Assembly (NCBI GenBank): GCA_015709495.1
Contig: CP054189.1
Coordinates: forward strand, 434,001 to 498,000
From: Chthonomonadaceae bacterium
GTDB taxonomy: Bacteria > Armatimonadota > Fimbriimonadia > Fimbriimonadales > Fimbriimonadaceae
Direction: 5' to 3'
Length of the DNA stretch: 64,000 nucleotides
This document shows, piece by piece, positions 1 through 64,000 of this stretch (its first letter is position 1; each line of letters opens with the position of its first letter). The notes below the pieces were generated by a model. That model saw nothing but the letters and a program-made list of their open reading frames with translations, was not told where the DNA came from and did not search any database. The position numbers were made by a program, and so were the translations under genes.

Positions 1-4
1 CTAA

Positions 5-31
5 CCTGACCGATACTGTCTTGAGGTCAGG
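5..31 (+). promoter_or_regulatory. Inverted repeat over the SD of the first gene
   Basis: CCTGACC at 5-11 and GGTCAGG at 25-31 are perfect 7-base arms around a 13-base loop. The right arm covers the GAGG (23-26) that would serve the TTG start at 34, so folding could hide that ribosome site. It may instead be the end of a transcript coming from the left of the window. Confidence 0.35.
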
Positions 32-33
32 AA

Positions 34-285
34 TTGCCAAGTCACTCAATGTTTCGGCGGTGGGTCGAGGTGGAGTCCGCGCTGATGGGCGTACCCGGCG
101 TAGCCGACGCTTCGGTCATGAAAACCCAGGGGAAGGTGCTGGCTCACGTTCTCGTCGAAGACGAAGGCGCGGTTTCGAGCAGCCTGCTGCGTGAGGCCGT
201 CGTAAGTGAGGGCGATAGAGAAGGCGAAACGCTCAAGATCGTGCTCGTCCCGAGGGCGGGCCGTTCCAAGTCGCGTGAAGGCTAG
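34..285 (+). CDS. Short hypothetical protein
   Basis: 83-residue protein of unknown function. The TTG at 34 is chosen because GAGG lies 7 bases upstream; an ATG at 49 is the alternative. The middle (VPGVADASV, then GKVLAHVLVEDEG) has the look of a small alpha/beta fold such as the C-terminal part of AMP-binding enzymes or a metal-binding domain, but no catalytic motif is visible. The C-terminus is basic. Its TAG shares the palindrome CTAG with the stop codon of the convergent gene on the other strand. It could be the tail of a longer gene broken upstream of the window, but an in-frame start with an SD argues for a free-standing gene. Confidence 0.5.
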   Translation: MPSHSMFRRWVEVESALMGVPGVADASVMKTQGKVLAHVLVEDEGAVSSSLLREAVVSEGDREGETLKIVLVPRAGRSKSREG

Positions 286-533
286 TCTTGCTCGTCCGAC
301 TCTTCGGGCTCTTCGGGCTCGATAGCTTCGGCGATAACATCCTCCGCCTCATCGTCCGTGTGCTTCTCTGCCTTCGAGTTCGCCTTGGTTTCCTCCGACG
401 CGGACTCCAAGATCACGTGCGCGATGCTCGTGGTCTTCCTGTCCGGGCAGTTGTTGCAGACGAAATCAACCTTGATGCCGGCCAACCAAGCGGGAACTAA
501 CTCCAGCGGCTTACCGCACTTGCACTGAACCAT
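282..533 (-). CDS. Small zinc-ribbon-like protein with acidic tail
   Basis: 83 residues from the ATG at 533, which overlaps the stop of the upstream gene as TGATG, so the two are probably translated together. The N-terminal 35 residues contain CKCG and CNNC spaced like the two knuckles of a zinc ribbon. The rest is a low-complexity acidic tail rich in Glu and Asp. Function is unknown; a nucleic-acid or protein-binding accessory role is plausible. A longer reading upstream of the ATG would run into the coding part of the neighbouring gene and is not favoured. Confidence 0.65.
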   Translation of the reverse strand: MVQCKCGKPLELVPAWLAGIKVDFVCNNCPDRKTTSIAHVILESASEETKANSKAEKHTDDEAEDVIAEAIEPEEPEESDEQD

Positions 534-793
534 CAATCCACTTCCTCTTCCGTCAATTCGTTGTAGTGCTGCACCGTTTGGCGGTGGCTGAGCCATCCGT
601 TGATGAACATGGCGACCGCGCCCCCAAAATAGATGAGAACCAGCCCACCTTCTCGCTTTTGCCCGGGGTCACGGATCGAGTTCTCACCCAGCAGCATGGG
701 CAAACCAAGAATCGCGAGCACAAAAAGGATTCCTGCGATCCAGAAATAGGTGTTCTTCCACCACTTCGGTTGGGGAGGTGGCTTTTCGCTCAC
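533..793 (-). CDS. Small two-helix membrane protein
   Basis: 86 residues with a GTG start. The N-terminus is Pro/Lys-rich, then come two hydrophobic stretches (about residues 16-35 and 50-68) separated by a charged loop, and an acidic C-terminus (EEEVD). It is a small integral membrane protein with no recognised family. It is the first gene of a two-gene unit with the zinc-ribbon-like protein, joined by a one-base stop/start overlap. Confidence 0.65.
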   Translation of the reverse strand: MSEKPPPQPKWWKNTYFWIAGILFVLAILGLPMLLGENSIRDPGQKREGGLVLIYFGGAVAMFINGWLSHRQTVQHYNELTEEEVD

Positions 794-835
794 AAGGCGG
801 GATTGTACCCCTGTGCGGAAACGTGCGGATTGCGG

Positions 836-1015
836 CTAGACCCGAAGGTCGAGGCGGCGCCCCTTTCCCGAGTCTTCCGCGCTCAACTCCTCGATTTGGG
901 ACTTCTGGACTTCGAGGAGCCTCTTGAGGAGCTTCGATTGCGCGGATTCGACTCGCGCCTCGTCCGGCGGAACCGGTTGCCCGATGCGCGAGACGTTGGG
1001 TCCTTGAATCTCCAT
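836..1015 (-). CDS. Short conserved-looking protein, 59 aa
   Basis: Reading from ATG at 1015 gives a compact, Leu/Glu/Lys-rich protein that starts MEIQGPNVSRIG and ends GKGRRLDLRV. Codons show the strong G/C third-position bias of neighbouring genes, whereas the upstream extension of the same frame lies antisense to the next gene and reads like noise. A central helix with LLKRLLEVQ could form a coiled coil. The ending faintly recalls very small flagellar or motility-associated proteins, but this is only an impression. No clear SD is seen. Confidence 0.5.
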   Translation of the reverse strand: MEIQGPNVSRIGQPVPPDEARVESAQSKLLKRLLEVQKSQIEELSAEDSGKGRRLDLRV

Positions 1016-1177
1016 TAGGCTAAGTGTCGGCAACATTGCCGGGATTTGGAGGTTGCCGGTCCACGCCCCTCGCCGATTCCCACGCTTGCCGCGCCGCAAA
1101 AACTCCCTCGATAGGCGTAGGGAGAGAGGTGAGCCCTCGCAGGGCGTCATAATGACCGAGATTCCGGGAACAATTCG

Positions 1178-2305
1178 ATGATCGCTTACCTGCTCGCGCT
1201 CCTCGCGTCTCCTGACGACGCCATCGACCGCATGACTCAATACATGGCGAACGTGAAGACCCTCTCGGTGGACCTTCGGTTCGAATCTGCCGGGGGGCAG
1301 TACGTCGGAATCGGGAAGCTGATCTTCGAACAACCTTCGAGTCAACGGTACACGATGAAGCTGGGGGCGAGCGACTACCTCTTCATCGCGAACCCCAAGG
1401 GCCAAATCGAAATCGAGCATCGACGACGGCGGTATCGCGAGTTCCCGCCCGACGCTCGCTTGACTTCGCCGGCCGGCCTGCTTTCCGACACCCCGGCCAT
1501 CGCGTTTCCTTTGCCGCTGATCGTCGGCGACGTTTATTCGATCCTCCCGACCAACACCCGATTCGCTCATGGGGGCGAGCGCGAGGGCCCCAATGGGCTC
1601 GAAGACCGGCTCTCGGCGACCTACGACACGATGATGGGGCGACAGACGATGATCCTTTTCATCGACAAGGTGGGCCGACTCACGCGCTATGAACTCCAAG
1701 GTGAAAAACGCGAAGACGGGTTCCTATCGATGACGATCACCAACTACGCCAAGAACGTCCCGGTGTCCGCTTCCAATTTCCGGCTGGAGTACCCCCTTGG
1801 ATACGTTCCCGACGGCCTTACGCCGCACGAGATTCCGCTTCAACCGGGCGACAAGATCGCCTTGGAGGAGTTCCTCTCTTCGGAGTCGGGCAAGAAGGCG
1901 CGCCTGCCCGCGGGAAGCAAAGGCGTGCTGGCCATTCTGTTCGGCGCAAACTGCGAGCCTTCCCGCCGCCTCATCCAGGCAGCGCAAGAAGTGAAGGCCG
2001 ACCTCGCTTCCGCGGGGCTCGAAGTGGCGCTCATTGCCGCGAGTTCTCAGGCGAAGTCCAGTTCCGGTTTTCCCCAGTTTCGGGTGGCGAGCGGCGATCC
2101 TTTCGAGGTGTTTCTCTCCCCGGGGACCCCTCTGACGTTTTCCATCGATCCCGACGGCATCGTCAGGCAAGTCTGGTTCGGCTTCGATCCGGCTGGTTTG
2201 GCCCAGCTCAAGAAGGAATGGGCCGAGTCGGTCAAGATCGATGGGAAGGCCCTCGCCGAAGAGCGCGCCCGATACCAAGGCATCATCAAGCCTAATCAGG
2301 ACTAG
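1178..2305 (+). CDS. LolA-like exported protein with thioredoxin-like C-terminal domain
   Basis: 375 residues. A short hydrophobic N-terminus (MIAYLLALLA) could be a minimal signal peptide. Residues about 15-210 resemble the LolA/outer-membrane lipoprotein-sorting fold: a helix with DRMTQYM followed by repeated beta strands including YTMKLG and the HRRRRYREFP loop. Residues about 245-365 look like a peroxiredoxin/thioredoxin-like domain (VLAILFGANCEPSR, later FSIDPDGIVRQVW). Only one of the usual redox cysteines is present, at about residue 258, so disulfide exchange of the classical CxxC kind is unlikely. The combination suggests a periplasmic protein that binds lipids or polymers, with a redox or structural partner domain. 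Confidence 0.6.
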   Translation: MIAYLLALLASPDDAIDRMTQYMANVKTLSVDLRFESAGGQYVGIGKLIFEQPSSQRYTMKLGASDYLFIANPKGQIEIEHRRRRYREFPPDARLTSPAGLLSDTPAIAFPLPLIVGDVYSILPTNTRFAHGGEREGPNGLEDRLSATYDTMMGRQTMILFIDKVGRLTRYELQGEKREDGFLSMTITNYAKNVPVSASNFRLEYPLGYVPDGLTPHEIPLQPGDKIALEEFLSSESGKKARLPAGSKGVLAILFGANCEPSRRLIQAAQEVKADLASAGLEVALIAASSQAKSSSGFPQFRVASGDPFEVFLSPGTPLTFSIDPDGIVRQVWFGFDPAGLAQLKKEWAESVKIDGKALAEERARYQGIIKPNQD

Positions 2306-2329
2306 CGAGAATCGCCATACTTTGGGTAG

Positions 2330-2794
2330 GTGAAACCCCAGCAATCCTCGATGAGCGCGGTTGGGAAGCGGTTTGCGATCGTCGCAAGCCGCTGGAATGA
2401 GTTCGTCGTCTCCCGCCTGGTCGAGGGGGCGCGGGACGAGCTGACGCGCTACGGCGCCTCCCACGTCGAGGTGCATATCGTGCCCGGCTCGTGGGAGATA
2501 CCTGTCGCAGTGCGCGCGTTGCTCACTCGCACCGAGCCTGATCCTCTCGATGCGATCATTGCGGTCGGTTGCATTCTTCAAGGGGCGACGGCCCACGCCC
2601 AACTCCTGGCCGCGGATGTGAGCCGGGCCCTGATGGACCTCCAAACGGAGTTCGGAAAACCCGTTTCTTGGGGGATTCTGACTCCTCAAAGCGAGTCTCA
2701 AGCCCTCGAACGGGCGGGCATGAAGATGGGCAACAAGGGGCGAGAAGCCGCGCTTGCCGCAATCGAGATGGCCAACTTCGATCCCAAGCCCTAA
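2330..2794 (+). CDS. ribH: 6,7-dimethyl-8-ribityllumazine synthase
   Basis: Cytoplasmic enzyme of riboflavin synthesis that condenses 5-amino-6-ribitylaminouracil with 3,4-dihydroxybutanone 4-phosphate. The 154-residue length fits. Visible motifs are the N-terminal FAIVASRWNE, PGSWEIPVA in the substrate-binding segment, AVGCILQGATAHAQ, and a C-terminal KGREAALAAIEMA helix. The GTG at 2330 is preferred because a CATACT hexamer ends 8 bases before it; the ATG at 2351 is the alternative. Other riboflavin genes are not adjacent, so the gene is dispersed from its pathway. Confidence 0.93.
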   Translation: MKPQQSSMSAVGKRFAIVASRWNEFVVSRLVEGARDELTRYGASHVEVHIVPGSWEIPVAVRALLTRTEPDPLDAIIAVGCILQGATAHAQLLAADVSRALMDLQTEFGKPVSWGILTPQSESQALERAGMKMGNKGREAALAAIEMANFDPKP

Positions 2795-2829
2795 CGAAAG
2801 TCACCGAGGATTGGTAGACTTTGGCGCGA

Positions 2830-3501
2830 ATGATCCCGATTCGTGCCGATCGAGCTTCCCCCGCGATCCCGCTCGTAACCTACACGATCATCCTTCTGAA
2901 CGTGATCGTGTATTTTTGGGATCGCCAAGGGAGCCTGACGGGTCCAAGCGTAACGTTCGCCGACTTAGGGATGCGTCCGCAAGAGGTTGTGCAGGCGATC
3001 GCAGGCTCGGGCGACCGGTTTCCGTTGGTCACGCTGTTCACGTCCTTGTTCCTTCACGGCAGCCTCGTTCACCTGCTGGGGAACATGATCTACCTCTTCA
3101 CGTTCGGCCCAGGCATCGAGGCGGCTTTGGGTTCGCCCCGCTACTCGCTTTACTATCTCTTCTGGGGACTTCTCGCTTCCGGGGCTCACATCGCGGTCGA
3201 TCCCACCTCCGCGATTCCAACGATTGGGGCGTCGGGGGCGATCGGGGGCGTCCTTGGGTGCTATTTCCTCTTGTTCCCAACCCACAAGATCGAGCTATTG
3301 ATCCCGTTCTTCGTCGTGACCGTCGAAGTCGTTGCGTGGGTCCTACTGGGAACGTGGTTCTTGTGGCAACTCCTCATCAAGCAGGAGGGTGTGGCGACTT
3401 GGGCTCACGCCGGGGGGTTTGTGGCGGGGATGTTGACGATCCTCATTCTGGGCGGTAGGCGCGCGGTCCTGAAAGGAAGGGAGTGGATGGCGGAATCATG
3501 A
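2830..3501 (+). CDS. Rhomboid family intramembrane serine protease
   Basis: 223-residue polytopic membrane protein with about six hydrophobic helices. The catalytic dyad is visible: Ser in GASGAIGG near residue 133 and His in WAHAGGF near residue 192. The HGSLVHLLGNM segment matches the conserved rhomboid helix 2. The family cleaves single-pass membrane proteins within the bilayer. The ATG at 2830 is chosen over the TTG at 2821 because a TAGACT hexamer abuts the TTG and would serve as a promoter element 9 bases before the ATG. The stop overlaps the ATG of the next gene (ATGA). Confidence 0.88.
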   Translation: MIPIRADRASPAIPLVTYTIILLNVIVYFWDRQGSLTGPSVTFADLGMRPQEVVQAIAGSGDRFPLVTLFTSLFLHGSLVHLLGNMIYLFTFGPGIEAALGSPRYSLYYLFWGLLASGAHIAVDPTSAIPTIGASGAIGGVLGCYFLLFPTHKIELLIPFFVVTVEVVAWVLLGTWFLWQLLIKQEGVATWAHAGGFVAGMLTILILGGRRAVLKGREWMAES

Positions 3502-5342
3502 AGTCGCAAGGGATTCCTTATTGGGTGTGGGTGTGTCTGGCAGGCGTCGTAGCGCTTGCGCTCGTGCCTCTCAGCTCCCGGTTTCGGGCGGAGCAATCGA
3601 ACCGCGCGGTCGAGCTGAGCGCGGAGATCGACGCGATCGAACAACTTGCCGCCGGACAACAACTCAGCTTGGTCGAAGCCTTGGACCGGTTGAAGCGCTC
3701 GGGCCTTGGCGCGGTGGTCGTCTCCGAGGAGACGCTGGACGACGTCGCCAAGTACTCCGGCGACTTGCGAATCGAATCCCTGCCCGAAGGCGCGGGAACT
3801 CGAATACTTGCGAGCCAGGGAATCGCGGATCGGCTCGCCAAAGGGCTTCAAACTCGCTTCGGCAATGCAAGGGTCCAGGTGGCCCCCCTACCGGACGGAG
3901 CGGCAGAAGTCTCGGTGGTGGGTTACCACTACGCCACGCTGCAAGGGGTCTCGCTGGGGCTGCCGCCTCAATGGACTTCGGTGATCCGGTCTTCGGGGCT
4001 GAGGGTGATCGGGCGCATGTCCAACCCGATAGGGGCCAACCCCGAGTCGGTTCGGGGGAGCATCGAATGGGCCAGCGGCCATGGGATGGCCGTGTTCCTT
4101 CCCCAAGGCGAACAGGTCCTCGGCAGAAGGGAAGGTCTCGACGCCCTAGTCGAGTTGCTCCGCTCGAAAGACCTTCTTTACGCCTCACCCGAATTCGTCA
4201 AGATCGGCGGCGATTCGAACGTCCTTCGAGAAGCGCCAGAAATTGCAGTATCGTTGCACTCGGCCCAAACCGCCGAACTCGACCGCATGGCAAGTTCCGA
4301 AATCGTCGAGCGATACGTTCGAGCCGGCAGGGAGCGCAACTGCCGTATCTTGCTGCTCCGGCCGGCCACGTATTCTTCGGAAGCTCCCCTTGAGGACTTC
4401 GCCAAGCTAGCGGGCGGAATCCGCGACGGACTGATTCGGTCTGGAGCAGGGGTCGGCCCGGCGCGACCCCTTGCCCCGGTTCAAACGCTGCCTTTCTTGC
4501 CGGCGCTTCTCTGCCTCCTTTCGGCGCCTGTGGCCTTCTTCGCGGCGCTCGCCATCACCGCAAATCGAAGCGTCGCCTCACTGCTCACCGTCCTGCTTCT
4601 TATCTCGGGCGCGGCGACTCTGACAGGCGCATTCGTATCGTACGCGGCTCTGGCGCTCGCGGTGCTCTTTCCGGTCGCCGCGTTCGTCGTTTGCGAGCGT
4701 CTCGAAGCCGCGCTCCCGGTGCGGTTCCTGGCCGTTTCGGGAGTCAGCTTGATCGGAGGGCTTTGCGTAGCGGCGGTCCTTACAGGCCCGGAGTACTTCG
4801 TGCGCGGGGCGGTGTTCAGCGGCGTCAAGCTCTCGCTCCTTGGGCCGATCGCACTCGTTGGGGCGGCCGCGTTCGTTCGTTATGCGGGCGGCTGGCCGTC
4901 CCTCAAGCAGCCTGCGACTTGGCTTCAGTTGAGTTTGGGCCTCTTGGTTCTGGCCGCCTTCGGAGTTCTCGCGATTCGAACAGGGAACGACAACCCTGCG
5001 GCAGTCTCCGATCTCGAACTCCGATTCCGGGCGATGCTCGACGCCCTTCTTTATGTTCGCCCCAGAACCAAGGAGTTCCTCATCGGACATCCGATGCTGG
5101 TTGTCTCCCTGGGGCTGATGGCTCTTCATCGAAGCGGAAACCGGAAGGTCGGCGGGTGGCTCGCTCTGACCCTGGCGTTGGCTTGGATCGGCCAAACGGG
5201 CATTGTCAACACCCTTTGCCATCTCCACACGCCTCTCTCGATCGGATTGACTCGCATCGCGGTGGGTTTGATGACGGGCGGTATACTCGGCGGCGCGCTT
5301 TGGCTGGTAGCGCGGAGGGCGCTCCGGCCAGGGGGAGCCTAA
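3498..5342 (+). CDS. DUF5693 family membrane protein
   Basis: 614 residues from ATG 3498, which overlaps the rhomboid stop by four bases. There is one N-terminal membrane helix (about residues 8-25), a soluble outer domain of about 300 residues, and then roughly eight hydrophobic segments from about residue 325 to the end. This architecture and its place directly before csaB match DUF5693 proteins, which are regularly found beside polysaccharide pyruvyl transferase in bacteria that anchor surface layers through pyruvylated cell-wall polymers. A role in making or exporting that polymer is inferred, not proven. Confidence 0.75.
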   Translation: MKSQGIPYWVWVCLAGVVALALVPLSSRFRAEQSNRAVELSAEIDAIEQLAAGQQLSLVEALDRLKRSGLGAVVVSEETLDDVAKYSGDLRIESLPEGAGTRILASQGIADRLAKGLQTRFGNARVQVAPLPDGAAEVSVVGYHYATLQGVSLGLPPQWTSVIRSSGLRVIGRMSNPIGANPESVRGSIEWASGHGMAVFLPQGEQVLGRREGLDALVELLRSKDLLYASPEFVKIGGDSNVLREAPEIAVSLHSAQTAELDRMASSEIVERYVRAGRERNCRILLLRPATYSSEAPLEDFAKLAGGIRDGLIRSGAGVGPARPLAPVQTLPFLPALLCLLSAPVAFFAALAITANRSVASLLTVLLLISGAATLTGAFVSYAALALAVLFPVAAFVVCERLEAALPVRFLAVSGVSLIGGLCVAAVLTGPEYFVRGAVFSGVKLSLLGPIALVGAAAFVRYAGGWPSLKQPATWLQLSLGLLVLAAFGVLAIRTGNDNPAAVSDLELRFRAMLDALLYVRPRTKEFLIGHPMLVVSLGLMALHRSGNRKVGGWLALTLALAWIGQTGIVNTLCHLHTPLSIGLTRIAVGLMTGGILGGALWLVARRALRPGGA

Positions 5343-5343
5343 T

Positions 5344-6411
5344 TTGACCCCACATCTCTTGCTAGCCGGTTACTTTGGTTGTGGAAACCTCGGCGACGAC
5401 TCGATCCTGCTTGGCTTCATGGAGGGCCTGAAGGACGTCGACGTCGACCTCACCCTGCTGAGCGGCTCGCCCGAAGCCACGTTCCGAGCGTATGGGGTGC
5501 GATCGACCCCCCGGCGAGACCTTCGCAGGGTGCAAGAGGCGATTGAGTCCTGCGACGCACTCGTGTTTCCTGGGGGAAGCGTGTTCCAAGACGTGACCAG
5601 CCTCCGCAGCGTGGGTTATTACTCGACCCTCGTTCGGCGGGCCAAGAAGGCGGGCAAGAAGGTTCTGCTTCTGGGCCAGGGGGTGGGGCCGCTCACCTCG
5701 TTCTTAGGCAAGCGAATGGCGGCTTCGGCCTACAACGCGGCCGACGTCCTTGTGGTGCGCGACCCCGGCTCGATGAATACCCTTCGCTCCCTGGGCGTTG
5801 CGAGACCGGTCAAGGTCGGCGCTGATCTCGCCTTCCTGATGCCCCCCGCACGCGACAGCGCGGGAGACTTTGGAGTCGCCGGCATGAAGGCCGTGGGCAT
5901 CGCCCCACGCCCGTTCGGCAAACACACGAAAAACGTCATGGCCGCTTTCGGCGACCTCGTTCGAAGGCTCTATCAGCACAGCTATATGCCCGTGCTCATC
6001 CCCATGGACCGCGACGAAGATGGGCCGTTGATTCTGGATATCGAAAAGAGCCAAGGCGGCAAGATCCCGGACCTGAGAAAGATCGACTCTCCCCGCTCGC
6101 TGCAGGACCGGATTTCCCGGATGCACGGGATGATCGCCATGCGCCTCCACGCTGGCATTCTCGCCGCGAACGTCGGCATTCCGCCATTGATGGTTTCTTA
6201 CGATCCGAAGGTTAACGAGCTCTCCAAGCGCCTGGGACTCGACTCTCCTCCCGACCTCGAAGGGCTCAACGGCCAGAGGTTGTTCGAGAAGTTTATGGCG
6301 TTCGAGCGCGACCACGAGCGAAACGCCGCGTCCGTGGCCCGCCAGCGCGAAAAGGCGGCACAAGAGGCGCTGCTGAACGTCGAAGCACTGAAGGAGTGTC
6401 TCATTCAATAG
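5344..6411 (+). CDS. csaB: Polysaccharide pyruvyl transferase CsaB
   Basis: 355 residues, TTG start one base after the DUF5693 stop. The N-terminus GYFGCGNLGDDSIL, the PGGSVFQD segment and KVLLLGQGVGPL are typical of CsaB in the pyruvyl-transferase superfamily; MRLHAGILAANVGIPP is the conserved C-terminal binding region. CsaB adds ketal-pyruvate from PEP to a cell-wall polysaccharide, which lets SLH-domain proteins bind the wall. Together with the preceding DUF5693 gene and the following outer-membrane barrel, it suggests envelope tethering through pyruvylated polymer. No SLH protein is seen inside the window. Confidence 0.88.
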   Translation: MTPHLLLAGYFGCGNLGDDSILLGFMEGLKDVDVDLTLLSGSPEATFRAYGVRSTPRRDLRRVQEAIESCDALVFPGGSVFQDVTSLRSVGYYSTLVRRAKKAGKKVLLLGQGVGPLTSFLGKRMAASAYNAADVLVVRDPGSMNTLRSLGVARPVKVGADLAFLMPPARDSAGDFGVAGMKAVGIAPRPFGKHTKNVMAAFGDLVRRLYQHSYMPVLIPMDRDEDGPLILDIEKSQGGKIPDLRKIDSPRSLQDRISRMHGMIAMRLHAGILAANVGIPPLMVSYDPKVNELSKRLGLDSPPDLEGLNGQRLFEKFMAFERDHERNAASVARQREKAAQEALLNVEALKECLIQ

Positions 6412-6445
6412 ATCGCCCGAGAGGCGCTCCCGTTGCACCGGACCC

Positions 6446-8995
6446 ATGCGCAAGGCCCTCGTCGCCGGAATGACCCTAGCCCTCGTGGGATTGCCACAAC
6501 TGGGGCTGCCCATCGACTTCGTGTCCTGGCTCAAGAAGGAGATCTTCGAGAAACTCAAAGTCACAGGGCGGCGCTCGCTCGGGTATCACAGCCACTCCGT
6601 CGAGGGCGATGCTTCGGCGTTTCAGCTCCTCACGAACTACGGGTACGGAGGAAAGGCCTTCACCGACATCGGGTACCTCGACATCCGGGGACGAGACATA
6701 CTGGGTTCGCTCAACTTTGACGCGCAACTCGACACCAACAAGTTCGCCAACCCCCAAGACCGCAGGTTTTCGGTCGAGTACGACGGCAAGCCCTACCGCG
6801 TAACCGTAGGTGACGTTTACACCACGCTGCTCAACAGCAATCGGCTCGCCACGTTCAGCAAGTACGCAAAGGGCGTGGTGGCAGGCTACTCGAAAGGGCC
6901 TTTGCAGGTGCGGGGGGTTTTCACGGAAGCGAGAACCAGCGCCCGAACGATTACGCTTCAGGGAAACAACTCCGCAGGGCCGTACTACCTTCAATTCAGC
7001 CAAATCGTTCGAGGCACCGAAGAGGTCCAGGTCGACGGCCAGCCCCAAAGACTCGGAGAGGACTACGTCATCAACTACGAGCTCGGGTCGATCACGTTCA
7101 TCAACAAGATCATCACGCCCACGAGCGCAATCGTCGTGACGTTCGAAGCGCTCGGCTTCAATCAAAGCGAGGGTTCGATCCTCGGCGGCGGGGCCACGTA
7201 TGACTTCGGGCAAGCCGGGCGGTTGGGACTCACGTATCTCGAACAAGATTCGGGCGCCGGGGGGACCCTCAGTACCCGGCTGGAGAGGTTTCAGGGCGCA
7301 GGCGCACCCTCGACGCCGTACTTCCTCCAGTTCGAACCGCTTCTGACGGAGCCGATCACCGTCAAGCTCGATGGCATCCTGCAAACCGAGGGGATCGACT
7401 ACTACTTCGATCCCGAAAACCCGGTGATCTTCTTCTTCACCCGGTTCATCCCCCTGACCTCGACCATCGACGTCGTCTACACGCCACGGCCCACGCAGTC
7501 GCTCGACGGAGATCGATCGGTCTGGGGGGTCGACTACAGAATCCCTTACGGGAGGTCGGGGCAGAACGGTTATCTTCTTGTGATGCAGGCGACCGGCAAA
7601 CTCGAAAGCCCGGTCAGCCCACAGTCGGGGACGGCGCGCGGCGTCGAAAGCGTGTACCGGCAAGGTCCGCTCCAACTCCGAGCGGGGCTAAGAGACATCC
7701 CTGCCGACTACGTAAGCGTCGAATCGAGGGGTTTCAACCGCAACGAGAGGGCGGTGGACCTCGGAGTTGAATACGAGGGAAGCTACCTCGACGCTGCGCT
7801 GCAACACATCAACAGCAGCATCGCGATCCGCAAGGTGGACGCCGGCGGCAACGTGTCCTTTAGCCCCGCGCGCAACACCCTCGTCAAGGCCTCTGCGAGT
7901 TACCGGCGGACGGCCGGGGAGCCTTGGACCCTTGAGCTTGCGAGGCAAAAGAGCCGCTCGACGGGGCCGGAGACCACGGTCGATTCCGCCAGCGTCACCA
8001 CCAGCCGTACCTTCGGCAACGTGATCACGCACTGGGGCTATGACCACCAAGAGGCGCAGGGGCCAACGAGCACCGGCCCCGACCCCGATATTCAGTCCGT
8101 CACCATCGACTCGCTCAGGCTGCAATCGAGCTACGTGGCGAACGAGGCGTGGACGTTCGGACTGCGGGCCGGAGTGAACGCCATCCGCTCGTCGGAGGGG
8201 GACGGCACGGGACGCGACGTAGCCCTCACCGCCAGCTACCAGCCGAACTCGAAGCTCTCGGTAGTCGGCAACTACATCGACAGCGCTTCGGGGGCGATCG
8301 CCGCGTTGGGTTCGTTTCAATCGGGGTTCGGCCTGGGCTACAACGGCAACGGATTCTCAAACGGCCTCGTGGGTTCGGGGTTCTCGCCGGGAGCCACCGA
8401 TTTGCGGCGATGGGAGCTTCGAACGACGTACAACCTCAGCGACAAAGCCAACCTTTCAGGCATCGTGTATCACAACGACGCCTCAGGGGCCATCACTTCG
8501 AACTCCAAGACCTTCGGTTACGATCTCGGCCTCGAATACGCGTTCGATCGGGCCCATCGGCTTTGGCTCCATTACGCCGACACGAAGACCGACTTCCAGC
8601 AAAACGCCACCCAGGCGACCTCGCAGACGTTCATGGTCTCGTTCAACGCGAGCCCCCCTGGAAGGCTCTCGTACAGCCTCGACTTCGGTGCGCTTCTGAC
8701 GGGGGGAAACAGCCTCTTTCAGCAGGACGGCCTCATGTTCGACGCGGGCATCGCCTACCGCCTTGCCCCGCGGCAACGCCTGAGGTTTCAGTACTCGTGG
8801 AACCGAACGGAAGGCTACTTCGGCCAAGACAGCATCTTCGCGAGCGCGTTCTACGATTACCAACTCTATCGGAACATCGCGCTCAGCGCGGCCTATAGGT
8901 TCCGCGATGTCCGCAACCTCGACAGCAACGCGACCGGGGGAGCTTACAGGTCGAAGGGACTCGACCTCGAGCTCACCTTCACCTTCGCCCCCTAA
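6446..8995 (+). CDS. Large outer-membrane beta-barrel protein
   Basis: 849 residues with a cleavable-type signal (MRKALVAGMTLALVGLP). Residues about 60-400 form a series of strands with two related blocks, one around VDGQPQRLGEDY and one around LDGILQTEGIDYYF, followed by long runs of alternating hydrophobic and polar residues with aromatic girdles typical of transmembrane strands. It ends LELTFTFAP, close to the terminal aromatic pattern of outer-membrane barrels. No SLH, TonB box or plug domain is obvious. It follows csaB by 34 bases and may be cotranscribed. The stop overlaps the convergent rpoN stop by four bases. Confidence 0.65.
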   Translation: MRKALVAGMTLALVGLPQLGLPIDFVSWLKKEIFEKLKVTGRRSLGYHSHSVEGDASAFQLLTNYGYGGKAFTDIGYLDIRGRDILGSLNFDAQLDTNKFANPQDRRFSVEYDGKPYRVTVGDVYTTLLNSNRLATFSKYAKGVVAGYSKGPLQVRGVFTEARTSARTITLQGNNSAGPYYLQFSQIVRGTEEVQVDGQPQRLGEDYVINYELGSITFINKIITPTSAIVVTFEALGFNQSEGSILGGGATYDFGQAGRLGLTYLEQDSGAGGTLSTRLERFQGAGAPSTPYFLQFEPLLTEPITVKLDGILQTEGIDYYFDPENPVIFFFTRFIPLTSTIDVVYTPRPTQSLDGDRSVWGVDYRIPYGRSGQNGYLLVMQATGKLESPVSPQSGTARGVESVYRQGPLQLRAGLRDIPADYVSVESRGFNRNERAVDLGVEYEGSYLDAALQHINSSIAIRKVDAGGNVSFSPARNTLVKASASYRRTAGEPWTLELARQKSRSTGPETTVDSASVTTSRTFGNVITHWGYDHQEAQGPTSTGPDPDIQSVTIDSLRLQSSYVANEAWTFGLRAGVNAIRSSEGDGTGRDVALTASYQPNSKLSVVGNYIDSASGAIAALGSFQSGFGLGYNGNGFSNGLVGSGFSPGATDLRRWELRTTYNLSDKANLSGIVYHNDASGAITSNSKTFGYDLGLEYAFDRAHRLWLHYADTKTDFQQNATQATSQTFMVSFNASPPGRLSYSLDFGALLTGGNSLFQQDGLMFDAGIAYRLAPRQRLRFQYSWNRTEGYFGQDSIFASAFYDYQLYRNIALSAAYRFRDVRNLDSNATGGAYRSKGLDLELTFTFAP

Positions 8996-10377
8996 GCCGA
9001 GCGGCGGGCGCGAGAGGACAGAAGTCGCAATTGCGAGCGGTACTTGTTGACCGTCCTCCGGGCGATGTTGAAGCCGCGCTTGGCGAGAATCTGCGACACC
9101 TCTTCGTCGGAAAGCGGTTCGTTCGGGTCCTCCGATTCGAGAATCTCCTCGACCAGTTTCTGGACCCTTAGCGCGGGCTTGAAAAACACCTCGAACGAGA
9201 CCACCTCGCCTGTGGCGATCTGAACGAACTTCCCGGCCGTCGCCCGGCTGACGGTGCTTTCGTGCAGCCCGATGTCGGCAGCCATTTGGGAGCGCGTCAG
9301 GGGGCGCAAGAACGAGTATCGCCCCGTCGTGATGAAGCTCTCTTGCTTGTTCGTCAAATACTCGCCGACTTTGAGCATCGTGGTCCTTCGGTTGCTCAAG
9401 CAGTCGAGAAACGTGTGGGCGCGCTGTACGTACTCAAGGACATGAGCCGCCTCGTCTCCATCCATGGGCTCCCCGCTGCGAATTCGGTGGTAGCGCCGGC
9501 CGTACTCCCGGTTGATCGTAAGCGAAGCCGGGTCGCCCCCCAGTACTTCGATCTTCCAGCCCGTTTCAAGCTTGGTCAGGACCACGTCGGGCGTCACTTG
9601 AGCGACGCGGGGCGCATTTCCGTGCGTGACGTTGCCGTGGAAACCCTGGAGCGGGTAGGGGTTCAACGACCGGATCAGGTCAAAGGCGTCTTCGACGAGG
9701 TCTTGCGCCACTTTGCACTTCCGCGAGATCGTCCGGGATTTCTTCGCAACGAACTCATCCATGTGCCGCGACAATATCCTCTGAGCCAGGGGAGCGAGGG
9801 GGTCTTCGGAGTCCCGCAGTTGGATTTGAAGGCACTCGACGACGCTCGTTGCGCCCACGCCGCTTGGATCGCACGTTTGCAGGAGCCGGATCGCCGCCTG
9901 GACCTCTTCCATAGCGCGCCCCGTCGCGAGAGCCGCCTCCTCGACAGAGCAACTGAGATATCCGTTCTCATCGACGCTCCCGATCAGCAATTCACCCAGC
10001 GGCCGGAGCTCTTCGTCGAGCATCGGCAGCAATTGCGCCCGAAGGTGCTCGATGGCCGAAATCGGCGCGACGGCAAGGTCGAGCCAGTCGTTTTGCTCCG
10101 CGTCGCCTTTGGGTAGGCACCGCCACAACTCTTGGTCATCCCGCGAAACCTTCAGCTCTTGCGGGGCGACCGTCCGTAGAATCTGCTCTTCGGTCAACGG
10201 CTCAGCCTCTTCTTCGAGCCTTTCGAGCGCGGGGTTTTCCTGAAGCTCGAGTTCGATCGCCTGCATCAACTCGGGGACCGCAAGCTGAACCACCTGGCTC
10301 TTCATGATGACGCGCGGATCGACTCGGGTTTGGAGCCGCGTGTCCGCCTGTTGCCGCTGTCTGAAGTCCTGTCTCAT
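8992..10377 (-). CDS. rpoN: RNA polymerase sigma-54 factor
   Basis: 461 residues from ATG 10377 (an in-frame GTG two codons earlier is possible). Region I is Gln/Leu-rich (SQVVQLAVPELMQAIELE), the core-binding domain lies in the middle, a helix-turn-helix is seen at LHESTVSRATAGKFV, and the RpoN box is ARRTVNKYRSQ near the C-terminus. Sigma-54 needs AAA+ activators and reads -24/-12 promoters. It follows an LptC/OstA-like gene on the same strand, which echoes the lptC-lptA-lptB-rpoN order of many diderms, but lptB is absent here. Confidence 0.95.
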   Translation of the reverse strand: MRQDFRQRQQADTRLQTRVDPRVIMKSQVVQLAVPELMQAIELELQENPALERLEEEAEPLTEEQILRTVAPQELKVSRDDQELWRCLPKGDAEQNDWLDLAVAPISAIEHLRAQLLPMLDEELRPLGELLIGSVDENGYLSCSVEEAALATGRAMEEVQAAIRLLQTCDPSGVGATSVVECLQIQLRDSEDPLAPLAQRILSRHMDEFVAKKSRTISRKCKVAQDLVEDAFDLIRSLNPYPLQGFHGNVTHGNAPRVAQVTPDVVLTKLETGWKIEVLGGDPASLTINREYGRRYHRIRSGEPMDGDEAAHVLEYVQRAHTFLDCLSNRRTTMLKVGEYLTNKQESFITTGRYSFLRPLTRSQMAADIGLHESTVSRATAGKFVQIATGEVVSFEVFFKPALRVQKLVEEILESEDPNEPLSDEEVSQILAKRGFNIARRTVNKYRSQLRLLSSRARRSA

Positions 10378-10506
10378 GCCCACACTTCCCAGAAACCGGG
10401 TTCCGGTAGCTGAGTTATCGGCGTGGGTAGGCTCGTCGAGCCTGATCGGATTGCGGGACTTTGCCCGAAGCTGGGAATTCGAAGGGGTCTGTGGGGGCGG
10501 CGGTCC

Positions 10507-11901
10507 CTACCTGTGGCCGATGGGTCCGGTCGGGCCTATGGGGGGCGGCTTGCCCTGGTCGGGTTCTTTGGCGACCGTTCCGGTGATGTTCCAAGCCTGC
10601 CAGGAGTCTTCTTCCGCCGCTGTCGCGACTTCAAACCACTCGGCAACAAGGTCGTCGCCCACTGAGGTCATGATGCGGACTTCCCGCTTGCCCTCGGCTC
10701 CGATCATGCGAAGCGTGTCTTCTTCGCCGTCATAAAGCCCTCGCGGCGCCCACAGGTGCCTCCACCGACCCTCCGGCAGTTCTTGACGCGCCTGTGGCTT
10801 GCCCGTGATGATCGCCCGGCGGCTGCCCTCGGCGTACCAGTACTCGATCTTCTCAGCGGCAATCAGGATGGGATACTTGCGGATCGTCTGCCCCGATCGC
10901 ACTTCATCGTCGTCCTTGCGTTGGGGGTCCGTCGCGCCTTGGGGCTGGGGGCGGTTCTTGGCGATCTCCTCGGGCACCACCGGCCTAAAGGGGGGAATCT
11001 CCATCACCTCGAGCTTCTGGTTCTCTTTTGGCTTGACCACCAGGGTGACGTTCCCTGTTAGCACCGCGCGCTTCTCTGCGCGAAAGATCACGATCTTGTC
11101 GCACCGCAAGTTCGCTTCGATCCCGAAGTACTCGACGGGACCGGTCGCCTCAAAAACGTCCGTTTTCCGATTCAGTGAGCCCTTCGGCGCCTTGACGATC
11201 ACCTCGCCGTCGGTCGCCTCGACGTTCTCATAAAACTCGAGGTCGCCTTTGGCTCGCGCCGCGCCCAGTGCCTTGATCGTCCACTTCTGGGTTTGAGGCT
11301 TGTCCTGCCTCCGAACGGCAGGAATCTCGACCTCGCCTACCCAGGTGATCGGCCCCACTCGGTAGGCGCCGGTATCCAGGCGGTAGAGCAGGTTCTCCGC
11401 CTCAATCGAGCCGTCCATGAACCTACCGGTAATCAGGCCAGAAGTCTGGAGGACTTGCGTGCTTCCCTGATACACCGCCCCAAGCACCTTAAGGTCCATG
11501 TCCTCGTTCCAAATCCGCCCGCCCGAACCTACTTCAAGACGGCGGAACGAAGAATCGTAAGTCGCTGCGGGGCTCGCGAATCGAAACTCGCCGTCCGCGC
11601 CCCGGTACATTCCGTCGGCGACCTCGTGAAACGCCAACCGATCGCGATCTCTTCGGATGTCGAGCGTTCCCACCTTCGCGCTTCCTACCAGCGCCCCGTG
11701 CTCATACATCTTGACGTCGACGCCCTTCAGCCGTACTCCGATCTCCTCGGAAAGCCCTTCGGGAGCCCCTCTGCGAAGCTGAGCGAACGGATCGGTGGTG
11801 AGGATCCACTGAGCCCACATCACCCCGGCGACGATCCCGACGGCCGCGAGCAGCAGTTGCCCGAGTCGAAGCGCCACCCGCTTATTGAAGATTGAAATCA
11901 C
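10507..11901 (-). CDS. LptC/OstA-like periplasmic protein
   Basis: 464 residues with an N-terminal membrane anchor (about residues 10-30, RLGQLLLAAVGIVAGVMW). The body is a long series of short beta strands with recurring patterns such as GEVIVKAPKGSL, LRCDKIVIF and KRAVLTGNVTLV, as in the beta-jellyroll of LptC/LptA/LptD-N that shuttles lipopolysaccharide across the periplasm. The C-terminus is Pro/Gly-rich. It is longer than LptC (about 190 aa) and may combine LptC- and LptA-like parts. It overlaps the upstream lipoprotein gene by 20 bases and precedes rpoN. Whether the organism makes LPS cannot be judged here. Confidence 0.65.
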   Translation of the reverse strand: MISIFNKRVALRLGQLLLAAVGIVAGVMWAQWILTTDPFAQLRRGAPEGLSEEIGVRLKGVDVKMYEHGALVGSAKVGTLDIRRDRDRLAFHEVADGMYRGADGEFRFASPAATYDSSFRRLEVGSGGRIWNEDMDLKVLGAVYQGSTQVLQTSGLITGRFMDGSIEAENLLYRLDTGAYRVGPITWVGEVEIPAVRRQDKPQTQKWTIKALGAARAKGDLEFYENVEATDGEVIVKAPKGSLNRKTDVFEATGPVEYFGIEANLRCDKIVIFRAEKRAVLTGNVTLVVKPKENQKLEVMEIPPFRPVVPEEIAKNRPQPQGATDPQRKDDDEVRSGQTIRKYPILIAAEKIEYWYAEGSRRAIITGKPQARQELPEGRWRHLWAPRGLYDGEEDTLRMIGAEGKREVRIMTSVGDDLVAEWFEVATAAEEDSWQAWNITGTVAKEPDQGKPPPIGPTGPIGHR

Positions 11902-12757
11902 GTCGGATCACCTCGTTGGGTTGAGTCAAGGTGGCGGACTGATCGGGCGCCGTCAGCGCGTCTTTCGAGGCAGAAACCACGTAGTCGCCCGGGACGACGA
12001 AGAAGAAATACTTCCCGTCTGTGCCGACGTTGTACACGCGGATGTCATTCGAGTTTAGCTTCAGCCTCACGATCGCCCCTTGGGCTCCACCAGGGGCCGT
12101 AACGATGCCCCAAATGTTATACGGTGGACCGGGCGGGTTCGGGTCACTGAGCGGGGTGAGAAAGAGGTCGCCGACCTCGACGACGCCCGCTTGCGCAAGG
12201 TTGGGTTGCGTGCTGAAATCCGCCTTGAAGTAAGACGAGTGGCGGATCGATCCCAGAATCCCCCAAAAGGCGGTTTGAGTGCTCGAGGCGTAGGCGACGT
12301 CGATCAGTTCGAACACACCGGAGGCGTTCGTCGTTGCAGCGCGCCCCGCAAACTCTACGGATGCGGCGGCTACCGGGTTGAGCGTTGTGGAGTCCCGCAC
12401 CGTCCCGCGAACCTTCACCCGCTCCGGGCCGATCCAGAGGTCGCCAACGTCCGTGACGCCTGAGGCCGCAGGTACCGTGAACGTCCACACCCCAGAAGTC
12501 GAGGTCAGGGAGTCCACGATCAGCGTCATCGCGCCCGTAGGGACGCTAAGCTGAAACGAACCGTCTGACGCAGAGGTGAGGGAGCTGTTCGAACCCACTT
12601 GGACGGAAGCTTGAGGGTTGGGCGGGCCGCCCGTTTCCACCTGCAAGACGCGCCCGACGAACGTCGCCAGCGCCGTCACGCCGCCCCCGCCACAGGACGA
12701 GACCGCCAAAGTCCCGGCAGCGATCGCGCCCAAGATCCCCAGCCTGAACTTCCTCAT
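11882..12757 (-). CDS. Lipoprotein with carboxypeptidase-regulatory-like domains
   Basis: 291 residues. The signal peptide ends in a lipobox (LAVSSC) near residue 22, followed by a glycine run. Then come repeated beta-sandwich units of the CarboxypepD_reg type: VQVGSNSSLTSASDGSFQL, VRGTVRDSTTLNPVAAASV and IWGIVTAPGGAQGAIV each start a unit of about 80 residues. It is probably displayed on the periplasmic or outer face of an outer membrane. It overlaps both neighbours by 4 and 20 bases, so it sits within one operon from the 15.5-kb gene to the LptC-like gene. Confidence 0.65.
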   Translation of the reverse strand: MRKFRLGILGAIAAGTLAVSSCGGGGVTALATFVGRVLQVETGGPPNPQASVQVGSNSSLTSASDGSFQLSVPTGAMTLIVDSLTSTSGVWTFTVPAASGVTDVGDLWIGPERVKVRGTVRDSTTLNPVAAASVEFAGRAATTNASGVFELIDVAYASSTQTAFWGILGSIRHSSYFKADFSTQPNLAQAGVVEVGDLFLTPLSDPNPPGPPYNIWGIVTAPGGAQGAIVRLKLNSNDIRVYNVGTDGKYFFFVVPGDYVVSASKDALTAPDQSATLTQPNEVIRRDFNLQ

Positions 12758-15552
12758 CGAACGTTCCCCACGCCGACCCAGAGGGTCCGATCGGGAAGTG
12801 TCGCAGTGAAGCTGTACTCGAACGCCGGCCTCACGGTCCGATGGAAGAAAGCCTCGGGGTCTCGAAAAACGAACTGCCGCAGGGAGCCCTCTGCGACCGC
12901 CGCGCGAACCGTGTATCTCTGGCCCGGCTTCAAGCCTGAAAGGCGAATCTTATGCCACGCGGTCGCGCCCGAACGCCTCACGTCTCGGAACAGAGCTTCC
13001 GCCCGCGTGATTGAAGCCGCTTGAAGCCCGCCGGAGAGCGGAGGCGGCAGTCCGCTGTCTTCCGCGCGGTCGAAGCCCGAAGTCGCAGTTCGGCTCTGCC
13101 CAACGTACACTTCGCACCGCTCCTGTGAGCCAATCACGTTGAGCCTGAGCGTCCATTGCAGCGGGTCGATGGGCGGCGGAAAGGGCGAAGCGGCGTTGAA
13201 CGGGCCCTGCGGCATCGAAGCCTGCGCCGGGCGGAACAGGAGAACCACCCCTTCAGGTGCGAGAACCCTCACAAAATAGGCCTTCCCCAAGCCAAAGTTC
13301 GACGCCGCAGCCATTGTGCCCGTCTCCGGGGCGCCGCTTGCGGCATCCGGCGCGCCGGGAACGAACTCGAAAAAGTCCACCCCCAGAACGGTCCCGAGCG
13401 CCTCGCCGTACGACATGGGGAAGTTGGCTGCGTGAACCACGGTTACCCGGCTCGTGCTCACTGCCTCGCCCAACGGGTTGCCGATCAGATTCCAGCCGGG
13501 CCTCAGAGCGACGGCAAGCGGGGTCGCGGGTGATGTGCGGCCCTGCCATGCAAAGCCCGGTTGAGCGCTTTCGAGCCGCAAGAAGTAACCCTGCCCGATC
13601 GTCAGCGGGCCTGAATCGGGATAGATGTCGTAACGGGCTTTGGACGAGTTGTAGCGAGCGGCCAAAACCTCGGCCTCGGGGATTCCCAGCGCCTCACCCG
13701 CAAGGCTCGTCAGCGGGTCGGCGGCGATCCCCAAGGTGAACAGTCCCCGAGGCAGTCCGCCGGAGAACACTGAGACCTCGCCGTCGTTCGGCCGGAGATC
13801 GAGTTCGATGGACCCTGGACCTTTGCTGATCCTGCGGTCGATGAGCACGTCCTGTTGCGGGCCGTTCGTCTGAATCACCTCGACCCGGAGCCTCTGGTAG
13901 CCCAGAAACTCGGGCGTATTGATCCGCGCCTTGAACGCGCCAAAGGTGACGGGGATGTTATCGACGACCGTGGCCCCGTACGTCAACCGAACGCGAAGGG
14001 TCGCCCCTTGAGGAGGGGTGATCCCAACGATCGTGCCCCAGAAGTCGTTGGGCGTGGGCTGCTGCCCCGTGGCAATCGCCCCTGCAGCGACGTAAGTCCG
14101 ATTGATTCGATCTTGAACGCCGATGTCTACGGCCGCGCGATAGGGGGAGGTGAGGCGCAGGTCCGGAAGGTTCGGCGCGACCGACCCGTAAGCGCCGGCG
14201 ATGTCCATGCGATCCTCCTGGGCGCTGGGGAAAATCCGCTCGAACGTGTCGGTCCAGAAGATCGGGTAACTGACCCCGCTTAGGAGCACCTCGTCGCCGT
14301 TGGGCCGGGTCTCGAAGTAGGTGCACTGAACGAGTACCACTCCAAAGTCCGAGGTCCCGGCGTCGGGCGGCAGTGGAATGTTCTGAACGAACAGCTTGGG
14401 GCCCAAAGTGAGCGTGGTGTCCAAGATCGACTGGCGCCGCATCCACTCGGCGAAACTTCGTCCCTCGACGGTTGCGCCCGAAGAACCTGCAAGGCTATCG
14501 ATCACGCTTTGCGCCAGCGCTGCTAGCGCCGAACGATCTCCCCCAATCGAAGGATCGGCGTAAAACGCTGGGTTGAAGGCCGAAAGGAACCCGGGGTACT
14601 CAGCGAGCACCTTCTGCCAGGCCGATCCTGCCATCTGGTAACGGGCCAGGTAAATGCCCCCCAGACTCCCGCCCGCGGGCAAGGGCGCGGAAACGAGGTT
14701 CGCGGCGATGAAGCTCGGACCTCCGAGGGGACGCTGGTTGAAGCCGTCGTAGTGTGGGCCGACGTCGTAGGTGTTCTCCAACACGAAGCCTAAGACTTCG
14801 GAATCGAGATAGACCGGAAGCGCTCCTGCGGTCCTCACAACGCGCATCACGGCAGCACGGACGAGGCCCTCCTGAAACGCATCGTAGGCGTAGGAGTTCG
14901 GCCCCAAATAGGCGAGCAGGAGGCAGTGAACGAAATTGACCGAAGCGGCCTCTTGGCTCGAATACACCGGAAAGCGAATCTCCGCCTCGCCGGCCCCATT
15001 GTCGGGAACGAAGTAGCCCCCCGTGACGGCGTGGCGATCCCCGATGTCCGCGTCGAAGTTGCGGACATAGACATCGCCCCCGATTGAGGGCTGGCCAAAA
15101 ACCGTATTCAGAGTCGATTTCGCCTGGTTGAAGGTGTCGATAAGAAGCTGTTTGTATTGGGTGGGAAACACCCTCGGCCCCGAGGAATCGAACACGAGGT
15201 TGAGATCGGCTTCCGGCCCCATCGAGCGAGGGGGCCTCACTTGGCTCGCGAAAGTCTGAAGCGGCGAGCCAAGGGAGCGGAACCGCACCACCGTCGGAAA
15301 CGAGAGCGGAATCTCGGGGTGGTACCTTCCTGCGCGGGAGAGCGCTCCTCGCGCGCTCTCCGTTGAACGGGCAAGTTTCTGAGCAAGGTCTCTCACGGCC
15401 GCGACGCCCCGTGAGGCGATTCTCTCGGGACTCCGTTCGATGCCGACCTCGACTTCGACGACCCCGGATTGCCCCAGCGCCACGCTCCACGAGCCACCCA
15501 GCGCCAGCAGCGCCGCCCAAGCGTGAACTCCCCACTTGCGATTCTCTGCCAC
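12754..15552 (-). CDS. Large exported surface protein, possible degenerate metallopeptidase
   Basis: 932 residues with an N-terminal signal (about residues 10-27, AWAALLALGGSWSVALG). Around residue 208, NFVHCLLLAYLG followed some 15 residues later by FQEGLV has the layout of a gluzincin HExxH...E site in which Glu and the second His are lost. The middle has two beta-rich domains, and the last 300 residues contain another beta-sandwich region with LRPGWNLIGNPLG and a closing fibronectin-like domain. It starts the overlap chain (4 bases with the following lipoprotein). Function unknown; a surface adhesin or pseudo-protease scaffold is a guess. Confidence 0.55.
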   Translation of the reverse strand: MAENRKWGVHAWAALLALGGSWSVALGQSGVVEVEVGIERSPERIASRGVAAVRDLAQKLARSTESARGALSRAGRYHPEIPLSFPTVVRFRSLGSPLQTFASQVRPPRSMGPEADLNLVFDSSGPRVFPTQYKQLLIDTFNQAKSTLNTVFGQPSIGGDVYVRNFDADIGDRHAVTGGYFVPDNGAGEAEIRFPVYSSQEAASVNFVHCLLLAYLGPNSYAYDAFQEGLVRAAVMRVVRTAGALPVYLDSEVLGFVLENTYDVGPHYDGFNQRPLGGPSFIAANLVSAPLPAGGSLGGIYLARYQMAGSAWQKVLAEYPGFLSAFNPAFYADPSIGGDRSALAALAQSVIDSLAGSSGATVEGRSFAEWMRRQSILDTTLTLGPKLFVQNIPLPPDAGTSDFGVVLVQCTYFETRPNGDEVLLSGVSYPIFWTDTFERIFPSAQEDRMDIAGAYGSVAPNLPDLRLTSPYRAAVDIGVQDRINRTYVAAGAIATGQQPTPNDFWGTIVGITPPQGATLRVRLTYGATVVDNIPVTFGAFKARINTPEFLGYQRLRVEVIQTNGPQQDVLIDRRISKGPGSIELDLRPNDGEVSVFSGGLPRGLFTLGIAADPLTSLAGEALGIPEAEVLAARYNSSKARYDIYPDSGPLTIGQGYFLRLESAQPGFAWQGRTSPATPLAVALRPGWNLIGNPLGEAVSTSRVTVVHAANFPMSYGEALGTVLGVDFFEFVPGAPDAASGAPETGTMAAASNFGLGKAYFVRVLAPEGVVLLFRPAQASMPQGPFNAASPFPPPIDPLQWTLRLNVIGSQERCEVYVGQSRTATSGFDRAEDSGLPPPLSGGLQAASITRAEALFRDVRRSGATAWHKIRLSGLKPGQRYTVRAAVAEGSLRQFVFRDPEAFFHRTVRPAFEYSFTATLPDRTLWVGVGNVR

Positions 15553-15625
15553 GTTCGTTCCTTACAATTCAGGGACGCGGATGTTCCCGCGCCCCCCTGT
15601 GTTTCTTGACTTCTCCAGCGAAAGG

Positions 15626-16933
15626 CTAGTTCGCAACAAAGTCCCCAATTCGGCTCAGAGTTAGGCTTTCGCCTCCGTTCGCCGAACCGACGACAAGGTA
15701 GTAATACCGCTTGCCCGCCTGGAGTTGCGATCCATCGTACTGCATCGAAGTTCCCGAAGTCGCAAACGACGACCAGACCGGAGTCACTGCGATTCCAGGG
15801 TAACTGTCGAAAAGGTACACGGCGTATTCGGTCGTCCCCACCGCGGCCAACCAACGAAACGTCAGCGGAGACAGCGTGGGCTGAAGGAGCGCAAGCTCGC
15901 CCAGAGTCTCGACTCCGTACCGGTTGCTGAACCCACTTTCGCTATTCTGGGTGTCCGGGTAGGACGTGTTGAGCGCTGTGATCTCGTAATAGTAGGTCCT
16001 GCCTTCGCGCAGATTGTCGTCGATGTCAGCGAAAAACGTCGCGTAGGGGTCGCGAAGGAAGTCGACGGCTACGCTCGCTCCAAGGGCGGTCGTCGCCCGG
16101 TAGATCCCGTACCCGAGGAGGTTTTCGAGCGTCGTCGAGCTGACCGGGTCCCAAAAGAGGTCGGCTTCGACATGATAACCGCCGGGCGTAAGGCGTCCGC
16201 TCGCCTTTCTGCGGCCGCGCTCGGGCTTCAGGTAGTCCTTGATCGCTTCGTAGGCTCGGTCAGTCTCGGGTGTCCGAGTTACCTCATACGGCGTAGTCCA
16301 AGCGACGGCAAACAGGTTGGTCGGAGCGGGAAGGCTCGCGTTGGACTCGTCGTTGAGAACGAAGTCGAATTGCCTGGCCTCGCCCGCAGAAAGGAGCACC
16401 ACGGAGTTGTCGTTGTCGTAGGTCCGCGCGCTCGCGCTCACTTCATAGGTGACGCCGGACATCAGTTCCCGAAGGTCGTAGTCGCCGTTCGAATTCGTGA
16501 TCGAAACGTTGCTCGAAAGCGTGCCCGCATAAGCGAACACCCTCGCACCGGCAATCCGACTCCCGAAGCGATCTCGGACGGTCCCATACATCCGCGCCTG
16601 CTGATCGGTCCGGACGACGGTGATGTTGGCGCTCTTGGACCGCTCGCCTCGAAACACCGACACAACCTGACGACCCGAGAACGTCACTCCTTGCGACGTG
16701 ATCGAAGCTCGAACGACGTGCGTCCCCTCGGGGAGCCGATCGATGACATAGGCGCCTCCTGAGTTCGTTTGCGTCGTACGCGAACCTGCGGTAACTTGGG
16801 CGTTCCTTACGGGGTCGCCGTTCGCGTCGGTCACGATCCCGGCCAGTTGAGTCAAGAACAGGCCCGTGTTGGTGCAACCAGAAGCGCCCAGCAAGGCGAC
16901 GATAGCGGCCAAGAGAAAGGTGATGCGTGCCAC
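15626..16933 (-). CDS. Lipoprotein with carboxypeptidase-regulatory-like and Fn3-like domains
   Basis: 435 residues from GTG 16933, chosen because it places a clean lipoprotein signal (VARITFLLAAIVALLGASGC) at the N-terminus; a TTG at 16960 would add nine mostly charged residues. Two CarboxypepD_reg-like units follow (LAGIVTDANGDPVRNAQV and MYGTVRDRFGSRIAGARV), then two fibronectin-type-III-like segments, the second ending in AGKRYYYLVVGSANGG. It is likely an outer-membrane or surface lipoprotein. It lies 73 bases upstream of the large exported protein on the same strand and is probably part of the same envelope gene set. Confidence 0.6.
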   Translation of the reverse strand: MARITFLLAAIVALLGASGCTNTGLFLTQLAGIVTDANGDPVRNAQVTAGSRTTQTNSGGAYVIDRLPEGTHVVRASITSQGVTFSGRQVVSVFRGERSKSANITVVRTDQQARMYGTVRDRFGSRIAGARVFAYAGTLSSNVSITNSNGDYDLRELMSGVTYEVSASARTYDNDNSVVLLSAGEARQFDFVLNDESNASLPAPTNLFAVAWTTPYEVTRTPETDRAYEAIKDYLKPERGRRKASGRLTPGGYHVEADLFWDPVSSTTLENLLGYGIYRATTALGASVAVDFLRDPYATFFADIDDNLREGRTYYYEITALNTSYPDTQNSESGFSNRYGVETLGELALLQPTLSPLTFRWLAAVGTTEYAVYLFDSYPGIAVTPVWSSFATSGTSMQYDGSQLQAGKRYYYLVVGSANGGESLTLSRIGDFVAN

Positions 16934-16995
16934 GTCAGTCGAACGCTCCAACGAATCCAATGTTACGAGAATCAGGCTACACCCGGTACTTGGTC

Positions 16996-18528
16996 TCAGG
17001 CGAATTTCCGATAGTTTTCGTCGAACATCTTCTTGAGCTCGCTTGCGCGGGCATCGTAGGCGTCCTTATCGGCCCAGGTGTTGCGGGGGTCGAGAACCTC
17101 GCTCGGCACCCCGGAGCAACTCGTCGGGATCGACAGTCCGAATACGGCGTCCTCGACAAAGGGAACTTGGGACAGATCGCCGGAGAGCGCCGCCGAAAGC
17201 AGGGCGCGGGTGTGAGAGAGCTTCATTCTCGTCCCCACTCCGTAGGGTCCGCCGGTCCATCCGGTGTTGACGAGCCAAACCGTGGCCTCGTGCCGGTCGA
17301 TCTTTTCACCCAAGAGGTCGGCGTACACCTTGGGCCTCAGAGGCAGGAAGGGCGCGCCGAAGCAGGTGGAGAACGTCACTTGCGGCTCGGTGATTCCCGC
17401 CTCCGTACCCGCGACCTTCGCGGTGTATCCGTTCAGGAAGTGGTACATCGCCTGCTCGGAAGTCAGTTTGCTGATCGGGGGGAGCACGCCGAACGCGTCG
17501 CAAGTCAGGAAAAAGATGTTCTTGGGGTGCGTACCGACGCTCGGTTCTGCGGCGTTCGGAACGTACTCGATCGGGTAGGCGCAGCGAGTGTTCTCCGTAA
17601 TCGACCCGTCGTCGTAGTCCGGAACGTTCTGGCCGTCGAGGACCACGTTCTCGAGTACGGACCCAAATCGAACGGCCTCCCAAATCTGCGGTTCCCCCTC
17701 TTTGCTGAGCTTGATGCACTTCGCATAGCAACCGCCTTCGAAGTTGAACACGCCATCTTCGGTCCAACCGTGCTCGTCGTCCCCGATGAGGTGTCGCTCA
17801 GGGTCGGCGCTGAGCGTCGTCTTTCCCGTTCCCGAGAGACCAAAGAACAGAGCCGTATCGCCGGACGGGCCGATGTTCGCGGAGCAGTGCATGCTCATGA
17901 CGCCCTTCAGCGGAAGCAGGTAGTTCAAGATCGTGAACACCGACTTCTTCATCTCGCCCGCGTAATGGGTGCCAAAGATGAGCACCGTCTTGGTGGCGAA
18001 ATTCAACGCGATCACGGCCTCGCTTCGGGTGCCGTCGGTTGCGGGGTCCGCATGAAGGAGCGGAAGATCGACGATCGTCCATTCGGGCTTGAAGCCGTCC
18101 AGTTCTCTCTGGCCGGGCCGAATCAGAAGCTGCTTGATGAACAAGGCGTGGTAGGGCCGCTCGGCAATCACGCGCACGTTGATTCGATGCGCGGGGTCCG
18201 CGCCGCCGTAAGCATCGATCACGTACAGGCGCTTGCCTTCGATGTACCGCTCAGCCTTTTCGAGCAGAGCCGAGAACGTTGCCGGATCGAGCGAAGAGTT
18301 GTTCTCCCACCAAATGTGCTCTTCGCTGCCGGGCTCGCGAACCGTGACCTTGTCCTTGGGCGTTCGCCCGGTGTATTTTCCTGTGAGGGCGACGAGCGCG
18401 CCGTTCGAGGCCAGACGATCGCCACTGCGTACGGCATGGGCCACCAGTTCGGCGACCGGGAGGTTGATGAGAAGTTCACCGGCGGTGGAGAGATCGAATT
18501 GCGCCGGAAACGAAGAAGTAGAAGCCAT
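16996..18528 (-). CDS. pckA: Phosphoenolpyruvate carboxykinase (ATP)
   Basis: 510 residues. Converts oxaloacetate plus ATP to PEP, CO2 and ADP, the first committed step of gluconeogenesis. The P-loop GLSGTGKTTLSADP lies near residue 237, preceded by GTHYAGEMKKSVF with the metal and substrate ligands and followed by IGDDEHGW and VFNFEGGCYAK. The length fits the ATP-dependent family rather than the GTP form. An AAGGA-type SD precedes the ATG. Its neighbour across 134 bases is a gmk-yvcK pair; YvcK proteins are known to influence gluconeogenic growth, so the grouping may be functional. Confidence 0.95.
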   Translation of the reverse strand: MASTSSFPAQFDLSTAGELLINLPVAELVAHAVRSGDRLASNGALVALTGKYTGRTPKDKVTVREPGSEEHIWWENNSSLDPATFSALLEKAERYIEGKRLYVIDAYGGADPAHRINVRVIAERPYHALFIKQLLIRPGQRELDGFKPEWTIVDLPLLHADPATDGTRSEAVIALNFATKTVLIFGTHYAGEMKKSVFTILNYLLPLKGVMSMHCSANIGPSGDTALFFGLSGTGKTTLSADPERHLIGDDEHGWTEDGVFNFEGGCYAKCIKLSKEGEPQIWEAVRFGSVLENVVLDGQNVPDYDDGSITENTRCAYPIEYVPNAAEPSVGTHPKNIFFLTCDAFGVLPPISKLTSEQAMYHFLNGYTAKVAGTEAGITEPQVTFSTCFGAPFLPLRPKVYADLLGEKIDRHEATVWLVNTGWTGGPYGVGTRMKLSHTRALLSAALSGDLSQVPFVEDAVFGLSIPTSCSGVPSEVLDPRNTWADKDAYDARASELKKMFDENYRKFA

Positions 18529-18662
18529 TTCTTGAAGTCCTTAGGCTGCGGTCGCGGCGCGAGGAAAGGACGCAACGAAGGCGCCGGAGCGCAGGTAACC
18601 GGTTCATTTTACCCCGGGTCAGAGCCAGGCTGCCCCGCCCCTCGCCCGCGGGCGCACCTTGG

Positions 18663-19229
18663 CTACTGAGGAACCGAGGCGACCGAACTTTCCAACTCGG
18701 ACACGGCTCGATCGATCTCGTCGTTGACGATGCGGAAGTGGTATCGATCCGCCTGGGCGATCTCGCCATGGGCGTTCGCCAGCCTTCGCAGAATCTCGTC
18801 TTCGTCCCCGACGCCCCGGCTCCGAATTCTCCGCTCCAGCTCCTCACCCGACGGAGGAAGGATGAACACCAAGACGGCTTCGGGAAAGTCTTGGGCGACG
18901 TCCAGCGCTCCCTGGACGTCGATCTTCAGAACGGCGATGTACCCTTGCGCCACGAATTCGAGGGCGTCGGTCTTTGGGCTTGCGTACCAGTTGCCATGAA
19001 CCAATTTGTGCTCGAAGAAGTGTCCCGCGTCGGCGAGTTGGTGAAACCGTTCTTCCGTAACGAAGTGGTAATCCACGCCGTTCTCTTCGTTGGGCCTTGG
19101 CGGACGGGTGGTGTACGTGATCACCCGTCGCACCCTTGGGTTGCGGGCGATCCAAGCGTCGAGCAGGGTGTCCTTCCCAACGCCGCTCGGCCCGCTGAGG
19201 ACCAACAGGAGGCCCCTCTCGCTCGTCAT
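18663..19229 (-). CDS. gmk: Guanylate kinase
   Basis: 188 residues. Phosphorylates GMP to GDP with ATP. The P-loop is LSGPSGVGKDTL at residues about 11-22, the GMP-binding segment includes TTRPPRPNEENGVDYHFV, and KIDVQGALDV and the lid RIRSRG are conserved. It normally reads SGAGKST in the P-loop; here Lys is followed by Asp, as in some relatives. Its ATG overlaps the yvcK stop as ATGA, implying translational coupling. Confidence 0.93.
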   Translation of the reverse strand: MTSERGLLLVLSGPSGVGKDTLLDAWIARNPRVRRVITYTTRPPRPNEENGVDYHFVTEERFHQLADAGHFFEHKLVHGNWYASPKTDALEFVAQGYIAVLKIDVQGALDVAQDFPEAVLVFILPPSGEELERRIRSRGVGDEDEILRRLANAHGEIAQADRYHFRIVNDEIDRAVSELESSVASVPQ

Positions 19230-20536
19230 TACCGCCCCACCAAGCTCATCACTTTTGCCGCAACCTTCAACGGATCGTGACGCACGACGTCCGTCTCACT
19301 CATATAATCGCTCGCAAGCACGCGAAACCCCATAGCGCGAATCCTGTCGGAATCCGATTCGACGAGAAACTGCCCCGAATCCCGGTATTTCTCGATCGCC
19401 GAAGAGCTGGGGACCCCCGTATTGACCAGCACGCAATCGAACACGCGCTCCTCGACGTTGGCAAGGATCGCCGTAACGTGTTCCGAGGCCGTAAAGGAGT
19501 CGCTTTCGCCCGGCTGAGTCATGACGTTGCAGATATAAACCTTCGGGCAAGGAGCGTCTCGAAGCGCTTCGGCGATGCCATCGACCAGCAGATTGGGAAT
19601 GACGCTCGTGTAAACGCTGCCAGGTCCGATGCAGATCACGTCCGCGTTGGCGATCGCTTCGAGCGCCACGGAGTGCGGCTGAACGAGTTCTGGGTCGAGG
19701 AACATCCGGCGAATCCTCTGACCCGTCTGAACAATGTTCGTCTCCCCGCAAACCTCCGCGCCGTTGTCCAAGACCGCCCTGAGTCTGACGTTACTTAGCG
19801 TCGAAGGCACGACCCGCCCTCGGATCAGGAGAACGTCCGAAGCGGCTTCGATGGCCTTTTCGAAATCGCCGTGGTGCTGGTCCGCGAGCGCCGCGATCAA
19901 GAGGTTCCCGATGGAGTGGCCGCTCAGCGACCCGCTGTCCGCGCCGAAGCGGTGTTGAAAGAGGTCCGTCATCGAGACTTCAGCGTCCGCGAGGGCCACG
20001 AGGCAGTTGCGGATGTCGCCGGGAGGGATCATCCCTTTCTCCTTCGTGAGCCTCCCACTGCTTCCGCCGTCATCGGTGACGGTCACGATGGCCGTGATGT
20101 TCGAGGAGTGCTGCTTGAGTCCCCTGAGGAGCGTGCTGAGTCCGGTCCCGCCGCCCAGCGCCACGATCCGCGGCCCTTGCGCGAGCGCCTGTCTGCGGAT
20201 GAAGACGTCCGCCACACCTCCGCGATGCCCGGTCAAGGTCCGGATGATATGGACGACCGCGGAGCGGATCCCCCAGACGATTCCGAACAGCCCCAAGAAC
20301 AGCAATGCGCCGCCGAGTAGGTGGGTCGCCTGTTCGAGGCTGTCCGGCGGCACGATCCGCACGAGAATCTTGGATGCAGCCCGTTGCAGCGACTCCAGGA
20401 TCGGGAGGATCACCTGCCGAAAGCTCAGCGCCGTACCCACAGCGAAGCTCAGGAGCCCCAGCACAAAAACCAGCAGCGCCTTACGAAAGCCCGCTGTGGG
20501 GGCCATGAGCTTGCGGAAGCGATACCGAGAAATCAT
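19229..20536 (-). CDS. YvcK/CofD-like protein with N-terminal membrane anchor
   Basis: 435 residues. The C-terminal 320 residues are a UPF0052/CofD-like domain: VALGGGTGLSTLLRGLK, TVTDDGGSSGRL, PPGDIRNCLVALA, GSLSGHSIGNLLIAAL and GPGSVYTSVIPNLL are all hallmarks. Ahead of it are two hydrophobic helices (about residues 18-40 and 70-95), so the protein is membrane-tethered. Soluble YvcK of Bacillus binds UDP-GlcNAc and supports envelope synthesis and morphology under gluconeogenic growth. It is nine bases downstream of the small membrane protein and overlaps gmk. The pckA gene two doors away fits the gluconeogenic theme. Confidence 0.85.
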   Translation of the reverse strand: MISRYRFRKLMAPTAGFRKALLVFVLGLLSFAVGTALSFRQVILPILESLQRAASKILVRIVPPDSLEQATHLLGGALLFLGLFGIVWGIRSAVVHIIRTLTGHRGGVADVFIRRQALAQGPRIVALGGGTGLSTLLRGLKQHSSNITAIVTVTDDGGSSGRLTKEKGMIPPGDIRNCLVALADAEVSMTDLFQHRFGADSGSLSGHSIGNLLIAALADQHHGDFEKAIEAASDVLLIRGRVVPSTLSNVRLRAVLDNGAEVCGETNIVQTGQRIRRMFLDPELVQPHSVALEAIANADVICIGPGSVYTSVIPNLLVDGIAEALRDAPCPKVYICNVMTQPGESDSFTASEHVTAILANVEERVFDCVLVNTGVPSSSAIEKYRDSGQFLVESDSDRIRAMGFRVLASDYMSETDVVRHDPLKVAAKVMSLVGR

Positions 20537-20545
20537 GGCTCTGGG

Positions 20546-20944
20546 CTAGGAGTCTTTGTCTTCGTCGCCAAGAAACGCGCCGAGAACGCCGTTGATGAAC
20601 GACACTAAGAGGCTACCCACGAATGCCGCAAGAAACTGCGAGAACACGTCCCCGTCGATCTCGAACCCGATGTGAAATCCAGCCGCCAGCCACAGCATGA
20701 GCGCGTTGACGACCAGGGAAACGAGGCCCAAAGTCAAGCAGTTGAGCGGAACGGTCAGGAACTTGAGAATCTTCCCCAATGTGGCGTTGAGCAGCGCCAG
20801 GATCGCCACGCCGAGAAACAGTTGAAGCACGTCTTCGGCCGAGTCTACACGGGCCTTGAAGGCGAGCCCCAGCATCTGCGTCAGAGTCGCGGCAGCCGCA
20901 ACCGAAACCGCAAGGAGAATCCACCGTAAGAGAAACCTTCGCAT
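20546..20944 (-). CDS. Phage-holin-IV-like (YvlD-type) small membrane protein
   Basis: 132 residues with four hydrophobic helices. The pattern LTVPLNCLTLGLVSLVVNAL is characteristic of the PF04020 family, called phage holin family IV but mostly chromosomal and not lytic. ATG 20944 is used; a TTG at 20950 has a TAGAAT hexamer 9 bases upstream and remains possible. It ends with an acidic tail. It is the first gene of the unit with yvcK and gmk. There is no phage context, so a holin role is unlikely. Confidence 0.75.
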   Translation of the reverse strand: MRRFLLRWILLAVSVAAAATLTQMLGLAFKARVDSAEDVLQLFLGVAILALLNATLGKILKFLTVPLNCLTLGLVSLVVNALMLWLAAGFHIGFEIDGDVFSQFLAAFVGSLLVSFINGVLGAFLGDEDKDS

Positions 20945-21044
20945 CGCCAAGCCCCTGACATTCTATCTTGCCCGGTGGGGTTTTCCAAGGAAAATAGACC
21001 CTTGGATGCAGGATCGCTCGCCAAGAACGTAAACTACTCGAAGC

Positions 21045-22046
21045 ATGAGCAGGGTACGGGTGGGGTTGATCGGCTGCGGCTCGATGGCGCGAGCGCACAT
21101 TCGACAATTGCTCGACGTGCCCGAGGCAGAGATCGTCGCCTTGACCGATTGCGACCCCGCGCAGATCGAGCGAACGACGAGCGCTTTTCCCAGGTTGAGC
21201 GACCTCAACGTGTACGAGGACTACCGAGAGATGTTGGCGGCGGAGGACCTCGACGCTGTAGAGATCAACACCCCTCATGCCCAGCACTTCGATCAAGTCG
21301 TCAAATCCCTCGACGTCGGGCTTCATGTGCTCTGCGAGAAGCCCCTCGCGACCACTTCCGCCGACGCGCTCACCCTGATCAACAAGCTGGCCGTTTCAGG
21401 GAAGGTAGGTGCGATCGGGTATCAGCGCCACGCCACCCCCGTGTACCAGTTCATTCGCAACAAGATTCGAAGCGGCGAGTTGGGCAAGGTCACTTACATG
21501 AGCGCGCTGCTTTGCCAAGATTGGAAGCGCCTTACCTCAGGAACCTGGCGGCAAGACCCGGCCCTTTCGGGAGGCGGACAACTCGGCGACTCGGGGAGCC
21601 ACATCGTCGACGTGCTGTTGTGGGTTTCGGGCCTCGCCCCGCAGGTCGTGACTTCCGTTCAGGACTCCCGAGGGACTCCCGTCGATATCGACAGCGCGGT
21701 AACCGTCAAGTTCGAAGGGGGCGCCATCGGAGTTCTCTCCATCGTTGGCGACTTTCCTATGTGGCATGAAGACCTCACGATCGCCTGCGAAAAAGGGGGG
21801 TTCCTGCTTCGGGGAGGAAAACTGCTCGTTGTGAGCGCGGACGGGACCAAAATGATCGCCGACCACATCCCCGGCGGGACGAACCCCGACGCCAACTTCA
21901 TTCAAGCCATTCTGGGCCGGGAGGAGGTCCTCGCGCCGTTCTCTTGCGGATACGATGTGATGCTCCTTACCGAAGCGGCCTGGAAATCCGCCTCGGAGGG
22001 CGGGGCGCCAGTCTCAGTCGCGGAGCTCAATCAACCTTTGAACTGA
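21045..22046 (+). CDS. Gfo/Idh/MocA family oxidoreductase
   Basis: 333 residues. The N-terminal Rossmann fold begins VGLIGCGSMARAHIRQL and binds NAD(P). NTPHAQHFDQV and VLCEKPLATT (with the catalytic-pocket Lys) are standard for the family, and the C-terminal half is the alpha/beta sheet domain with GQLGDSGSHIVDVLLW. Substrates in this family are usually sugars, inositols or their derivatives; the exact one cannot be told. A TAAACT hexamer ends 9 bases before the ATG. It stands 22 bases upstream of pyrD on the same strand. Confidence 0.88.
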   Translation: MSRVRVGLIGCGSMARAHIRQLLDVPEAEIVALTDCDPAQIERTTSAFPRLSDLNVYEDYREMLAAEDLDAVEINTPHAQHFDQVVKSLDVGLHVLCEKPLATTSADALTLINKLAVSGKVGAIGYQRHATPVYQFIRNKIRSGELGKVTYMSALLCQDWKRLTSGTWRQDPALSGGGQLGDSGSHIVDVLLWVSGLAPQVVTSVQDSRGTPVDIDSAVTVKFEGGAIGVLSIVGDFPMWHEDLTIACEKGGFLLRGGKLLVVSADGTKMIADHIPGGTNPDANFIQAILGREEVLAPFSCGYDVMLLTEAAWKSASEGGAPVSVAELNQPLN

Positions 22047-22055
22047 GCGTTCCAT

Positions 22056-22061
22056 CATAAT
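22056..22061 (+). promoter_or_regulatory. -10-like hexamer before pyrD
   Basis: CATAAT ends exactly 6 bases before the pyrD ATG with no SD between them, so the predicted transcript would start at or next to the start codon. No convincing -35 box at 17 bases spacing is seen. Confidence 0.4.
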
Positions 22062-22067
22062 CGCGAA

Positions 22068-23108
22068 ATGGGCTTTTATGAGGCGGTCGTTCGTCCGCTC
22101 GCGTTTCGGCTCGACCCCGAAGCGACCCACGATCTCGCCCTTCGCTTGATTTCGACCGGCGCACTCCGAGGCAAGCGCTTTTCCAATGAGATTCTCGAAC
22201 AAGAGTTGTTCGGGGTGCGGTTTGCCAATCCGCTGGGCCTCGCGGCAGGGTTCGACAAGAACGGCGTCGCCCTCGACCACTGGGCGAACCTGGGATTTGG
22301 GTTTGTAGAAGTCGGAACCGTGACGCCTCTCGAACAACCCGGCAACCCCAAGCCCAGGCTCTTCAGGTTGCCGAAGCATCGGGCTCTGGTCAATCGGCTC
22401 GGGTTCAACAGCGAAGGATGCAAGCTCGTGGCGTCGAGACTCGCCTTTGCGCGACCGGGAATTCCTGTGGGAATCAACGTCGGCAAGAACCGCGACACCC
22501 CAAACGACCGTGCGGCGAACGATTACCTGAGGGCACTTCGAACTCTGTCCGGACGAGCCGATTACGCGGTCATCAACGTCAGCTCACCCAATACGGTGGG
22601 GCTGAGGGAACTCCAAGAGCGCCAGGCCCTCGAGGACCTGCTGAGCCAAGTGAGCGAGGCTCTGCCCGATGTCAAGTTGTTCGTGAAGGTTTCGCCGGAC
22701 CTCACCCCCAGCCAACTCACCGACGTCGTCGAGGTCGCCCATGAGCGCAGGCTCACCGGAATCATCGCGGCCAACACCACCCTCCAACGTCCAGGTCTCG
22801 AAGACGAAAGCTGTCCGAGCGGCGGGCTCTCTGGCCTACCGCTCGCCCCACTCACCGATGCCGTCTTGGAGGAGCTCTACCGAAGTTGCGACCATTCGAT
22901 GACGCTGATCGGGGTCGGGGGAATCATGAATGCCGACGACCTGTTCCGCAAACTCTCCCTGGGGGCGCATCTCTGCCAGATCTACACGGGTTGGGTGTAC
23001 GGGGGGCCTGCGCTGGTTCCCCAACTTCTGAAGCGGCTCGTCGCTCGGATGGAAGCCGAAGGTATCCGAAGTCTCTGCGAGCTGCGCGGATCGGCGGTCA
23101 AGCCCTGA
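22068..23108 (+). CDS. pyrD: Dihydroorotate dehydrogenase (quinone), class 2
   Basis: 346 residues. Oxidises dihydroorotate to orotate at the membrane with FMN and quinone, step 4 of pyrimidine synthesis. The N-terminal amphipathic helix typical of class 2 is present (VVRPLAFRLDPEATHDLALR). Other motifs are PLGLAAGFDKNG, GFGFVEVGTVTP, NRLGFNSEG, the catalytic Ser in NVSSPNTVGLR, and LIGVGGIM near the FMN phosphate. The 3' end overlaps the convergent pterin dehydratase gene by 11 bases. Confidence 0.95.
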   Translation: MGFYEAVVRPLAFRLDPEATHDLALRLISTGALRGKRFSNEILEQELFGVRFANPLGLAAGFDKNGVALDHWANLGFGFVEVGTVTPLEQPGNPKPRLFRLPKHRALVNRLGFNSEGCKLVASRLAFARPGIPVGINVGKNRDTPNDRAANDYLRALRTLSGRADYAVINVSSPNTVGLRELQERQALEDLLSQVSEALPDVKLFVKVSPDLTPSQLTDVVEVAHERRLTGIIAANTTLQRPGLEDESCPSGGLSGLPLAPLTDAVLEELYRSCDHSMTLIGVGGIMNADDLFRKLSLGAHLCQIYTGWVYGGPALVPQLLKRLVARMEAEGIRSLCELRGSAVKP

Positions 23109-23394
23109 GGGCGTCGATCCGCCGCGCCAACTCGAAGTCCCAAGCCGAAAGCCCGCCGACGTCGTGGGTGTTGACGGCCACATTGACGCGGCAGTAGCCG
23201 ATCATGAGGTCCGGATGGTGATCCATTTCCTCGGCGATCTTAGCGACCTCGAAGGCGAAGGCGGCTCCGTCCAGGTACTTCTCGAAAGGGATCTCCTTCG
23301 CGAGCTTGCCATCCTCCACGGCCCAACCCTCGAAATCCCTCAATTCAGCCGAGATCTCCTCTTCGGCCAGCTTCTTTCTCGGTAGTGCGCTCAT
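23098..23394 (-). CDS. 4a-hydroxytetrahydrobiopterin dehydratase
   Basis: 98 residues from ATG 23394, which overlaps the DUF4434 stop (ATGA). The signature is EEMDHHPDLMIGYCRVNVAVNTHDVGGLS, with the paired His residues and the downstream His of the active site. The enzyme dehydrates the 4a-carbinolamine pterin made by aromatic amino acid hydroxylases, allowing cofactor recycling; bacterial relatives are also linked to molybdopterin metabolism. No phenylalanine hydroxylase is in the window, but fumarylacetoacetase is nearby, in keeping with aromatic amino acid breakdown. It is the last gene of a long minus-strand chain. Confidence 0.9.
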   Translation of the reverse strand: MSALPRKKLAEEEISAELRDFEGWAVEDGKLAKEIPFEKYLDGAAFAFEVAKIAEEMDHHPDLMIGYCRVNVAVNTHDVGGLSAWDFELARRIDALRA

Positions 23395-24323
23395 GCCCCA
23401 GTTTGATCGATTCCGATCTCCGGAGCGAGGTCTGCGAACTCGCAATAGCGGCGAAACAGGTGGCGGGCCGAAGGATCACTCGAGTTCGGCGAAAGAAAGT
23501 GGGCGAACTCGAACGTGACGATCTTCTCGACTTGGCCGCTCGCGGCTTCGAGCTTGTATCTGAGGTTGCGCCAGTCCGCAGGAGGGAACTTGATCGGCAT
23601 ATCGCGATCGAACGACTCCAGGTTCGACCACAACCGGAATCCCCTTTGCGCGGCGATCTGCGCGATCAACTCGAAGAATGCCGGAAGCTCGGAGTAGTCG
23701 AGTTGGCCGTCCTGAAACGCGCAGATGTCGATCGATCCTTCGGTCTCAGCGAACAGCCTCTCCCATTCCCGCCTCGCCACGTCGAGCGGGTGGGCGCCTG
23801 CCCCAAACTGCTTCACGCCGTGAGGAAACGGAGACACCAACACGGGGAGGTCGAGGGCGCGTTTGCACACCGGGCTGAGCGTGTTGATCAGTTGCACGAC
23901 GGTCTCGTTGTAACGGCTCGTTTCGTGAGGGAGATACCACCCGGCAAAGCTCGGCCATCGGCCATACCTTTCCGCGACCTCATCGATGAAGGCGAGGTTG
24001 AGTTCGATATCGTGGACCCAATTCCCCGACTCCCAGCCCAGCCCCGAATCGTACAGCCCGAAAAACAACTGGATGCCGTTCTCTTCGGAGAGGCCGAGGA
24101 ACATCTCCGCCAGATCGTCGTAGACCGGGCGGAGGTTGGGAACGGTCCGGCTGGGAAACACGCAGCGGTCACGGTATCCCGCCCGAATCAGGATTACGGT
24201 GTCGATTCCGATAGCGCGGTAAAGGGCAAACTCCCTGGCCCATTCCTCTTGACCCCAATTCTGCGAGGGGATGTCGTGGGTGATCTCGTCGAGGAACGTC
24301 CCCGTAATGCGCGGAGGAGTCAT
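23391..24323 (-). CDS. DUF4434 family glycosidase-like protein
   Basis: 310 residues from ATG 24323, overlapping the acyl-CoA dehydrogenase stop by four bases; the longer upstream frame is a shadow of that gene. The sequence reads as a TIM barrel of the DUF4434 type: GTFLDEITHDIPSQNWG at the N-terminus, IDTVILIRAGY as a core strand, FAGWYLPHE with a conserved Glu, and ICAFQDGQ with candidate acids at the C-terminal ends of strands. No signal peptide is present, so the protein is probably cytoplasmic. The sugar substrate is unknown. Confidence 0.7.
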   Translation of the reverse strand: MTPPRITGTFLDEITHDIPSQNWGQEEWAREFALYRAIGIDTVILIRAGYRDRCVFPSRTVPNLRPVYDDLAEMFLGLSEENGIQLFFGLYDSGLGWESGNWVHDIELNLAFIDEVAERYGRWPSFAGWYLPHETSRYNETVVQLINTLSPVCKRALDLPVLVSPFPHGVKQFGAGAHPLDVARREWERLFAETEGSIDICAFQDGQLDYSELPAFFELIAQIAAQRGFRLWSNLESFDRDMPIKFPPADWRNLRYKLEAASGQVEKIVTFEFAHFLSPNSSDPSARHLFRRYCEFADLAPEIGIDQTGA

Positions 24324-25417
24324 TGCGCTTCCTTGCCCCGGCCCATCAAGCGGCGCAGGGTGGCCTCCATGATGGCGGGAGTTTGCGCGGAGACCGTGTA
24401 CACCAAGGCTTCGCGGTAGATTCGTTGTGCGGGATGTCGCAAGGAGTTCGCCTGCCCGCCAGTCGCAGCGATCGCGGCATGAGCGCACCGAACCGCCAGG
24501 TCGATCGCCCAAGCTCGGAGTTCGAGTTTGCGGTCCGTAGTCACTTCGCCTGAGGCTTCTTGCGCCTCGAACGCGGCTTTGCGGCAGGCTTCGATCTCTC
24601 CCATCAACGCGCTATGAGCCTCTCGAAGCGTCTCGCTGCCCTTTTTTTCGTACGCCAATTCAACGAGGTGCAGGCCCGCCATCGCGCAACCCAGCGCGAA
24701 GTGGCCCTGCAAAACGATATTGATCAGGTCGTTGGTCTTGGCCCAATCCGCCGGCCGAACGAATAGGGTGTCCTCCTCCCGTAGCTTCCAGCTGGTCACT
24801 CGCGCAGAAACGGTGAGCGCGCTCTCCATTGCGGCGAGCTTCATCGGCTCAGAAAAGCGGAGTTCCGCGTCGCCCCGCTTCGCATTCTCAAACGGCATGA
24901 GCCCAAAAACGGCCTCACCGGACGGCAAGGTTGCGCCGACGATGAACTCAGGAAAGAACGTCCAGCCCGTGATCCAGGGGATCGTTCCTTCAAGCTCATA
25001 GCCCCCGTCGACAGGCCGCGCCGCAAGCAAGGGAGGCCCAGGGCGGCGCAGTTGGCTGAACGCGATCCCGAGGAGGCGCTCGCCGTTCGCCATCTTGGGG
25101 AGCAGTTCGCGCTTGAGGCCCTCATTCGCAGACTTGGCGATCATCGACACCGCGCTCTGGTGCTGCGTCATCAAGAAAGACAAGCTCCCGGAGGCCTGCG
25201 CCGACAGCTCTTGGAAGGCCCGAAACTCCTCCTCGTCCAAGGCGGGTCCTCCATATTCTTGAGGACGCCGAAGCGCCATGAGCCCACGCTCGCAAAGCCC
25301 CCGTAGCGCGCTTCGCAGGGCTTCGGAGTCGAGATCGATGTCCTCGGCTCGCGGGCGCACCTCGCCCAAGAAGTAGGATCGGGCGGCTTCCAGGACCTTG
25401 CCGCCGTGCTCGCTCAA
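24320..25417 (-). CDS. Acyl-CoA dehydrogenase family protein
   Basis: 365 residues from TTG 25417, which overlaps the glyS stop as TTGA; everything further upstream in frame is antisense-free but lies inside glyS. Domain order is an N-terminal helical part with LRRPQEYGGPALDE, a middle beta domain with WITGW (FAD/substrate pocket) and a C-terminal helical bundle with AHAAIAATGGQAN. The usual catalytic Glu region is not clear, so the reaction could be a non-standard oxidation such as that of flavin monooxygenase-like members. It sits between glyS and the DUF4434 gene in the overlap chain. Confidence 0.75.
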   Translation of the reverse strand: MSEHGGKVLEAARSYFLGEVRPRAEDIDLDSEALRSALRGLCERGLMALRRPQEYGGPALDEEEFRAFQELSAQASGSLSFLMTQHQSAVSMIAKSANEGLKRELLPKMANGERLLGIAFSQLRRPGPPLLAARPVDGGYELEGTIPWITGWTFFPEFIVGATLPSGEAVFGLMPFENAKRGDAELRFSEPMKLAAMESALTVSARVTSWKLREEDTLFVRPADWAKTNDLINIVLQGHFALGCAMAGLHLVELAYEKKGSETLREAHSALMGEIEACRKAAFEAQEASGEVTTDRKLELRAWAIDLAVRCAHAAIAATGGQANSLRHPAQRIYREALVYTVSAQTPAIMEATLRRLMGRGKEAQ

Positions 25418-27513
25418 TCGGCGCCCCCTTCCACGACGACTTTGCTCAGGTCGCCAGCCCCTAACCGAAGCGTTCTCGCCACCCTTCCCGCCAGCATCAG
25501 CCGGGCCGCGCGAACTTGCGGGTCCTCGGCCATCACCAGGGTCGTTTCGAAGAACTCGTTGATGGGCGCCTGCAACGCGCGGAGCGAACGGACCGCTGCA
25601 GCGGCGTCTTCGGCTTCGACCGCCTCCACGATGGCCTCGTGCGCGATGCGCTCCGCCTCGCAAAGCCGCTCGCCTGTTTCCGACTCCAAGCATTCGATCC
25701 GGCCCGCCGAGTTCGAGTCGTCCACCTGAACCAGTCCCTTTTCGAGCGCCGAAGCGAAGATGTTGATCGGCCGGGTGGCCGTGAAAACGAACTCACGGTC
25801 GCTGATAAGATCGCCGATCACTTGGAGCTTAAGCCGAACGTGCCTTGGGCAAAGCGCATCAAGTAGCGGCGAGCCTGCAGCGGCCTCCAAGTGACTCGTT
25901 TGCGCATCGGGCAGCAGCGCTTCATATCGCGCGAAGAACAGCTTCGTGAGGGACTCGATCGTCGCGCCCTCGTCGAAGTCGATGCCCTGCGATTCGAAGT
26001 TCTGGCCCGCGAAGTAAAGGGTTTCCAGCGAATACAACGGCCGCCCCGGCGCCCAGTTCCAGGCGGCTTCGATCAGTTGGCCTGCCGCGCGGCGAAGACC
26101 GTAAGGGTCCGACGACCCCGAAGGCGCAAGACCCACCGAGAGGTAGCCAAACAGCTTATCGAGTTGGTCGGCGATCAGCACCAGCAACGCGACAGGTTCC
26201 CCTTTGACTGCCGCTTCGAGCGCGCGTCCGAGGTCGTAGTGGCCTTCGATTCCAGCGGCTACGGCCTCCGGCAGGCCATCTCGGCGCGCGTATATCCCGC
26301 CTACGATCCCTTGCAGGCTGGCGAGTTCGCTGGCCAGCCCCGTGCTGAGGTCGGCCTTGCACAGCCGCCCGGCTTCGGCAGCCGCTCCAACCACTTCATC
26401 CGACTGCCCGCTGGTCCGAGCGAGGAACTCAGCCAGCTTCCCAATTCGGTTCGAGCGGTCGAGAATCGAGCCCAGCTTCTCGTGCAGGAGAATCCCTGCT
26501 GTGGTCTCGCGGAACTCCTCGAGCGTTCGGGCGCGATCCTCTTCAAAAAAGAACTTGGCGTCGTTGAATCGGGCGCTCAACACCCAGCGAGCCCCTTCGG
26601 AGACCACCGACTCCTCTCCCGAGTTTCGAACGAACACGAACTGGGGCAACAACTCGCCGCCGGGGCTCCGGACGGGAAACATCCGCTCGTGCTTGGCCAT
26701 CGCCGTGATGAGAACCGGCTCGGGGAGCGCCAAATACCCCTCGTCGAACACTCCCAGCGTGGGCATTGGCCACTCCGTGAGCATCACGTTTTCGTCGACG
26801 AGAGCGTCTGTCAGCACCGCCATCCCGCTCGACGCATCGAGGGAGCCCTCCCGGATCATTCGCTCCCTTTGGGCGGGATCAGGCTCGACAAAACGCTCCC
26901 TCAAACCCGACATCAGATCGTCGAAGCTTGCGACCTCGAACGACCCGCTCGCCAAGAACCTGTGGCCCCGGCTCGCGCGGCCGGAGCGCACGGACTCGAG
27001 TTCGAATTCGACGGTTTGCCCCCCCAAAACGGCCACAACCCAGCGAATCGGGCGCGCGAACTTGAGCCGGCCCGTGCTCCAGCGCGTGGACTTCTCGAAG
27101 GACAGGCTGCGGATCGCCGCCGGAAGGAGCTCCCGCAACACTTCGAGAGTTGGTTTTCCGGGTTCGACCTTAGCCGCCCAGACGTAGCCTCCCTCGACCT
27201 CGACTTCGCTCGGATCGACTCCCGCCGAACGGCAGAATCCCTGAAGCGCGGGCAAAGGAGATCCCTCAGGCCCAAACGCAGCAGCCTCCGAAGGGCCGCG
27301 GACTCTCTTTTTCAGGTCGGGCTGTTGCGCATCGACATCGGCGAGATGGACGATCAGCCGCCTCGGAGTTCCGAAAGGACCCGATCCGGCGATGAACCCA
27401 ATGCGCTCAGCCTCCAGCCTTTGCTGAATCTGCTGAGACAAATCGCTGGCGGCCTTGCGGACGAATGACGGCGGGAGTTCCTCGCAGCCGAGTTCGACAA
27501 AGAGTTCGGGCAT
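25414..27513 (-). CDS. glyS: Glycyl-tRNA synthetase beta subunit
   Basis: 699 residues, the usual length. The N-terminal LFVELGCEELPPSFV, KKRVRGPSEAAAF, and RLKFARPIRWVVAV followed by SRGHRF are diagnostic. The C-terminal part carries the DALR-like anticodon-binding helical region. The beta subunit works in an alpha2beta2 complex; the alpha subunit gene (glyQ) is not in the window, which is unusual because the two are generally adjacent. A TAAACT hexamer ends 9 bases before the ATG, so it may have its own promoter inside the gene chain. Confidence 0.95.
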   Translation of the reverse strand: MPELFVELGCEELPPSFVRKAASDLSQQIQQRLEAERIGFIAGSGPFGTPRRLIVHLADVDAQQPDLKKRVRGPSEAAAFGPEGSPLPALQGFCRSAGVDPSEVEVEGGYVWAAKVEPGKPTLEVLRELLPAAIRSLSFEKSTRWSTGRLKFARPIRWVVAVLGGQTVEFELESVRSGRASRGHRFLASGSFEVASFDDLMSGLRERFVEPDPAQRERMIREGSLDASSGMAVLTDALVDENVMLTEWPMPTLGVFDEGYLALPEPVLITAMAKHERMFPVRSPGGELLPQFVFVRNSGEESVVSEGARWVLSARFNDAKFFFEEDRARTLEEFRETTAGILLHEKLGSILDRSNRIGKLAEFLARTSGQSDEVVGAAAEAGRLCKADLSTGLASELASLQGIVGGIYARRDGLPEAVAAGIEGHYDLGRALEAAVKGEPVALLVLIADQLDKLFGYLSVGLAPSGSSDPYGLRRAAGQLIEAAWNWAPGRPLYSLETLYFAGQNFESQGIDFDEGATIESLTKLFFARYEALLPDAQTSHLEAAAGSPLLDALCPRHVRLKLQVIGDLISDREFVFTATRPINIFASALEKGLVQVDDSNSAGRIECLESETGERLCEAERIAHEAIVEAVEAEDAAAAVRSLRALQAPINEFFETTLVMAEDPQVRAARLMLAGRVARTLRLGAGDLSKVVVEGGAD

Positions 27514-27542
27514 CGAGTGCCGAGTTTACCAACCTGAGACGC

Positions 27543-28121
27543 TCAGGCCCCGTCGTCGTGCTCGGGCGGGACGATCACGGCGCGTTTGGCCAAGAAGATG
27601 TCGGGCTTGCCCTTTCCATAGGCATCCGGTAGGACGCCGACGATCGAAAAGCCATACGCGACATAGAACCCCAGAGGATGCGCCCGCATTTCGTGAACCC
27701 GGGCAAAGCGGCTCGGAAGGTCGGCGTACAGGTTGACGTTGGAAAACGGCGTCAGAGCCATTTCGTCGTCCGATGAAGCCCAAAGCGTAAGAACTCCGGC
27801 CATGTTGGCGCGCATTTCAAGGTGGCGAAGCAGCATCGTCCCGATGCCGATCCCTTGGAACGCGCTATCGACCACGACTGGCCGCACCCGCCACACGCAG
27901 CCGTTGTAGTGAGGCTGGGCGGCGCACCATCCCACCACCTGGCCTTTGGCGTCGATCGCCGCGAGAGCCGAGCCCGTTGCCAACGCCGCTCGAACCTCTT
28001 CTTCGGCGGCCTGCTTGGTGGGCCAGATGCTGGGGATCGTTTCGGCGAACTCCTTCAGCAGGAGTTTCGTGGCGCGGTTGAACCCACGCTTTCCAGTTGT
28101 GGCGAGGTCGACGATCTCCAT
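27543..28121 (-). CDS. GNAT family N-acetyltransferase
   Basis: 192 residues. The acetyl-CoA-binding motif A is VVVDSAFQGIGIGTMLLRHLE (Q/RxxGxG/A pattern), preceded by beta strands with AAIDAKGQVVGW and followed by HPLGFYVAYGFSIVGVLPDA, typical of the motif B region. The C-terminus GKPDIFLAKR resembles a subgroup near aminoglycoside N6'-acetyltransferases, but the acceptor cannot be read from sequence. It lies three bases after the NanE-NanK fusion. A TAAACT hexamer ends 5 bases before the ATG, inside the end of the upstream gene. Confidence 0.8.
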   Translation of the reverse strand: MEIVDLATTGKRGFNRATKLLLKEFAETIPSIWPTKQAAEEEVRAALATGSALAAIDAKGQVVGWCAAQPHYNGCVWRVRPVVVDSAFQGIGIGTMLLRHLEMRANMAGVLTLWASSDDEMALTPFSNVNLYADLPSRFARVHEMRAHPLGFYVAYGFSIVGVLPDAYGKGKPDIFLAKRAVIVPPEHDDGA

Positions 28122-28124
28122 AGC

Positions 28125-29543
28125 TCAGTTTACGCTCCAGTCCGTGGGAGTATACAATGCGAGCGCGGCCGCGCCGTACAGCCCCGCGAACTCGCCGAAC
28201 GGACTTCGGACCGCTGGGCTCTCCCTTGACATCGCAAGCCCGACCGACCCGCAGACGTAAATCCGATCCGGCAGGAACAGCCTCTGGCACAATTCGACGA
28301 GAGAGTCGAAGGCTGCCTCAACTTCCCCTGCGTCGCCCTCGGAGCCCGCCGCCCGCGAAGCTCCGCCCAGCACGTCTTCATACGTCCTCCCCTGGCGGAA
28401 CTCCACGTCGTTGAATCCGGGGGGCTCGCCGCTGGGACCCCGCCAAAGGTTGCCCCTCTCGACGAGTCCAAACCCAACTCCCGTACCCAGCGCAAGGGTA
28501 GCGACTCGCCTACCTGCGTTTTCCGGCAAGCAGGCATGAGCGTAGGCCGAAGCGTGGCCGTCGTTGGCCGCGAGGGTGGGCACTCCCAAGGTCGCCTGCG
28601 AAAACTCGCTCCCGACATGTCGAGGGATGATGTCCTTGGCGCGCACGACTCGCCCGCCCTGAGGGTCGATCACGCCCCCTGAACTGACGCCCGCCCGGAC
28701 GACGCCCCAATCCTCCAGCCGACTTCGAATCCAAATCAAGCGTTCTTGCGGGTCGGGAGGAGTGGGAGCGCGATCGGACTCCAGCAGTTCCCACCCGCTC
28801 GTGAAGAGCCCGCACCGCAGCCAAGTCCCCCCAAGGTCGACCGCCCCAACGCGCCCCCCCTGAAAAGGCAACGCGCCCAGGAACCTCTTCGTTTGCTTGA
28901 CGGGGTCATTGATCGCGCCTCCGATCACGACTCCTGTCGCGCCCGAGCGCAAGGCAGCCTGCACCTCCCAAGGCTCCCGGAAACGCCCTTCTGCGAGTAC
29001 GGGCACAGCGAATTCGCGCACGGCTCTCCGGACCAACTCGATGTCGGGTCCGCGAGGGGTCCCCGGCGCGGTGTATCCAGCCAGCGTCGTGCTGACGAGA
29101 TCGACGCCGCACTCCACTGCATGGCGAATCGAGTCGAGCGTGTCGCAGTCGCCCACCGCGATCGCTCCGGCATGGTGGATGACCCTGACAAGATCGCTCA
29201 GCGACTCCTCGCGAGGCCTGGGGCGGCCCGTACCGTCCACGGCCACGACACGGCATCCGGCGGATAGAACCTCCTCGACCTCGGCGAGGGTCGGCGTGAT
29301 GTACACGGGGCTGCCTTCGTACGTCCGTTTGATTAGCCCCATGACGGGTAAGCCCGTCGACCGAGCGATCGCCTGAAGGGAGGAAGCCCCTTCCGCCCGA
29401 AGCAATCGGACGCCTTCATTTGCGCTTGCGAGGGCCAAGCGAACGAGCGTCGAATCGTCGCGCAACGGCGAGCCTTCCGGCGCCTGCACGGAGACCACCA
29501 ACGGGCACTCGCCCAGCAGCTTGAGGATTGAGGTGAGGTTCAT
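28125..29543 (-). CDS. Fused N-acylglucosamine-6-P 2-epimerase / ROK-type kinase (NanE-NanK)
   Basis: 472 residues from ATG 29543, which overlaps the uracil-DNA glycosylase stop by four bases. Residues 1-225 form a NanE-type TIM barrel: CPLVVSVQAPEGSPL, GLIKRTY, VVAVDGTGRPRP and ATGVVIGGAINDP. Residues about 233-472 are a ROK kinase: VGAVDLGGTWLRCGLF, AANDGHASAYA, LALGTGVGFGLV. The cysteine-rich zinc motif of most ROK proteins is missing. The pair would turn ManNAc into GlcNAc-6-P by ManNAc kinase and ManNAc-6-P epimerase. No nanA, transporter or sialidase gene is nearby, so the supply of substrate is unclear. Confidence 0.82.
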   Translation of the reverse strand: MNLTSILKLLGECPLVVSVQAPEGSPLRDDSTLVRLALASANEGVRLLRAEGASSLQAIARSTGLPVMGLIKRTYEGSPVYITPTLAEVEEVLSAGCRVVAVDGTGRPRPREESLSDLVRVIHHAGAIAVGDCDTLDSIRHAVECGVDLVSTTLAGYTAPGTPRGPDIELVRRAVREFAVPVLAEGRFREPWEVQAALRSGATGVVIGGAINDPVKQTKRFLGALPFQGGRVGAVDLGGTWLRCGLFTSGWELLESDRAPTPPDPQERLIWIRSRLEDWGVVRAGVSSGGVIDPQGGRVVRAKDIIPRHVGSEFSQATLGVPTLAANDGHASAYAHACLPENAGRRVATLALGTGVGFGLVERGNLWRGPSGEPPGFNDVEFRQGRTYEDVLGGASRAAGSEGDAGEVEAAFDSLVELCQRLFLPDRIYVCGSVGLAMSRESPAVRSPFGEFAGLYGAAALALYTPTDWSVN

Positions 29544-30337
29544 TCTTCGGAAAACAGCTCGAATTGCGTCGAAGGCCCCGTGGCGTCGGCATCGGGTGCG
29601 GAATCGGAGACAGCAACGACCCCCAAACCAAATTCGAAGGGCTTGGCGTTCCCCGCCTCCGCTTGCCCCCGGAGCTTGAGGGCCGTCTCCCACGCCAGTC
29701 GAATGTCCGCCACAAGCAGCGCATAGCCGCCGTCGTGGGCCGCGGATTGCTGCCGGAGGACATAAGCCGGGTGCAGCGTCGCAAGGCCACACCGCGCGTA
29801 GGCCGTTCGGAAGTACTTGCCCCGCTCTTGAGTGATGCGGAAATCCCTCTTGATAAGATTGCGCGCGCTGGGAGCGCCCACGCAAAGAACCACCTCTGGA
29901 GCGATCGCTTCGAGTTGGGGCATCAACCAGCGCTTGCACGCAGACGCCTCTGAATCGGTGGGAGGTCGATTGACGGGCTTGCCCTCGACCCAGTCGCATG
30001 CGCGGCATTTCAGCGTGTTGCAGACGTACACGTCGGCTCGCGAAAGCCCGTTGTCGCCCAGGGCGCGATCGAGGAGTTGCCCCGCGCGGCCGACGAACGG
30101 GCGACCTGTCTGGTCTTCTTGCTCGCCCGGACCCTCTCCCACAAGTACGAGCGGCGAACGCGGGTTGCCTTCGCCAAACACGACATTGCGGCGGCGCTGG
30201 GACAGCCCGCAATCGAAGCAGCCAAGGCTTGCCGACTGCAATTGCGCCAGCGCTTCTTCGACGGCCCCGCGTTCTTGAGTCGAATCCGGTTCGCCTACCG
30301 CCGACGCAACGCGCCCTGCGCCTGAAGGATCAGACAT
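29540..30337 (-). CDS. Uracil-DNA glycosylase, family 4 (iron-sulfur type)
   Basis: 265 residues. Removes uracil from DNA. The active-site motif is VGEGPGEQEDQTGRPFVGRAGQLLD near residues 66-90, and HPAYVLRQ is the second motif. Cysteines in GCFDCGL, CNTLKC and ASACKRW fit the four ligands of a [4Fe-4S] cluster. An N-terminal extension of about 30 polar residues and a 40-residue C-terminal tail ending in QFELFSEE look disordered. It overlaps the HIT gene by eight bases and the NanE-NanK gene by four. Confidence 0.9.
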   Translation of the reverse strand: MSDPSGAGRVASAVGEPDSTQERGAVEEALAQLQSASLGCFDCGLSQRRRNVVFGEGNPRSPLVLVGEGPGEQEDQTGRPFVGRAGQLLDRALGDNGLSRADVYVCNTLKCRACDWVEGKPVNRPPTDSEASACKRWLMPQLEAIAPEVVLCVGAPSARNLIKRDFRITQERGKYFRTAYARCGLATLHPAYVLRQQSAAHDGGYALLVADIRLAWETALKLRGQAEAGNAKPFEFGLGVVAVSDSAPDADATGPSTQFELFSEE

Positions 30338-30824
30338 CCGACGCCTCCACCGCTTGGCGCAACTTGTCGTAGCTCTGTTCGAGGCTCTGCGGTAAGACCC
30401 TCACCTCGCCGACCGTCGTCATGAAGTTCGTGTCCCCCTCCCATCGAGGGACGACGTGCCAGTGGAGGTGCGACGGAATTCCTGCGCCTGCGGCCCGCCC
30501 AAGATTCACGCCGAGATTGAAGCCATCGGGGGAGTAGGCCCGCTGAATCCACTTGACCGACCGGGCGAGGACTTGGCTGATCTCCAGGAGTTCAGCGTCG
30601 TCCAGATCAGAAAGGTCGGCGGTGTGCTTGTAGGGCGCGATCATCAGGTGCCCGTTCGTATAAGGGAACCTGTTGAGCATGACGAAGCACGTCGCGCCTC
30701 GAAAGAGGATGAGGTTGTCGCGGTCGTTGTTTTGCGCCGGAAGATCGACAAAGATGCAGCCCGATTCGGTCCCCGCTTTCTCGACGTAGCCGAATCTCCA
30801 AGGCGCCCAAAGCCGCTGCGTCAT
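30330..30824 (-). CDS. HIT family nucleotide hydrolase/phosphorylase
   Basis: 164 residues. The histidine triad HLHWHVVPRW lies near residues 118-127, with NRFPYTNGHLMIAPYKH in the nucleotide-binding half. The length and W-rich N-terminus (RLWAPWRFGYV) resemble the Ap4A phosphorylase/FHIT-like branch rather than the short HINT branch. A TATAAC hexamer ends 5 bases before the ATG. It heads the chain of overlapping minus-strand genes. Confidence 0.88.
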   Translation of the reverse strand: MTQRLWAPWRFGYVEKAGTESGCIFVDLPAQNNDRDNLILFRGATCFVMLNRFPYTNGHLMIAPYKHTADLSDLDDAELLEISQVLARSVKWIQRAYSPDGFNLGVNLGRAAGAGIPSHLHWHVVPRWEGDTNFMTTVGEVRVLPQSLEQSYDKLRQAVEASDV

Positions 30825-30860
30825 GGCCCGTTATAGCACCGAACGACGCTTTCGGGCGAG

Positions 30861-31445
30861 CTATCCCTGCGCATCTGCGCCAAGGATCTGTTCGGCGATC
30901 TCCTTCATGGAGCACCGCGAGTCCATCGACCGCGTTTGAATCCGGCGGTACGCCTCCGCCTCGCTGATCCCCTCGCGCTGCATCAGCGTGCCCTTGGCCT
31001 TCTCGATCAGTCGCCGGGATTCGAGCCGACTGCCGAGCGACGCCACTTCCTTGTTGAGGGCAACGAACCGCTCGAAGTTTCCACGGGCAACCTCGATGGC
31101 GGGCCCCAAATCGCTCGGCTTGAAGGGCTTGACCAAATACCCAAACACGTTGGCGCCCCGGGCCCGCTCGACCAACTCCCCGTCGCCATAGGCGGTCAGC
31201 AGGATCACGGGAGCGAGCGATTCGTTCGCGATGTGCGAGGCGACGTCGATCCCGTCCATCGCGGGCATCTTGACATCGAGGATGCAGATGTCCGGCCTCA
31301 GATTGCGGGCGCTGAGGAGGGCTTGCTCGCCGTCCTCGGCCTCGCCCACGACCTCATATCCCATCGCCTCGAGCATTTGGCGCAGGTCGAGGCGGATGAT
31401 GGAGTCGTCGTCGGCGATGAAAACTCGGATGGGGGTGGGCGTCAT
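30861..31445 (-). CDS. Response regulator with ANTAR RNA-binding output domain
   Basis: 194 residues. The receiver domain has the acidic pocket ADDDS, the phosphoacceptor Asp in ICILDVKMPAMDG, Thr in LLTAYG and Lys in YLVKPF. The C-terminal 55 residues (about 135-190) match ANTAR: RRLIEKAKGTLMQREGISEAEAYRRIQ. ANTAR proteins act as antiterminators by binding RNA hairpins. No partner histidine kinase is adjacent. It lies 36 bases upstream of the HIT gene on the same strand. A TAGACT hexamer ends 11 bases before the ATG. Confidence 0.92.
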   Translation of the reverse strand: MTPTPIRVFIADDDSIIRLDLRQMLEAMGYEVVGEAEDGEQALLSARNLRPDICILDVKMPAMDGIDVASHIANESLAPVILLTAYGDGELVERARGANVFGYLVKPFKPSDLGPAIEVARGNFERFVALNKEVASLGSRLESRRLIEKAKGTLMQREGISEAEAYRRIQTRSMDSRCSMKEIAEQILGADAQG

Positions 31446-31506
31446 GGTCGGAAGTCAGTCTACGCGACTGGATCATACCTTCGAGTCAGGGCCGACTGGG
31501 GTTTGC

Positions 31507-31512
31507 CATACT
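31507..31512 (+). promoter_or_regulatory. -10-like hexamer before the 31.5-kb gene
   Basis: CATACT ends exactly 6 bases before ATG 31519, with only GTCCCC between, so no SD is possible. The transcript would be leaderless or nearly so. Confidence 0.4.
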
Positions 31513-31518
31513 GTCCCC

Positions 31519-32427
31519 ATGCGCGCTACGCTGAGGGCGTTCCTCGAGGGCCTGATCGACTACGCGGGGCTGTTTCCGCCCGCCCGACTCGATATGGGCC
31601 CTGCCGTAGCCCAGTACCTGCGCTACGTAGGGGGTCCTGAAGCGTGGCTGGTCAGGCGATTCGCTTGCCCCGTTTCGAGGTTGAGCGAGTTTGGCGCAGA
31701 GCTACCTGCCGATGGAGCGCGAGGAATCGGCGTTACCGCTATCGGTCGAGGGGGCGACTCGCTCGATTCGTTCCTGCAAGGGCTCGCTCTCGACTTGCGG
31801 GACCTCGAATCGTTTGCTTCGGAGTTTGGCGAACGGGCGGCAGTGGAGTGCTTGGAGGCACGGACTCCCCCGAACGCCCGCGACTTTGAGGCGGCCCTCC
31901 AGGCCCTTTCGTCGGCGTTTGAAGGAGATGCATTCGCGGAGGTAGGTTGGGAGGAGGGCATCTCCGATCGGCTGGCCTTGATCGCGGAGCGCCCCAACGT
32001 CGGGGCCAAGGCTCGAACGGGGGGCCTGCCCGATCGCGGCTACCCTTCCGCAAGAGATCTCGCCGAGTTTCTCCAGCAGTCGATCGACCTCGAAATTCCG
32101 TTCAAGCTGACCGCAGGACTGCACCATCCGTTTTGCCACGACGACCCTGAACGACGCCGATCGCATGGGTTCCTCAACGTTCTCGCCGCAGCAGCCCTGC
32201 ATTGGGAGCATCAGCTCTCCGTCAGCGAAATCGCTGCCGTGCTCGAGGACAGCGAACCCGGCCACTTCCGGTTCGAGGACACCGCATTCGGCTGGACCGA
32301 TTTGAGTGGCTCGATCGAAACGGTGCGTGACCTGCGAGGGGCGTTGCTCACGATCGGATCGTGCTCCGTAGATGAACCCCTCGAAGACCTCGCGAGCTTG
32401 GGCCTCGCTGCCCCCCAAACACCATGA
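31519..32427 (+). CDS. Hypothetical protein coupled to fumarylacetoacetase
   Basis: 302 residues from ATG 31519; the longer upstream frame is antisense to the response regulator. The sequence has no signal peptide and reads as a soluble alpha/beta protein: VGAKARTGGLPDRGYPS, FKLTAGLHHPFCHDD and HGFLNVLAAAALHWEH look like conserved loops of a TIM-barrel-like fold. Its stop overlaps the fumarylacetoacetase ATG (ATGA), so a role in the same pathway, perhaps aromatic acid breakdown, is likely. I do not recognise a named family. Confidence 0.7.
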   Translation: MRATLRAFLEGLIDYAGLFPPARLDMGPAVAQYLRYVGGPEAWLVRRFACPVSRLSEFGAELPADGARGIGVTAIGRGGDSLDSFLQGLALDLRDLESFASEFGERAAVECLEARTPPNARDFEAALQALSSAFEGDAFAEVGWEEGISDRLALIAERPNVGAKARTGGLPDRGYPSARDLAEFLQQSIDLEIPFKLTAGLHHPFCHDDPERRRSHGFLNVLAAAALHWEHQLSVSEIAAVLEDSEPGHFRFEDTAFGWTDLSGSIETVRDLRGALLTIGSCSVDEPLEDLASLGLAAPQTP

Positions 32428-33734
32428 AGTACATCGTTCTCCCAACCGCCACAACATGGGCGCCGGTCCCTGAAGGCTCCCATTTCCCGATCCAGAATCT
32501 TCCGTTCTGCAGGTTCGAGGAGCCCGACCTCGGCGAGATTCACCTGGGCGTTCGCATCGGCGATCAGCTCCTTTCGATCGACTCTTTGATCGAACATGGG
32601 TTCTTGGGCGAGTACTCCGACCGCGTGTTCCTTGACATCGCCGACCTTGCGAACCCCAACGAACCCACGGCTCTGGGCATCGGGCCGGACCTTCCCGCGC
32701 TTCCCACGGGCCTTTCGGACCTCAGACGCCAGATTGCCGAACTGCTCGACGCCGACAACCCGGAGTTGCGAGACAATGCGGAAGCCACCGAGGGGGCCTT
32801 CTTCGACGCCGAGACGGCCACCTTCGAAGTCCCCACGTTTTGCTCGTCCTTCGTGGACTTTTACTCAGGCATCCATCACGCTTCCAACGTCGGCAGAATG
32901 TTCCGGCCCACCCAGCCCCCTTTGCTTCCGAATTACCGCCACGTGCCGATCGCCTACAACGGAAAGGCCTCGACCGTTTATGTCAGCGGCACAGGCATCG
33001 TCCGCCCGAAGGGCCAATACCTGCTGGCGGGTGCGGATGCTCCGGTCTATGGCGCTTGTCAGGAACTTGACTTTGAACTCGAAATGGGCTTCTATATCTC
33101 CCAGGCGTCCGTGCCTTGGCAGCCGGTGCAGGCCGGCGAGGCCGAGGAGCACATTTTGGGGCTCGTGCTCGTCAACGACTGGTCGGCGCGGGACCTTCAG
33201 CGTTGGGAGTATCAGCCTCTCGGTCCGTTTCTCTCCAAGAGTTTCTCGACCAGCGCAAGCCCGTATCTCGTCACGCTGGACGCGCTGGAGCCGTTCCGCA
33301 CCCAGGGGATGCCGCAAGACCCTGCGCCGCTCCCCCACCTTCGGACGACGGGCGCCCACCACTTCGACATTCAGCTCGAAGTCCTGCTCCAGACCCCTGC
33401 GATGTCGCGCCCGCAAGTCATCTCACGATCGAACACGAAGCACCTCTATTGGTCGATGGCGCAGCAGATCGCCCACCTCACAAGCAACGGCGCGCCCCTC
33501 ACTTCGGGCGACCTTTGCGCCAGCGGCACGATCAGCGGCGAGGAAGAGGGCACGTTCGGCTCCTTGCTGGAACTCACCTGGAAGGGCGAGCGGCCCCTCA
33601 CAATGGAAGAAACGGGGGAGACGCGCACGTTCCTCGAGGACGGAGATCGAGTCATCCTGACCGGCTGGGGCGAGGGTCAGGGGTATCGGGTCGGGTTCGG
33701 GAGCGTCGAAGGGGTCGTCTTACCCGCTCGATAG
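32424..33734 (+). CDS. fahA: Fumarylacetoacetase
   Basis: 436 residues. Cleaves fumarylacetoacetate to fumarate and acetoacetate, the last step of tyrosine degradation. The N-terminal SH3-like domain runs to about residue 130. The catalytic domain shows VDFYSGIHHASNVGRMFR (metal Asp and catalytic His), ELEMGFYI (metal Glu pair), VNDWSARDLQRWEYQPLGPF (metal Asp) and GDLCASGTISG. The neighbouring genes do not include homogentisate dioxygenase. The product acetoacetate could be activated by the CoA-transferase encoded at 43.2 kb. Confidence 0.94.
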   Translation: MKYIVLPTATTWAPVPEGSHFPIQNLPFCRFEEPDLGEIHLGVRIGDQLLSIDSLIEHGFLGEYSDRVFLDIADLANPNEPTALGIGPDLPALPTGLSDLRRQIAELLDADNPELRDNAEATEGAFFDAETATFEVPTFCSSFVDFYSGIHHASNVGRMFRPTQPPLLPNYRHVPIAYNGKASTVYVSGTGIVRPKGQYLLAGADAPVYGACQELDFELEMGFYISQASVPWQPVQAGEAEEHILGLVLVNDWSARDLQRWEYQPLGPFLSKSFSTSASPYLVTLDALEPFRTQGMPQDPAPLPHLRTTGAHHFDIQLEVLLQTPAMSRPQVISRSNTKHLYWSMAQQIAHLTSNGAPLTSGDLCASGTISGEEEGTFGSLLELTWKGERPLTMEETGETRTFLEDGDRVILTGWGEGQGYRVGFGSVEGVVLPAR

Positions 33735-33748
33735 GCCGGACGGGAGCC

Positions 33749-33834
33749 TGGTGCGCAGGAAAGGACTCGAACCTTCACGCCTTGTGAGCACTACCACCTC
33801 AAGGTAGCGTGTCTACCAATTCCACCACCTGCGC
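33749..33834 (-). tRNA. tRNA-Leu (GAG), CCA encoded
   Basis: On the minus strand the acceptor arms GCGCAGG (33834-33828) and CCTGCGC (33759-33753) pair perfectly. The D arm contains GGAATTGGTAGAC, the anticodon stem CTACC/GGTAG frames the loop TTGAGGT with anticodon GAG, a long variable arm marks it as class II, and the T arm holds GGTTCGAGTCC. CCA is encoded. TATAAT lies 12 bases upstream. Confidence 0.95.
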
Positions 33835-33846
33835 GGACGACATGGG

Positions 33847-33852
33847 ATTATA
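33847..33852 (-). promoter_or_regulatory. -10 box of tRNA-Leu
   Basis: A perfect TATAAT on the minus strand ends 12 bases before the tRNA-Leu 5' end. Confidence 0.65.
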
Positions 33853-33929
33853 CCGGCTCCTTGCGAAAATCCATAGGTCCGGCCCCGACCTCCTCGAGCC
33901 GGTCGGGTTGGCGGCGCGGGGGTCCCGGT

Positions 33930-34009
33930 GTCTGGCTCGCAGAGCAGACCGGAAATTGAGGCCCGGGTGCCCCAGCCTGCCTCCAACAGCAGACCAGCAA
34001 AACGAAGGA
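33930..34009 (+). repeat. 80-bp repeat, copy A, with degenerate REP hairpin
   Basis: Matches 34076-34155 with a handful of mismatches. Its first 25 bases hold a damaged copy of the REP hairpin found beside the RAYT gene (GTCTGGCTCGCAGAG then CAGACCGG). It ends AAACGAAGGA. It is part of an alternating array with the 63-bp repeat. Confidence 0.8.
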
Positions 34010-34013
34010 AATC

Positions 34014-34076
34014 CCCCCTCGCCCGTCCGAGGGAGAGGGGGCCAGGGGGTGAGGGATTCTCTCCTGGTCGCCCGCG
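34014..34076 (+). repeat. 63-bp CCCCTC/GAGGGG repeat, copy 1
   Basis: Nearly identical to 35392-35454 and in the same orientation; only two or three bases differ. It contains the imperfect hairpin CCCCCTCGCCCGTCCGAGG followed by GAGAGGGGG. One copy lies on each side of the IS3 element. Confidence 0.8.
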
Positions 34077-34155
34077 TCTGACTCGCAGAACAGACCGGAC
34101 ACTGAGGCCCGGGCGCCCCAGCCTGCCTAGAACAGCAGACCAGGAAAACGAAGGA
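34076..34155 (+). repeat. 80-bp repeat, copy B, with degenerate REP hairpin
   Basis: Second copy of the 80-bp unit, directly abutting the 63-bp copy 1. It holds CGTCTGACTCGCAGAA then CAGACCGG, a REP-like hairpin with two mismatched positions. It stops six bases before the IS3 left end. Confidence 0.8.
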
Positions 34156-34209
34156 GTGCCCTGCGGCGAAATTTGTGGACACCTACTTGTTCTGTCAGGA
34201 GAAAATAGG

Positions 34210-34521
34210 ATGGTGTCTCGCCGTAGTTTCAGTCGTGAGTTCAAGTTAGGCATATGCCAGGAGATCGTTTCTGGCTTGCGGTCAAAGGCTCAGGTGTGCC
34301 GGGAGCATGGTTTGTCTCCGGGGATGCTGGATCGTTGGGTGGACCAGTTCAAGGTCTTGGGTTCGGATGCGTTTCCGAATTCCGGGCGTTCGGGTTCGGG
34401 GATGGTGCTGGACCGTACGAAGGAGCTGGAAGCGCTCGTGGGTCGTCAGGCTTTAGAGATCGAGTTTTTGAAGGCCGCACTAAAAAAAGGGGAGGAACTC
34501 CGGGAGAAAAGGCAGCCATGA
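34210..34521 (+). CDS. IS3 transposase OrfA
   Basis: 103 residues from ATG 34210. The N-terminal helix-turn-helix (REFKLGICQEIV, KAQVCREHGLSPGMLDRWV) binds the terminal repeats, and the C-terminal heptads (LEALVGRQALEIEFLKAAL) form the leucine zipper used for multimerisation. The stop TGA overlaps the orfB ATG (ATGA). The AAAAAAA run at 34482-34488 allows a -1 shift into the orfB frame to make the OrfAB transposase. Confidence 0.92.
   Translation: MVSRRSFSREFKLGICQEIVSGLRSKAQVCREHGLSPGMLDRWVDQFKVLGSDAFPNSGRSGSGMVLDRTKELEALVGRQALEIEFLKAALKKGEELREKRQP
34482..34488 (+). other. Programmed -1 frameshift site
   Basis: Seven adenines fall as A AAA AAA in the orfA frame, the classical IS3 slippery heptamer. 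After slipping one base back, the ribosome reads straight into orfB. Family knowledge says the fusion protein is the active transposase. Confidence 0.75.
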
Positions 34522-35357
34522 TTCGCGCTCTTCGCCCGGAGTTTCCGTCCCTTTCGGTTCACCGCATGTCCCAATTGGTGGGCATATCTCGCTCTCTGGT
34601 GTACGCTCCGCAGAGGCAGAAATCGCGTCCCGAGTTGCTGTTGGCGATCGAGAGGCTGGTGGTCTTGTTCCTGGGTTACGGCTACCGCCGGGTTCGGCGC
34701 GCGCTTCAGCTCGAGGGCGTTGCGGTCAGCGAGTATGCAGTTCGCAAGCTCATGCGCGAGCACGGGCTGATGGCGCGAAGGCCGCGCAGCCGCGGGGTGA
34801 CCCGGCCGGGCGCTCGGGATCGCCGGGCAGGCAACCTGCTCAAGGGCCTCAGCGCCTCGGCCCCCAACCAGATCTGGGTCGCCGACACCACGCGGGTGCG
34901 CACCGACTCGGGGCCGCTCTACCTGGCCGCCCTCATGGACCTGTATTCGCGCAAAGCGGTGGCCTGGCACCTCTCGCGCCGAAACGACGAAGCCCTGGTG
35001 CGCGATTGCCTCTTGAAGGCTCTGCAAACCCGCAAACCGAACCTCGGCTGGATTCACCACTCCGACCAAGGCTCGACCTACACCGCCTCCGGATACATGA
35101 GGCTCATCCGCGACGCAGGCGGCAAAACCAGCTTCTCCGCTCCCGGAAAACCGCGCGACAATGCCCACATGGAAAGCTTCTTTCGGACCGTGAAGCTCGA
35201 AGAAGTCGACCGCAACCGCTATGGGTCCTTCCTCGAAGCCCAAGCATCGCTGGAGCATTTCATCGATGCAATCTACAACCAACAGCGCATGCACTCAAGC
35301 CTTGAGTACATGAGCCCCGACCAATTCGAATCTCGCCCAACAAAGGAGGCGCGATGA
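34518..35357 (+). CDS. IS3 transposase OrfB (DDE integrase core)
   Basis: 279 residues from ATG 34518, though the functional product is probably the OrfAB fusion. An HTH_21-like segment (YGYRRVRRALQLEG, YAVRKLMREHGL) precedes the rve integrase core. The catalytic acids are Asp in WVADTTRV, Asp in HHSDQGSTY and Glu in NAHMESFF, with exactly 35 residues between the last two. MHSSLEYMSPDQF is the conserved C-terminal end. No stops or frameshifts break the frame, so the element may be active. Confidence 0.93.
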   Translation: MIRALRPEFPSLSVHRMSQLVGISRSLVYAPQRQKSRPELLLAIERLVVLFLGYGYRRVRRALQLEGVAVSEYAVRKLMREHGLMARRPRSRGVTRPGARDRRAGNLLKGLSASAPNQIWVADTTRVRTDSGPLYLAALMDLYSRKAVAWHLSRRNDEALVRDCLLKALQTRKPNLGWIHHSDQGSTYTASGYMRLIRDAGGKTSFSAPGKPRDNAHMESFFRTVKLEEVDRNRYGSFLEAQASLEHFIDAIYNQQRMHSSLEYMSPDQFESRPTKEAR

Positions 35358-35391
35358 AGGTGTCCAACAATTTCGCCGCATTTCAGAGATT

Positions 35392-35454
35392 CCCCCTCGC
35401 CCGTCCGAGGGAGAGGGGGCCAGGGGGTGAGGGATTCCCTCCTGGTCGCTCGCG
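35392..35454 (+). repeat. 63-bp CCCCTC/GAGGGG repeat, copy 2
   Basis: Second copy of the 63-bp unit, eleven bases beyond the IS3 right end. In copy 1 the unit follows an AACGAAGGA-ending 80-bp repeat; here that partner is replaced by the IS and a short unique stretch. Confidence 0.8.
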
Positions 35455-35531
35455 AATGCGGTGGCCACGGGGGTTGAGCCGTCGATGCTGTCTGGTCTGG
35501 GACTGTCGGGCCAAGCGCGAGCCGTTGCTGC

Positions 35532-36365
35532 TCAACCTTTGAATTCCGGATGCTCTCGAGAAAAGGCGATTGCCCATGCCGAGCGTTTGTTAGCTTCGAG
35601 CCAGGATTGAAGCTCCTTCTTATGTAGGGTTGCCTTGTCGTTACGGCCGAGCTTCTTGGCCCTTTCATAAAGGTGCAATAGGGCTCGCTCCGGAAAGAGG
35701 TCCTTACCCCCAGCGTCATAGGCTTTCTTCATGAGGTCGTAGCTCTTGGAAGCGTTGGATTCGCGAATGGCGGCGATCTCCAGTACCATAGGGTCGTTGG
35801 GGTTGAGCTTCTTCATCATGCCGAAAAGTTCTGCGAGTCGCCGGTCCTTGTCAGGATCGGCGACGATGCGGACGAACTTTACCTTTGTAGGCTTGCCGTT
35901 GACCTTGATCGTCTCATAGGAGTATTCCTCTTTCGGGGGTGCCAGTCCCGGCTCATAGCTAGAATACAGGCGCAGCCACCAGTAGTACCCTGCCAAAGCG
36001 GCTGCATCGCCTTCAAGCACGTGGGGAACTTTCCTACAGGACTCGAATACCCCTGTAAAGTCAGGCATTCCCCTGGGTGCGGGGATACCATAGCCGACAT
36101 GTGCCCGTAGCAGCATCTCCCAATAGTAGCTTCTCATAAATCCATAGAGAAACTTCTCGCCCGACTTCTCTTGGATGAGCTTCTTGAAAGCCGCCGCATA
36201 TTCTCCCAGCCGCTCGGACGCGACCGCCTTCCTAACGACCCTCTCTTGGTCGAGGGTCGTGCGCGACGAGAGAATCTCGGTCTCGTAGACGGATCGCTGC
36301 TTCTGCGGCCCAGCGACCGCAAACACGATACACGCTACCAGAGCAAACCCGCTTCGACTCCCCAT
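35532..36365 (-). CDS. Exported hypothetical protein
   Basis: 277 residues from ATG 36365, chosen because it starts a signal peptide (GSRSGFALVACIVFAVAG). The mature part is alpha-helical: SERLGEYAAAFKKLIQ, LAGYYWWLRLYSSYE and LLHLYERAKKLGRND resemble tetratricopeptide-like helical pairs, though no clean TPR is seen. It is lodged between the IS3 element and the RAYT locus, so it may be a passenger gene of the accessory island. No recognised family. Confidence 0.6.
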   Translation of the reverse strand: MGSRSGFALVACIVFAVAGPQKQRSVYETEILSSRTTLDQERVVRKAVASERLGEYAAAFKKLIQEKSGEKFLYGFMRSYYWEMLLRAHVGYGIPAPRGMPDFTGVFESCRKVPHVLEGDAAALAGYYWWLRLYSSYEPGLAPPKEEYSYETIKVNGKPTKVKFVRIVADPDKDRRLAELFGMMKKLNPNDPMVLEIAAIRESNASKSYDLMKKAYDAGGKDLFPERALLHLYERAKKLGRNDKATLHKKELQSWLEANKRSAWAIAFSREHPEFKG

Positions 36366-36458
36366 GCCCTCTCCCAATATCATAGCAGGAAACTCCACAC
36401 CTGCACTTCGAAGCCAAGAAAGTTCGGATCATGAAGCCGCCCATCTCCCGCCGGGTGC

Positions 36459-36486
36459 CCCGGTCTGACTCGCAGAGCAGACCGGG
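36459..36486 (+). repeat. REP-type hairpin upstream of the RAYT gene
   Basis: Perfect 9-base arms CCCGGTCTG (36459-36467) and CAGACCGGG (36478-36486) with an inner CTC-GCA-GAG mini-stem and one bulged A. It is preceded by GGGTGC. The bulge on the 5' side gives the repeat a direction, which here is opposite to the two copies downstream of the RAYT gene. Confidence 0.8.
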
Positions 36487-36507
36487 TATCACAACACCAG
36501 TCCAACC

Positions 36508-37029
36508 ATGGAACGAAGTCGATCCAATAAGCGAATCGAATTGGCTGGGGACTCCAGATTCCTGACTTTCTCCTGTTACCACAGGCTCCCCCTCTTAAGG
36601 AGCGACTGGGCGAAGGACGCCGTCGTCGAGTATCTCGCCCACACGAAGAGCCGCTTGGACTTCCGGCTCTACGCTTTTGTGGCGATGCCCGACCATTTGC
36701 ACTTGCTGCTTCGCCCAAACGCCGAGGTTGCAAACGTGCGCCGCATCATGTCGGCGCTAAAGTCGAGGACGGCTACGGCAGTATTGGAGCGTCTGAAGCG
36801 CGAAAGCCCTTCGTTGGCCGAACGGGTTAGGGACGCCAAGGGCCAGTATCATCTTTGGCAGCCAGGGGGAGGTTACGATCGCAACATTCACTCTCACGAC
36901 GAATTCCTTGAGAAAGTGAAGTACATTGACGAGAATCCGGTGCGGCGCGGACTCGCCGAACGTGCGGAAGACTACGTCTGGTCCTCTGCGGGATCGGCGG
37001 CACTGGTACGAGACCCGTGGGAGGACTGA
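36508..37029 (+). CDS. REP-associated tyrosine transposase (RAYT)
   Basis: 173 residues from ATG 36508. It belongs to the Y1/IS200-like HUH superfamily: the motif AMPDHLHLLLRP carries the metal-binding His pair, and the catalytic Tyr is in KVKYIDENPVRRGL, the typical RAYT ending. RAYTs are single-copy domesticated transposases thought to move or copy REP hairpins. A REP hairpin lies 22 bases upstream and two inverted copies lie just downstream. The frame is undamaged, so the enzyme could be active. Confidence 0.9.
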   Translation: MERSRSNKRIELAGDSRFLTFSCYHRLPLLRSDWAKDAVVEYLAHTKSRLDFRLYAFVAMPDHLHLLLRPNAEVANVRRIMSALKSRTATAVLERLKRESPSLAERVRDAKGQYHLWQPGGGYDRNIHSHDEFLEKVKYIDENPVRRGLAERAEDYVWSSAGSAALVRDPWED

Positions 37030-37059
37030 GATCCCTCCCATGCTCGACGGCTGAGTCGT

Positions 37060-37087
37060 CCCGGTCTGCCCTACGGGTCAGACCGGG
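37060..37087 (-). repeat. REP-type hairpin, downstream copy 1
   Basis: Same 9-base arms as the upstream hairpin; the inner stem is CCC-TAC-GGG and the bulged base is T on the 3' side, so this copy is inverted. It is the core of a 59-bp unit at 37037-37095. Confidence 0.8.
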
Positions 37088-37174
37088 GCACCCGAGACCG
37101 TGTCTGCTTCACCCGTTTCTGGAGCCAAGGCCGTGGGTGAACTGAGAAACCCCCATGCTCGACGGCTGAGTCGT

Positions 37175-37202
37175 CCCGGTCTGCCCTGCGGGTCAGACCG
37201 GG
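37175..37202 (-). repeat. REP-type hairpin, downstream copy 2
   Basis: Core of a second 59-bp unit (37152-37210) that differs from the unit at 37037-37095 at a single base, in the hairpin loop. Both units carry the same flank TGCTCGACGGCTGAGTCG, and 56 unique bases separate them. Confidence 0.8.
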
Positions 37203-37284
37203 GCACCCGAAACTGGGTCTCTCCCTGCTCATCCTTGCCCCGCCACTGGCACAATCAAGGGTCGCGCAGCCCCGACCTCCCAGG

Positions 37285-37290
37285 TACAAT
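37285..37290 (+). promoter_or_regulatory. -10-like hexamer before the 37.3-kb gene
   Basis: GG-TACAAT ends exactly 6 bases before ATG 37297, leaving only CCTCTC. The transcript would begin at the start codon. Confidence 0.45.
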
Positions 37291-37296
37291 CCTCTC

Positions 37297-37632
37297 ATGC
37301 CCAAGTTCAAAGAGAACGACCGTGTCCGGATCGTCACGCGGGAGACGACGCCCGAAGACCGTATGATGAACCGGTACTTCGACCACATGGCCGGGCTCAC
37401 GGGTACCGTTCAGAACGTCTACGGCAGAGACCAAATCGCGGTCAAGATCGACGTCGAATCCGCCGGCGCGGTCGCGCGAGACGTTCATAAGGTCTCAACC
37501 AAGCGGATGAGAGAGAAATTCGCCTCTTCGATTGGGGAAGAGCAGAAAAAGGAACTCACGAAGGAAGAACTGGAGTTCACGCCTCATTACATGCTTCTGC
37601 TCCGCGAAGCCGATCTCGAATCGCTGAAGTGA
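37297..37632 (+). CDS. Small SH3/KOW-like protein
   Basis: 111 residues. The first 60 residues read as a small beta barrel: KENDRVRIVTRE, MAGLTGTVQNVYGRDQIAVKID is the pattern of KOW or nitrile-hydratase-beta SH3 domains. The rest is a charged helix (REKFASSIGEEQKKELTKEELE) and a short tail. Such domains often bind RNA or proteins. It stands alone between the REP repeats and a convergent DUF1501 gene, ending six bases from it. Confidence 0.65.
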   Translation: MPKFKENDRVRIVTRETTPEDRMMNRYFDHMAGLTGTVQNVYGRDQIAVKIDVESAGAVARDVHKVSTKRMREKFASSIGEEQKKELTKEELEFTPHYMLLLREADLESLK

Positions 37633-37638
37633 TCGGGT

Positions 37639-39000
37639 CTAGAGCACGAACGAGGCCGAAGGCCGGGCAGAGAAGCTCGGAAACACCTCGAGGCTCGAAT
37701 CGCTCCCCGAATGCCACGCGAGCGCTTCTGAGAGAATCTGCCGGTAGTCGGTGGTGACCCGCAAGTCTCCAGGTTCTTCGAGTTGGTCCTTCCGCATCCC
37801 GGGCCATTCTCCGGCCACCTTTCCTCCGGCGACGGTCGGCCCGAGGAGCATCATCACCGAACCCCGGCCGTGGTCGGTCCCCAACGTGACGTTTTCGTAC
37901 GCCCGGCGGCCAAACTCAGTCTGTACGACGACCGTCACGCGCTCGCGAAAGGCGCGGATGTCGGCGGCAAAGGCGGCCAGCGAACGGGCGAGGTCGTCGA
38001 GCAAACCCGTGAGCAATCCCTCGGAACGACCCTGCCCGAAATGGGTATCCCAGCCCCCTCGGTCGAGACAAGCGACCTCGAGGCCTAGGCCGGTCTTAAT
38101 CATCACCGCAACCTGCCGCAGCCCCCGCCCGAGTTCGGAATCGGGGTAGGCGACGCCCCTTTCTGACGGATACGAATCCAGATCGATCTTCGAGAGCGAA
38201 TCCAGCACCTCGAGCGTTTGTCGCCCCGCTTCCCGAACGGCATCGCTTCCCCCCTCGTAAAGCTCGCCGAGCCCTTTCTGGAAGCTCTCGACCCACTTGC
38301 GGTCGCCGGATGAAAGTCGAAAGTCGTCGAGAGACTCCAGTTGAATGGCGTGCGTGGCCCCTCGAAGGGAGTCGGGCATGGTCGAACTCAGCGCGACGGC
38401 TCGAAGCGGGGAGAGCGGTTCGGCGGCAGTTGCGTTCAAGTACCTCGCCAGCCAACCGCTCGAAGCGGAAGCTTTTGCGGTCGCAACCCCGCGCTCCATC
38501 GCGCTCATCGCTTCGAAGTGCGAGCGAGTTAGGTCGTTGGAGCCGACCGCGTGAACCACGGAGAGCCGCCCTTCACGAAACAGCGGTAGGAGCGGCGCGA
38601 GCGCAGGATTGAGCCCGAAGAAACCATCCAAGTCGAGGGTCCGATCGATGCTCGATGAAGTCTTGTCGTTCGGGGCCTTCAACCCAAGCGTCGGGCGGAG
38701 CCTGTGATAGTCGTCTTCGGCATAGGGTACGACTGCGTTGAGGCCGTCCAATCCCCCCCGCAGGAACAGCACCACGAGGATTCTACCGTCGTCCTTCCCC
38801 TTGCTTGGCCGCAGGGTGAGTTCAGCGAGCGCGCTCCTTTGGGCGCCCAGCCACCCAATCCAACCGAGCGCAGCCGTCGTGAGGAGAGTGCGGCGGCTGA
38901 GGGGAGTGAGAGAGGCGCCCATGGGTTGCTCCTCGGCAATCGAAGCGTCCGAGCGCGACTCGCGCCCCGTTCCATCACAAGCCATCCAATCCTTCTTCAT
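37639..39000 (-). CDS. DUF1501 domain-containing protein (Tat-exported)
   Basis: 453 residues. A twin-arginine signal (SRRTLLTTAALGWIGWLG) lies near residues 35-55 after an unusually long polar leader. The DUF1501 body shows VLFLRGGLDGLNAVVPY, SHFEAMSAMERG, DRGGWDTHFGQ and TEFGRRAYENVTLGTDHGRGSVMMLLG, which resemble the metal sites of alkaline-phosphatase/sulfatase-like enzymes. These proteins are almost always paired with DUF1800, as here with a four-base gap. Function is unproven; a role in extracellular polymer or surface processing is often proposed. Confidence 0.88.
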   Translation of the reverse strand: MKKDWMACDGTGRESRSDASIAEEQPMGASLTPLSRRTLLTTAALGWIGWLGAQRSALAELTLRPSKGKDDGRILVVLFLRGGLDGLNAVVPYAEDDYHRLRPTLGLKAPNDKTSSSIDRTLDLDGFFGLNPALAPLLPLFREGRLSVVHAVGSNDLTRSHFEAMSAMERGVATAKASASSGWLARYLNATAAEPLSPLRAVALSSTMPDSLRGATHAIQLESLDDFRLSSGDRKWVESFQKGLGELYEGGSDAVREAGRQTLEVLDSLSKIDLDSYPSERGVAYPDSELGRGLRQVAVMIKTGLGLEVACLDRGGWDTHFGQGRSEGLLTGLLDDLARSLAAFAADIRAFRERVTVVVQTEFGRRAYENVTLGTDHGRGSVMMLLGPTVAGGKVAGEWPGMRKDQLEEPGDLRVTTDYRQILSEALAWHSGSDSSLEVFPSFSARPSASFVL

Positions 39001-39004
39001 CGTT

Positions 39005-40468
39005 CTATCTCCACTGAAACTCCGGGCTGGCGAGGGCCAATGCCGCGACCAATCCCAGATTCTCGGGGTCGCTCGCGGCGCGAACGATCGCCTTCACGGG
39101 TTCGTCGTCCGCGCGCCGGGACAAGACGGTCGCGGCGATCGCCGAAGCAGAGTCGCCCCCGTGAGCCGCCGCCAGGGCCTTGAGGACGAGTTGCGTGCGG
39201 GGGAGTTCGTTCGAGCCCAATGCCAGAGCGAACGACCACCTCGGCAACATCGATCCCGTCCAAGAAACGGTGTCGTCGGGGTAGCCGTCGGGCATGGGCC
39301 ACTCGTAAAGGGGCTGGCCCATCGAGTCGATATGCTTGAGGATCGACCTGTCGCAGTCGGTGTCGGCGCGCAAAGCCCTGAGCGCCGAAGCTACCCAGTC
39401 GAACGGACGTTTGAGAATCGGCCGAGACTCATCCAGCCCCGATGCGAGGATCGCACGAACGGCTGAACGAATGTCGCCGGCCCGCTTGGGGTCGTTCGAA
39501 GCCGTGAACGCCGTAACCGCAACGTCGTAGGCTCGCGGGGCGTCGTCGCCCAAGAAAAGGCGGCAGAGCTTCCGGCAGATGAACTTCGCCGTCGAAGGAT
39601 GGCGCGAGAGGATGTGGAGCACACGATCGAGATCACGCTCCCCGCCCCCTGTGGGGATTGACTGGCCGAGCAGCCGCTTGGGGCCGTCGTCGTGAAGGTC
39701 TGGATCGAACCTGATCCTGCCTCGCGGCCGAAGAAACCTCGTCTCCACGGTCCATCCCGTCAGGCATCGCGCCAGCTCCTTGATGTCCTGGTACGTATAG
39801 CCACCGTCCACCCCCAGCGTATGGAGTTCGAGCAGTTCGCGAGCGTAGTTTTCGTTGGGCACCCCGGAGCGGTTTTGTTGGTTGTCGAGGTACTCGATCA
39901 TGGCGGGGCTGGTCGCCGACTCGCGGAGCATGTCGGAAAACCACCCGAGCGCGTGGTCCCGAACCACCCGCCGCTCATCGTCTGGTTTCGAATACACTCC
40001 GCGAGCCTTCCGGGCATAGATGTTGAAGTGGTTCGTCCAGAAATCGGCGAGGCGCTCCTTGAGCTGGTTTCGGCTGTAAACGGCCCTTAAGAGCGCCGCG
40101 CGCTGCAACTGCTCGAGGGCAAGCTCCTCCGGGACATCCTCCAATTCGGCGGAATGCACTCGGTTCACGTCGAGCCGATTCAGCGCGAATTCGAGGTGGG
40201 GCTCTTCAGAAAGGTCCCCTCGCAGTTGCTCCTCGATATACATGGCAGCGCCCATCAGCTTCACCCGAGCCACCTGGCCGGGGGTCGGACCAAACCCTGT
40301 TCGGTCAATCAACCGAACGAGGGGATCGACCGGCCCTTCCGGCAAGGCGATTCGGTCGGGTAAGGGAGCGCGGCTGACGGAACGGGCGATCCGCTCGCAA
40401 CCGGCAAGCGACGCTGCGCCTCCCGCCAACGCAGCCCATTTGAGCGCGGTGCGGCGGCTGAGTTTCAT
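39005..40468 (-). CDS. DUF1800 domain-containing protein (Tat lipoprotein)
   Basis: 487 residues. ATG 40468 follows a possible GTG at 40471. The signal is a twin-arginine lipoprotein type (SRRTALKWAALAGGAASLAGC). DUF1800 hallmarks are RTGFGPTPGQVARV, FWTNHFNIYARK, NENYARELLELHTLGVDGGYTYQDIKELARCLTGW and SRHPSTAKFICRKLCRLF. It overlaps the membrane-protein gene upstream and is followed by DUF1501. The couple is common in Planctomycetes, Armatimonadota and marine Proteobacteria. Confidence 0.9.
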   Translation of the reverse strand: MKLSRRTALKWAALAGGAASLAGCERIARSVSRAPLPDRIALPEGPVDPLVRLIDRTGFGPTPGQVARVKLMGAAMYIEEQLRGDLSEEPHLEFALNRLDVNRVHSAELEDVPEELALEQLQRAALLRAVYSRNQLKERLADFWTNHFNIYARKARGVYSKPDDERRVVRDHALGWFSDMLRESATSPAMIEYLDNQQNRSGVPNENYARELLELHTLGVDGGYTYQDIKELARCLTGWTVETRFLRPRGRIRFDPDLHDDGPKRLLGQSIPTGGGERDLDRVLHILSRHPSTAKFICRKLCRLFLGDDAPRAYDVAVTAFTASNDPKRAGDIRSAVRAILASGLDESRPILKRPFDWVASALRALRADTDCDRSILKHIDSMGQPLYEWPMPDGYPDDTVSWTGSMLPRWSFALALGSNELPRTQLVLKALAAAHGGDSASAIAATVLSRRADDEPVKAIVRAASDPENLGLVAALALASPEFQWR

Positions 40469-40989
40469 CACACCCCCTCAGGGTTTACGGCCAATCCCGC
40501 GCGGCTCGGAGACCGCCCCAGAAGAGCCATTACCCCCGCGCCGACCGACACGAACAGCATCGCGGGGACGAACACGAACCACCCCAAAAGGGGCAGTAAC
40601 CCCGAGGCGACGAGGATCGCCGAGCCCTTGGCGACCGCCCGGAACTCCGAAAGCGCGGGGTCGAGGGGTCGCAGCCGCTCACCCGCAAGAAGCGCAAGAC
40701 CCCCGCTTCCCACGGCGGCCAAGCTCAGCACGGAAAGATAAACCAGCGTCCCGGCCAGCTTCGGGCCCGGAAGGGGAAGGCTGATGAGGGAGATTGAGAT
40801 GAACCCGGCGACCAACGAAATCGCCGCTCCCAAGAGAAACGCTCCCCAAGGATGACTCTGAATGATCTCGCTCGCCCGGTCGGATTTGGCCGAGAACAAC
40901 ATCGACACTCCGACCATCAAGGCCCAGATCGCCAAACAGACTCCAAAAAGAACCGCTACGACGGAAAACACATCGCCCAATGCAACCAT
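40468..40989 (-). CDS. Four-helix membrane protein
   Basis: 173 residues from ATG 40989, selected because GGAGG lies 6 bases upstream. Four hydrophobic segments (about residues 5-28, 50-70, 80-100 and 120-150) with short loops and a C-terminal tail SPSRAGLAVNPEGV. No known family. Its stop overlaps the DUF1800 start, so the three genes form one operon; it may be the membrane partner of the DUF1800/DUF1501 pair. Confidence 0.65.
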   Translation of the reverse strand: MVALGDVFSVVAVLFGVCLAIWALMVGVSMLFSAKSDRASEIIQSHPWGAFLLGAAISLVAGFISISLISLPLPGPKLAGTLVYLSVLSLAAVGSGGLALLAGERLRPLDPALSEFRAVAKGSAILVASGLLPLLGWFVFVPAMLFVSVGAGVMALLGRSPSRAGLAVNPEGV

Positions 40990-41163
40990 TTCTTGCCTCC
41001 TGGCGAGTGGCGGTTTCGCCCCCCGCCCACGTTGCAGGTACAAGGCGGTGAATCAGCAGGTTGCGCGAGGTGGGACCATTGGCAACGAGACCCAGTAATG
41101 CGCAAAGCGCCCAGGGCGGCGAGCCGTCCCGAGCGCCTTGTCGCGCAGTTGCGGACCCTTCGG

Positions 41164-41343
41164 TCAGTTTCCGCCCTGACCTTCCTGAGGGGGAGCGACC
41201 TCCCCTCTCTCAGCGGCCAGCTTTTCTGCTTCCTTCTTGTTCTCTTCGTAACGGTTCAACTGGTCGTCGCGCGAGATTTGGCCCACGCCGCATCCAACTG
41301 CGACCACGGCCGCCAATCCGAGAATCCAAGTCAGTTTTCGCAT
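41164..41343 (-). CDS. Very small lipoprotein following the pseudopilin gene
   Basis: 59 residues from ATG 41343, two bases after the pseudopilin stop. The signal peptide MRKLTWILGLAAVVAVGC ends in a lipobox Cys at residue 18. The mature part is short and charged (DDQLNRYEENKKEAEKLAAERGE) and ends in a Pro/Gln/Gly tail. Codon bias is that of a real gene. Such tiny lipoproteins are easily missed. Tight linkage suggests it works with, or anchors, the pseudopilin. Confidence 0.7.
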   Translation of the reverse strand: MRKLTWILGLAAVVAVGCGVGQISRDDQLNRYEENKKEAEKLAAERGEVAPPQEGQGGN

Positions 41344-41345
41344 GG

Positions 41346-42317
41346 TTAGTTGGTCAAACCCCAGAACGGGTAATTGATGTTCAGGTTCAGCGCCGACGAA
41401 GTGACCGACGGGCGGAACGTTCCCGAACTGATCCCGCAGAGGGTGTTGGCGTCGAGAGTCACGTTGAACTCAGCAGCGGTGGGCGTCCAGGCAAGGAACT
41501 GCCCAGCAGGTACCGCCTTGGCGGAGCCATCGGCAAACCCAACGACCACGTTTCCACCCACGGTCGCACGGGGGTCCGGCTCGTTACCGAACACGCATCC
41601 AGCCCCGGACGCCTTCATGAAGTTGGCGCGCCAGAACTCACGAACCGCCATCGGGTAAACAGTCTGTGTGGAGAGCGGATTCTGATCCGTGGTCACAGTC
41701 ACAGGAGCGAAACTGATCTCGGGGTTGCCCATTTCAAACAGCAGCATGGCCTTCGACACGTCGGGGAGCCCCGATTGTCGGCCACCGAGCCAGCTATTGC
41801 GCAGCCTCCCTGCGGCAGTTGCAGAGCGGTTCCACGTGTTGAGCGCGCCCGTCAGCGCGAGGTTGATCGCGAACGAACCCATGATCTGGCCGCACTGCGT
41901 CCACTGGCCCTGCGGGCAAGAAAACGTGTTGGCATTGATCGTCGTCCGAGCGGGGTGCTCGAACAACTGGATGTTCTTCACATAGGGCACGACCCACTTC
42001 TGCCATGAGTAGTGGTTCATGCGGAACGGGTAGCCGTTCGTGCCGTTGCACCAAGGCGACGGGTCGCCGGTCTGGTTGTTCAACGCAGTATTCAACGAAC
42101 TGTTCAAGTAGCAGTCGTCGTTGCGCGGGTAGGTGTCGTCCGCGTCCGCCATGTACATCAGTACGGCCAAACCGATCTGCTTCTGGTTGGAGATCGCCGC
42201 AGCTTTCTTTGCCGCGACTTTGGCCTGTGCGAACACGGGGAAAAGAATCGCCGCAAGAATCGCGATAATCGCAATCACGACCAGCAGCTCAATCAGGGTA
42301 AATGCCTTTCGATGCAT
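41346..42317 (-). CDS. Pseudopilin-like protein with type IV prepilin N-terminus
   Basis: 323 residues from ATG 42317 (GGAGG ends 6 bases upstream; an in-frame TTG precedes it). The N-terminus is the prepilin signal [20 protein letters not shown], with Ala instead of Gly before the cleavage site, then [10 protein letters not shown], a signature seen in many paralogues of Armatimonadota and DUF1559-type proteins. The C-terminal domain contains [13 protein letters not shown], close to the H-X9-DG type ending of such pseudopilins. It would be processed by a prepilin peptidase and exported by a type II/IV machinery not encoded here. Confidence 0.85.
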
Positions 42318-42499
42318 CAATGTCCTCCGTAGAATGCTGGACTCTCACGCCTCCGAGGAGTCGCAAGGAGCAATGAAGGGGAATCCGGGCGCCCCTCACG
42401 CTTGTCCATTGGGAAGTCTAGCACCCTAGGATTAAGCGCGGGTTATGTTCTTCCCGGCATTTGTACGGAGTTTTCCACAGACGCGCTCTTGCGAAGTGC

Positions 42500-42517
42500 A
42501 ACTTCCGAGCGGAAGTT
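42500..42517. promoter_or_regulatory. 18-bp palindrome
   Basis: AACTTCCG-AG-CGGAAGTT is a perfect dyad, set in the 280-bp gap between the exported-protein terminator and the pseudopilin gene. It could be an operator for the pseudopilin promoter or the top of an RNA hairpin. No regulator gene is nearby. Confidence 0.35.
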
Positions 42518-42532
42518 CTCACGTATTGCGGC

Positions 42533-42564
42533 AAAAAAAGCCCGCCTTCGTTGCCGAAAGCGGG
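42533..42564 (-). terminator. Intrinsic terminator after the exported protein gene
   Basis: On the minus strand CCCGCTTTCG-GCAA-CGAAGGCGGG (42564-42541) folds into a 10-bp stem with one G-T pair, followed by CTTTTTTTG. It lies 33 bases past the stop of the exported protein at 42597. Confidence 0.85.
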
Positions 42565-42596
42565 CGAGAGGTCAACCCATGCAATCGAAACGAGCG

Positions 42597-43094
42597 CTAT
42601 TCGAGAACGCGCTCGAAAACGGCAATGTCGCCATCGCGGACGTGGCCTTCCCATTGGAAGCGGAAGCTGCCCTGAGCGGCCTCGAACAGTACCGCCAGCA
42701 CGTCGGGCGCGACGGAAGGGGGCGGATCGCCAGGACGGCGATTGTCGGCGACGCGAACGACCACAACGCCAGGAATCTCACGCCCGCCCAGGCGGGCCAC
42801 TGCCCGTCCGGAAAAGTGCGCGCGATTTCCGTCCTTTTCGAAGCGGGCCGCGTTCCTCATGTGGATCGAAAGCTCGGGGTGAGTCACGCTCACTCGGGGC
42901 ACGGCGAAAGTAAACGGGCCGCGCACGTCGACCCGATCGCCCGACGTTCGCTTCACAACGTCCATCGCGAAAGTCGCCGGAACGCCTTGCTGGTTGACGG
43001 CAACTCCGCGCCCACGAGCGCCTTGAACTACCACCACGGCAAGGGCCAACGCCGACACGGCCACGCCGACCGCAATCAGAAGTCTCTTCTTCAT
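42597..43094 (-). CDS. Exported hypothetical protein
   Basis: 165 residues from ATG 43094, preceded by GGAG 10-13 bases upstream. The signal segment KKRLLIAVGVAVSALALAVVVV is followed by about 140 residues rich in beta strands (FTFAVPRVSVTHPELSI, GREIPGVVVVRVADNRRPGDPPP, QGSFRFQWEGHV). No family recognised. A clear intrinsic terminator follows, so it is a one-gene unit. Confidence 0.65.
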   Translation of the reverse strand: MKKRLLIAVGVAVSALALAVVVVQGARGRGVAVNQQGVPATFAMDVVKRTSGDRVDVRGPFTFAVPRVSVTHPELSIHMRNAARFEKDGNRAHFSGRAVARLGGREIPGVVVVRVADNRRPGDPPPSVAPDVLAVLFEAAQGSFRFQWEGHVRDGDIAVFERVLE

Positions 43095-43222
43095 CGTAAT
43101 CTGTCTCCTCTGGATCTCGACTGGGGCAACTGACATGCGCCACAGACCTACACGCTGTAACGATGCCCGCTGCGAAGTGTTCACTGAGTTCTTTGTGAAG
43201 TCGATCAGCGCCCGATTGCCGG

Positions 43223-43228
43223 TAAACT
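43223..43228 (+). promoter_or_regulatory. -10-like hexamer before the CoA-transferase gene
   Basis: GG-TAAACT ends exactly 6 bases before ATG 43235, with GGGACC between. Same geometry as several other starts in the window. Confidence 0.45.
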
Positions 43229-43234
43229 GGGACC

Positions 43235-43891
43235 ATGCCGCTCAGCCGTGAACAACTCGCCATGCGCGCTGCCCAAGAGCTTAGGGATGGGTTCTACGTT
43301 AACCTCGGAATCGGTATCCCGACGCTGGTCGCCAACTACATCCCCGCGGGAATGAACGTCGTCCTTCAGAGCGAGAACGGCATGCTGGGAATGGGCCCAT
43401 TCCCGTTCGAGGGCGAAGAAGACCCCGACCTCATCAACGCAGGAAAGCAAACGATCACGGAGATCCCGGGCACTTCCTATTTCTCCTCGGCCGACTCGTT
43501 TGCCATGATCCGGGGCGGACACATCGATCTCTCGATCCTCGGAGCGATGGAGGTGTCCGAGCGCGGCGACCTCGCGAATTGGATGATCCCCGGAAAAATG
43601 GTCAAGGGAATGGGCGGGGCGATGGACCTCGTCGCGGGCGCCAAGCGCGTGGTCGTCGTGATGGAGCACACGAACAAGGCCGGCGAGTCTAAGATCCTGC
43701 ACGAATGCCGCCTCCCGCTCACAGGAAAGGCCTGCGTCAATTCAATCATCACCGATCTATGCGTCTTCGAAGTCGAAGGCGATCACCTCCTGCTCAAGGA
43801 ACTCGCTCCTGACGTGACACTCGAAGAGGTTCGCGCCAAGACCGAAGCGAATTTCACCGCTTGGAACGAGATCCGACTGGTTTCCGTTTAG
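43235..43891 (+). CDS. 3-oxoacid CoA-transferase, subunit B
   Basis: 218 residues. The catalytic Glu is in [14 protein letters not shown] near residue 48, the N-terminal [15 protein letters not shown] and the later [41 protein letters not shown] are diagnostic of the beta subunit (ScoB/AtoA). The enzyme moves CoA between succinate and acetoacetate or similar acids. The alpha subunit gene is not next to it, which is unusual. It would fit as the acetoacetate-using step after fumarylacetoacetase. Its 3' end overlaps the convergent PUR-family gene by 38 bases. Confidence 0.9.
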
Positions 43892-44213
43892 CTGGCCCAG
43901 GCTGCGAGGAGGACTTGGACTCGGACTTCGACTCCGAGGGCGGCCGCTCCTCAGAACGCATGGCGCGGATCGCCTCGCAAAGCCCTCCGTAGAACGCCTT
44001 GGCGTGCTCCGCCGGGATCAAAATGCGGGAGCGAGTCCACTCCTCGTCCTTCAGCCTTGCTTCTGTAACACTGAGAAAGACCCCAGAAACACTGCTCTTC
44101 ACGTCGAAAAAGAACGTCCGAGAGCCTGCGCTGACTCGGAACGTGTGCAAGGTCTCCGGTAGAGACGCCTGAACTGAACTTGGTATAGTAGACATAGATA
44201 TACTATACAACAC
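43854..44213 (-). CDS. PUR-alpha-like single-stranded nucleic acid binding protein (DUF3276)
   Basis: 119 residues if GTG 44213 is used (AAGGAG 10 bases upstream); ATG 44195 would give 113. The PUR repeat reads [32 protein letters not shown], then [21 protein letters not shown]. Bacterial PUR proteins bind purine-rich single-stranded DNA or RNA as dimers. The tail is Ser/Lys/Arg-rich and probably disordered. It diverges from ftsZ. A dyad GTATAGTA/TACTATAC spans the start region and could be an autoregulatory site. Confidence 0.8.
44183..44208. promoter_or_regulatory. Dyad GTATAGTA-N10-TACTATAC at the PUR-family start
   Basis: Perfect 8-bp arms (44183-44190 and 44201-44208) around the ATG at 44193-44195. 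The AT-rich dyad stands out against GC-rich surroundings. It could be an operator, or an RNA hairpin over the start codon. Confidence 0.45.
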
Positions 44214-44369
44214 TTTTTGTCTACTCCTTGAGATTTGTTCGAATTCTAACAAAACATTCAGCGTTCATTCGTCGCCAGCCTGCGTCTTTCCGCCCGCGTT
44301 GGCCGTCCTTTGCTGTGAGGTGGAGCTTGCCAATGGGCTTGCGAGCCTCGCCTAGGAGCTCTTATTCGT

Positions 44370-45515
44370 ATGCGACCAGACAACTTGTTCGACCACGGCG
44401 CGACGATCAAGGTCATCGGTGTCGGCGGCGCGGGCTGTAACGCCGTCAACCGAATGATCGAACTCGGCATGGACGGCGTTCAGTTCATCGCGCTCAACAC
44501 AGACGCCCAAGCTCTGAGCCTATCGAAAGCGTCCAAGCGAATTCAGATCGGTGAGGCATCGACGCGCGGTCTGGGGTCGGGGGGTGACCCGGAGGTCGGC
44601 GAGAAGGCGGCCCGTGAAAGCGAGAAGCTCATCGAGAGCGAACTTGAGGGCTGCGACATGGTTTTCCTTGCCGCCGGGCTCGGGGGAGGGACCGGGACGG
44701 GCGCAGCCCCCGTGGTCGCCGAGTTGGCAAGGAGGCACGGGGTTCTTACGGTGGGCGTCGTCTCGAAGCCGTTTCTTTTTGAGGGCCCCAAGCGAAAGCG
44801 AAACGCCGAAGAGGGCGCAGCTAAGCTTCAAACGCAGGTGGATACCCTCATCACGGTCCCGAACGATCGTTTGCTCTCGTCGGTCGAAAAGCGAGCCACG
44901 CTTCAGCAAGCCTTCGCGGTGGCCGACGACGTTTTGGGGCAAGCCGTGCAAGGACTCAGCGACATCATTACTCGGCCCGGCCAGATCAACGTCGACTTCG
45001 CAGACGTCCGCACGATCATGAAGGATGCGGGCGTCGCGCTGATGGGCATGGGCAAGGGCGTGGGCGAGCAGCGCGCGCGCGTGGCGGCGCAGAACGCGGT
45101 CAATTCGCCGCTCTTGGAGACCAGCATCGAGGGCGCAAAGCGGCTGCTCGTGAACCTCGCAGGCGGCGCGGACTTCAGCATCGGCGAGGCCCACGAGGCT
45201 ATGGAGTACATCCTCCAGTTCGCTGACCCCGACGAGGCTGAGATCATCATGGGCCATGTCGAGTTGCCCACCTCAGACGGAGAGGTCACGATCACCGTGC
45301 TCGCCGCCGGGATGCAGCCTTCCGCCAGCTTCGTGCAGCGCAACGCGGAGGCGTTCGTGGAGTCTCCCGCCCCGAGGGGCGAAGCGGCCTCTCTTCGGCA
45401 ACAGCCGGTTCGGACGCACGCCGCCGACTCCGTCCCGCCTCCGATCCAACTCGACGAAATCGACCTCGATATCCCGACCTTCTTGCGAAGACAGAGACTA
45501 GGAACCGAAAACTGA
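44370..45515 (+). CDS. ftsZ: Cell division protein FtsZ
   Basis: 381 residues. Tubulin-like GTPase that forms the division ring. Seen are the N-terminal KVIGVGGAGCNAVNRM, the signature GLGGGTGTGAAPVVAE, NDRLLS, the T7 loop region INVDFADVRTIM and the C-terminal IDLDIPTFLRRQR, which docks on FtsA, ZipA-like or other anchors. AGGAG lies 11 bases before the ATG. No ftsA, ftsQ or mur genes are adjacent, so ftsZ stands outside the usual dcw cluster here. Confidence 0.97.
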   Translation: MRPDNLFDHGATIKVIGVGGAGCNAVNRMIELGMDGVQFIALNTDAQALSLSKASKRIQIGEASTRGLGSGGDPEVGEKAARESEKLIESELEGCDMVFLAAGLGGGTGTGAAPVVAELARRHGVLTVGVVSKPFLFEGPKRKRNAEEGAAKLQTQVDTLITVPNDRLLSSVEKRATLQQAFAVADDVLGQAVQGLSDIITRPGQINVDFADVRTIMKDAGVALMGMGKGVGEQRARVAAQNAVNSPLLETSIEGAKRLLVNLAGGADFSIGEAHEAMEYILQFADPDEAEIIMGHVELPTSDGEVTITVLAAGMQPSASFVQRNAEAFVESPAPRGEAASLRQQPVRTHAADSVPPPIQLDEIDLDIPTFLRRQRLGTEN

Positions 45516-45822
45516 ACGAACTTATGGCCAAGGATGGCCTGAACTGGAATGAGGGAGCGAATGGGATCGCTCCGCAAGCCGGGCGCAAATCGCTCGCGGA
45601 GGTTGTTGGCGTCCGCATGAGCCACAGACAAACCGTTCCCCATTCCCTACGGCTTAACCCACCCCCCACAAACACGGCCCCGACGTAAGATCGGGGGCTA
45701 CTGGTCCAACGCTAGCCCCGCTCGAAAGAGCGGGGCATTTTTTCGAACTCGGCGTCGATGCGAAGGCGCGTCGGGACGCTGCCCTCAAGGGAACGCGCCA
45801 GCGCTTGCGCCACAATCTCAGG
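45516..45822 (+). other. Intergenic region with hairpins between ftsZ and prmC
   Basis: About 307 bases with no credible gene. It holds GGAGCGA-N6-TCGCTCC at about 45555-45574, a hairpin GCCCCGA...TCGGGGGC near 45677-45700, and then the intrinsic terminator at 45715-45743. The last two resemble a short structured RNA or an attenuator ahead of prmC, but may simply end the ftsZ transcript. No riboswitch class was recognised. Confidence 0.45.
45715..45743 (+). terminator. Intrinsic terminator between ftsZ and prmC
   Basis: GCCCCGCTC-GAAA-GAGCGGGGC is a perfect 9-bp stem with a GAAA tetraloop, followed by ATTTTTTC. It lies 200 bases after the ftsZ stop and 80 bases before prmC. Confidence 0.9.
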
Positions 45823-46665
45823 GTGACGTTAGGCGAATGGGTTCGGGCGGCCGCAGCCAGACTCGCGGAGGCGGGGATTGAGTCCGCGCACCTGGAGGCG
45901 CAAGTGCTCGCCGCCACAGCGCTCCAACGACCCCGCGCCTGGATCGTTGCGCACCCCGAACAGGCCATCGCCGAAGGCGCGCTCGAAACCCTCCTTGCGC
46001 GAAGGTTGAGCCGGGAGCCCCTGGCCTACATCGTGGGCTGGAGGGAGTTCTACGGGAGGGAGTTTCTCGTTTCGCCCGCAGTGCTGATTCCCCGCCAAGA
46101 GACCGAGACGCTCGTCGAAGCCGCGCTGGAGACCTTGCCTTCCCTCGGGGGCGCGGGGCTGAGAGTTCTCGATGTCGGCACCGGCTCGGGGTGCGTAGCT
46201 CTAACGCTAGCGATCGAGCGTCCCGACTGCGAGGTCGTAGCCCTCGACCTTTCGACCGATGCCGCAGAAATCGCGAGGCAAAACGCGGCCAAGCTAGGCG
46301 TAATGAGCGTCGAGTTCGTCGTCGGCGACCTCTTCGAACCGCTCGCTGCAAGGAGGTTCGACCTGATCGTCACCAATCCGCCCTACGTTTCCACAAGCGA
46401 CGAACTCCCCCCCGAGGTGTTCGAATTCGAGCCGCCCCAAGCCCTCTTTTCAGGTCCCACAGGTCTTGAGTTCTTCGAGCGCCTCGCGTTGGAGGCACCA
46501 AGCCACCTCGTGCCTGGAGGGGTTCTCCTCACGGAGATCGGCGACGGGCAAGCCGAGCGGGTATCGGCCCTCTTTGAGGAGAAGGGCTGGAACAAGGTCG
46601 TTCGCCAAAGGGACCTCTCAGGAACGGTTCGCGTGCTGGGTTTCCGCTTTCGGGGTCCCGCGTAA
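45823..46665 (+). CDS. prmC: Release factor glutamine N5-methyltransferase
   Basis: 280 residues from GTG 45823; a TTG at 45805 would add six residues. Methylates Gln in the GGQ motif of RF1/RF2. The N-terminal helical domain is followed by LAYIVGWREFYGREF, IPRQETETLVE, the SAM-binding LDVGTGSGCVAL and the catalytic NPPY in IVTNPPYVS. It opens a run of translation genes, prmC-def-fmt. Confidence 0.93.
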   Translation: MTLGEWVRAAAARLAEAGIESAHLEAQVLAATALQRPRAWIVAHPEQAIAEGALETLLARRLSREPLAYIVGWREFYGREFLVSPAVLIPRQETETLVEAALETLPSLGGAGLRVLDVGTGSGCVALTLAIERPDCEVVALDLSTDAAEIARQNAAKLGVMSVEFVVGDLFEPLAARRFDLIVTNPPYVSTSDELPPEVFEFEPPQALFSGPTGLEFFERLALEAPSHLVPGGVLLTEIGDGQAERVSALFEEKGWNKVVRQRDLSGTVRVLGFRFRGPA

Positions 46666-46704
46666 GCCCGCCGAGCGCGCGATGCCATAATGGGCCTCAA
46701 ATCG

Positions 46705-47241
46705 ATGCACATCGTCGTTCCCGATGAGTTCCAATACCTGTATGAGGTCTCGCCTGATCGGCCCGTCGTGAAGATCCCCGCCGAGGTGCTGAGGCGGACC
46801 GCCGCGCCGGTCGAGCGCATTACCAAGAAGACACAGGAACTCATCGATCGAATGCTGCGCGCGATGAAGCAAGCGAACGGGATCGGGCTCGCCGCTCCGC
46901 AACTCGGGAGCTCGGTACGGATCGTGGTGTTGGCGCCCCCTGGCGTGCGGCCGATCCCCCTCATCAACCCAGAGGTGGTGTCGCGGTCGGGCGAGCAGGT
47001 GGGGCAGGAGGGGTGCCTCAGCATTCCCGGACTCTACGGCGATGTGAACCGAGCGTTATCGGTGGAGGTCATCGGCTTCGACAGGAAGGGCCGGCGCGTG
47101 GGATATGAACTGGAAGGGCTGCCGGCGCGCGTCGCGCAACACGAGATCGACCACCTCGACGGAGTGCTCTTCATCGATCTTGCGGACCCTGCGACGCTCC
47201 ATTGGGAGCACCCCGCCTCGGTCCAAACGGCAGCCGAATGA
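46705..47241 (+). CDS. def: Peptide deformylase
   Basis: 178 residues from ATG 46705. The ATG at 46690 overlaps a CATAAT hexamer (46686-46691) that sits where a promoter element would be, so the downstream start is favoured. Motif 1 is GIGLAAPQLG, motif 2 EGCLSIPG with the metal Cys and motif 3 QHEIDHLDG with two metal His and catalytic Glu. Removes formyl from nascent N-terminal Met. Its stop overlaps fmt (ATGA), the opposite enzyme of the formyl cycle. Confidence 0.95.
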   Translation: MHIVVPDEFQYLYEVSPDRPVVKIPAEVLRRTAAPVERITKKTQELIDRMLRAMKQANGIGLAAPQLGSSVRIVVLAPPGVRPIPLINPEVVSRSGEQVGQEGCLSIPGLYGDVNRALSVEVIGFDRKGRRVGYELEGLPARVAQHEIDHLDGVLFIDLADPATLHWEHPASVQTAAE

Positions 47242-48164
47242 AGCTGGTCTATGTGGGTACGAGCCGATTCGCGGTTCCAGCGCTCCTGGCGCTGCAACCT
47301 CACGTGTGCGCCGTGGTCACTCAACCCGACCGCCCCGCGGGAAGAAGGCTCCACTTTCGTCCCAGCCCCGTCAAGGAGGCCGTCCTTGGGTGGAGAGTCC
47401 CCGTCCTCACCCCAGAGAGTTGCCGGAATCCGGAGTTCTTGCGGGCGATCGCAGACCTTCAGCCGACCGCGCTTGTGGTCGCGAGCTATGGGCAAATCCT
47501 TCCCTTGCAACTGCTCGAATGCGCGGAGCGCGGCGGGATCAACCTCCACGCGTCGCTCTTACCGAAGCTGCGAGGCGCTGCGCCGATCCAGCGCTGCCTC
47601 TTGCAGGGGGAGTCTGAAACCGGCGTGACGCTGATGCAAATGGACCGGGGCATGGACACCGGGGACATCATCGCGCAAGAGGCGACTGCGATCAAGGCCG
47701 ACGAGACGGCGTCCGAACTCGAGTCGCGCCTCTCGCGGATCGCCGCCAGCCTGATCGAAAGGTGGATCAGCCGCATAGCTGCAGGCGACTACCAGCGCAC
47801 CCCCCAGAACGACCGCGATGCGACTTACGCGCCGAAGGTGGAGAAGTCGGAGGCTGAAATCAGTTTCTTGCGCCCGGCCGCAGAGGAATACCGCCGCTTT
47901 CGGGCGTTCACCGAAATGCCGGGGGCGTTCGTCCGTACAGTATGGGGCCGCGTAAAGCTCTTGGAGGTGAGACCCCGGCCCGATCCAGCGGCGCCGGGGG
48001 AGGCGATTCGGACCTCGCCCGAGCTCGTGGTGGCCCACTCCGAGGGAGCGCTCTCATGGCTCCAGGTGGCTCCTGAAGGTAAAAAGAGAATGTCGGGACT
48101 CGAATTCGCCAACGGCTACCGAATCCAACCGGGAATGAACCTACTTCATGGCAAAGAAAACTGA
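47238..48164 (+). CDS. fmt: Methionyl-tRNA formyltransferase
   Basis: 308 residues from ATG 47238. Transfers formyl from 10-formyl-THF to Met-tRNA. Visible are VYVGTSRFAVPALLAL, TQPDRPAGR, the catalytic Asn-His segment INLHASLLPKLRGAAPI, QMDRGMDTGDII and the C-terminal OB-like domain from about residue 205. The 3' end overlaps the propeller gene by 17 bases. Confidence 0.95.
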   Translation: MKLVYVGTSRFAVPALLALQPHVCAVVTQPDRPAGRRLHFRPSPVKEAVLGWRVPVLTPESCRNPEFLRAIADLQPTALVVASYGQILPLQLLECAERGGINLHASLLPKLRGAAPIQRCLLQGESETGVTLMQMDRGMDTGDIIAQEATAIKADETASELESRLSRIAASLIERWISRIAAGDYQRTPQNDRDATYAPKVEKSEAEISFLRPAAEEYRRFRAFTEMPGAFVRTVWGRVKLLEVRPRPDPAAPGEAIRTSPELVVAHSEGALSWLQVAPEGKKRMSGLEFANGYRIQPGMNLLHGKEN

Positions 48165-49452
48165 TCTCACACCGTCCCCGCCTCCGCAGCCGACTCAGCC
48201 GAAGATTCTGAGGCGTATGCTCGTGCGGTTCGCGGTCGGACTCTTCGTGCTGGCTGGTCTCCTTTTCGCCTATCAGGGGGTGAGGAGTTGCGGGCACGAC
48301 GTCGATCTCCCCGTGAGCGTCGATACGGCCGGCCATGTCGCGGCGATCGAGTACTTGGACGAGGGCTCGCGGGTGGTCGTGTTCACTCCCGACGGCGAAG
48401 TCAGGCCCGCGCCCGGCTACGAAGAGGGTATGACCGACAAGGACCCTGCTTGGACGCCTGACGGTAACCGCCTGTACTTCATCAGCGACCGGGAGGAGCG
48501 CAGTTTCCACGCCTATCGGTGGAACCTCGGCAGCGACCGCGTCGATCGCCGCTCGACCGGCAGCCGAAGCCTCTCGCAGATTCACTTCCCGCCGGAGTCG
48601 GCGTCAAACGCGAACAAGTTTGCGCTCGTGATCGCGGGAGGGTACGTTCTTCAATTCGACCCGAAGGTCGGTGCGATTCAGCAGGTGATGCCCCCCGTTC
48701 CGAGCCAGCGAACCGGAGAAGGTGAAGGGGTCGGCAACCAGTTCGAGGCCTTTTATCAGCAACTCGGCGCCAAGTCGTTCCGCGAGGCGCTTTGGCCCGT
48801 TGGGAAGACCGGAATCGCTGCCGTCGCTCGGCGAGAGGACGGCTATGAGATGCTGCTCTGCCAGAGCCTCATCGACGACTCCCCACCCAGCGCCGTCGGA
48901 GTGGGCGACAAGGTCTACTTCGATGTCAGCCCCCTCGATAACACCGTGTTCTACTCCGTCGTCGGGTTCACCTTTCCGGACCCCAGCGCGGCCCCTGACG
49001 AGTACAAGAAGGACGGCAGGCTGGTGATCCCGTTCCGGCATGTGGTCGGGATGTTCCAGATCGAAGGCGGCAAGGTTCAAAACCATCTATTGGTGACCTT
49101 GAGCGAAAGCGACGACGTTGCTTTCACGAATGTCAAGGTGTCACCTGACGGCCTGAGCCTCTTAATGATCGTCGGGAAGTACGACGACTCGCGCAACGTC
49201 ACCCCCGAGCAACTCGTGGTCGTTCCCGCGACGCCCGGCGGTGTGCAAGGGGCGACCGTCGTTCTGGCGGGCCCCATCTACCAGGCCACCTGGGGACCCG
49301 ATTCCAGCACGATCTACTTCATCCGCCAGGGGGAGGACGGCAAGGGCTCGCTTTGGCGTATCCGAAAGGACGGCTCAGGCGAGACGGACCTCTCGAAGGG
49401 CCGAGGCAACTTCGGCAACCCCATCCCGAGCCCCCAATCGCCCCGTGAGTAG
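48148..49452 (+). CDS. Membrane-anchored TolB-like beta-propeller protein
   Basis: 434 residues. A Pro-rich cytoplasmic N-terminus and one membrane helix (about residues 26-43) precede an extracytoplasmic beta propeller. Blades carry PD40-like motifs: DPAWTPDGNRLYFISD, KVSPDGLSLLMIVG, ATWGPDSSTIYFIR. No catalytic site is seen. It overlaps both fmt (17 bases) and mtnA (8 bases), so it is embedded in a housekeeping operon whose logic is unclear. Confidence 0.7.
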   Translation: MAKKTDLTPSPPPQPTQPKILRRMLVRFAVGLFVLAGLLFAYQGVRSCGHDVDLPVSVDTAGHVAAIEYLDEGSRVVVFTPDGEVRPAPGYEEGMTDKDPAWTPDGNRLYFISDREERSFHAYRWNLGSDRVDRRSTGSRSLSQIHFPPESASNANKFALVIAGGYVLQFDPKVGAIQQVMPPVPSQRTGEGEGVGNQFEAFYQQLGAKSFREALWPVGKTGIAAVARREDGYEMLLCQSLIDDSPPSAVGVGDKVYFDVSPLDNTVFYSVVGFTFPDPSAAPDEYKKDGRLVIPFRHVVGMFQIEGGKVQNHLLVTLSESDDVAFTNVKVSPDGLSLLMIVGKYDDSRNVTPEQLVVVPATPGGVQGATVVLAGPIYQATWGPDSSTIYFIRQGEDGKGSLWRIRKDGSGETDLSKGRGNFGNPIPSPQSPRE

Positions 49453-50455
49453 TGACGCAGCCGGGTTCCGTGCTCTGGAGTGGCGAGGCGAGGCGCTCTG
49501 GCTGCTCGATCAGCGCGCGCTTCCCGAGGAGGAGCGGTGGCTCGAACTGACCTCTTGGGAAGAAGTCGCGTGGGCGATTAGGGAGATGGTGGTGCGGGGC
49601 GCTCCGGCGATCGGGGTCGCGGCGGCTTATGGAATGGTCCTTGCCGCGCTTAAGGGGAAAGATCGCCTGAAGGCAAGCGAGGGCCTCGCGGACGCCCGTC
49701 CGACCGCCGTCAACCTGTTCTGGGCGCTCGAACGGATGGCAAAGGTCGAGCCCTGGACGCCGGAGGGTGCTTTGGCCGAAGCCCAAGCGATCGAGGCAGA
49801 GGACGTCGCGGTGAACCAAGCCATTGGGGTGGTGGGAGCGAGGACGCTCCGCGACCCCGTCCGGATCCTGACGATCTGCAACACAGGATCGCTGGCTACG
49901 GCCGGGTTCGGAACGGCGCTCGGCATCGTTCGCACTGTCCATGCGGAAGGTCGATTGCAGGCGTTGTTCGCTTGCGAAACCCGTCCCCGGCTCCAAGGAC
50001 TTCGGCTCACGGCTTGGGAACTCCTACGGGACGGCATCCCCTTCCAGGTGATCCCCGATGGCGCAGCCGGCGCTTTGATGGCGAAGGGCGAGGTGACCGC
50101 CGTGATCGTCGGCGCGGATCGAATCGCGGCGAACGGCGACACGGCCAACAAGATCGGAACCTACTCGCTCGCGGTTCTTGCCCACCACCACGGAATCCCC
50201 TTCTACGTGGCGGCGCCCCTTTCTACCCTTGATCCCAGTACTTCTACTGGAAAAGACATCCCCATCGAAGAAAGGGACGCGAGCGAGGTTGTCGAGGTGC
50301 TAGGAATCCCCTTGGGACCGCGCGGGTGCCCAGTTTGGAACCCCGCGTTTGACGTTACGCCGGCAAAATGGATTGCGGGAATCCTCACAGAAAGAGGTAT
50401 GTTCGAACCTCCCTATGCATTTGAACAGTCGTTAGGAAAGAAGGACTGCCGATAA
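49445..50455 (+). CDS. mtnA: Methylthioribose-1-phosphate isomerase
   Basis: 336 residues from GTG 49445, overlapping the previous stop by eight bases. Converts MTR-1-P to MTRu-1-P in methionine salvage. Hallmarks are VVRGAPAIGVAAAYGM, the catalytic Cys in ICNTGSLATAGFGTALG, ACETRPRLQGLRLTAWEL, and the catalytic Asp in IVGADRIAANGDTANKIGTY. It is related to eIF2B, but these residues and the length point to MtnA. No other salvage genes lie near. Confidence 0.94.
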   Translation: MSSDAAGFRALEWRGEALWLLDQRALPEEERWLELTSWEEVAWAIREMVVRGAPAIGVAAAYGMVLAALKGKDRLKASEGLADARPTAVNLFWALERMAKVEPWTPEGALAEAQAIEAEDVAVNQAIGVVGARTLRDPVRILTICNTGSLATAGFGTALGIVRTVHAEGRLQALFACETRPRLQGLRLTAWELLRDGIPFQVIPDGAAGALMAKGEVTAVIVGADRIAANGDTANKIGTYSLAVLAHHHGIPFYVAAPLSTLDPSTSTGKDIPIEERDASEVVEVLGIPLGPRGCPVWNPAFDVTPAKWIAGILTERGMFEPPYAFEQSLGKKDCR

Positions 50456-50500
50456 TGAGAGGGAACTCAGTTCTTAGTACGATAGTCGGACGAAAGGACC

Positions 50501-50689
50501 ATGCCTGACAGCCAAGACTCTCCGAATTCCTACGACGCCCGCGGGGGGCCTCCTCCGACCTCCTTATGGAGGGTTCTCACCGAGACCGTGATCGGCGACA
50601 TCGATGGCTTGGCTTGGATGGGATGGGTGATCGGAGCGGTCGCCTTATGCGTCGGCCTGGTGTACGTGTTCGCATACGTTTTAGGGTAG
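50501..50689 (+). CDS. Small single-helix membrane protein
   Basis: 62 residues, ATG preceded by AAAGGA. About 37 polar residues (Pro/Asp/Ser-rich) are followed by one membrane helix (WMGWVIGAVALCVGLVYVFAYVLG). This reads as a tail-anchored small protein of unknown role. It lies between mtnA and the nucleoside phosphorylase gene on the same strand. Confidence 0.65.
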   Translation: MPDSQDSPNSYDARGGPPPTSLWRVLTETVIGDIDGLAWMGWVIGAVALCVGLVYVFAYVLG

Positions 50690-50692
50690 AAG
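50687..50692 (+). promoter_or_regulatory. -10-like hexamer before the nucleoside phosphorylase gene
   Basis: GG-TAGAAG ends exactly 6 bases before ATG 50699 and overlaps the stop region of the preceding small gene. Confidence 0.35.
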
Positions 50693-50698
50693 CGCTCT

Positions 50699-52000
50699 AT
50701 GCGCGCCATCGACCTCATCGCAAAGCGGCGGGACGGAATTCGGCACACCGAGGAGGAACTGCGACGCCTAGCATCGTCGGCCGCGGATTCCTCGATCCCA
50801 GATTACCAACTCGCCGCTTGGCTGATGGCCGCGTATTTGAACCCGCTCGACCGCGAACAAACCGTTTGGCTCACGCAAGCGATGGCCGACACTGGCGAGC
50901 GGCTCGACCTCAGCGCTTTGCCTTCCCCACGGATCGACAAGCACAGCACGGGCGGGGTCGGCGACAAGACGACTCTTGCGCTTCTGCCGCTCCTGGCCAG
51001 TTGCGGGGCGACGCTCGTCAAGATGAGCGGCCGCGGGTTGGGCATCACGGGAGGGACCCTCGATAAGCTCGAATCGCTTCCGGGATTTCGAACCGACCTG
51101 ACGCCCGAAGAGATGATCCGGCAGGCGGGCGAAATCGGGCTCGCGCTCACGGGCCAAACCCCTCGGCTCGTTCCTGCGGATCGAACGCTCTATTCGCTTC
51201 GGGACGCCATCGGCGCGGTCGATTCGCTACCTCTCATCGTCAGCAGCATCCTGAGCAAGAAGATCGCCGGAGGAGCGGACCGCATCGTCCTCGATGTGAA
51301 GTGCGGCTCGGGGGGCTTTATGCCGACCTTGGATCGTGCCACCGAACTCGCCGAGTGGTTGAAGTCGGTAGGGGAGGGGTGCGGGCTCAGCTTGCGGATC
51401 GCGATCACGGACATGGCACAGCCGCTCGGGATTTGGGCGGGAAACGCACTCGAACTCAAGGAGGCGGTGCGAACGCTGAAGGGCGAGGAGCGAGGGCGGT
51501 TTCGGGAGCTTTGCGTGCGGCTCGCGGGGCTTGCGCTCGTTTCATCGGGCCTTGCCCCCTCGCTCGAAGAGGGCGCGGAAGTCGCCGGTTCGGCTCTCGA
51601 TTCAGGCAAGGCTGCCGAAAAGGCGCGAGCTTGGTTCCACGCTCAGGGAGCCAGCGTCGATCCCCTTGCCACAGAGGAATGGTGCGTGGCGCCCGTGCAA
51701 ACCACCCTCACATGGAGGGGCGATTCGGGCTTTGTCGGGCGAGTCGACGCGCGGAAGGTCGGGGAAGCAGTGGTGGCGCTCGGGGGCGGCAGGAAAGCAA
51801 AGGGCGATAGCATCGACGCTTCGGTCGGAGTCGGGACCCGCGTGGAGGTCGGCGACGCCCTCACACCCGGCCAAGTCGTCTTCGAAGTCCATGCGCGGAG
51901 CGAGGCCGACGCCGAAGAAGCCGTAAACCAGCTCCTGAGCGCGCTCGAAGTTCAAGCAGAGCCCGTCCCGCCACGACCCGTGGTAATCGAGGTCCTTTAG
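50699..52000 (+). CDS. Pyrimidine-nucleoside (thymidine) phosphorylase
   Basis: 433 residues. Splits thymidine or uridine with phosphate into base and (deoxy)ribose-1-P. Signatures are KHSTGGVGDKTTLALLPLLASCGA, KMSGRGLGITGGTLDKLES, the catalytic RDAIGAVDSLPLIVSSILSKKIAGGADRIVLDVKCGSGGFM and the C-terminal KGDSIDASVGV. The sequence does not clearly separate DeoA from Pdp, so no symbol is given. The gene may be coupled with the downstream unknown. Confidence 0.93.
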   Translation: MRAIDLIAKRRDGIRHTEEELRRLASSAADSSIPDYQLAAWLMAAYLNPLDREQTVWLTQAMADTGERLDLSALPSPRIDKHSTGGVGDKTTLALLPLLASCGATLVKMSGRGLGITGGTLDKLESLPGFRTDLTPEEMIRQAGEIGLALTGQTPRLVPADRTLYSLRDAIGAVDSLPLIVSSILSKKIAGGADRIVLDVKCGSGGFMPTLDRATELAEWLKSVGEGCGLSLRIAITDMAQPLGIWAGNALELKEAVRTLKGEERGRFRELCVRLAGLALVSSGLAPSLEEGAEVAGSALDSGKAAEKARAWFHAQGASVDPLATEEWCVAPVQTTLTWRGDSGFVGRVDARKVGEAVVALGGGRKAKGDSIDASVGVGTRVEVGDALTPGQVVFEVHARSEADAEEAVNQLLSALEVQAEPVPPRPVVIEVL

Positions 52001-52002
52001 GG

Positions 52003-52008
52003 TAGAAC
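52003..52008 (+). promoter_or_regulatory. -10-like hexamer before the 52.0-kb gene
   Basis: GG-TAGAAC ends exactly 6 bases before ATG 52015, just after the stop of the preceding gene. Confidence 0.35.
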
Positions 52009-52014
52009 GCCCCC

Positions 52015-52608
52015 ATGCTGACGGTGCTCGCCGCCCTCGCCCTCAACCCGGCAAACCTCCTGGAATTCTCGACTCGCCAGTGGGCCTCCACGCCGGAGCT
52101 TCGCATCGAGGACGCATACAAGTGGCTGTACCACGCGACTCTCGGAGGCGAACACGCGATCCGTGACGCCACGGGCCCCCGTGAGTGGCTCGCGAGGGAG
52201 TGGGCAAGCCTGTCCGAACCCCTTTCCGGCGAACCTCTCGTCGTCCCTCTCGACCCCGAGGGGAGAATCCTCCGGATGAACCTCCGCCCGTACAAACGGC
52301 GAGGCGGAGATCGCGAAATGCTCCTTGCCGTGTTCGTTGCCTCGGCGGAGAGGTTTCGCCCGACAAAAAGCGTATTCCTCGACGCCTGGAACGCCCTCGG
52401 GCAGCGGCTAGCAACGAGGGAGATCGGAAAACTCACGAAATCCGAGTGGGACCGGCTCGACCGCTCCTGCGCGGCACTCTCCTATCCCCCCATTCACCAT
52501 TCGGCAGCCTACTCTGCGGCATACAGTCCGGCTTATCGGGTGGTTCTGGGGGAGATGTGGCTGCCGCCGAGTGGACTCAACGCTCAGTTGCCGCACAAGG
52601 CACGGTAA
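52015..52608 (+). CDS. Conserved hypothetical protein
   Basis: 197 residues. A short hydrophobic start (MLTVLAALALNP) is followed by a helical, Trp/Arg-rich protein: EDAYKWLYHATLGGEHAIRD, REWLAREWASLSEP and ILRMNLRPYKRRGGD look like conserved blocks. No known family. The GGEHA and RMNLRPYK segments would be the best leads for a profile search. Its 3' end overlaps the convergent transglycosylase gene by 25 bases. Confidence 0.65.
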   Translation: MLTVLAALALNPANLLEFSTRQWASTPELRIEDAYKWLYHATLGGEHAIRDATGPREWLAREWASLSEPLSGEPLVVPLDPEGRILRMNLRPYKRRGGDREMLLAVFVASAERFRPTKSVFLDAWNALGQRLATREIGKLTKSEWDRLDRSCAALSYPPIHHSAAYSAAYSPAYRVVLGEMWLPPSGLNAQLPHKAR

Positions 52609-53573
52609 GCGGCGACCACCTTCTCGATGTAATTCTGGGTTTCTTGGTAGGGGGGCACTCCGCCGTGCTTTCGTACAGCGCCAGACCCCGCGTTGTACGC
52701 GGCGAGAGCCAGCACCAGGGCATCGTAAGGGTCGCCGGTTTGCTTGTGATACTTGTCGATGTGACCCCGAACGATCCTCACGGTCGCGTACAGGTTCTGG
52801 AACGTGTCGTAGGCGTTGTTCAGCCCCATCCCCTTTGCGGTTCCGGGCATCAACTGTCCCAACCCCATCGCCCCGGCCCGGCTTGTCGCGCCCGGGTTGA
52901 AGCCGCTCTCTACCATCACCATCGCCAAGATGAGCCTTGCATCGATTCCATATTTGACGCTAAATCCGACGATGCCTTGGGCGATGTCGAGGGCTTGCTG
53001 ATCCGTCAACTTCTTGTTTCGGTTCTTGATGAACCCTGCGTAAACGGGAACGGCCTCGTGCGGCTGGAGGTTCCAGTCGGCTGCCGTCGTGGTCTTCGCG
53101 CCGGAGCGAGAGGCGGGGGGTTGAGTCGTGCGCGCGGCTCTCTTGGCGGCTTCGCGCTCTGCCTTCAGCCTCGCCTCACGCTCAATCATCGCGATCGAAC
53201 GCTCGGTCGCCGCGCCGATCAGCCAAGCCTCCAAATCGGAGTATTCGTGCTTGCGCTCGGCCCGAACGAGGAGCCTTGACGGTGTCAGATTGCCCGTCTC
53301 GAGCCAATCGGGCACGACCGGAGCGCGGATGCTCAACTGCTGGCCGTCGGACCGCTCGACGAGGAGGATCGTGCTGCTGCCCGCTCGCGAGATTCCGTGG
53401 ACGACACCCTGAATCTCGACCACCCGCTCCCCGATCAGAGTCTCAAGCGCTTGGATTCCGACGGCTTGCGTAATGCCGTGCTTCTTCCGCAATTCAAGGT
53501 ACGTTTCGAGCGTCTGGCCGAAGCTCGCAACGGTGGCGGCAACCAAGATGGCAAGGCTGACGACAAAGCGCAT
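52584..53573 (-). CDS. Lytic transglycosylase with N-terminal OB-like domain
   Basis: 329 residues from ATG 53573 (TTG 53579 is alternative). The signal peptide is VVSLAILVAATVASFG. Residues about 45-100 (GERVVEIQGVVHGISRAGSS, LLVERSDGQQLSI) look like an OB-fold strand set. The C-terminal SLT domain has the catalytic Glu in VMVESGFNPGATSRAGAMGLGQLMPGTA, and AYNAGSGAVRKHGGVPPYQET is the second motif. It cuts murein between MurNAc and GlcNAc, forming anhydro ends, in the periplasm. Confidence 0.88.
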   Translation of the reverse strand: MRFVVSLAILVAATVASFGQTLETYLELRKKHGITQAVGIQALETLIGERVVEIQGVVHGISRAGSSTILLVERSDGQQLSIRAPVVPDWLETGNLTPSRLLVRAERKHEYSDLEAWLIGAATERSIAMIEREARLKAEREAAKRAARTTQPPASRSGAKTTTAADWNLQPHEAVPVYAGFIKNRNKKLTDQQALDIAQGIVGFSVKYGIDARLILAMVMVESGFNPGATSRAGAMGLGQLMPGTAKGMGLNNAYDTFQNLYATVRIVRGHIDKYHKQTGDPYDALVLALAAYNAGSGAVRKHGGVPPYQETQNYIEKVVAAYRALCGN

Positions 53574-53588
53574 GGTCAAAGTCGAAAC

Positions 53589-53681
53589 TGGCGGAGAGAT
53601 CGGGATTCGAACCCGAGAAGGAGCTCAACACCCCTTACCCACTTAGCAGGCGGGCGCTTTCGACCACTCAGCCATCTCTCC
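53589..53681 (-). tRNA. tRNA-Ser (GCT), CCA encoded
   Basis: Acceptor arms GGAGAGA (53681-53675) and TCTCTCC (53599-53593) pair perfectly, with discriminator G. The D arm has GGCTGAGTGGTCGAAAG, the anticodon stem CCCGC/GTGGG surrounds CTGCTAA with anticodon GCT, a long variable arm follows, and the T loop is GGGTTCGAATCCC. CCA is encoded. It lies 15 bases upstream of the transglycosylase start on the same strand. Confidence 0.95.
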
Positions 53682-53690
53682 GCAGAGTCA

Positions 53691-53696
53691 AGTATA
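53691..53696 (-). promoter_or_regulatory. -10 box of tRNA-Ser
   Basis: TATACT on the minus strand ends 9 bases before the tRNA-Ser 5' end. Confidence 0.55.
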
Positions 53697-53735
53697 CATG
53701 ATCGGTTTTTCGGACCCAATCGTTCGGGCCTCCGA

Positions 53736-54590
53736 CTATTGGTCCGCTGAAGAACCCAGCGAACCGAGTTGCAACAGGTTCCAAGCTCCCCTGTGCGCGG
53801 CGGCGTAGTCCGGGCCGGAAAACTCGACCGTATATGCGTCGATCCTCTCGCATCCCACGAGCTTCCCGGCGGCGTCGGCCTCTTCTGATCTATTGAACTC
53901 AATACGGAACGCAACCGGCGATTCCGGTCGCCATGCAAAGTGACCCTTGCAGGCCTGAACCCCGCGGCGCACGGCCTCTTCGATGAGCACTGAGGTCTCC
54001 GAGGGGTGCAAGCACTGCGCCATGTGCCGCCCGACCCCGTACTTGACGCATGCGGTTTCAACCCCGTCGAGAAGTTCCTCAACCTCGTCGCAACCGGCCC
54101 GGTCGCTGCTCACCGACACCACGGGAACCCCATACTGCCCGGCGACACCGGCGCTCATCGCGATCTCGCCCGCAGGCTGCCCGTTGATCCAGAGCCGATG
54201 AACCCGCCCCGAAATCGTGTGCTCCATCACCCCCGCACGAGTTCCCGCCATCGCGTGGTAGCCGATCAAGACTGCGCAGTCAAAAGTCGAATCGACCCCC
54301 TGCATCATGCCATCGACCGCTGCGCCGTGCCCCGACATCAGCTGAGTTCCGGGCTCCAACTCGTCGACAAGAAGGTTCTTACTGCTTCCGTGGGAATCCT
54401 TGACGAGAACCTGCTTTGCGCCCCCAAAACGAGCACCCCGAATCGCCGCGTTCACGTCGTGCGTCATCATCCTGCGAGCGAACCCAAAGTCGTAATGCTG
54501 TCCGTCGGGGCGCCCACACTGCGACCACGACACCAGCCCCGTACACCCTTCGATATCGGCGGAAATGAAGACACGCATATCGTCGTTCAT
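53736..54590 (-). CDS. D-aminopeptidase, M55 family (DppA-like)
   Basis: 284 residues, ATG 54590 (ATG 54578 is alternative). Zinc-dependent self-compartmentalising peptidase that releases N-terminal D-amino acids from short peptides such as cell-wall fragments. Seen are FISADIEGCTGLVSW with metal Asp and Glu, KDSHGSSKNL with His, MSGHGAAVDGMMQG and the central FDCAVLIGYHAMAG. No signal peptide. It is divergent from the first STN-domain gene, 58 bases apart. It may recycle peptidoglycan peptides. Confidence 0.9.
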   Translation of the reverse strand: MNDDMRVFISADIEGCTGLVSWSQCGRPDGQHYDFGFARRMMTHDVNAAIRGARFGGAKQVLVKDSHGSSKNLLVDELEPGTQLMSGHGAAVDGMMQGVDSTFDCAVLIGYHAMAGTRAGVMEHTISGRVHRLWINGQPAGEIAMSAGVAGQYGVPVVSVSSDRAGCDEVEELLDGVETACVKYGVGRHMAQCLHPSETSVLIEEAVRRGVQACKGHFAWRPESPVAFRIEFNRSEEADAAGKLVGCERIDAYTVEFSGPDYAAAHRGAWNLLQLGSLGSSADQ

Positions 54591-54645
54591 TTTGGCGAAT
54601 TCGGTCGCGTTTCCTGCTGGAATGGACTATGCTGGAAAAGGGAAT

Positions 54646-54753
54646 CGTATGCTTTCGATTTGGCTAGCTCTGGCGATTCACGCTTCGACCGATCCCGCTC
54701 CGGGAGTTCGGGGCCGCCCTGCCGAACCCCAGATCACCTTGACCTTGCGCGCT
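54646..54753 (+). repeat. 108-bp identical block, copy 1
   Basis: Identical base for base to 56903-57010. It covers three bases before the ATG and the first 35 codons of the first paralogue, including the signal peptide. Beyond it the two genes diverge. Confidence 0.9.
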
Positions 54754-56766
54754 TCGAATCTGAAGTCGGCTTTGGCGGAGCTTTCCAAAGTCTCGGGGAC
54801 CAAGCTGGAGGTCTCCGCCAACATGGAATGGGAGCCCCTTCTCCTCAAGGTGAAGGATGTTCCCTTTGCCACCCTTCTCGAAAAGATCGCGGAAGCAACC
54901 TTCGCAGAGTGGGAAAAGACCCCTGACGGGTACCGGCTGAGGCGCTCGCCCGAGCTGATCGCGAAACAGAGTATCGAGGAACTCGAGGCGCGGACCCGCG
55001 CATGGAAAGAGGTTCTCGACCGACTCCGGGACGGCATCGAAAAGGAAGGCGAATACACCGCTGCCAACGCTCAAGCCGCGTGGGCGAGAATGGAGGCCAC
55101 AGAGGCCCGTCTCCGCAGGGGAGAGCGATCCTTCGAGCCCGGTTCCGAAATCCAGATCATGTTGGTGACGCCGGTGGGCAGGTTGGCGAAGAGTATTGCG
55201 GCAAGCATCGATCCTGCCGTGATTGCAGCGGCGCCGCTCGACGAGCGTGTCGTCCTCGCAGTCCGGCCCAATCGCGCGCAGCGACCCCTGGGCAAGAGTA
55301 TCGAACCTGCGATTCGTGCGTTCGAAGCCGAAATGCACATATGGATTGAAGCCACTCCGAGGGGCGCGAGAGAGACTTCCCCGTTCGGGAACGAGGCGCT
55401 GCGGTTCCTCTGGGCGTTGGAAGGGCAACAGACGCCTGAACTCGGCAAGGTGCTCGTGGTCGTTACGCATCGACTGGGAATGACGCCTTGGTTCGAAGTC
55501 ATCGTCGCAGATAAGGCAGGCGATTACATCGCTCGCCATCGGGTTCACCTTGAGAGTCCTCCTGTAAACCAGGAAGCGGTCCGTCCCGAAGACAAGTCCC
55601 CCTTGACCCTCAGCCCGCTACTTCAAGAGGCGACGGACCGTGCCCGCCAAATGTTCGGGCCCGGCGATTCCAAGCCCGCCGGAGCGCCCTCCGATGAATT
55701 CAAGAGCTTGATTCTGCGACCCGACCAAAACGACCCCAATCGACTCGTCGATGAACTCTTGTTCGACTGGGCCGATCTCTATGGGGCGAACCTCGTGTCT
55801 TCCCCACCCGATGTATCGCTCTTCTTCCTCATGCCGGTAAATCGAGAAACCCTCACGCCGAGCATTCTCAGGGCGAAACTGAGGAGCAGGTTCGATACAG
55901 CCAGCATCGTTGAGTCTCCTGGCTGGCTGGTCGTTCGCCCTCCGGGCGGGCGGATGGGTGTTCAAATGCGGTTGAACCGAACGGCGTTGGCAAGATTCGC
56001 CCCCGACGTCGTTGGCCCCGAAGGCGCGACGATTGACGCGCTCGCCAGGTACTCCGCCTCGCCCGGGATGACCGAGTTCGGGTTTCAGTTTGGAGTCGCA
56101 TGGCTGTCCCTCTTGCACCCCAGTCTAGGGGAGGCCAACCAAACGGGGCAGTTCTTGGTCTATCGGCTCCACGGGACCCTCCCCACCGAGGCGCGGCGGA
56201 GACTCTTGGAGGGCGCTGAGATTCCGATCAGCGCTCTCGATCCTTCGACGAGAGAGACCCTCCGTTTGCTCGTTTTTGATTCGACCAGCGGAATGAGCCT
56301 CTCGGCTCCGCAAAACAACACCGACGCTCGCAACCGGTCGCCTTGGAGCAACCTTTCGTCCGAAATCACCGAGATATGCCCGAACGGCCTGCCCCTGGAC
56401 GGGACGCTCATTCTCACCGCGTCGAGCCAAGAGATCGTGATCGGCAAGGGACTATCTGCCGCGGGGCATCCGGCCACGTACGTCATGAGCCCCGATTCGA
56501 TGGCGTCCGATCGGCTCTCGCGGATCGATCCCGCGCGCTTTCAGAACTTTGGCACGCAAGCCACTTTCGAGTCCTTCCAATCCGGTACAGAAGAAAACTG
56601 GAGCTACAGGATTCGCCTCACAGAAGGGGCCACCAAGTTTGCCAGTATTCGCAATCGGCGCATGGACGAGCGCGTGTACTCCAAGTATGAGGACTTGCCC
56701 GCTTCGTTCAGGGAAAAGGTCGACGCGATCGTGAAGCGTCGTCTTGATATCCCTCCCGGTTCCTGA
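54649..56766 (+). CDS. Large exported STN-domain protein, paralogue 1
   Basis: 705 residues from ATG 54649. The signal-like start MLSIWLALAIHAST leads into a segment ITLTLRASNLKSALAELSK...LLLKVKDVPFATLLEKIAEAT that fits the STN (secretin/TonB short N-terminal) fold, residues about 30-105. The rest is long, without membrane helices, and contains WLVVRPPGGRMGVQ and a conserved ending KYEDLPASFREKVDAIVKRRL. STN domains often plug or gate outer-membrane pores, but no secretin domain follows. It heads a tandem pair with a full-length homologue. Confidence 0.65.
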   Translation: MLSIWLALAIHASTDPAPGVRGRPAEPQITLTLRASNLKSALAELSKVSGTKLEVSANMEWEPLLLKVKDVPFATLLEKIAEATFAEWEKTPDGYRLRRSPELIAKQSIEELEARTRAWKEVLDRLRDGIEKEGEYTAANAQAAWARMEATEARLRRGERSFEPGSEIQIMLVTPVGRLAKSIAASIDPAVIAAAPLDERVVLAVRPNRAQRPLGKSIEPAIRAFEAEMHIWIEATPRGARETSPFGNEALRFLWALEGQQTPELGKVLVVVTHRLGMTPWFEVIVADKAGDYIARHRVHLESPPVNQEAVRPEDKSPLTLSPLLQEATDRARQMFGPGDSKPAGAPSDEFKSLILRPDQNDPNRLVDELLFDWADLYGANLVSSPPDVSLFFLMPVNRETLTPSILRAKLRSRFDTASIVESPGWLVVRPPGGRMGVQMRLNRTALARFAPDVVGPEGATIDALARYSASPGMTEFGFQFGVAWLSLLHPSLGEANQTGQFLVYRLHGTLPTEARRRLLEGAEIPISALDPSTRETLRLLVFDSTSGMSLSAPQNNTDARNRSPWSNLSSEITEICPNGLPLDGTLILTASSQEIVIGKGLSAAGHPATYVMSPDSMASDRLSRIDPARFQNFGTQATFESFQSGTEENWSYRIRLTEGATKFASIRNRRMDERVYSKYEDLPASFREKVDAIVKRRLDIPPGS

Positions 56767-56902
56767 GTCCGTTCATTCGCGTCTCGTTTCTGGGACCCCA
56801 CTTGCTTGTCGCTCTTGGGTGACAGTAAGGCATCTTTCCTGGTTCGCCTTGCCGATTTCTTGTCTCGATTCGGTCAGGAATGTACTAAGCTTATTGAGGA
56901 AA

Positions 56903-57010
56903 CGTATGCTTTCGATTTGGCTAGCTCTGGCGATTCACGCTTCGACCGATCCCGCTCCGGGAGTTCGGGGCCGCCCTGCCGAACCCCAGATCACCTTGAC
57001 CTTGCGCGCT
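56903..57010 (+). repeat. 108-bp identical block, copy 2
   Basis: Partner of 54646-54753 at a distance of 2257 bases, same orientation. Perfect identity, including silent sites, indicates recent conversion or duplication of the 5' end only. Confidence 0.9.
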
Positions 57011-59038
57011 AGGAGTCTGAAGTCGGCCTTGGAGGAGCTTTCGGCCAAGTCGGGCACCCTCCACGAAGTCGCCGCGAATATGGAATCAGAGCCTTTGATC
57101 GTCCACGTCAAAGACGTGCCCCTGGACCTATTGCGCGAAAAAATCGCTCACGCCACCCACGCAGACTGGGAGAAGACAGACAAGGGCTATCTGCTCAGAA
57201 GGTCGAAGGAGCGAATGGCCCTGCTTAAGGCCGAGTACACAGCACAGCGCCTTCGTTGGTTTCAAGAAGCCCAGCAGAAGCTCAGGCGCGAACTCGAATC
57301 GGAACGCGCCTACTCGGTGACGGAGGCGACGGCGGGCTGGGCACGGCTTCAAGGGATCATCAACGACGTAGGAGCGGACTACGACACAAAGCTCTGGGAG
57401 CGGGGCCTCGCTCTTCAGACTCAGACTCCTCCTGGAAGACTCGCGCGCAGGATCGCCGCCAATCTCGACCCATTGGCGCTGGTTCAAGCTGACGTCGGCC
57501 GCCGCGTCGTTTTCGCCTCCAATCCGACGAAGACCCAGCGCCCCTTGCCGCTCAAGCTCGAACCGTTGATGGCGGAGTACGAAAAGGAGTGTCGCGCGTG
57601 GCTCGAAGCTGCTCCCCAGGGCGAGAGGGCGCCCGTTCCTAATCTCGAAGCTAGCTTGAATCGAATCTGGTCAAGCGGACCTGGCAAGGCACTCCAACTT
57701 CGCAAGGTAATCGCAGTTCTCGAGAGCGGTCGCGGTGGTTCCGACACGCTGTCTGTGAACATCGTCGATACCGAAGGCTCTTATCTTTCGCGGGTTCGGG
57801 TGCTGTTGTCCCCCAGCCCTTGGTTACCCATGAACTCGACGAAGTCGGATGAGGATCCATTGACGGTGGGCGCAGTGACCCGTGAGGCACTGCGGCGGAT
57901 TCGTTGGGCCAATGCGTCACCCACAGACCCCCCGCTTCCTCCCCCCTCCGAAGCTCTCAAGAACATCCAAAAGCGGCCCGACCAACACGATCCTTGTCTC
58001 TTTGTGGACGAGGTCCTGCTCGAATATGCCCAGCGACTCGACGCGAATCTTGTGGCCTCCCCGAGCGACGCGGCCGCGATGATTGCAGTCACCAGGTTTG
58101 GCGGCGACACCGTCACACCTTCGGTCCTGCGGACGTTCTTGTCCCAACGGGCCGCCAATACGTCCTTAGAAGAAAGCCAAGGCTGGCTGGTGATCCGCAC
58201 GGCAAGCGGCTATTTCGGCATCCTCTCCAGGATCAACCGCCAGCAAACAGCCCGGCTGGCCGCAGAAATCGCCCAGGGAGAGATGACCCTCGTCGACTCG
58301 CTGGCCCGGCTTGCCGCAACCCCTGGATTGGAGAGCTCTGAATTCTCGGCTTGTGTGGAATTCCTTGCGATAGTCGATGTGGGGATCCTTCGGGGGATCG
58401 GGTTTCCCGCAAGCTTCGAGTCGCTCCGACTTCACGGGAGCCTCTCGCCCAAGCAAAAGCAGGTCTTACTGGCAGGAGAGTCCATTCCGTTTCGGCTGCT
58501 CGACCCAAACGTCCGCTCGGCGGTCGAGGACGTGGTCTTTCAGAGCGATATCTCGATTGAAACCCCGGGCTCCTTGTACGATCCCGAAGGATCTCCCGAA
58601 CCCTGGAATACCATCGCCACTGAAGTCACCGAGGTCTGCCCGAACGGGTTGCCTTCCGACGGCTCGCTCCGCCTGGACGTAACGACCAAAGAGATCGTAG
58701 AAGTTCAAGCGCGATCTCGGCTCACTCAAAACGTATCCAGGTTCATGATGGAGCCTCAGGGACTCGCCAGCATGCGGCTGGAAGTGCTCCACCCGGACAC
58801 GTTCGGAGACTACTATGGAAGGTACGACGTACTGGCGTTTGTCATCGGCTCCGACCAAGAGTGGACGTATACAATGCAGCTAACCGATCGATCCGTCATG
58901 AAGACTTCGCTGGTGTCCCGACACCGCGAACCTCGCGGTTATCCGCGATACGAGGACCTTCCGGCGGCCCTTCGAGACAAGGTTGAGGCCGTCGTCAAGA
59001 GGCGGCTCCAGGCTGCCGGAATCGTCCCACCGAACTAG
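56906..59038 (+). CDS. Large exported STN-domain protein, paralogue 2
   Basis: 710 residues from ATG 56906 with GAGGA upstream; the longer upstream frame crosses the intergenic gap and is not used. It has the same order as paralogue 1: identical signal peptide, STN-like segment (LKSALEELSAKSG, IVHVKDVPLDLLREKIAHAT), a Lys/Arg/Glu-rich helical stretch at about 110-160, and matching C-terminus (RYEDLPAALRDKVEAVVKRRL). The bodies are clearly homologous but far from identical. The stop shares CTAG with the convergent propeller gene. Confidence 0.65.
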   Translation: MLSIWLALAIHASTDPAPGVRGRPAEPQITLTLRARSLKSALEELSAKSGTLHEVAANMESEPLIVHVKDVPLDLLREKIAHATHADWEKTDKGYLLRRSKERMALLKAEYTAQRLRWFQEAQQKLRRELESERAYSVTEATAGWARLQGIINDVGADYDTKLWERGLALQTQTPPGRLARRIAANLDPLALVQADVGRRVVFASNPTKTQRPLPLKLEPLMAEYEKECRAWLEAAPQGERAPVPNLEASLNRIWSSGPGKALQLRKVIAVLESGRGGSDTLSVNIVDTEGSYLSRVRVLLSPSPWLPMNSTKSDEDPLTVGAVTREALRRIRWANASPTDPPLPPPSEALKNIQKRPDQHDPCLFVDEVLLEYAQRLDANLVASPSDAAAMIAVTRFGGDTVTPSVLRTFLSQRAANTSLEESQGWLVIRTASGYFGILSRINRQQTARLAAEIAQGEMTLVDSLARLAATPGLESSEFSACVEFLAIVDVGILRGIGFPASFESLRLHGSLSPKQKQVLLAGESIPFRLLDPNVRSAVEDVVFQSDISIETPGSLYDPEGSPEPWNTIATEVTEVCPNGLPSDGSLRLDVTTKEIVEVQARSRLTQNVSRFMMEPQGLASMRLEVLHPDTFGDYYGRYDVLAFVIGSDQEWTYTMQLTDRSVMKTSLVSRHREPRGYPRYEDLPAALRDKVEAVVKRRLQAAGIVPPN

Positions 59039-60126
59039 TCCACCCAATCCGCCACGAAGATGTTCGTCTCGCCGGGAACGCTGCCGTTGCGGTTCGATGC
59101 CCACACCACCTTCTTCCCATCTCGGCTGAACATCGGGAACCCGTCGAACTCCGGGGCGTAGGTGATTCGTTCCAGCCCAATCCCGTCGACACCGATCATC
59201 CAGAGCTCGAACTCGCGACCCCGCCGGTCGCCGAAGTTGCTGCTGAAGATCACGCGCTTCCCATCGGGATGAAGGAACGGCGCGAACGAAGCCGAACCCA
59301 AGTCTGTGATGGGCTGCTTGTTCTTGCCGTCTGAGTCCATGATCCACAGTTCGAGCAAGCCCGGACGCACCAGGTGCTCCTTCAGCAGCGCCAAGTACTC
59401 GCGCTCGTGCTCGGGGGATTGGATCGGGGCTCGGCGGTAGACGACCCTGCTACCGCTCCAATCGACGAACGGCCCGCCGTCGTACCCAACTTCGTTCGTT
59501 AAGCGAGTTCGGCCCGAGCCGTCCAGCTTCGCGCGGTAGATCTGCAAGTCCCCCTCGAACGCGCTCGTGAACACCATGAACCGGCCGCGCGGGTCGATGG
59601 TGGTCTCGGCAACGTACTCCTTGAGGTCGAGCACCCGCTCCACCTTGCCGCTTGGGAGTTCCCTACGGTACAGGCTGAACTGAGGGTTCACCATCCAGAC
59701 ATAGCCTTTGCTGAAGTCGAGTGGCTTTTGCGCACCGGGGTTCTTCTCGTGGGTCGAACTGAAGTACACGTACCGCATGTCGGGCGTGAAGTAGCCGCAC
59801 GTCGTTCGTCCGAAACCAGTACCGACCAGCGTCTTCTCGCTCCCGTCGGCGTTCATCACGATGATCTGCTCGTCGGGCCATTCGGGCTGGCGCGTCTGGT
59901 ACACGATCTTCGACCCATCGAGGTTCCAATAGGCCTCCGCGTTCTGGCCCCCGAAGGTGAGCTGGCGGACGTTGCGAAGGTGGACCTCCTTCGGATGCGG
60001 GGCGATGGGGCGTGAGTCTGCGATGGCCCATGCCGCGGCTCGGGTGGGGACCTGCTTCTCGATCAGCGGGCTCTGCCCCAGGGCGACGGCGCAGGCGAGT
60101 GCGGTGACCATGAAGCCATTATGCAT
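59035..60126 (-). CDS. Exported PD40/TolB-like beta-propeller protein
   Basis: 363 residues. The signal MVTALACAVALGQS begins at residue 6. Repeated blades show YWNLDGSKIVYQTR, FTPDMRYVYFSST, IDPRGRFMVFTSA, LHPDGKRVIFSSN and FSRDGKKVVWASN, each a PD40 motif, so six blades are likely. The fold matches TolB and dipeptidyl-peptidase N-domains, but no peptidase domain follows. It is probably periplasmic. The role is unknown. Confidence 0.8.
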   Translation of the reverse strand: MHNGFMVTALACAVALGQSPLIEKQVPTRAAAWAIADSRPIAPHPKEVHLRNVRQLTFGGQNAEAYWNLDGSKIVYQTRQPEWPDEQIIVMNADGSEKTLVGTGFGRTTCGYFTPDMRYVYFSSTHEKNPGAQKPLDFSKGYVWMVNPQFSLYRRELPSGKVERVLDLKEYVAETTIDPRGRFMVFTSAFEGDLQIYRAKLDGSGRTRLTNEVGYDGGPFVDWSGSRVVYRRAPIQSPEHEREYLALLKEHLVRPGLLELWIMDSDGKNKQPITDLGSASFAPFLHPDGKRVIFSSNFGDRRGREFELWMIGVDGIGLERITYAPEFDGFPMFSRDGKKVVWASNRNGSVPGETNIFVADWVD

Positions 60127-60193
60127 TCGCCCGCCCCACCCTCCCCGCTCGCATTTGTCGAACGCTTGTCGCAGGTGATGGGGGGGGAATGCA

Positions 60194-62767
60194 TTAGGGC
60201 TGCGCCCGGTGCACCGTCGCCCATACGGAACGCTTGGCGTCGAGGTCGCGGGGCTGTTTGCGGCCGGGAACCAAGTCCAAGTACAGCGTCACGATCTCGT
60301 AGGGCCGCACAGGCACCCGGACCTTTTGCCATTCGAACAGCGCCGCGGCCTCAGGCGAGTTGCCCGGCGGCGGATCGGCGGGCTCGGCGGAGAGCGCAAG
60401 GAGCGGCTCGCCGAGAAGGTTGGTCTTGAGGGCCGCCGCGATTGGGCCCGGAAGCGTAATTTCGGCCTCGCATTCGATCCCGTCGAACTCCACCAGCCGC
60501 AACACAAACGGGTAGCCCATGCCCCGGCCCGCATACTCCTCAAGGTCGCGGCCCGAATAGCCCTCGTCCTCCCGGTAGAAGGCCGTCGGCACCACGTTTC
60601 CGGCCGAACAATGCAGCGCCGAAAACGAAGCGGGCAAACTTGCCGACTTGCGATCGTAGTCCGCGGACAGCCAGCGAAAATGATCGGCTCGAAAGCGCAT
60701 CGATTGGCGGTGCCGCTCCGAGTTCGTGATCGGGCCGTGGGGGATGATTCTGAAGAGCGCCTCGCACGAAGCGGTCGCAAGGTCCTCGTCCCAAGGATCG
60801 ACCATTCCCAGCAGGGCACGAACCCGGCCCGCCTCGTCCAAAAACCACTGCTTCGCCCCGTCGTGAATCACCATCACGCCCGAACCATTTTCCCCGACAA
60901 AGTCCACGAAGCTGAGCGATGTGAAGGGGTCTTCGATCTCCTCGAACCATTGCTCGCTGGTCATCCAATCGCCCGTCGGGTACTTGCGGCGGCGAATCCC
61001 GCTTGGCTTGACCTCGTAGGTTCCGTAGGGATAGTCCGCGTAGATGTGTGCGACGGCGAACTTGGGGCGAAAGGGAAGCTGCCAGCCTGCGTTCATTCCG
61101 GGGTCTGGCTCGCCTTCAAGGGGGTGACAGTTCACCCACACCTGGCACAAACCATCGCTGCTCGAAGTCAGGTATGAGGTCACAGACGCCCAATCCTCAA
61201 CGGCCCACTCCGGCGATGCCAGACGAACGAGCAAAGAAGTGCGATCCGGACTCGCCTCCTGGGTGATCGAGGTTCGGCACATCGAACCGCCGACCTTGCA
61301 CTTAATCTCGCCAAGACCCAGTTCCAGCGCTCCCCCGATATCAAGCGAGCACCCCGCGTCCTCGGGCGCGATCAGATCGACCGCGAACGAGTCTGTAGAG
61401 AACCGGTACCCGCTACGGGTCTTTCGCCTCCTGAGCCTGGGCGGTTCGTCCGCGCCGATGCGAATCGCGACCCACCCCATTGCAGGAACTTCGAGGCTCT
61501 TCGGGAGTGGCCTTCCTCTTCCTCCCAAGGGCTGTCTCGCGCACCCCCAACCCAGCGTATTGATCAGAAGCGACTCCATGGGGAATCTGCCCGCGCTCCG
61601 CGACATCCCTCGCACTTGATGCCCCCGAACCCCTGCCGCCAACTCAGAAGCACGGCGGTAGGAGGCCATCCCCACATGGCCGCAAAGCCCCTCGCACTCG
61701 TCGTTGTCGTGGTGCTGGGCCGCAAGAAGCTCGCGCCAGGCCTCCTCGATCTCCCAAACCGGATACACGTCCCACTGAGCGTAGGGGCGGCCGAAGAGCG
61801 AGAGGAGCGCGGCAAGGGTCTCCGCTTCGAGGATCGACTGTTCGACGGCAGCAGAGACTTGCCTCATTCGGTCGCCATTTTTCCCGAGGCTCATCCCATG
61901 CCAGACGTCCTCCATGCCGTAACGACGGACCGGAATACGCTCGTCGCCGACGTCCTTACGGATTCCGTCGAGGTGCTCGCCAAGCGTCCCCATTTGAACC
62001 GAGAACCGTTCGTCAGCAAGCAGCCGCCGCAACATCGGAATCATCAATTCCGAACGGCACATCCAGTCGCTCGAGGGCATGAGTTCCAGCCACTGCTGGA
62101 TCAAGAGGGGATCGGCGGGGACCGAATCACCCGAGGCGAGGTCATCGAGCAGCAGCGCGAAGTCTTCAGGCCACTGGTGGAGGTTCCAGCGGTTTCGGGT
62201 GGCCGCCAGAAGCCGAGAGCCATCGGGCGCTTCCCACCATACGGCAGGCGGGACTTCCAGCGGGACTTCGGGTGTGTGCCAGGTCCACTGAAAGTAGAGC
62301 GAGCCGAATTCGAACCCGCACGACGCGAGAATCTGAGGCAGTTGAGGGAAAAAGTCGAATTCCTCTTCCCAAAACACGCGGGGGCGTGCCCCGAGCAACC
62401 GCAACACCGCCCGCACGCCATAAACGCGCTGTCGCACGTTGGATTCGCCGCCTTGAAACAGCCCATACGGCTGTCCGTAGGAGCATCCGATGGGCTCGAC
62501 GATTCCCGCTTGCACCGACGCCCGCAAGTCGGCGAGGGATTCGGGGGCTTCTGAGGCCAACTTTTCGTAACCCACGCCGTCGAAGTTGACGCAGCCCTTG
62601 GCTCCCGTCTCTTCGCAGAACCGCAGCATATCGCGCACGGAACCCGGCAACACGGAGTACCCCCAGAGCCACTCCATATCGACCCAGTGCATGTGGTTAC
62701 CGAAGGTGTAACGGATCGGAATGCGCGGCGGCATGGCGTGAGTATGGTTGATCTCGCTGATTCCCAT
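60194..62767 (-). CDS. GH38-like glycoside hydrolase
   Basis: 857 residues, no signal peptide. The N-terminal third resembles the alpha-mannosidase fold: FGNHMHWVDMEWLWGY replaces the usual HxHxDxAW segment, FWEEEFDFFPQLPQILASCGF stands where the nucleophile Asp region lies, and QHHDNDECEG corresponds to the AQHHD zinc site. The middle has INTLGWGC and the C-terminal half is beta-rich as in GH38. The altered first motif makes specificity and even activity uncertain. It is likely cytoplasmic. Confidence 0.72.
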   Translation of the reverse strand: MGISEINHTHAMPPRIPIRYTFGNHMHWVDMEWLWGYSVLPGSVRDMLRFCEETGAKGCVNFDGVGYEKLASEAPESLADLRASVQAGIVEPIGCSYGQPYGLFQGGESNVRQRVYGVRAVLRLLGARPRVFWEEEFDFFPQLPQILASCGFEFGSLYFQWTWHTPEVPLEVPPAVWWEAPDGSRLLAATRNRWNLHQWPEDFALLLDDLASGDSVPADPLLIQQWLELMPSSDWMCRSELMIPMLRRLLADERFSVQMGTLGEHLDGIRKDVGDERIPVRRYGMEDVWHGMSLGKNGDRMRQVSAAVEQSILEAETLAALLSLFGRPYAQWDVYPVWEIEEAWRELLAAQHHDNDECEGLCGHVGMASYRRASELAAGVRGHQVRGMSRSAGRFPMESLLINTLGWGCARQPLGGRGRPLPKSLEVPAMGWVAIRIGADEPPRLRRRKTRSGYRFSTDSFAVDLIAPEDAGCSLDIGGALELGLGEIKCKVGGSMCRTSITQEASPDRTSLLVRLASPEWAVEDWASVTSYLTSSSDGLCQVWVNCHPLEGEPDPGMNAGWQLPFRPKFAVAHIYADYPYGTYEVKPSGIRRRKYPTGDWMTSEQWFEEIEDPFTSLSFVDFVGENGSGVMVIHDGAKQWFLDEAGRVRALLGMVDPWDEDLATASCEALFRIIPHGPITNSERHRQSMRFRADHFRWLSADYDRKSASLPASFSALHCSAGNVVPTAFYREDEGYSGRDLEEYAGRGMGYPFVLRLVEFDGIECEAEITLPGPIAAALKTNLLGEPLLALSAEPADPPPGNSPEAAALFEWQKVRVPVRPYEIVTLYLDLVPGRKQPRDLDAKRSVWATVHRAQP

Positions 62768-62948
62768 CGGGGGCGCCCGGTGACCCTCGCAATCTCCCTT
62801 ACAGATCGGCCCGATCCGCCCCTATCCTTTCCTTCGCTGTAGACTTTGATTCCCTCGAACTGGCCCCCGTACCCCCGATAGTGGCGCTTATTGACTTAGG
62901 GGTCCCCAGGCTCAAACCCAGCGATTCCCGAATCCGGCACCCTTTGGG

Positions 62949-62954
62949 TATTGT
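62949..62954 (+). promoter_or_regulatory. -10-like hexamer before the 63.0-kb gene
   Basis: GG-TATTGT ends exactly 6 bases before ATG 62961. Same layout as at 37.3 and 43.2 kb. Confidence 0.4.
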
Positions 62955-62960
62955 GCTCGC

Positions 62961-63572
62961 ATGAGCAAAATCGTCCCTGTCTTGATTGGACTACTATCAA
63001 CGGCGCTCGCTCAATCGCAAGAGGTGCCAGTGTTCATCGATGGGATCGAAGAGGAGCTGCGGGAACCGCCTATCCTCAGGGGAGGCCGTACGCTTCTTGG
63101 ACTCAGAAAGACGTTCGACCTTTTGGGTGCCGTCGTGTATTTTGACAGCGCCACCAAACAGATCACGGCTTGGCGAGCCGAGCGAACGATCCAAATTCAA
63201 ATCGGTAACCCTGAGGCGATGATCGACGGCCGGAGCCTACGGATGGACCAGCCCCCGATCATTGAGAACAAATCGACCTATGTGCCGCTGAGGTTCCTTG
63301 GCGAAGCGCTTGGCGCTGGAGTGAAGTACGTGGGCAGCACGAACTCGGTGTACATCGACACGGCCCCGATGGGCTTCTTCAACGAAAAGGCGCCCTTCAA
63401 AGCAGGAGATAAGGTCCTGTACCTTTATCGACGCCAGTGGCTTCCCGCCACCGTGGTGCAGGTTTTCGACAATGACAACGAGGAAGATAGGTACGTCATC
63501 GACTTCGTCGAGCCCTCCGGTAGGAAGATTCGAATCTCTCCAGGCCGTAGGTACATTCGCAAAGCGTCCTGA
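62961..63572 (+). CDS. Copper-amine-oxidase-N-like exported protein
   Basis: 203 residues. Signal peptide SKIVPVLIGLLSTALAQS. Then the Cu_amine_oxidN1 pattern: VFIDGIEEEL, RGGRTLLGLRKTFDLLGAVVYFDSATKQI, MIDGRSLRMDQPPIIENKSTYVPLRFLGEALGAGV. This is a non-catalytic beta domain widespread on bacterial surface proteins. The C-terminal 60 residues (FKAGDKVLYLYRRQWLPATVVQVFDN) look like an SH3/Tudor-like barrel. Confidence 0.78.
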   Translation: MSKIVPVLIGLLSTALAQSQEVPVFIDGIEEELREPPILRGGRTLLGLRKTFDLLGAVVYFDSATKQITAWRAERTIQIQIGNPEAMIDGRSLRMDQPPIIENKSTYVPLRFLGEALGAGVKYVGSTNSVYIDTAPMGFFNEKAPFKAGDKVLYLYRRQWLPATVVQVFDNDNEEDRYVIDFVEPSGRKIRISPGRRYIRKAS

Positions 63573-63675
63573 CGAGTCAGCCTCTGGGATGTCTGGGCCT
63601 GGCGGTATCCTTCGACGCTGCTGGGATTCGCGAACGGACGCATCATAACAGCCACTTGAGCAAAGAAACGAGAGA

Positions 63676-63700
63676 GGGTTCCTGAGAATCTCAGGAACCC
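63676..63700 (-). terminator. Hairpin after the PEP-CTERM gene
   Basis: GGGTTCCTGAG-AAT-CTCAGGAACCC is a perfect 11-bp stem. On the minus strand it lies 25 bases past the PEP-CTERM stop and is followed by TCTCTCGTTTCTTT, a weak T-tract, so termination is likely but not textbook. Confidence 0.6.
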
Positions 63701-63725
63701 CTTCGCAAGTTGCTCGAACGAGCGT

Positions 63726-64000
63726 TTACTTTCGGCGTCGGCGCAAGAGGGCGGCGACTCCGAGGCCGAGCGTTGCGAGCGTAGCAGGCTCGGGCACGAC
63801 GGCCAAGTTGTCAAAGTAACCGACTCCTAGGCGATCCGTGCTGGTCACATAGTCCGTCCCGAGGTTCAGACCCATCGGTGCCGTCACGGAGGTATATCCC
63901 TGCGAGAACGTGGTGCCGATCTGGTTTGTGATCTCCGCCATTCCGTCGCCGGTTCCGCTATCGAACGTTAGCCGCATATGCAGCCAGCGGTCCATGTACT
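63726..64000 (-). CDS. PEP-CTERM sorting-domain protein, C-terminal part
   Basis: The gene enters from the right edge; about 90 residues are seen. The end is the PEP-CTERM signal: VVPEPATLATLGLGVAALLRRRRK, with the PEP motif, a membrane helix and a basic tail. The preceding beta-rich part (TFDSGTGDGMAEITN, GYFDNLAVV) resembles a carbohydrate-binding or lectin-like domain. Such proteins are processed by an exosortase, not present in the window. Confidence 0.85.
   Translation of the reverse strand, partial: YMDRWLHMRLTFDSGTGDGMAEITNQIGTTFSQGYTSVTAPMGLNLGTDYVTSTDRLGVGYFDNLAVVPEPATLATLGLGVAALLRRRRK

Follow-up and report, generated by a model that had tools for sequence, protein, structure and literature searches.

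Does a short transposase gene in a bacterium of the Fimbriimonadaceae, with hairpins on both sides, form a REPtron, that is, a single-copy HUH/Y1 transposase (RAYT) with a cognate family of REP hairpins? We analysed a window of 64,000 nucleotides (positions 434001-498000 of genome G000, one contig of 2,897,187 bases, 2.90 Mb) and give this reading a probability of about 90%. It is carried by the gene family, the fold and the conserved catalytic residues, by the inverted flanking REPs, by an intergenic hairpin family tied to the RAYT, by compensatory changes in the stem that leave the bulge in place and by copy-number differences between conspecific genomes. The features of the locus, in window coordinates, are:

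34072..34099, + strand: decayed REP copy with 3 mismatches (its ortholog in the same-species genome G094 has 2), from the pattern search
36453..36458, + strand: GGGTGC tag of the upstream REP (GTGC at the hairpin foot), a candidate guide; the most conserved flank core is GGGTG
36459..36486, + strand: REP hairpin preceding the RAYT, its tag on the side away from the gene, from pattern and folding; one of ~26 genome copies
36508..37029, + strand: RAYT / TnpAREP, 173 aa, from NF047646, Pfam Y1_Tnp, the AlphaFold model and conserved residues
37060..37087, - strand: REP hairpin 1 downstream, inverted, from pattern and folding
37088..37093, - strand: GGGTGC tag of downstream REP 1 (GCACCC on the + strand), from the sequence
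37175..37202, - strand: REP hairpin 2 downstream, inverted, from the pattern; a direct repeat of REP 1 in a 115-bp unit
37203..37208, - strand: GGGTGC tag of downstream REP 2, from the sequence

The open reading frame at 36508-37029 matches the NCBIfam model NF047646 (REP_Tyr_transpos) with 97.7 bits, above the cut-off of 80, and Pfam Y1_Tnp at 3.6e-9. Its AlphaFold model has a pLDDT of 93.4. In a fold search the best PDB match of this model is 4er8_A (E 1.5e-9), followed by the ISDra2 and IS608 transposases; 4er8, the E. coli TnpAREP in complex with a REP hairpin, is also the sole PDB relative by sequence (E 0.006). The protein has the HUH motif DHLH with H63 and H65, WQ at 117-118 and Y139 in YIDENP (Y---NP), and H63, H65, W117, D124, N143 and P144 are invariant across 36 relatives. 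By analogy with this enzyme family, we infer that Y139 is the catalytic tyrosine and that H63/H65 hold the metal. The combination DHLH + WQ + YIDENP does not exactly match that of any TnpAREP subclass (2.2, 2.4, 2.5, 2.7) of PMC6006769 in a comparison of motifs rather than of trees. The gene is single-copy per genome and has the same gene neighbours in G094, where the ortholog (97% identity) differs by 8 synonymous and 5 non-synonymous changes (pN/pS 0.19). An earlier note on this DNA, made from the sequence alone, had called the frame an HUH transposase of the RAYT kind; the model score over the cut-off and the fold closest to 4er8 support this assignment to the REP-associated tyrosine transposases (RAYT/TnpAREP), and the hairpin data below support a REP family of its own.

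Three hairpins of 28 nt each flank the gene. Read alike, they are CCCGGTCTG-A-CTC-GCA-GAG-CAGACCGGG, CCCGGTCTG-A-CCC-GTA-GGG-CAGACCGGG and CCCGGTCTG-A-CCC-GCA-GGG-CAGACCGGG, with a 9-bp stem, a single bulged A in the 5' arm, a 3-bp inner stem and a 3-nt loop, and CGGGTGC precedes all of them. DNA folding yields the same structure (z -2.7 to -3.3). The positions of all three and their design of arms, inner stem and bulge agree with the earlier note, as does the inversion (upstream copy +, both downstream copies -); the distance of 22 bases that it gave between upstream hairpin and gene is in fact 21 bases to the ATG. A search of the window at ≤3 mismatches returned seven strand-matches in four places against 0.03 expected, and none of 100 dinucleotide shuffles reached seven. 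Flanking inverted repeats with a score ≥36 were found at 2 of 403 G094 genes of similar length, one being this RAYT, for a background of 1/402. Because only one of the 402 control genes has them, such repeats are non-trivial against the background. An alternative pairing of the tag with the 5' arm (CCGGG-TGC-CCCGG) is possible in G000; it is not conserved in genome G091 of another genus and was set aside. Upstream of the gene, an IS3-type element (~34158-35391, integrase core ORF 34254-35357) lies between the decayed REP and a CCCTCACC repeat, and its site is empty in G094.

Far from there being few or no further hairpins, a whole-genome search (≤2 mismatches) retrieved ~26 distinct copies in the 2.90 Mb, and the reversed control pattern gave 0 matches. 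The earlier note had suggested counting intergenic bias and orientation pairs. The bias is complete in the 1.99 Mb of G094 that were read, with 30 of 30 copies intergenic (simple gene caller; coding fraction 0.90); copies in arrays are not independent, yet well over ten separate intergenic sites are represented. Orientation gave a divided answer. Copies are inverted across the RAYT, and elsewhere in G000 they are single or, as close neighbours, always head-to-tail in the same orientation, as in a five-copy array spaced at 102-107 bases (G000 1422051-1422497). These head-to-tail clusters are not REPINs or BIMEs, whose repeating unit is a pair of REPs in inverse orientation.

Across the 26 copies the tag is GGGTGC in 16, GGGTGG in four and GGGTGA in two, and in none is it GTAG. 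The GGGTG core is the best-conserved flank: the 5' flank GCCGGGTG is kept, the base that follows is variable and the 3' flank shows no conservation. The GGGTGC flank that the earlier note proposed as a candidate guide region is a conserved tag with a fixed GTG core and a variable last base. The window copies and 16 of the 26 genome copies have GTGC at the foot and fall outside the GTAG/GTGG foot rule (PMC3733652, PMC6006769). Judged by these counts, the candidate guide would mostly be GTG[C/G], not the published GT[A/G]G. The exact tagged hairpin had 0 matches in 2.9 million viral contigs, and an Rfam scan of the window returned two tRNAs only and no REP family.

We compared the distribution of the hairpins with that of the enzyme. 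The same-species genome G094 has ~30 hairpin places. In 60 relatives none had more than two weak places: there were 0 in G081 and G017, and single chance-level places in others without a close RAYT. The earlier note had named equal abundance in genomes lacking this RAYT as an observation against the pairing; we found near-absence in the sampled relatives, including the same-genus genome G001, whose closest RAYT is ≤39% identical and which has one 3-mismatch place. Genome G091, which belongs to the same taxonomic family but a different genus, encodes a RAYT that is 56% identical and has its own hairpin family of ~45 places, CCCGGCCTG-A-CCC-GGA-GGG-CAGGCCGGG; of the 23 copies read, 20 carry a GGGTGG tag. 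Relative to the window family, its stem carries a compensated change (GGTCTG -> GGCCTG) and retains the bulged A; therefore, enzyme and hairpin evolve together. Over 31 distinct copies from three genomes, 95.2% of cells are paired, against 28-55% when the partner is slid, and pairs alternate between TA and CG (16 and 9 copies at pair 12-29; 16 and 12 at pair 18-24). On either side of the G081, G082 and G083 RAYTs (53-59% identity) stand CCCGGTCTG or CACGGTCTG hairpins, whose top is longer and whose bulged base, at the corresponding position, is a G. The six RAYTs of the window, G094, G091, G081, G082 and G083 form one fully supported clade. Neighbour genes of the window RAYT were not found beside those of G081, G082, G083 and G091; since the 53-59% orthologs are non-syntenic, it is co-occurrence and not gene position that links enzyme and hairpin there. 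A stretch of ~10 kb in G091 (G091:C12:19845-30234) holds >10 copies of its REP in a single orientation.

The two conspecific genomes differ in their copies. The 115-bp REP units beside the RAYT number two in G000 and three in G094, and where G000 has a single copy at 2068601, G094 has two, spaced by 256 bases. At G000 1662870, a 127-bp stretch with a REP that belongs to the hairpin family of the second RAYT (see below) is present and is absent in G094, with the boundary CCCGG at the REP tag. Copy-number and indel differences of this kind show turnover; they do not by themselves show transposition. Between G000 and the 1.99 Mb read of G094 we found no clean empty site of a single REP of the window family, and a candidate at 343161 was rejected as its junction flanks align too poorly to call an insertion. 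IS copies (~1.06 and 1.2 kb) are repeatedly seen next to REPs (G000 1525952, 1840724, 2234717 and 408675; G094 2072656 and 1275132), and the 1422-kb REP array marks a break in synteny between the genomes, as though REPs served as targets for insertion and as sites of recombination.

A change in tandem copy number requires no transposase, and many copies lie in tandem arrays with the repeat CCCTCACCCCCTGGCCCCCTCTCCC. The hairpins might thus be intergenic repeats of an ordinary sort, such as terminators or tandem repeats generated by recombination, with the RAYT among them by chance. We regard this as very improbable: flanking inverted repeats are present at 82 of 102 RAYT-family loci, whose ORFs came from an HMM search that covered this phylum, Planctomycetota, Acidobacteriota and further groups, but at only 1 of 402 control genes. 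From genome to genome the hairpin family also tracks the RAYT, in presence and in sequence, so that co-occurrence already disfavoured this explanation. Still harder to credit is a mobile IS200/IS605-like element of which the hairpins are the ends. The enzyme superfamily is the same and the fold search ranks the ISDra2 and IS608 transposases next after 4er8, but the IS200 model NF033573 scores 30.4 bits against a cut-off of 55, the motif is YIDENP, not Y---Q, the RAYT is single-copy and at the same position in both conspecifics, and the hairpins are dispersed without the gene.

An alternative that we consider unlikely, though of appreciable weight, casts the RAYT as a domesticated host enzyme and the hairpins as the regulatory or DNA-processing sites that it uses, with copies that no longer move. 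It is compatible with most of the REPtron reading and differs only on present mobility. A single copy under constraint (the pN/pS given above) and intergenic hairpins would fit it, as would the published view that RAYTs are domesticated and that REPINs replicate slowly (PMC8049555), whereas the unequal copy numbers of the conspecifics and the absence of the family from G001 speak against it. The REPtron reading, which we prefer, has its own difficulties. Besides the lack of a clean single-REP empty site for the window family in the comparison above, replication slippage or deletion could explain both the tandem copy number and the 127-bp indel without the RAYT; ~26 copies is low for REPs, which usually exceed 100 per genome (PMC2817692); the last base of the guide is mostly C, against the published GT[A/G]G; clusters run head-to-tail and are not inverted REPINs; and the gene is non-syntenic in the 53-59% orthologs.

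For the activity of this REPtron we draw on E. coli TnpAREP and the IS200/IS605 family, from which strand-specific binding, cleavage, strand transfer and REP mobility would be expected. E. coli TnpAREP binds single-stranded REP via GTAG and the bulge, cleaves at CT 5' or 3' of the REP and performs strand transfer (PMC8266576). By analogy, the window RAYT would recognise one single-stranded REP strand via the 5' GTG[C/G] tag and the bulged hairpin, and Y139 would cut beside the REP with a metal on H63/H65. The enzyme would remain joined to the 5' phosphate and rejoin the strand elsewhere, and REP copies would spread in this way into intergenic DNA at a low rate. Arrays would then expand and contract by tandem recombination, which may be that of the host.

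We compared the system with those described. Like the E. coli REPtron (rayT/yafM, TnpAREP, 4er8; group 2 / subclass 2.2), it combines an HUH/Y1 enzyme with Y---NP and a long REP with unpaired stem bases, with REPs in both orientations around the gene, and the E. coli guide contacts W94, Q95 and acidic E100 correspond to W117, Q118 and D124. The proteins are only 19% identical in a structural alignment, H101 and R104 are replaced by R125 and H128, and the E. coli tail with G160/E161 is absent from the window RAYT. The relaxed fourth base of the tag fits the absence of these tail contacts. The tag is GTG[C/G] against GTAG in E. coli, the REP has a single bulged purine where that of E. coli has a two-base mismatch, and the ~26 copies compare with ~600. 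With group 3 / subclass 2.5 REPtrons (Stenotrophomonas, Pseudomonas, Marinomonas) the window RAYT has in common DHLH, WQ, D + R at the guide positions, the lack of an E. coli-type C-terminal tail and several RAYTs per genome with separate REP families; it differs in YIDENP versus YI[VI]ANP and in a long bulged hairpin with GTGC/GTGG versus short perfect palindromes with GTAG/GTGG. RAYTs of Planctomycetota and Acidobacteriota (L046, L050, L054-L083) belong to the same or a neighbouring protein clade and also have hairpins in opposite orientation with a GTG[C/G] tag, but their stems are unrelated and the Acidobacteriota enzymes have RYYDFN where GGGYDRN is found here.

The window is thus confirmed to hold a known kind of system, with a modest variant of the tag that departs from the published rule and with head-to-tail clusters. 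The earlier note had thought such systems best described in gamma-proteobacteria and had not met one in this lineage. Reports of REPs span 8 phyla, Chloroflexi and the PVC group among them (PMC3733652), and ~25% of species are said to have TnpAREP (PMC8266576). To find a RAYT with REPs here is therefore unsurprising in itself; the locus does extend the described RAYT/REP pairs to an unstudied lineage. The orthologous pairs, with proteins 53-97% identical, differ by stepwise changes in the stem and bulged base of the hairpin and in a base of the tag. These pairs are natural material on how hairpins are read and how the tag sets the cleavage site, which is partly known and for three proteobacterial models only (PMC8266576).

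The described REP superfamilies are GTAG and CGTC (PMC3733652), and GTAG or GTGG is the rule by which REPs are found (PMC6006769); the main texts of the published REP/RAYT work examined make no mention of a GTGC tag. GTG[C/G] was called at the hairpin foot of 40 of 71 loci with GGGYDRN- and RYYDFN-type enzymes and of 0 of 14 with the FRS and FDR types. The automatic stem finder misplaced T-G-paired stems in Acidobacteriota REPs, and its tag counts are lower bounds. Loci with this tag group together on the tree (none of 500 shuffles gave a value as low), although near-copies alone can produce clustering, and L123, one GTGS entry in the labelling, is a false call. We propose tentatively, at somewhat short of even odds, that the window RAYT belongs to a broad group of REPtrons in this phylum, Planctomycetota and Acidobacteriota with a GTG[C/G] rather than a GT[A/G]G tag. 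Their enzymes would do without the E. coli C-terminal tag-contact residues, so that the fourth base could vary and might steer cleavage to a non-CT dinucleotide, in a third tag class beside GTAG and CGTC. In the Acidobacteriota loci L054-L083, RYYDFN RAYTs have on their flanks long hairpins whose tags are of the GGGTGCCCC type, and several stems have a T-G pair; we found no description of these hairpins as REPs.

G000 has six Y1 loci: the window RAYT, 2478782, 2159625, 861143, 2604625 and 1843113. The second RAYT, at 2478782 (L022, G000:C1:2477282-2480743), has its own inverted hairpins CACCCCAAA..TTTGGGGTG with the tag GGGTGC, and copies of its hairpin adjoin copies of the window REP. Unrelated inverted hairpins flank the genes at 2159625 and 861143; 2604625 is a weak relative and 1843113 an IS200-type transposase. 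The repeat CCCTCACCCCCTGGCCCCCTCTCCC with its hairpin continuation (window 34031-34055 and 35409-35433) has 15 exact copies in G000, and no cognate transposase was found for it. It lies about a dozen bases from many window-REP copies, in a composite unit of ~100 bases. The RAYT-like gene G000:C1:2159625 (L020) has arrays of GGGAGCGCACGCGTCCCGCGTGGCC-type repeats on both flanks.
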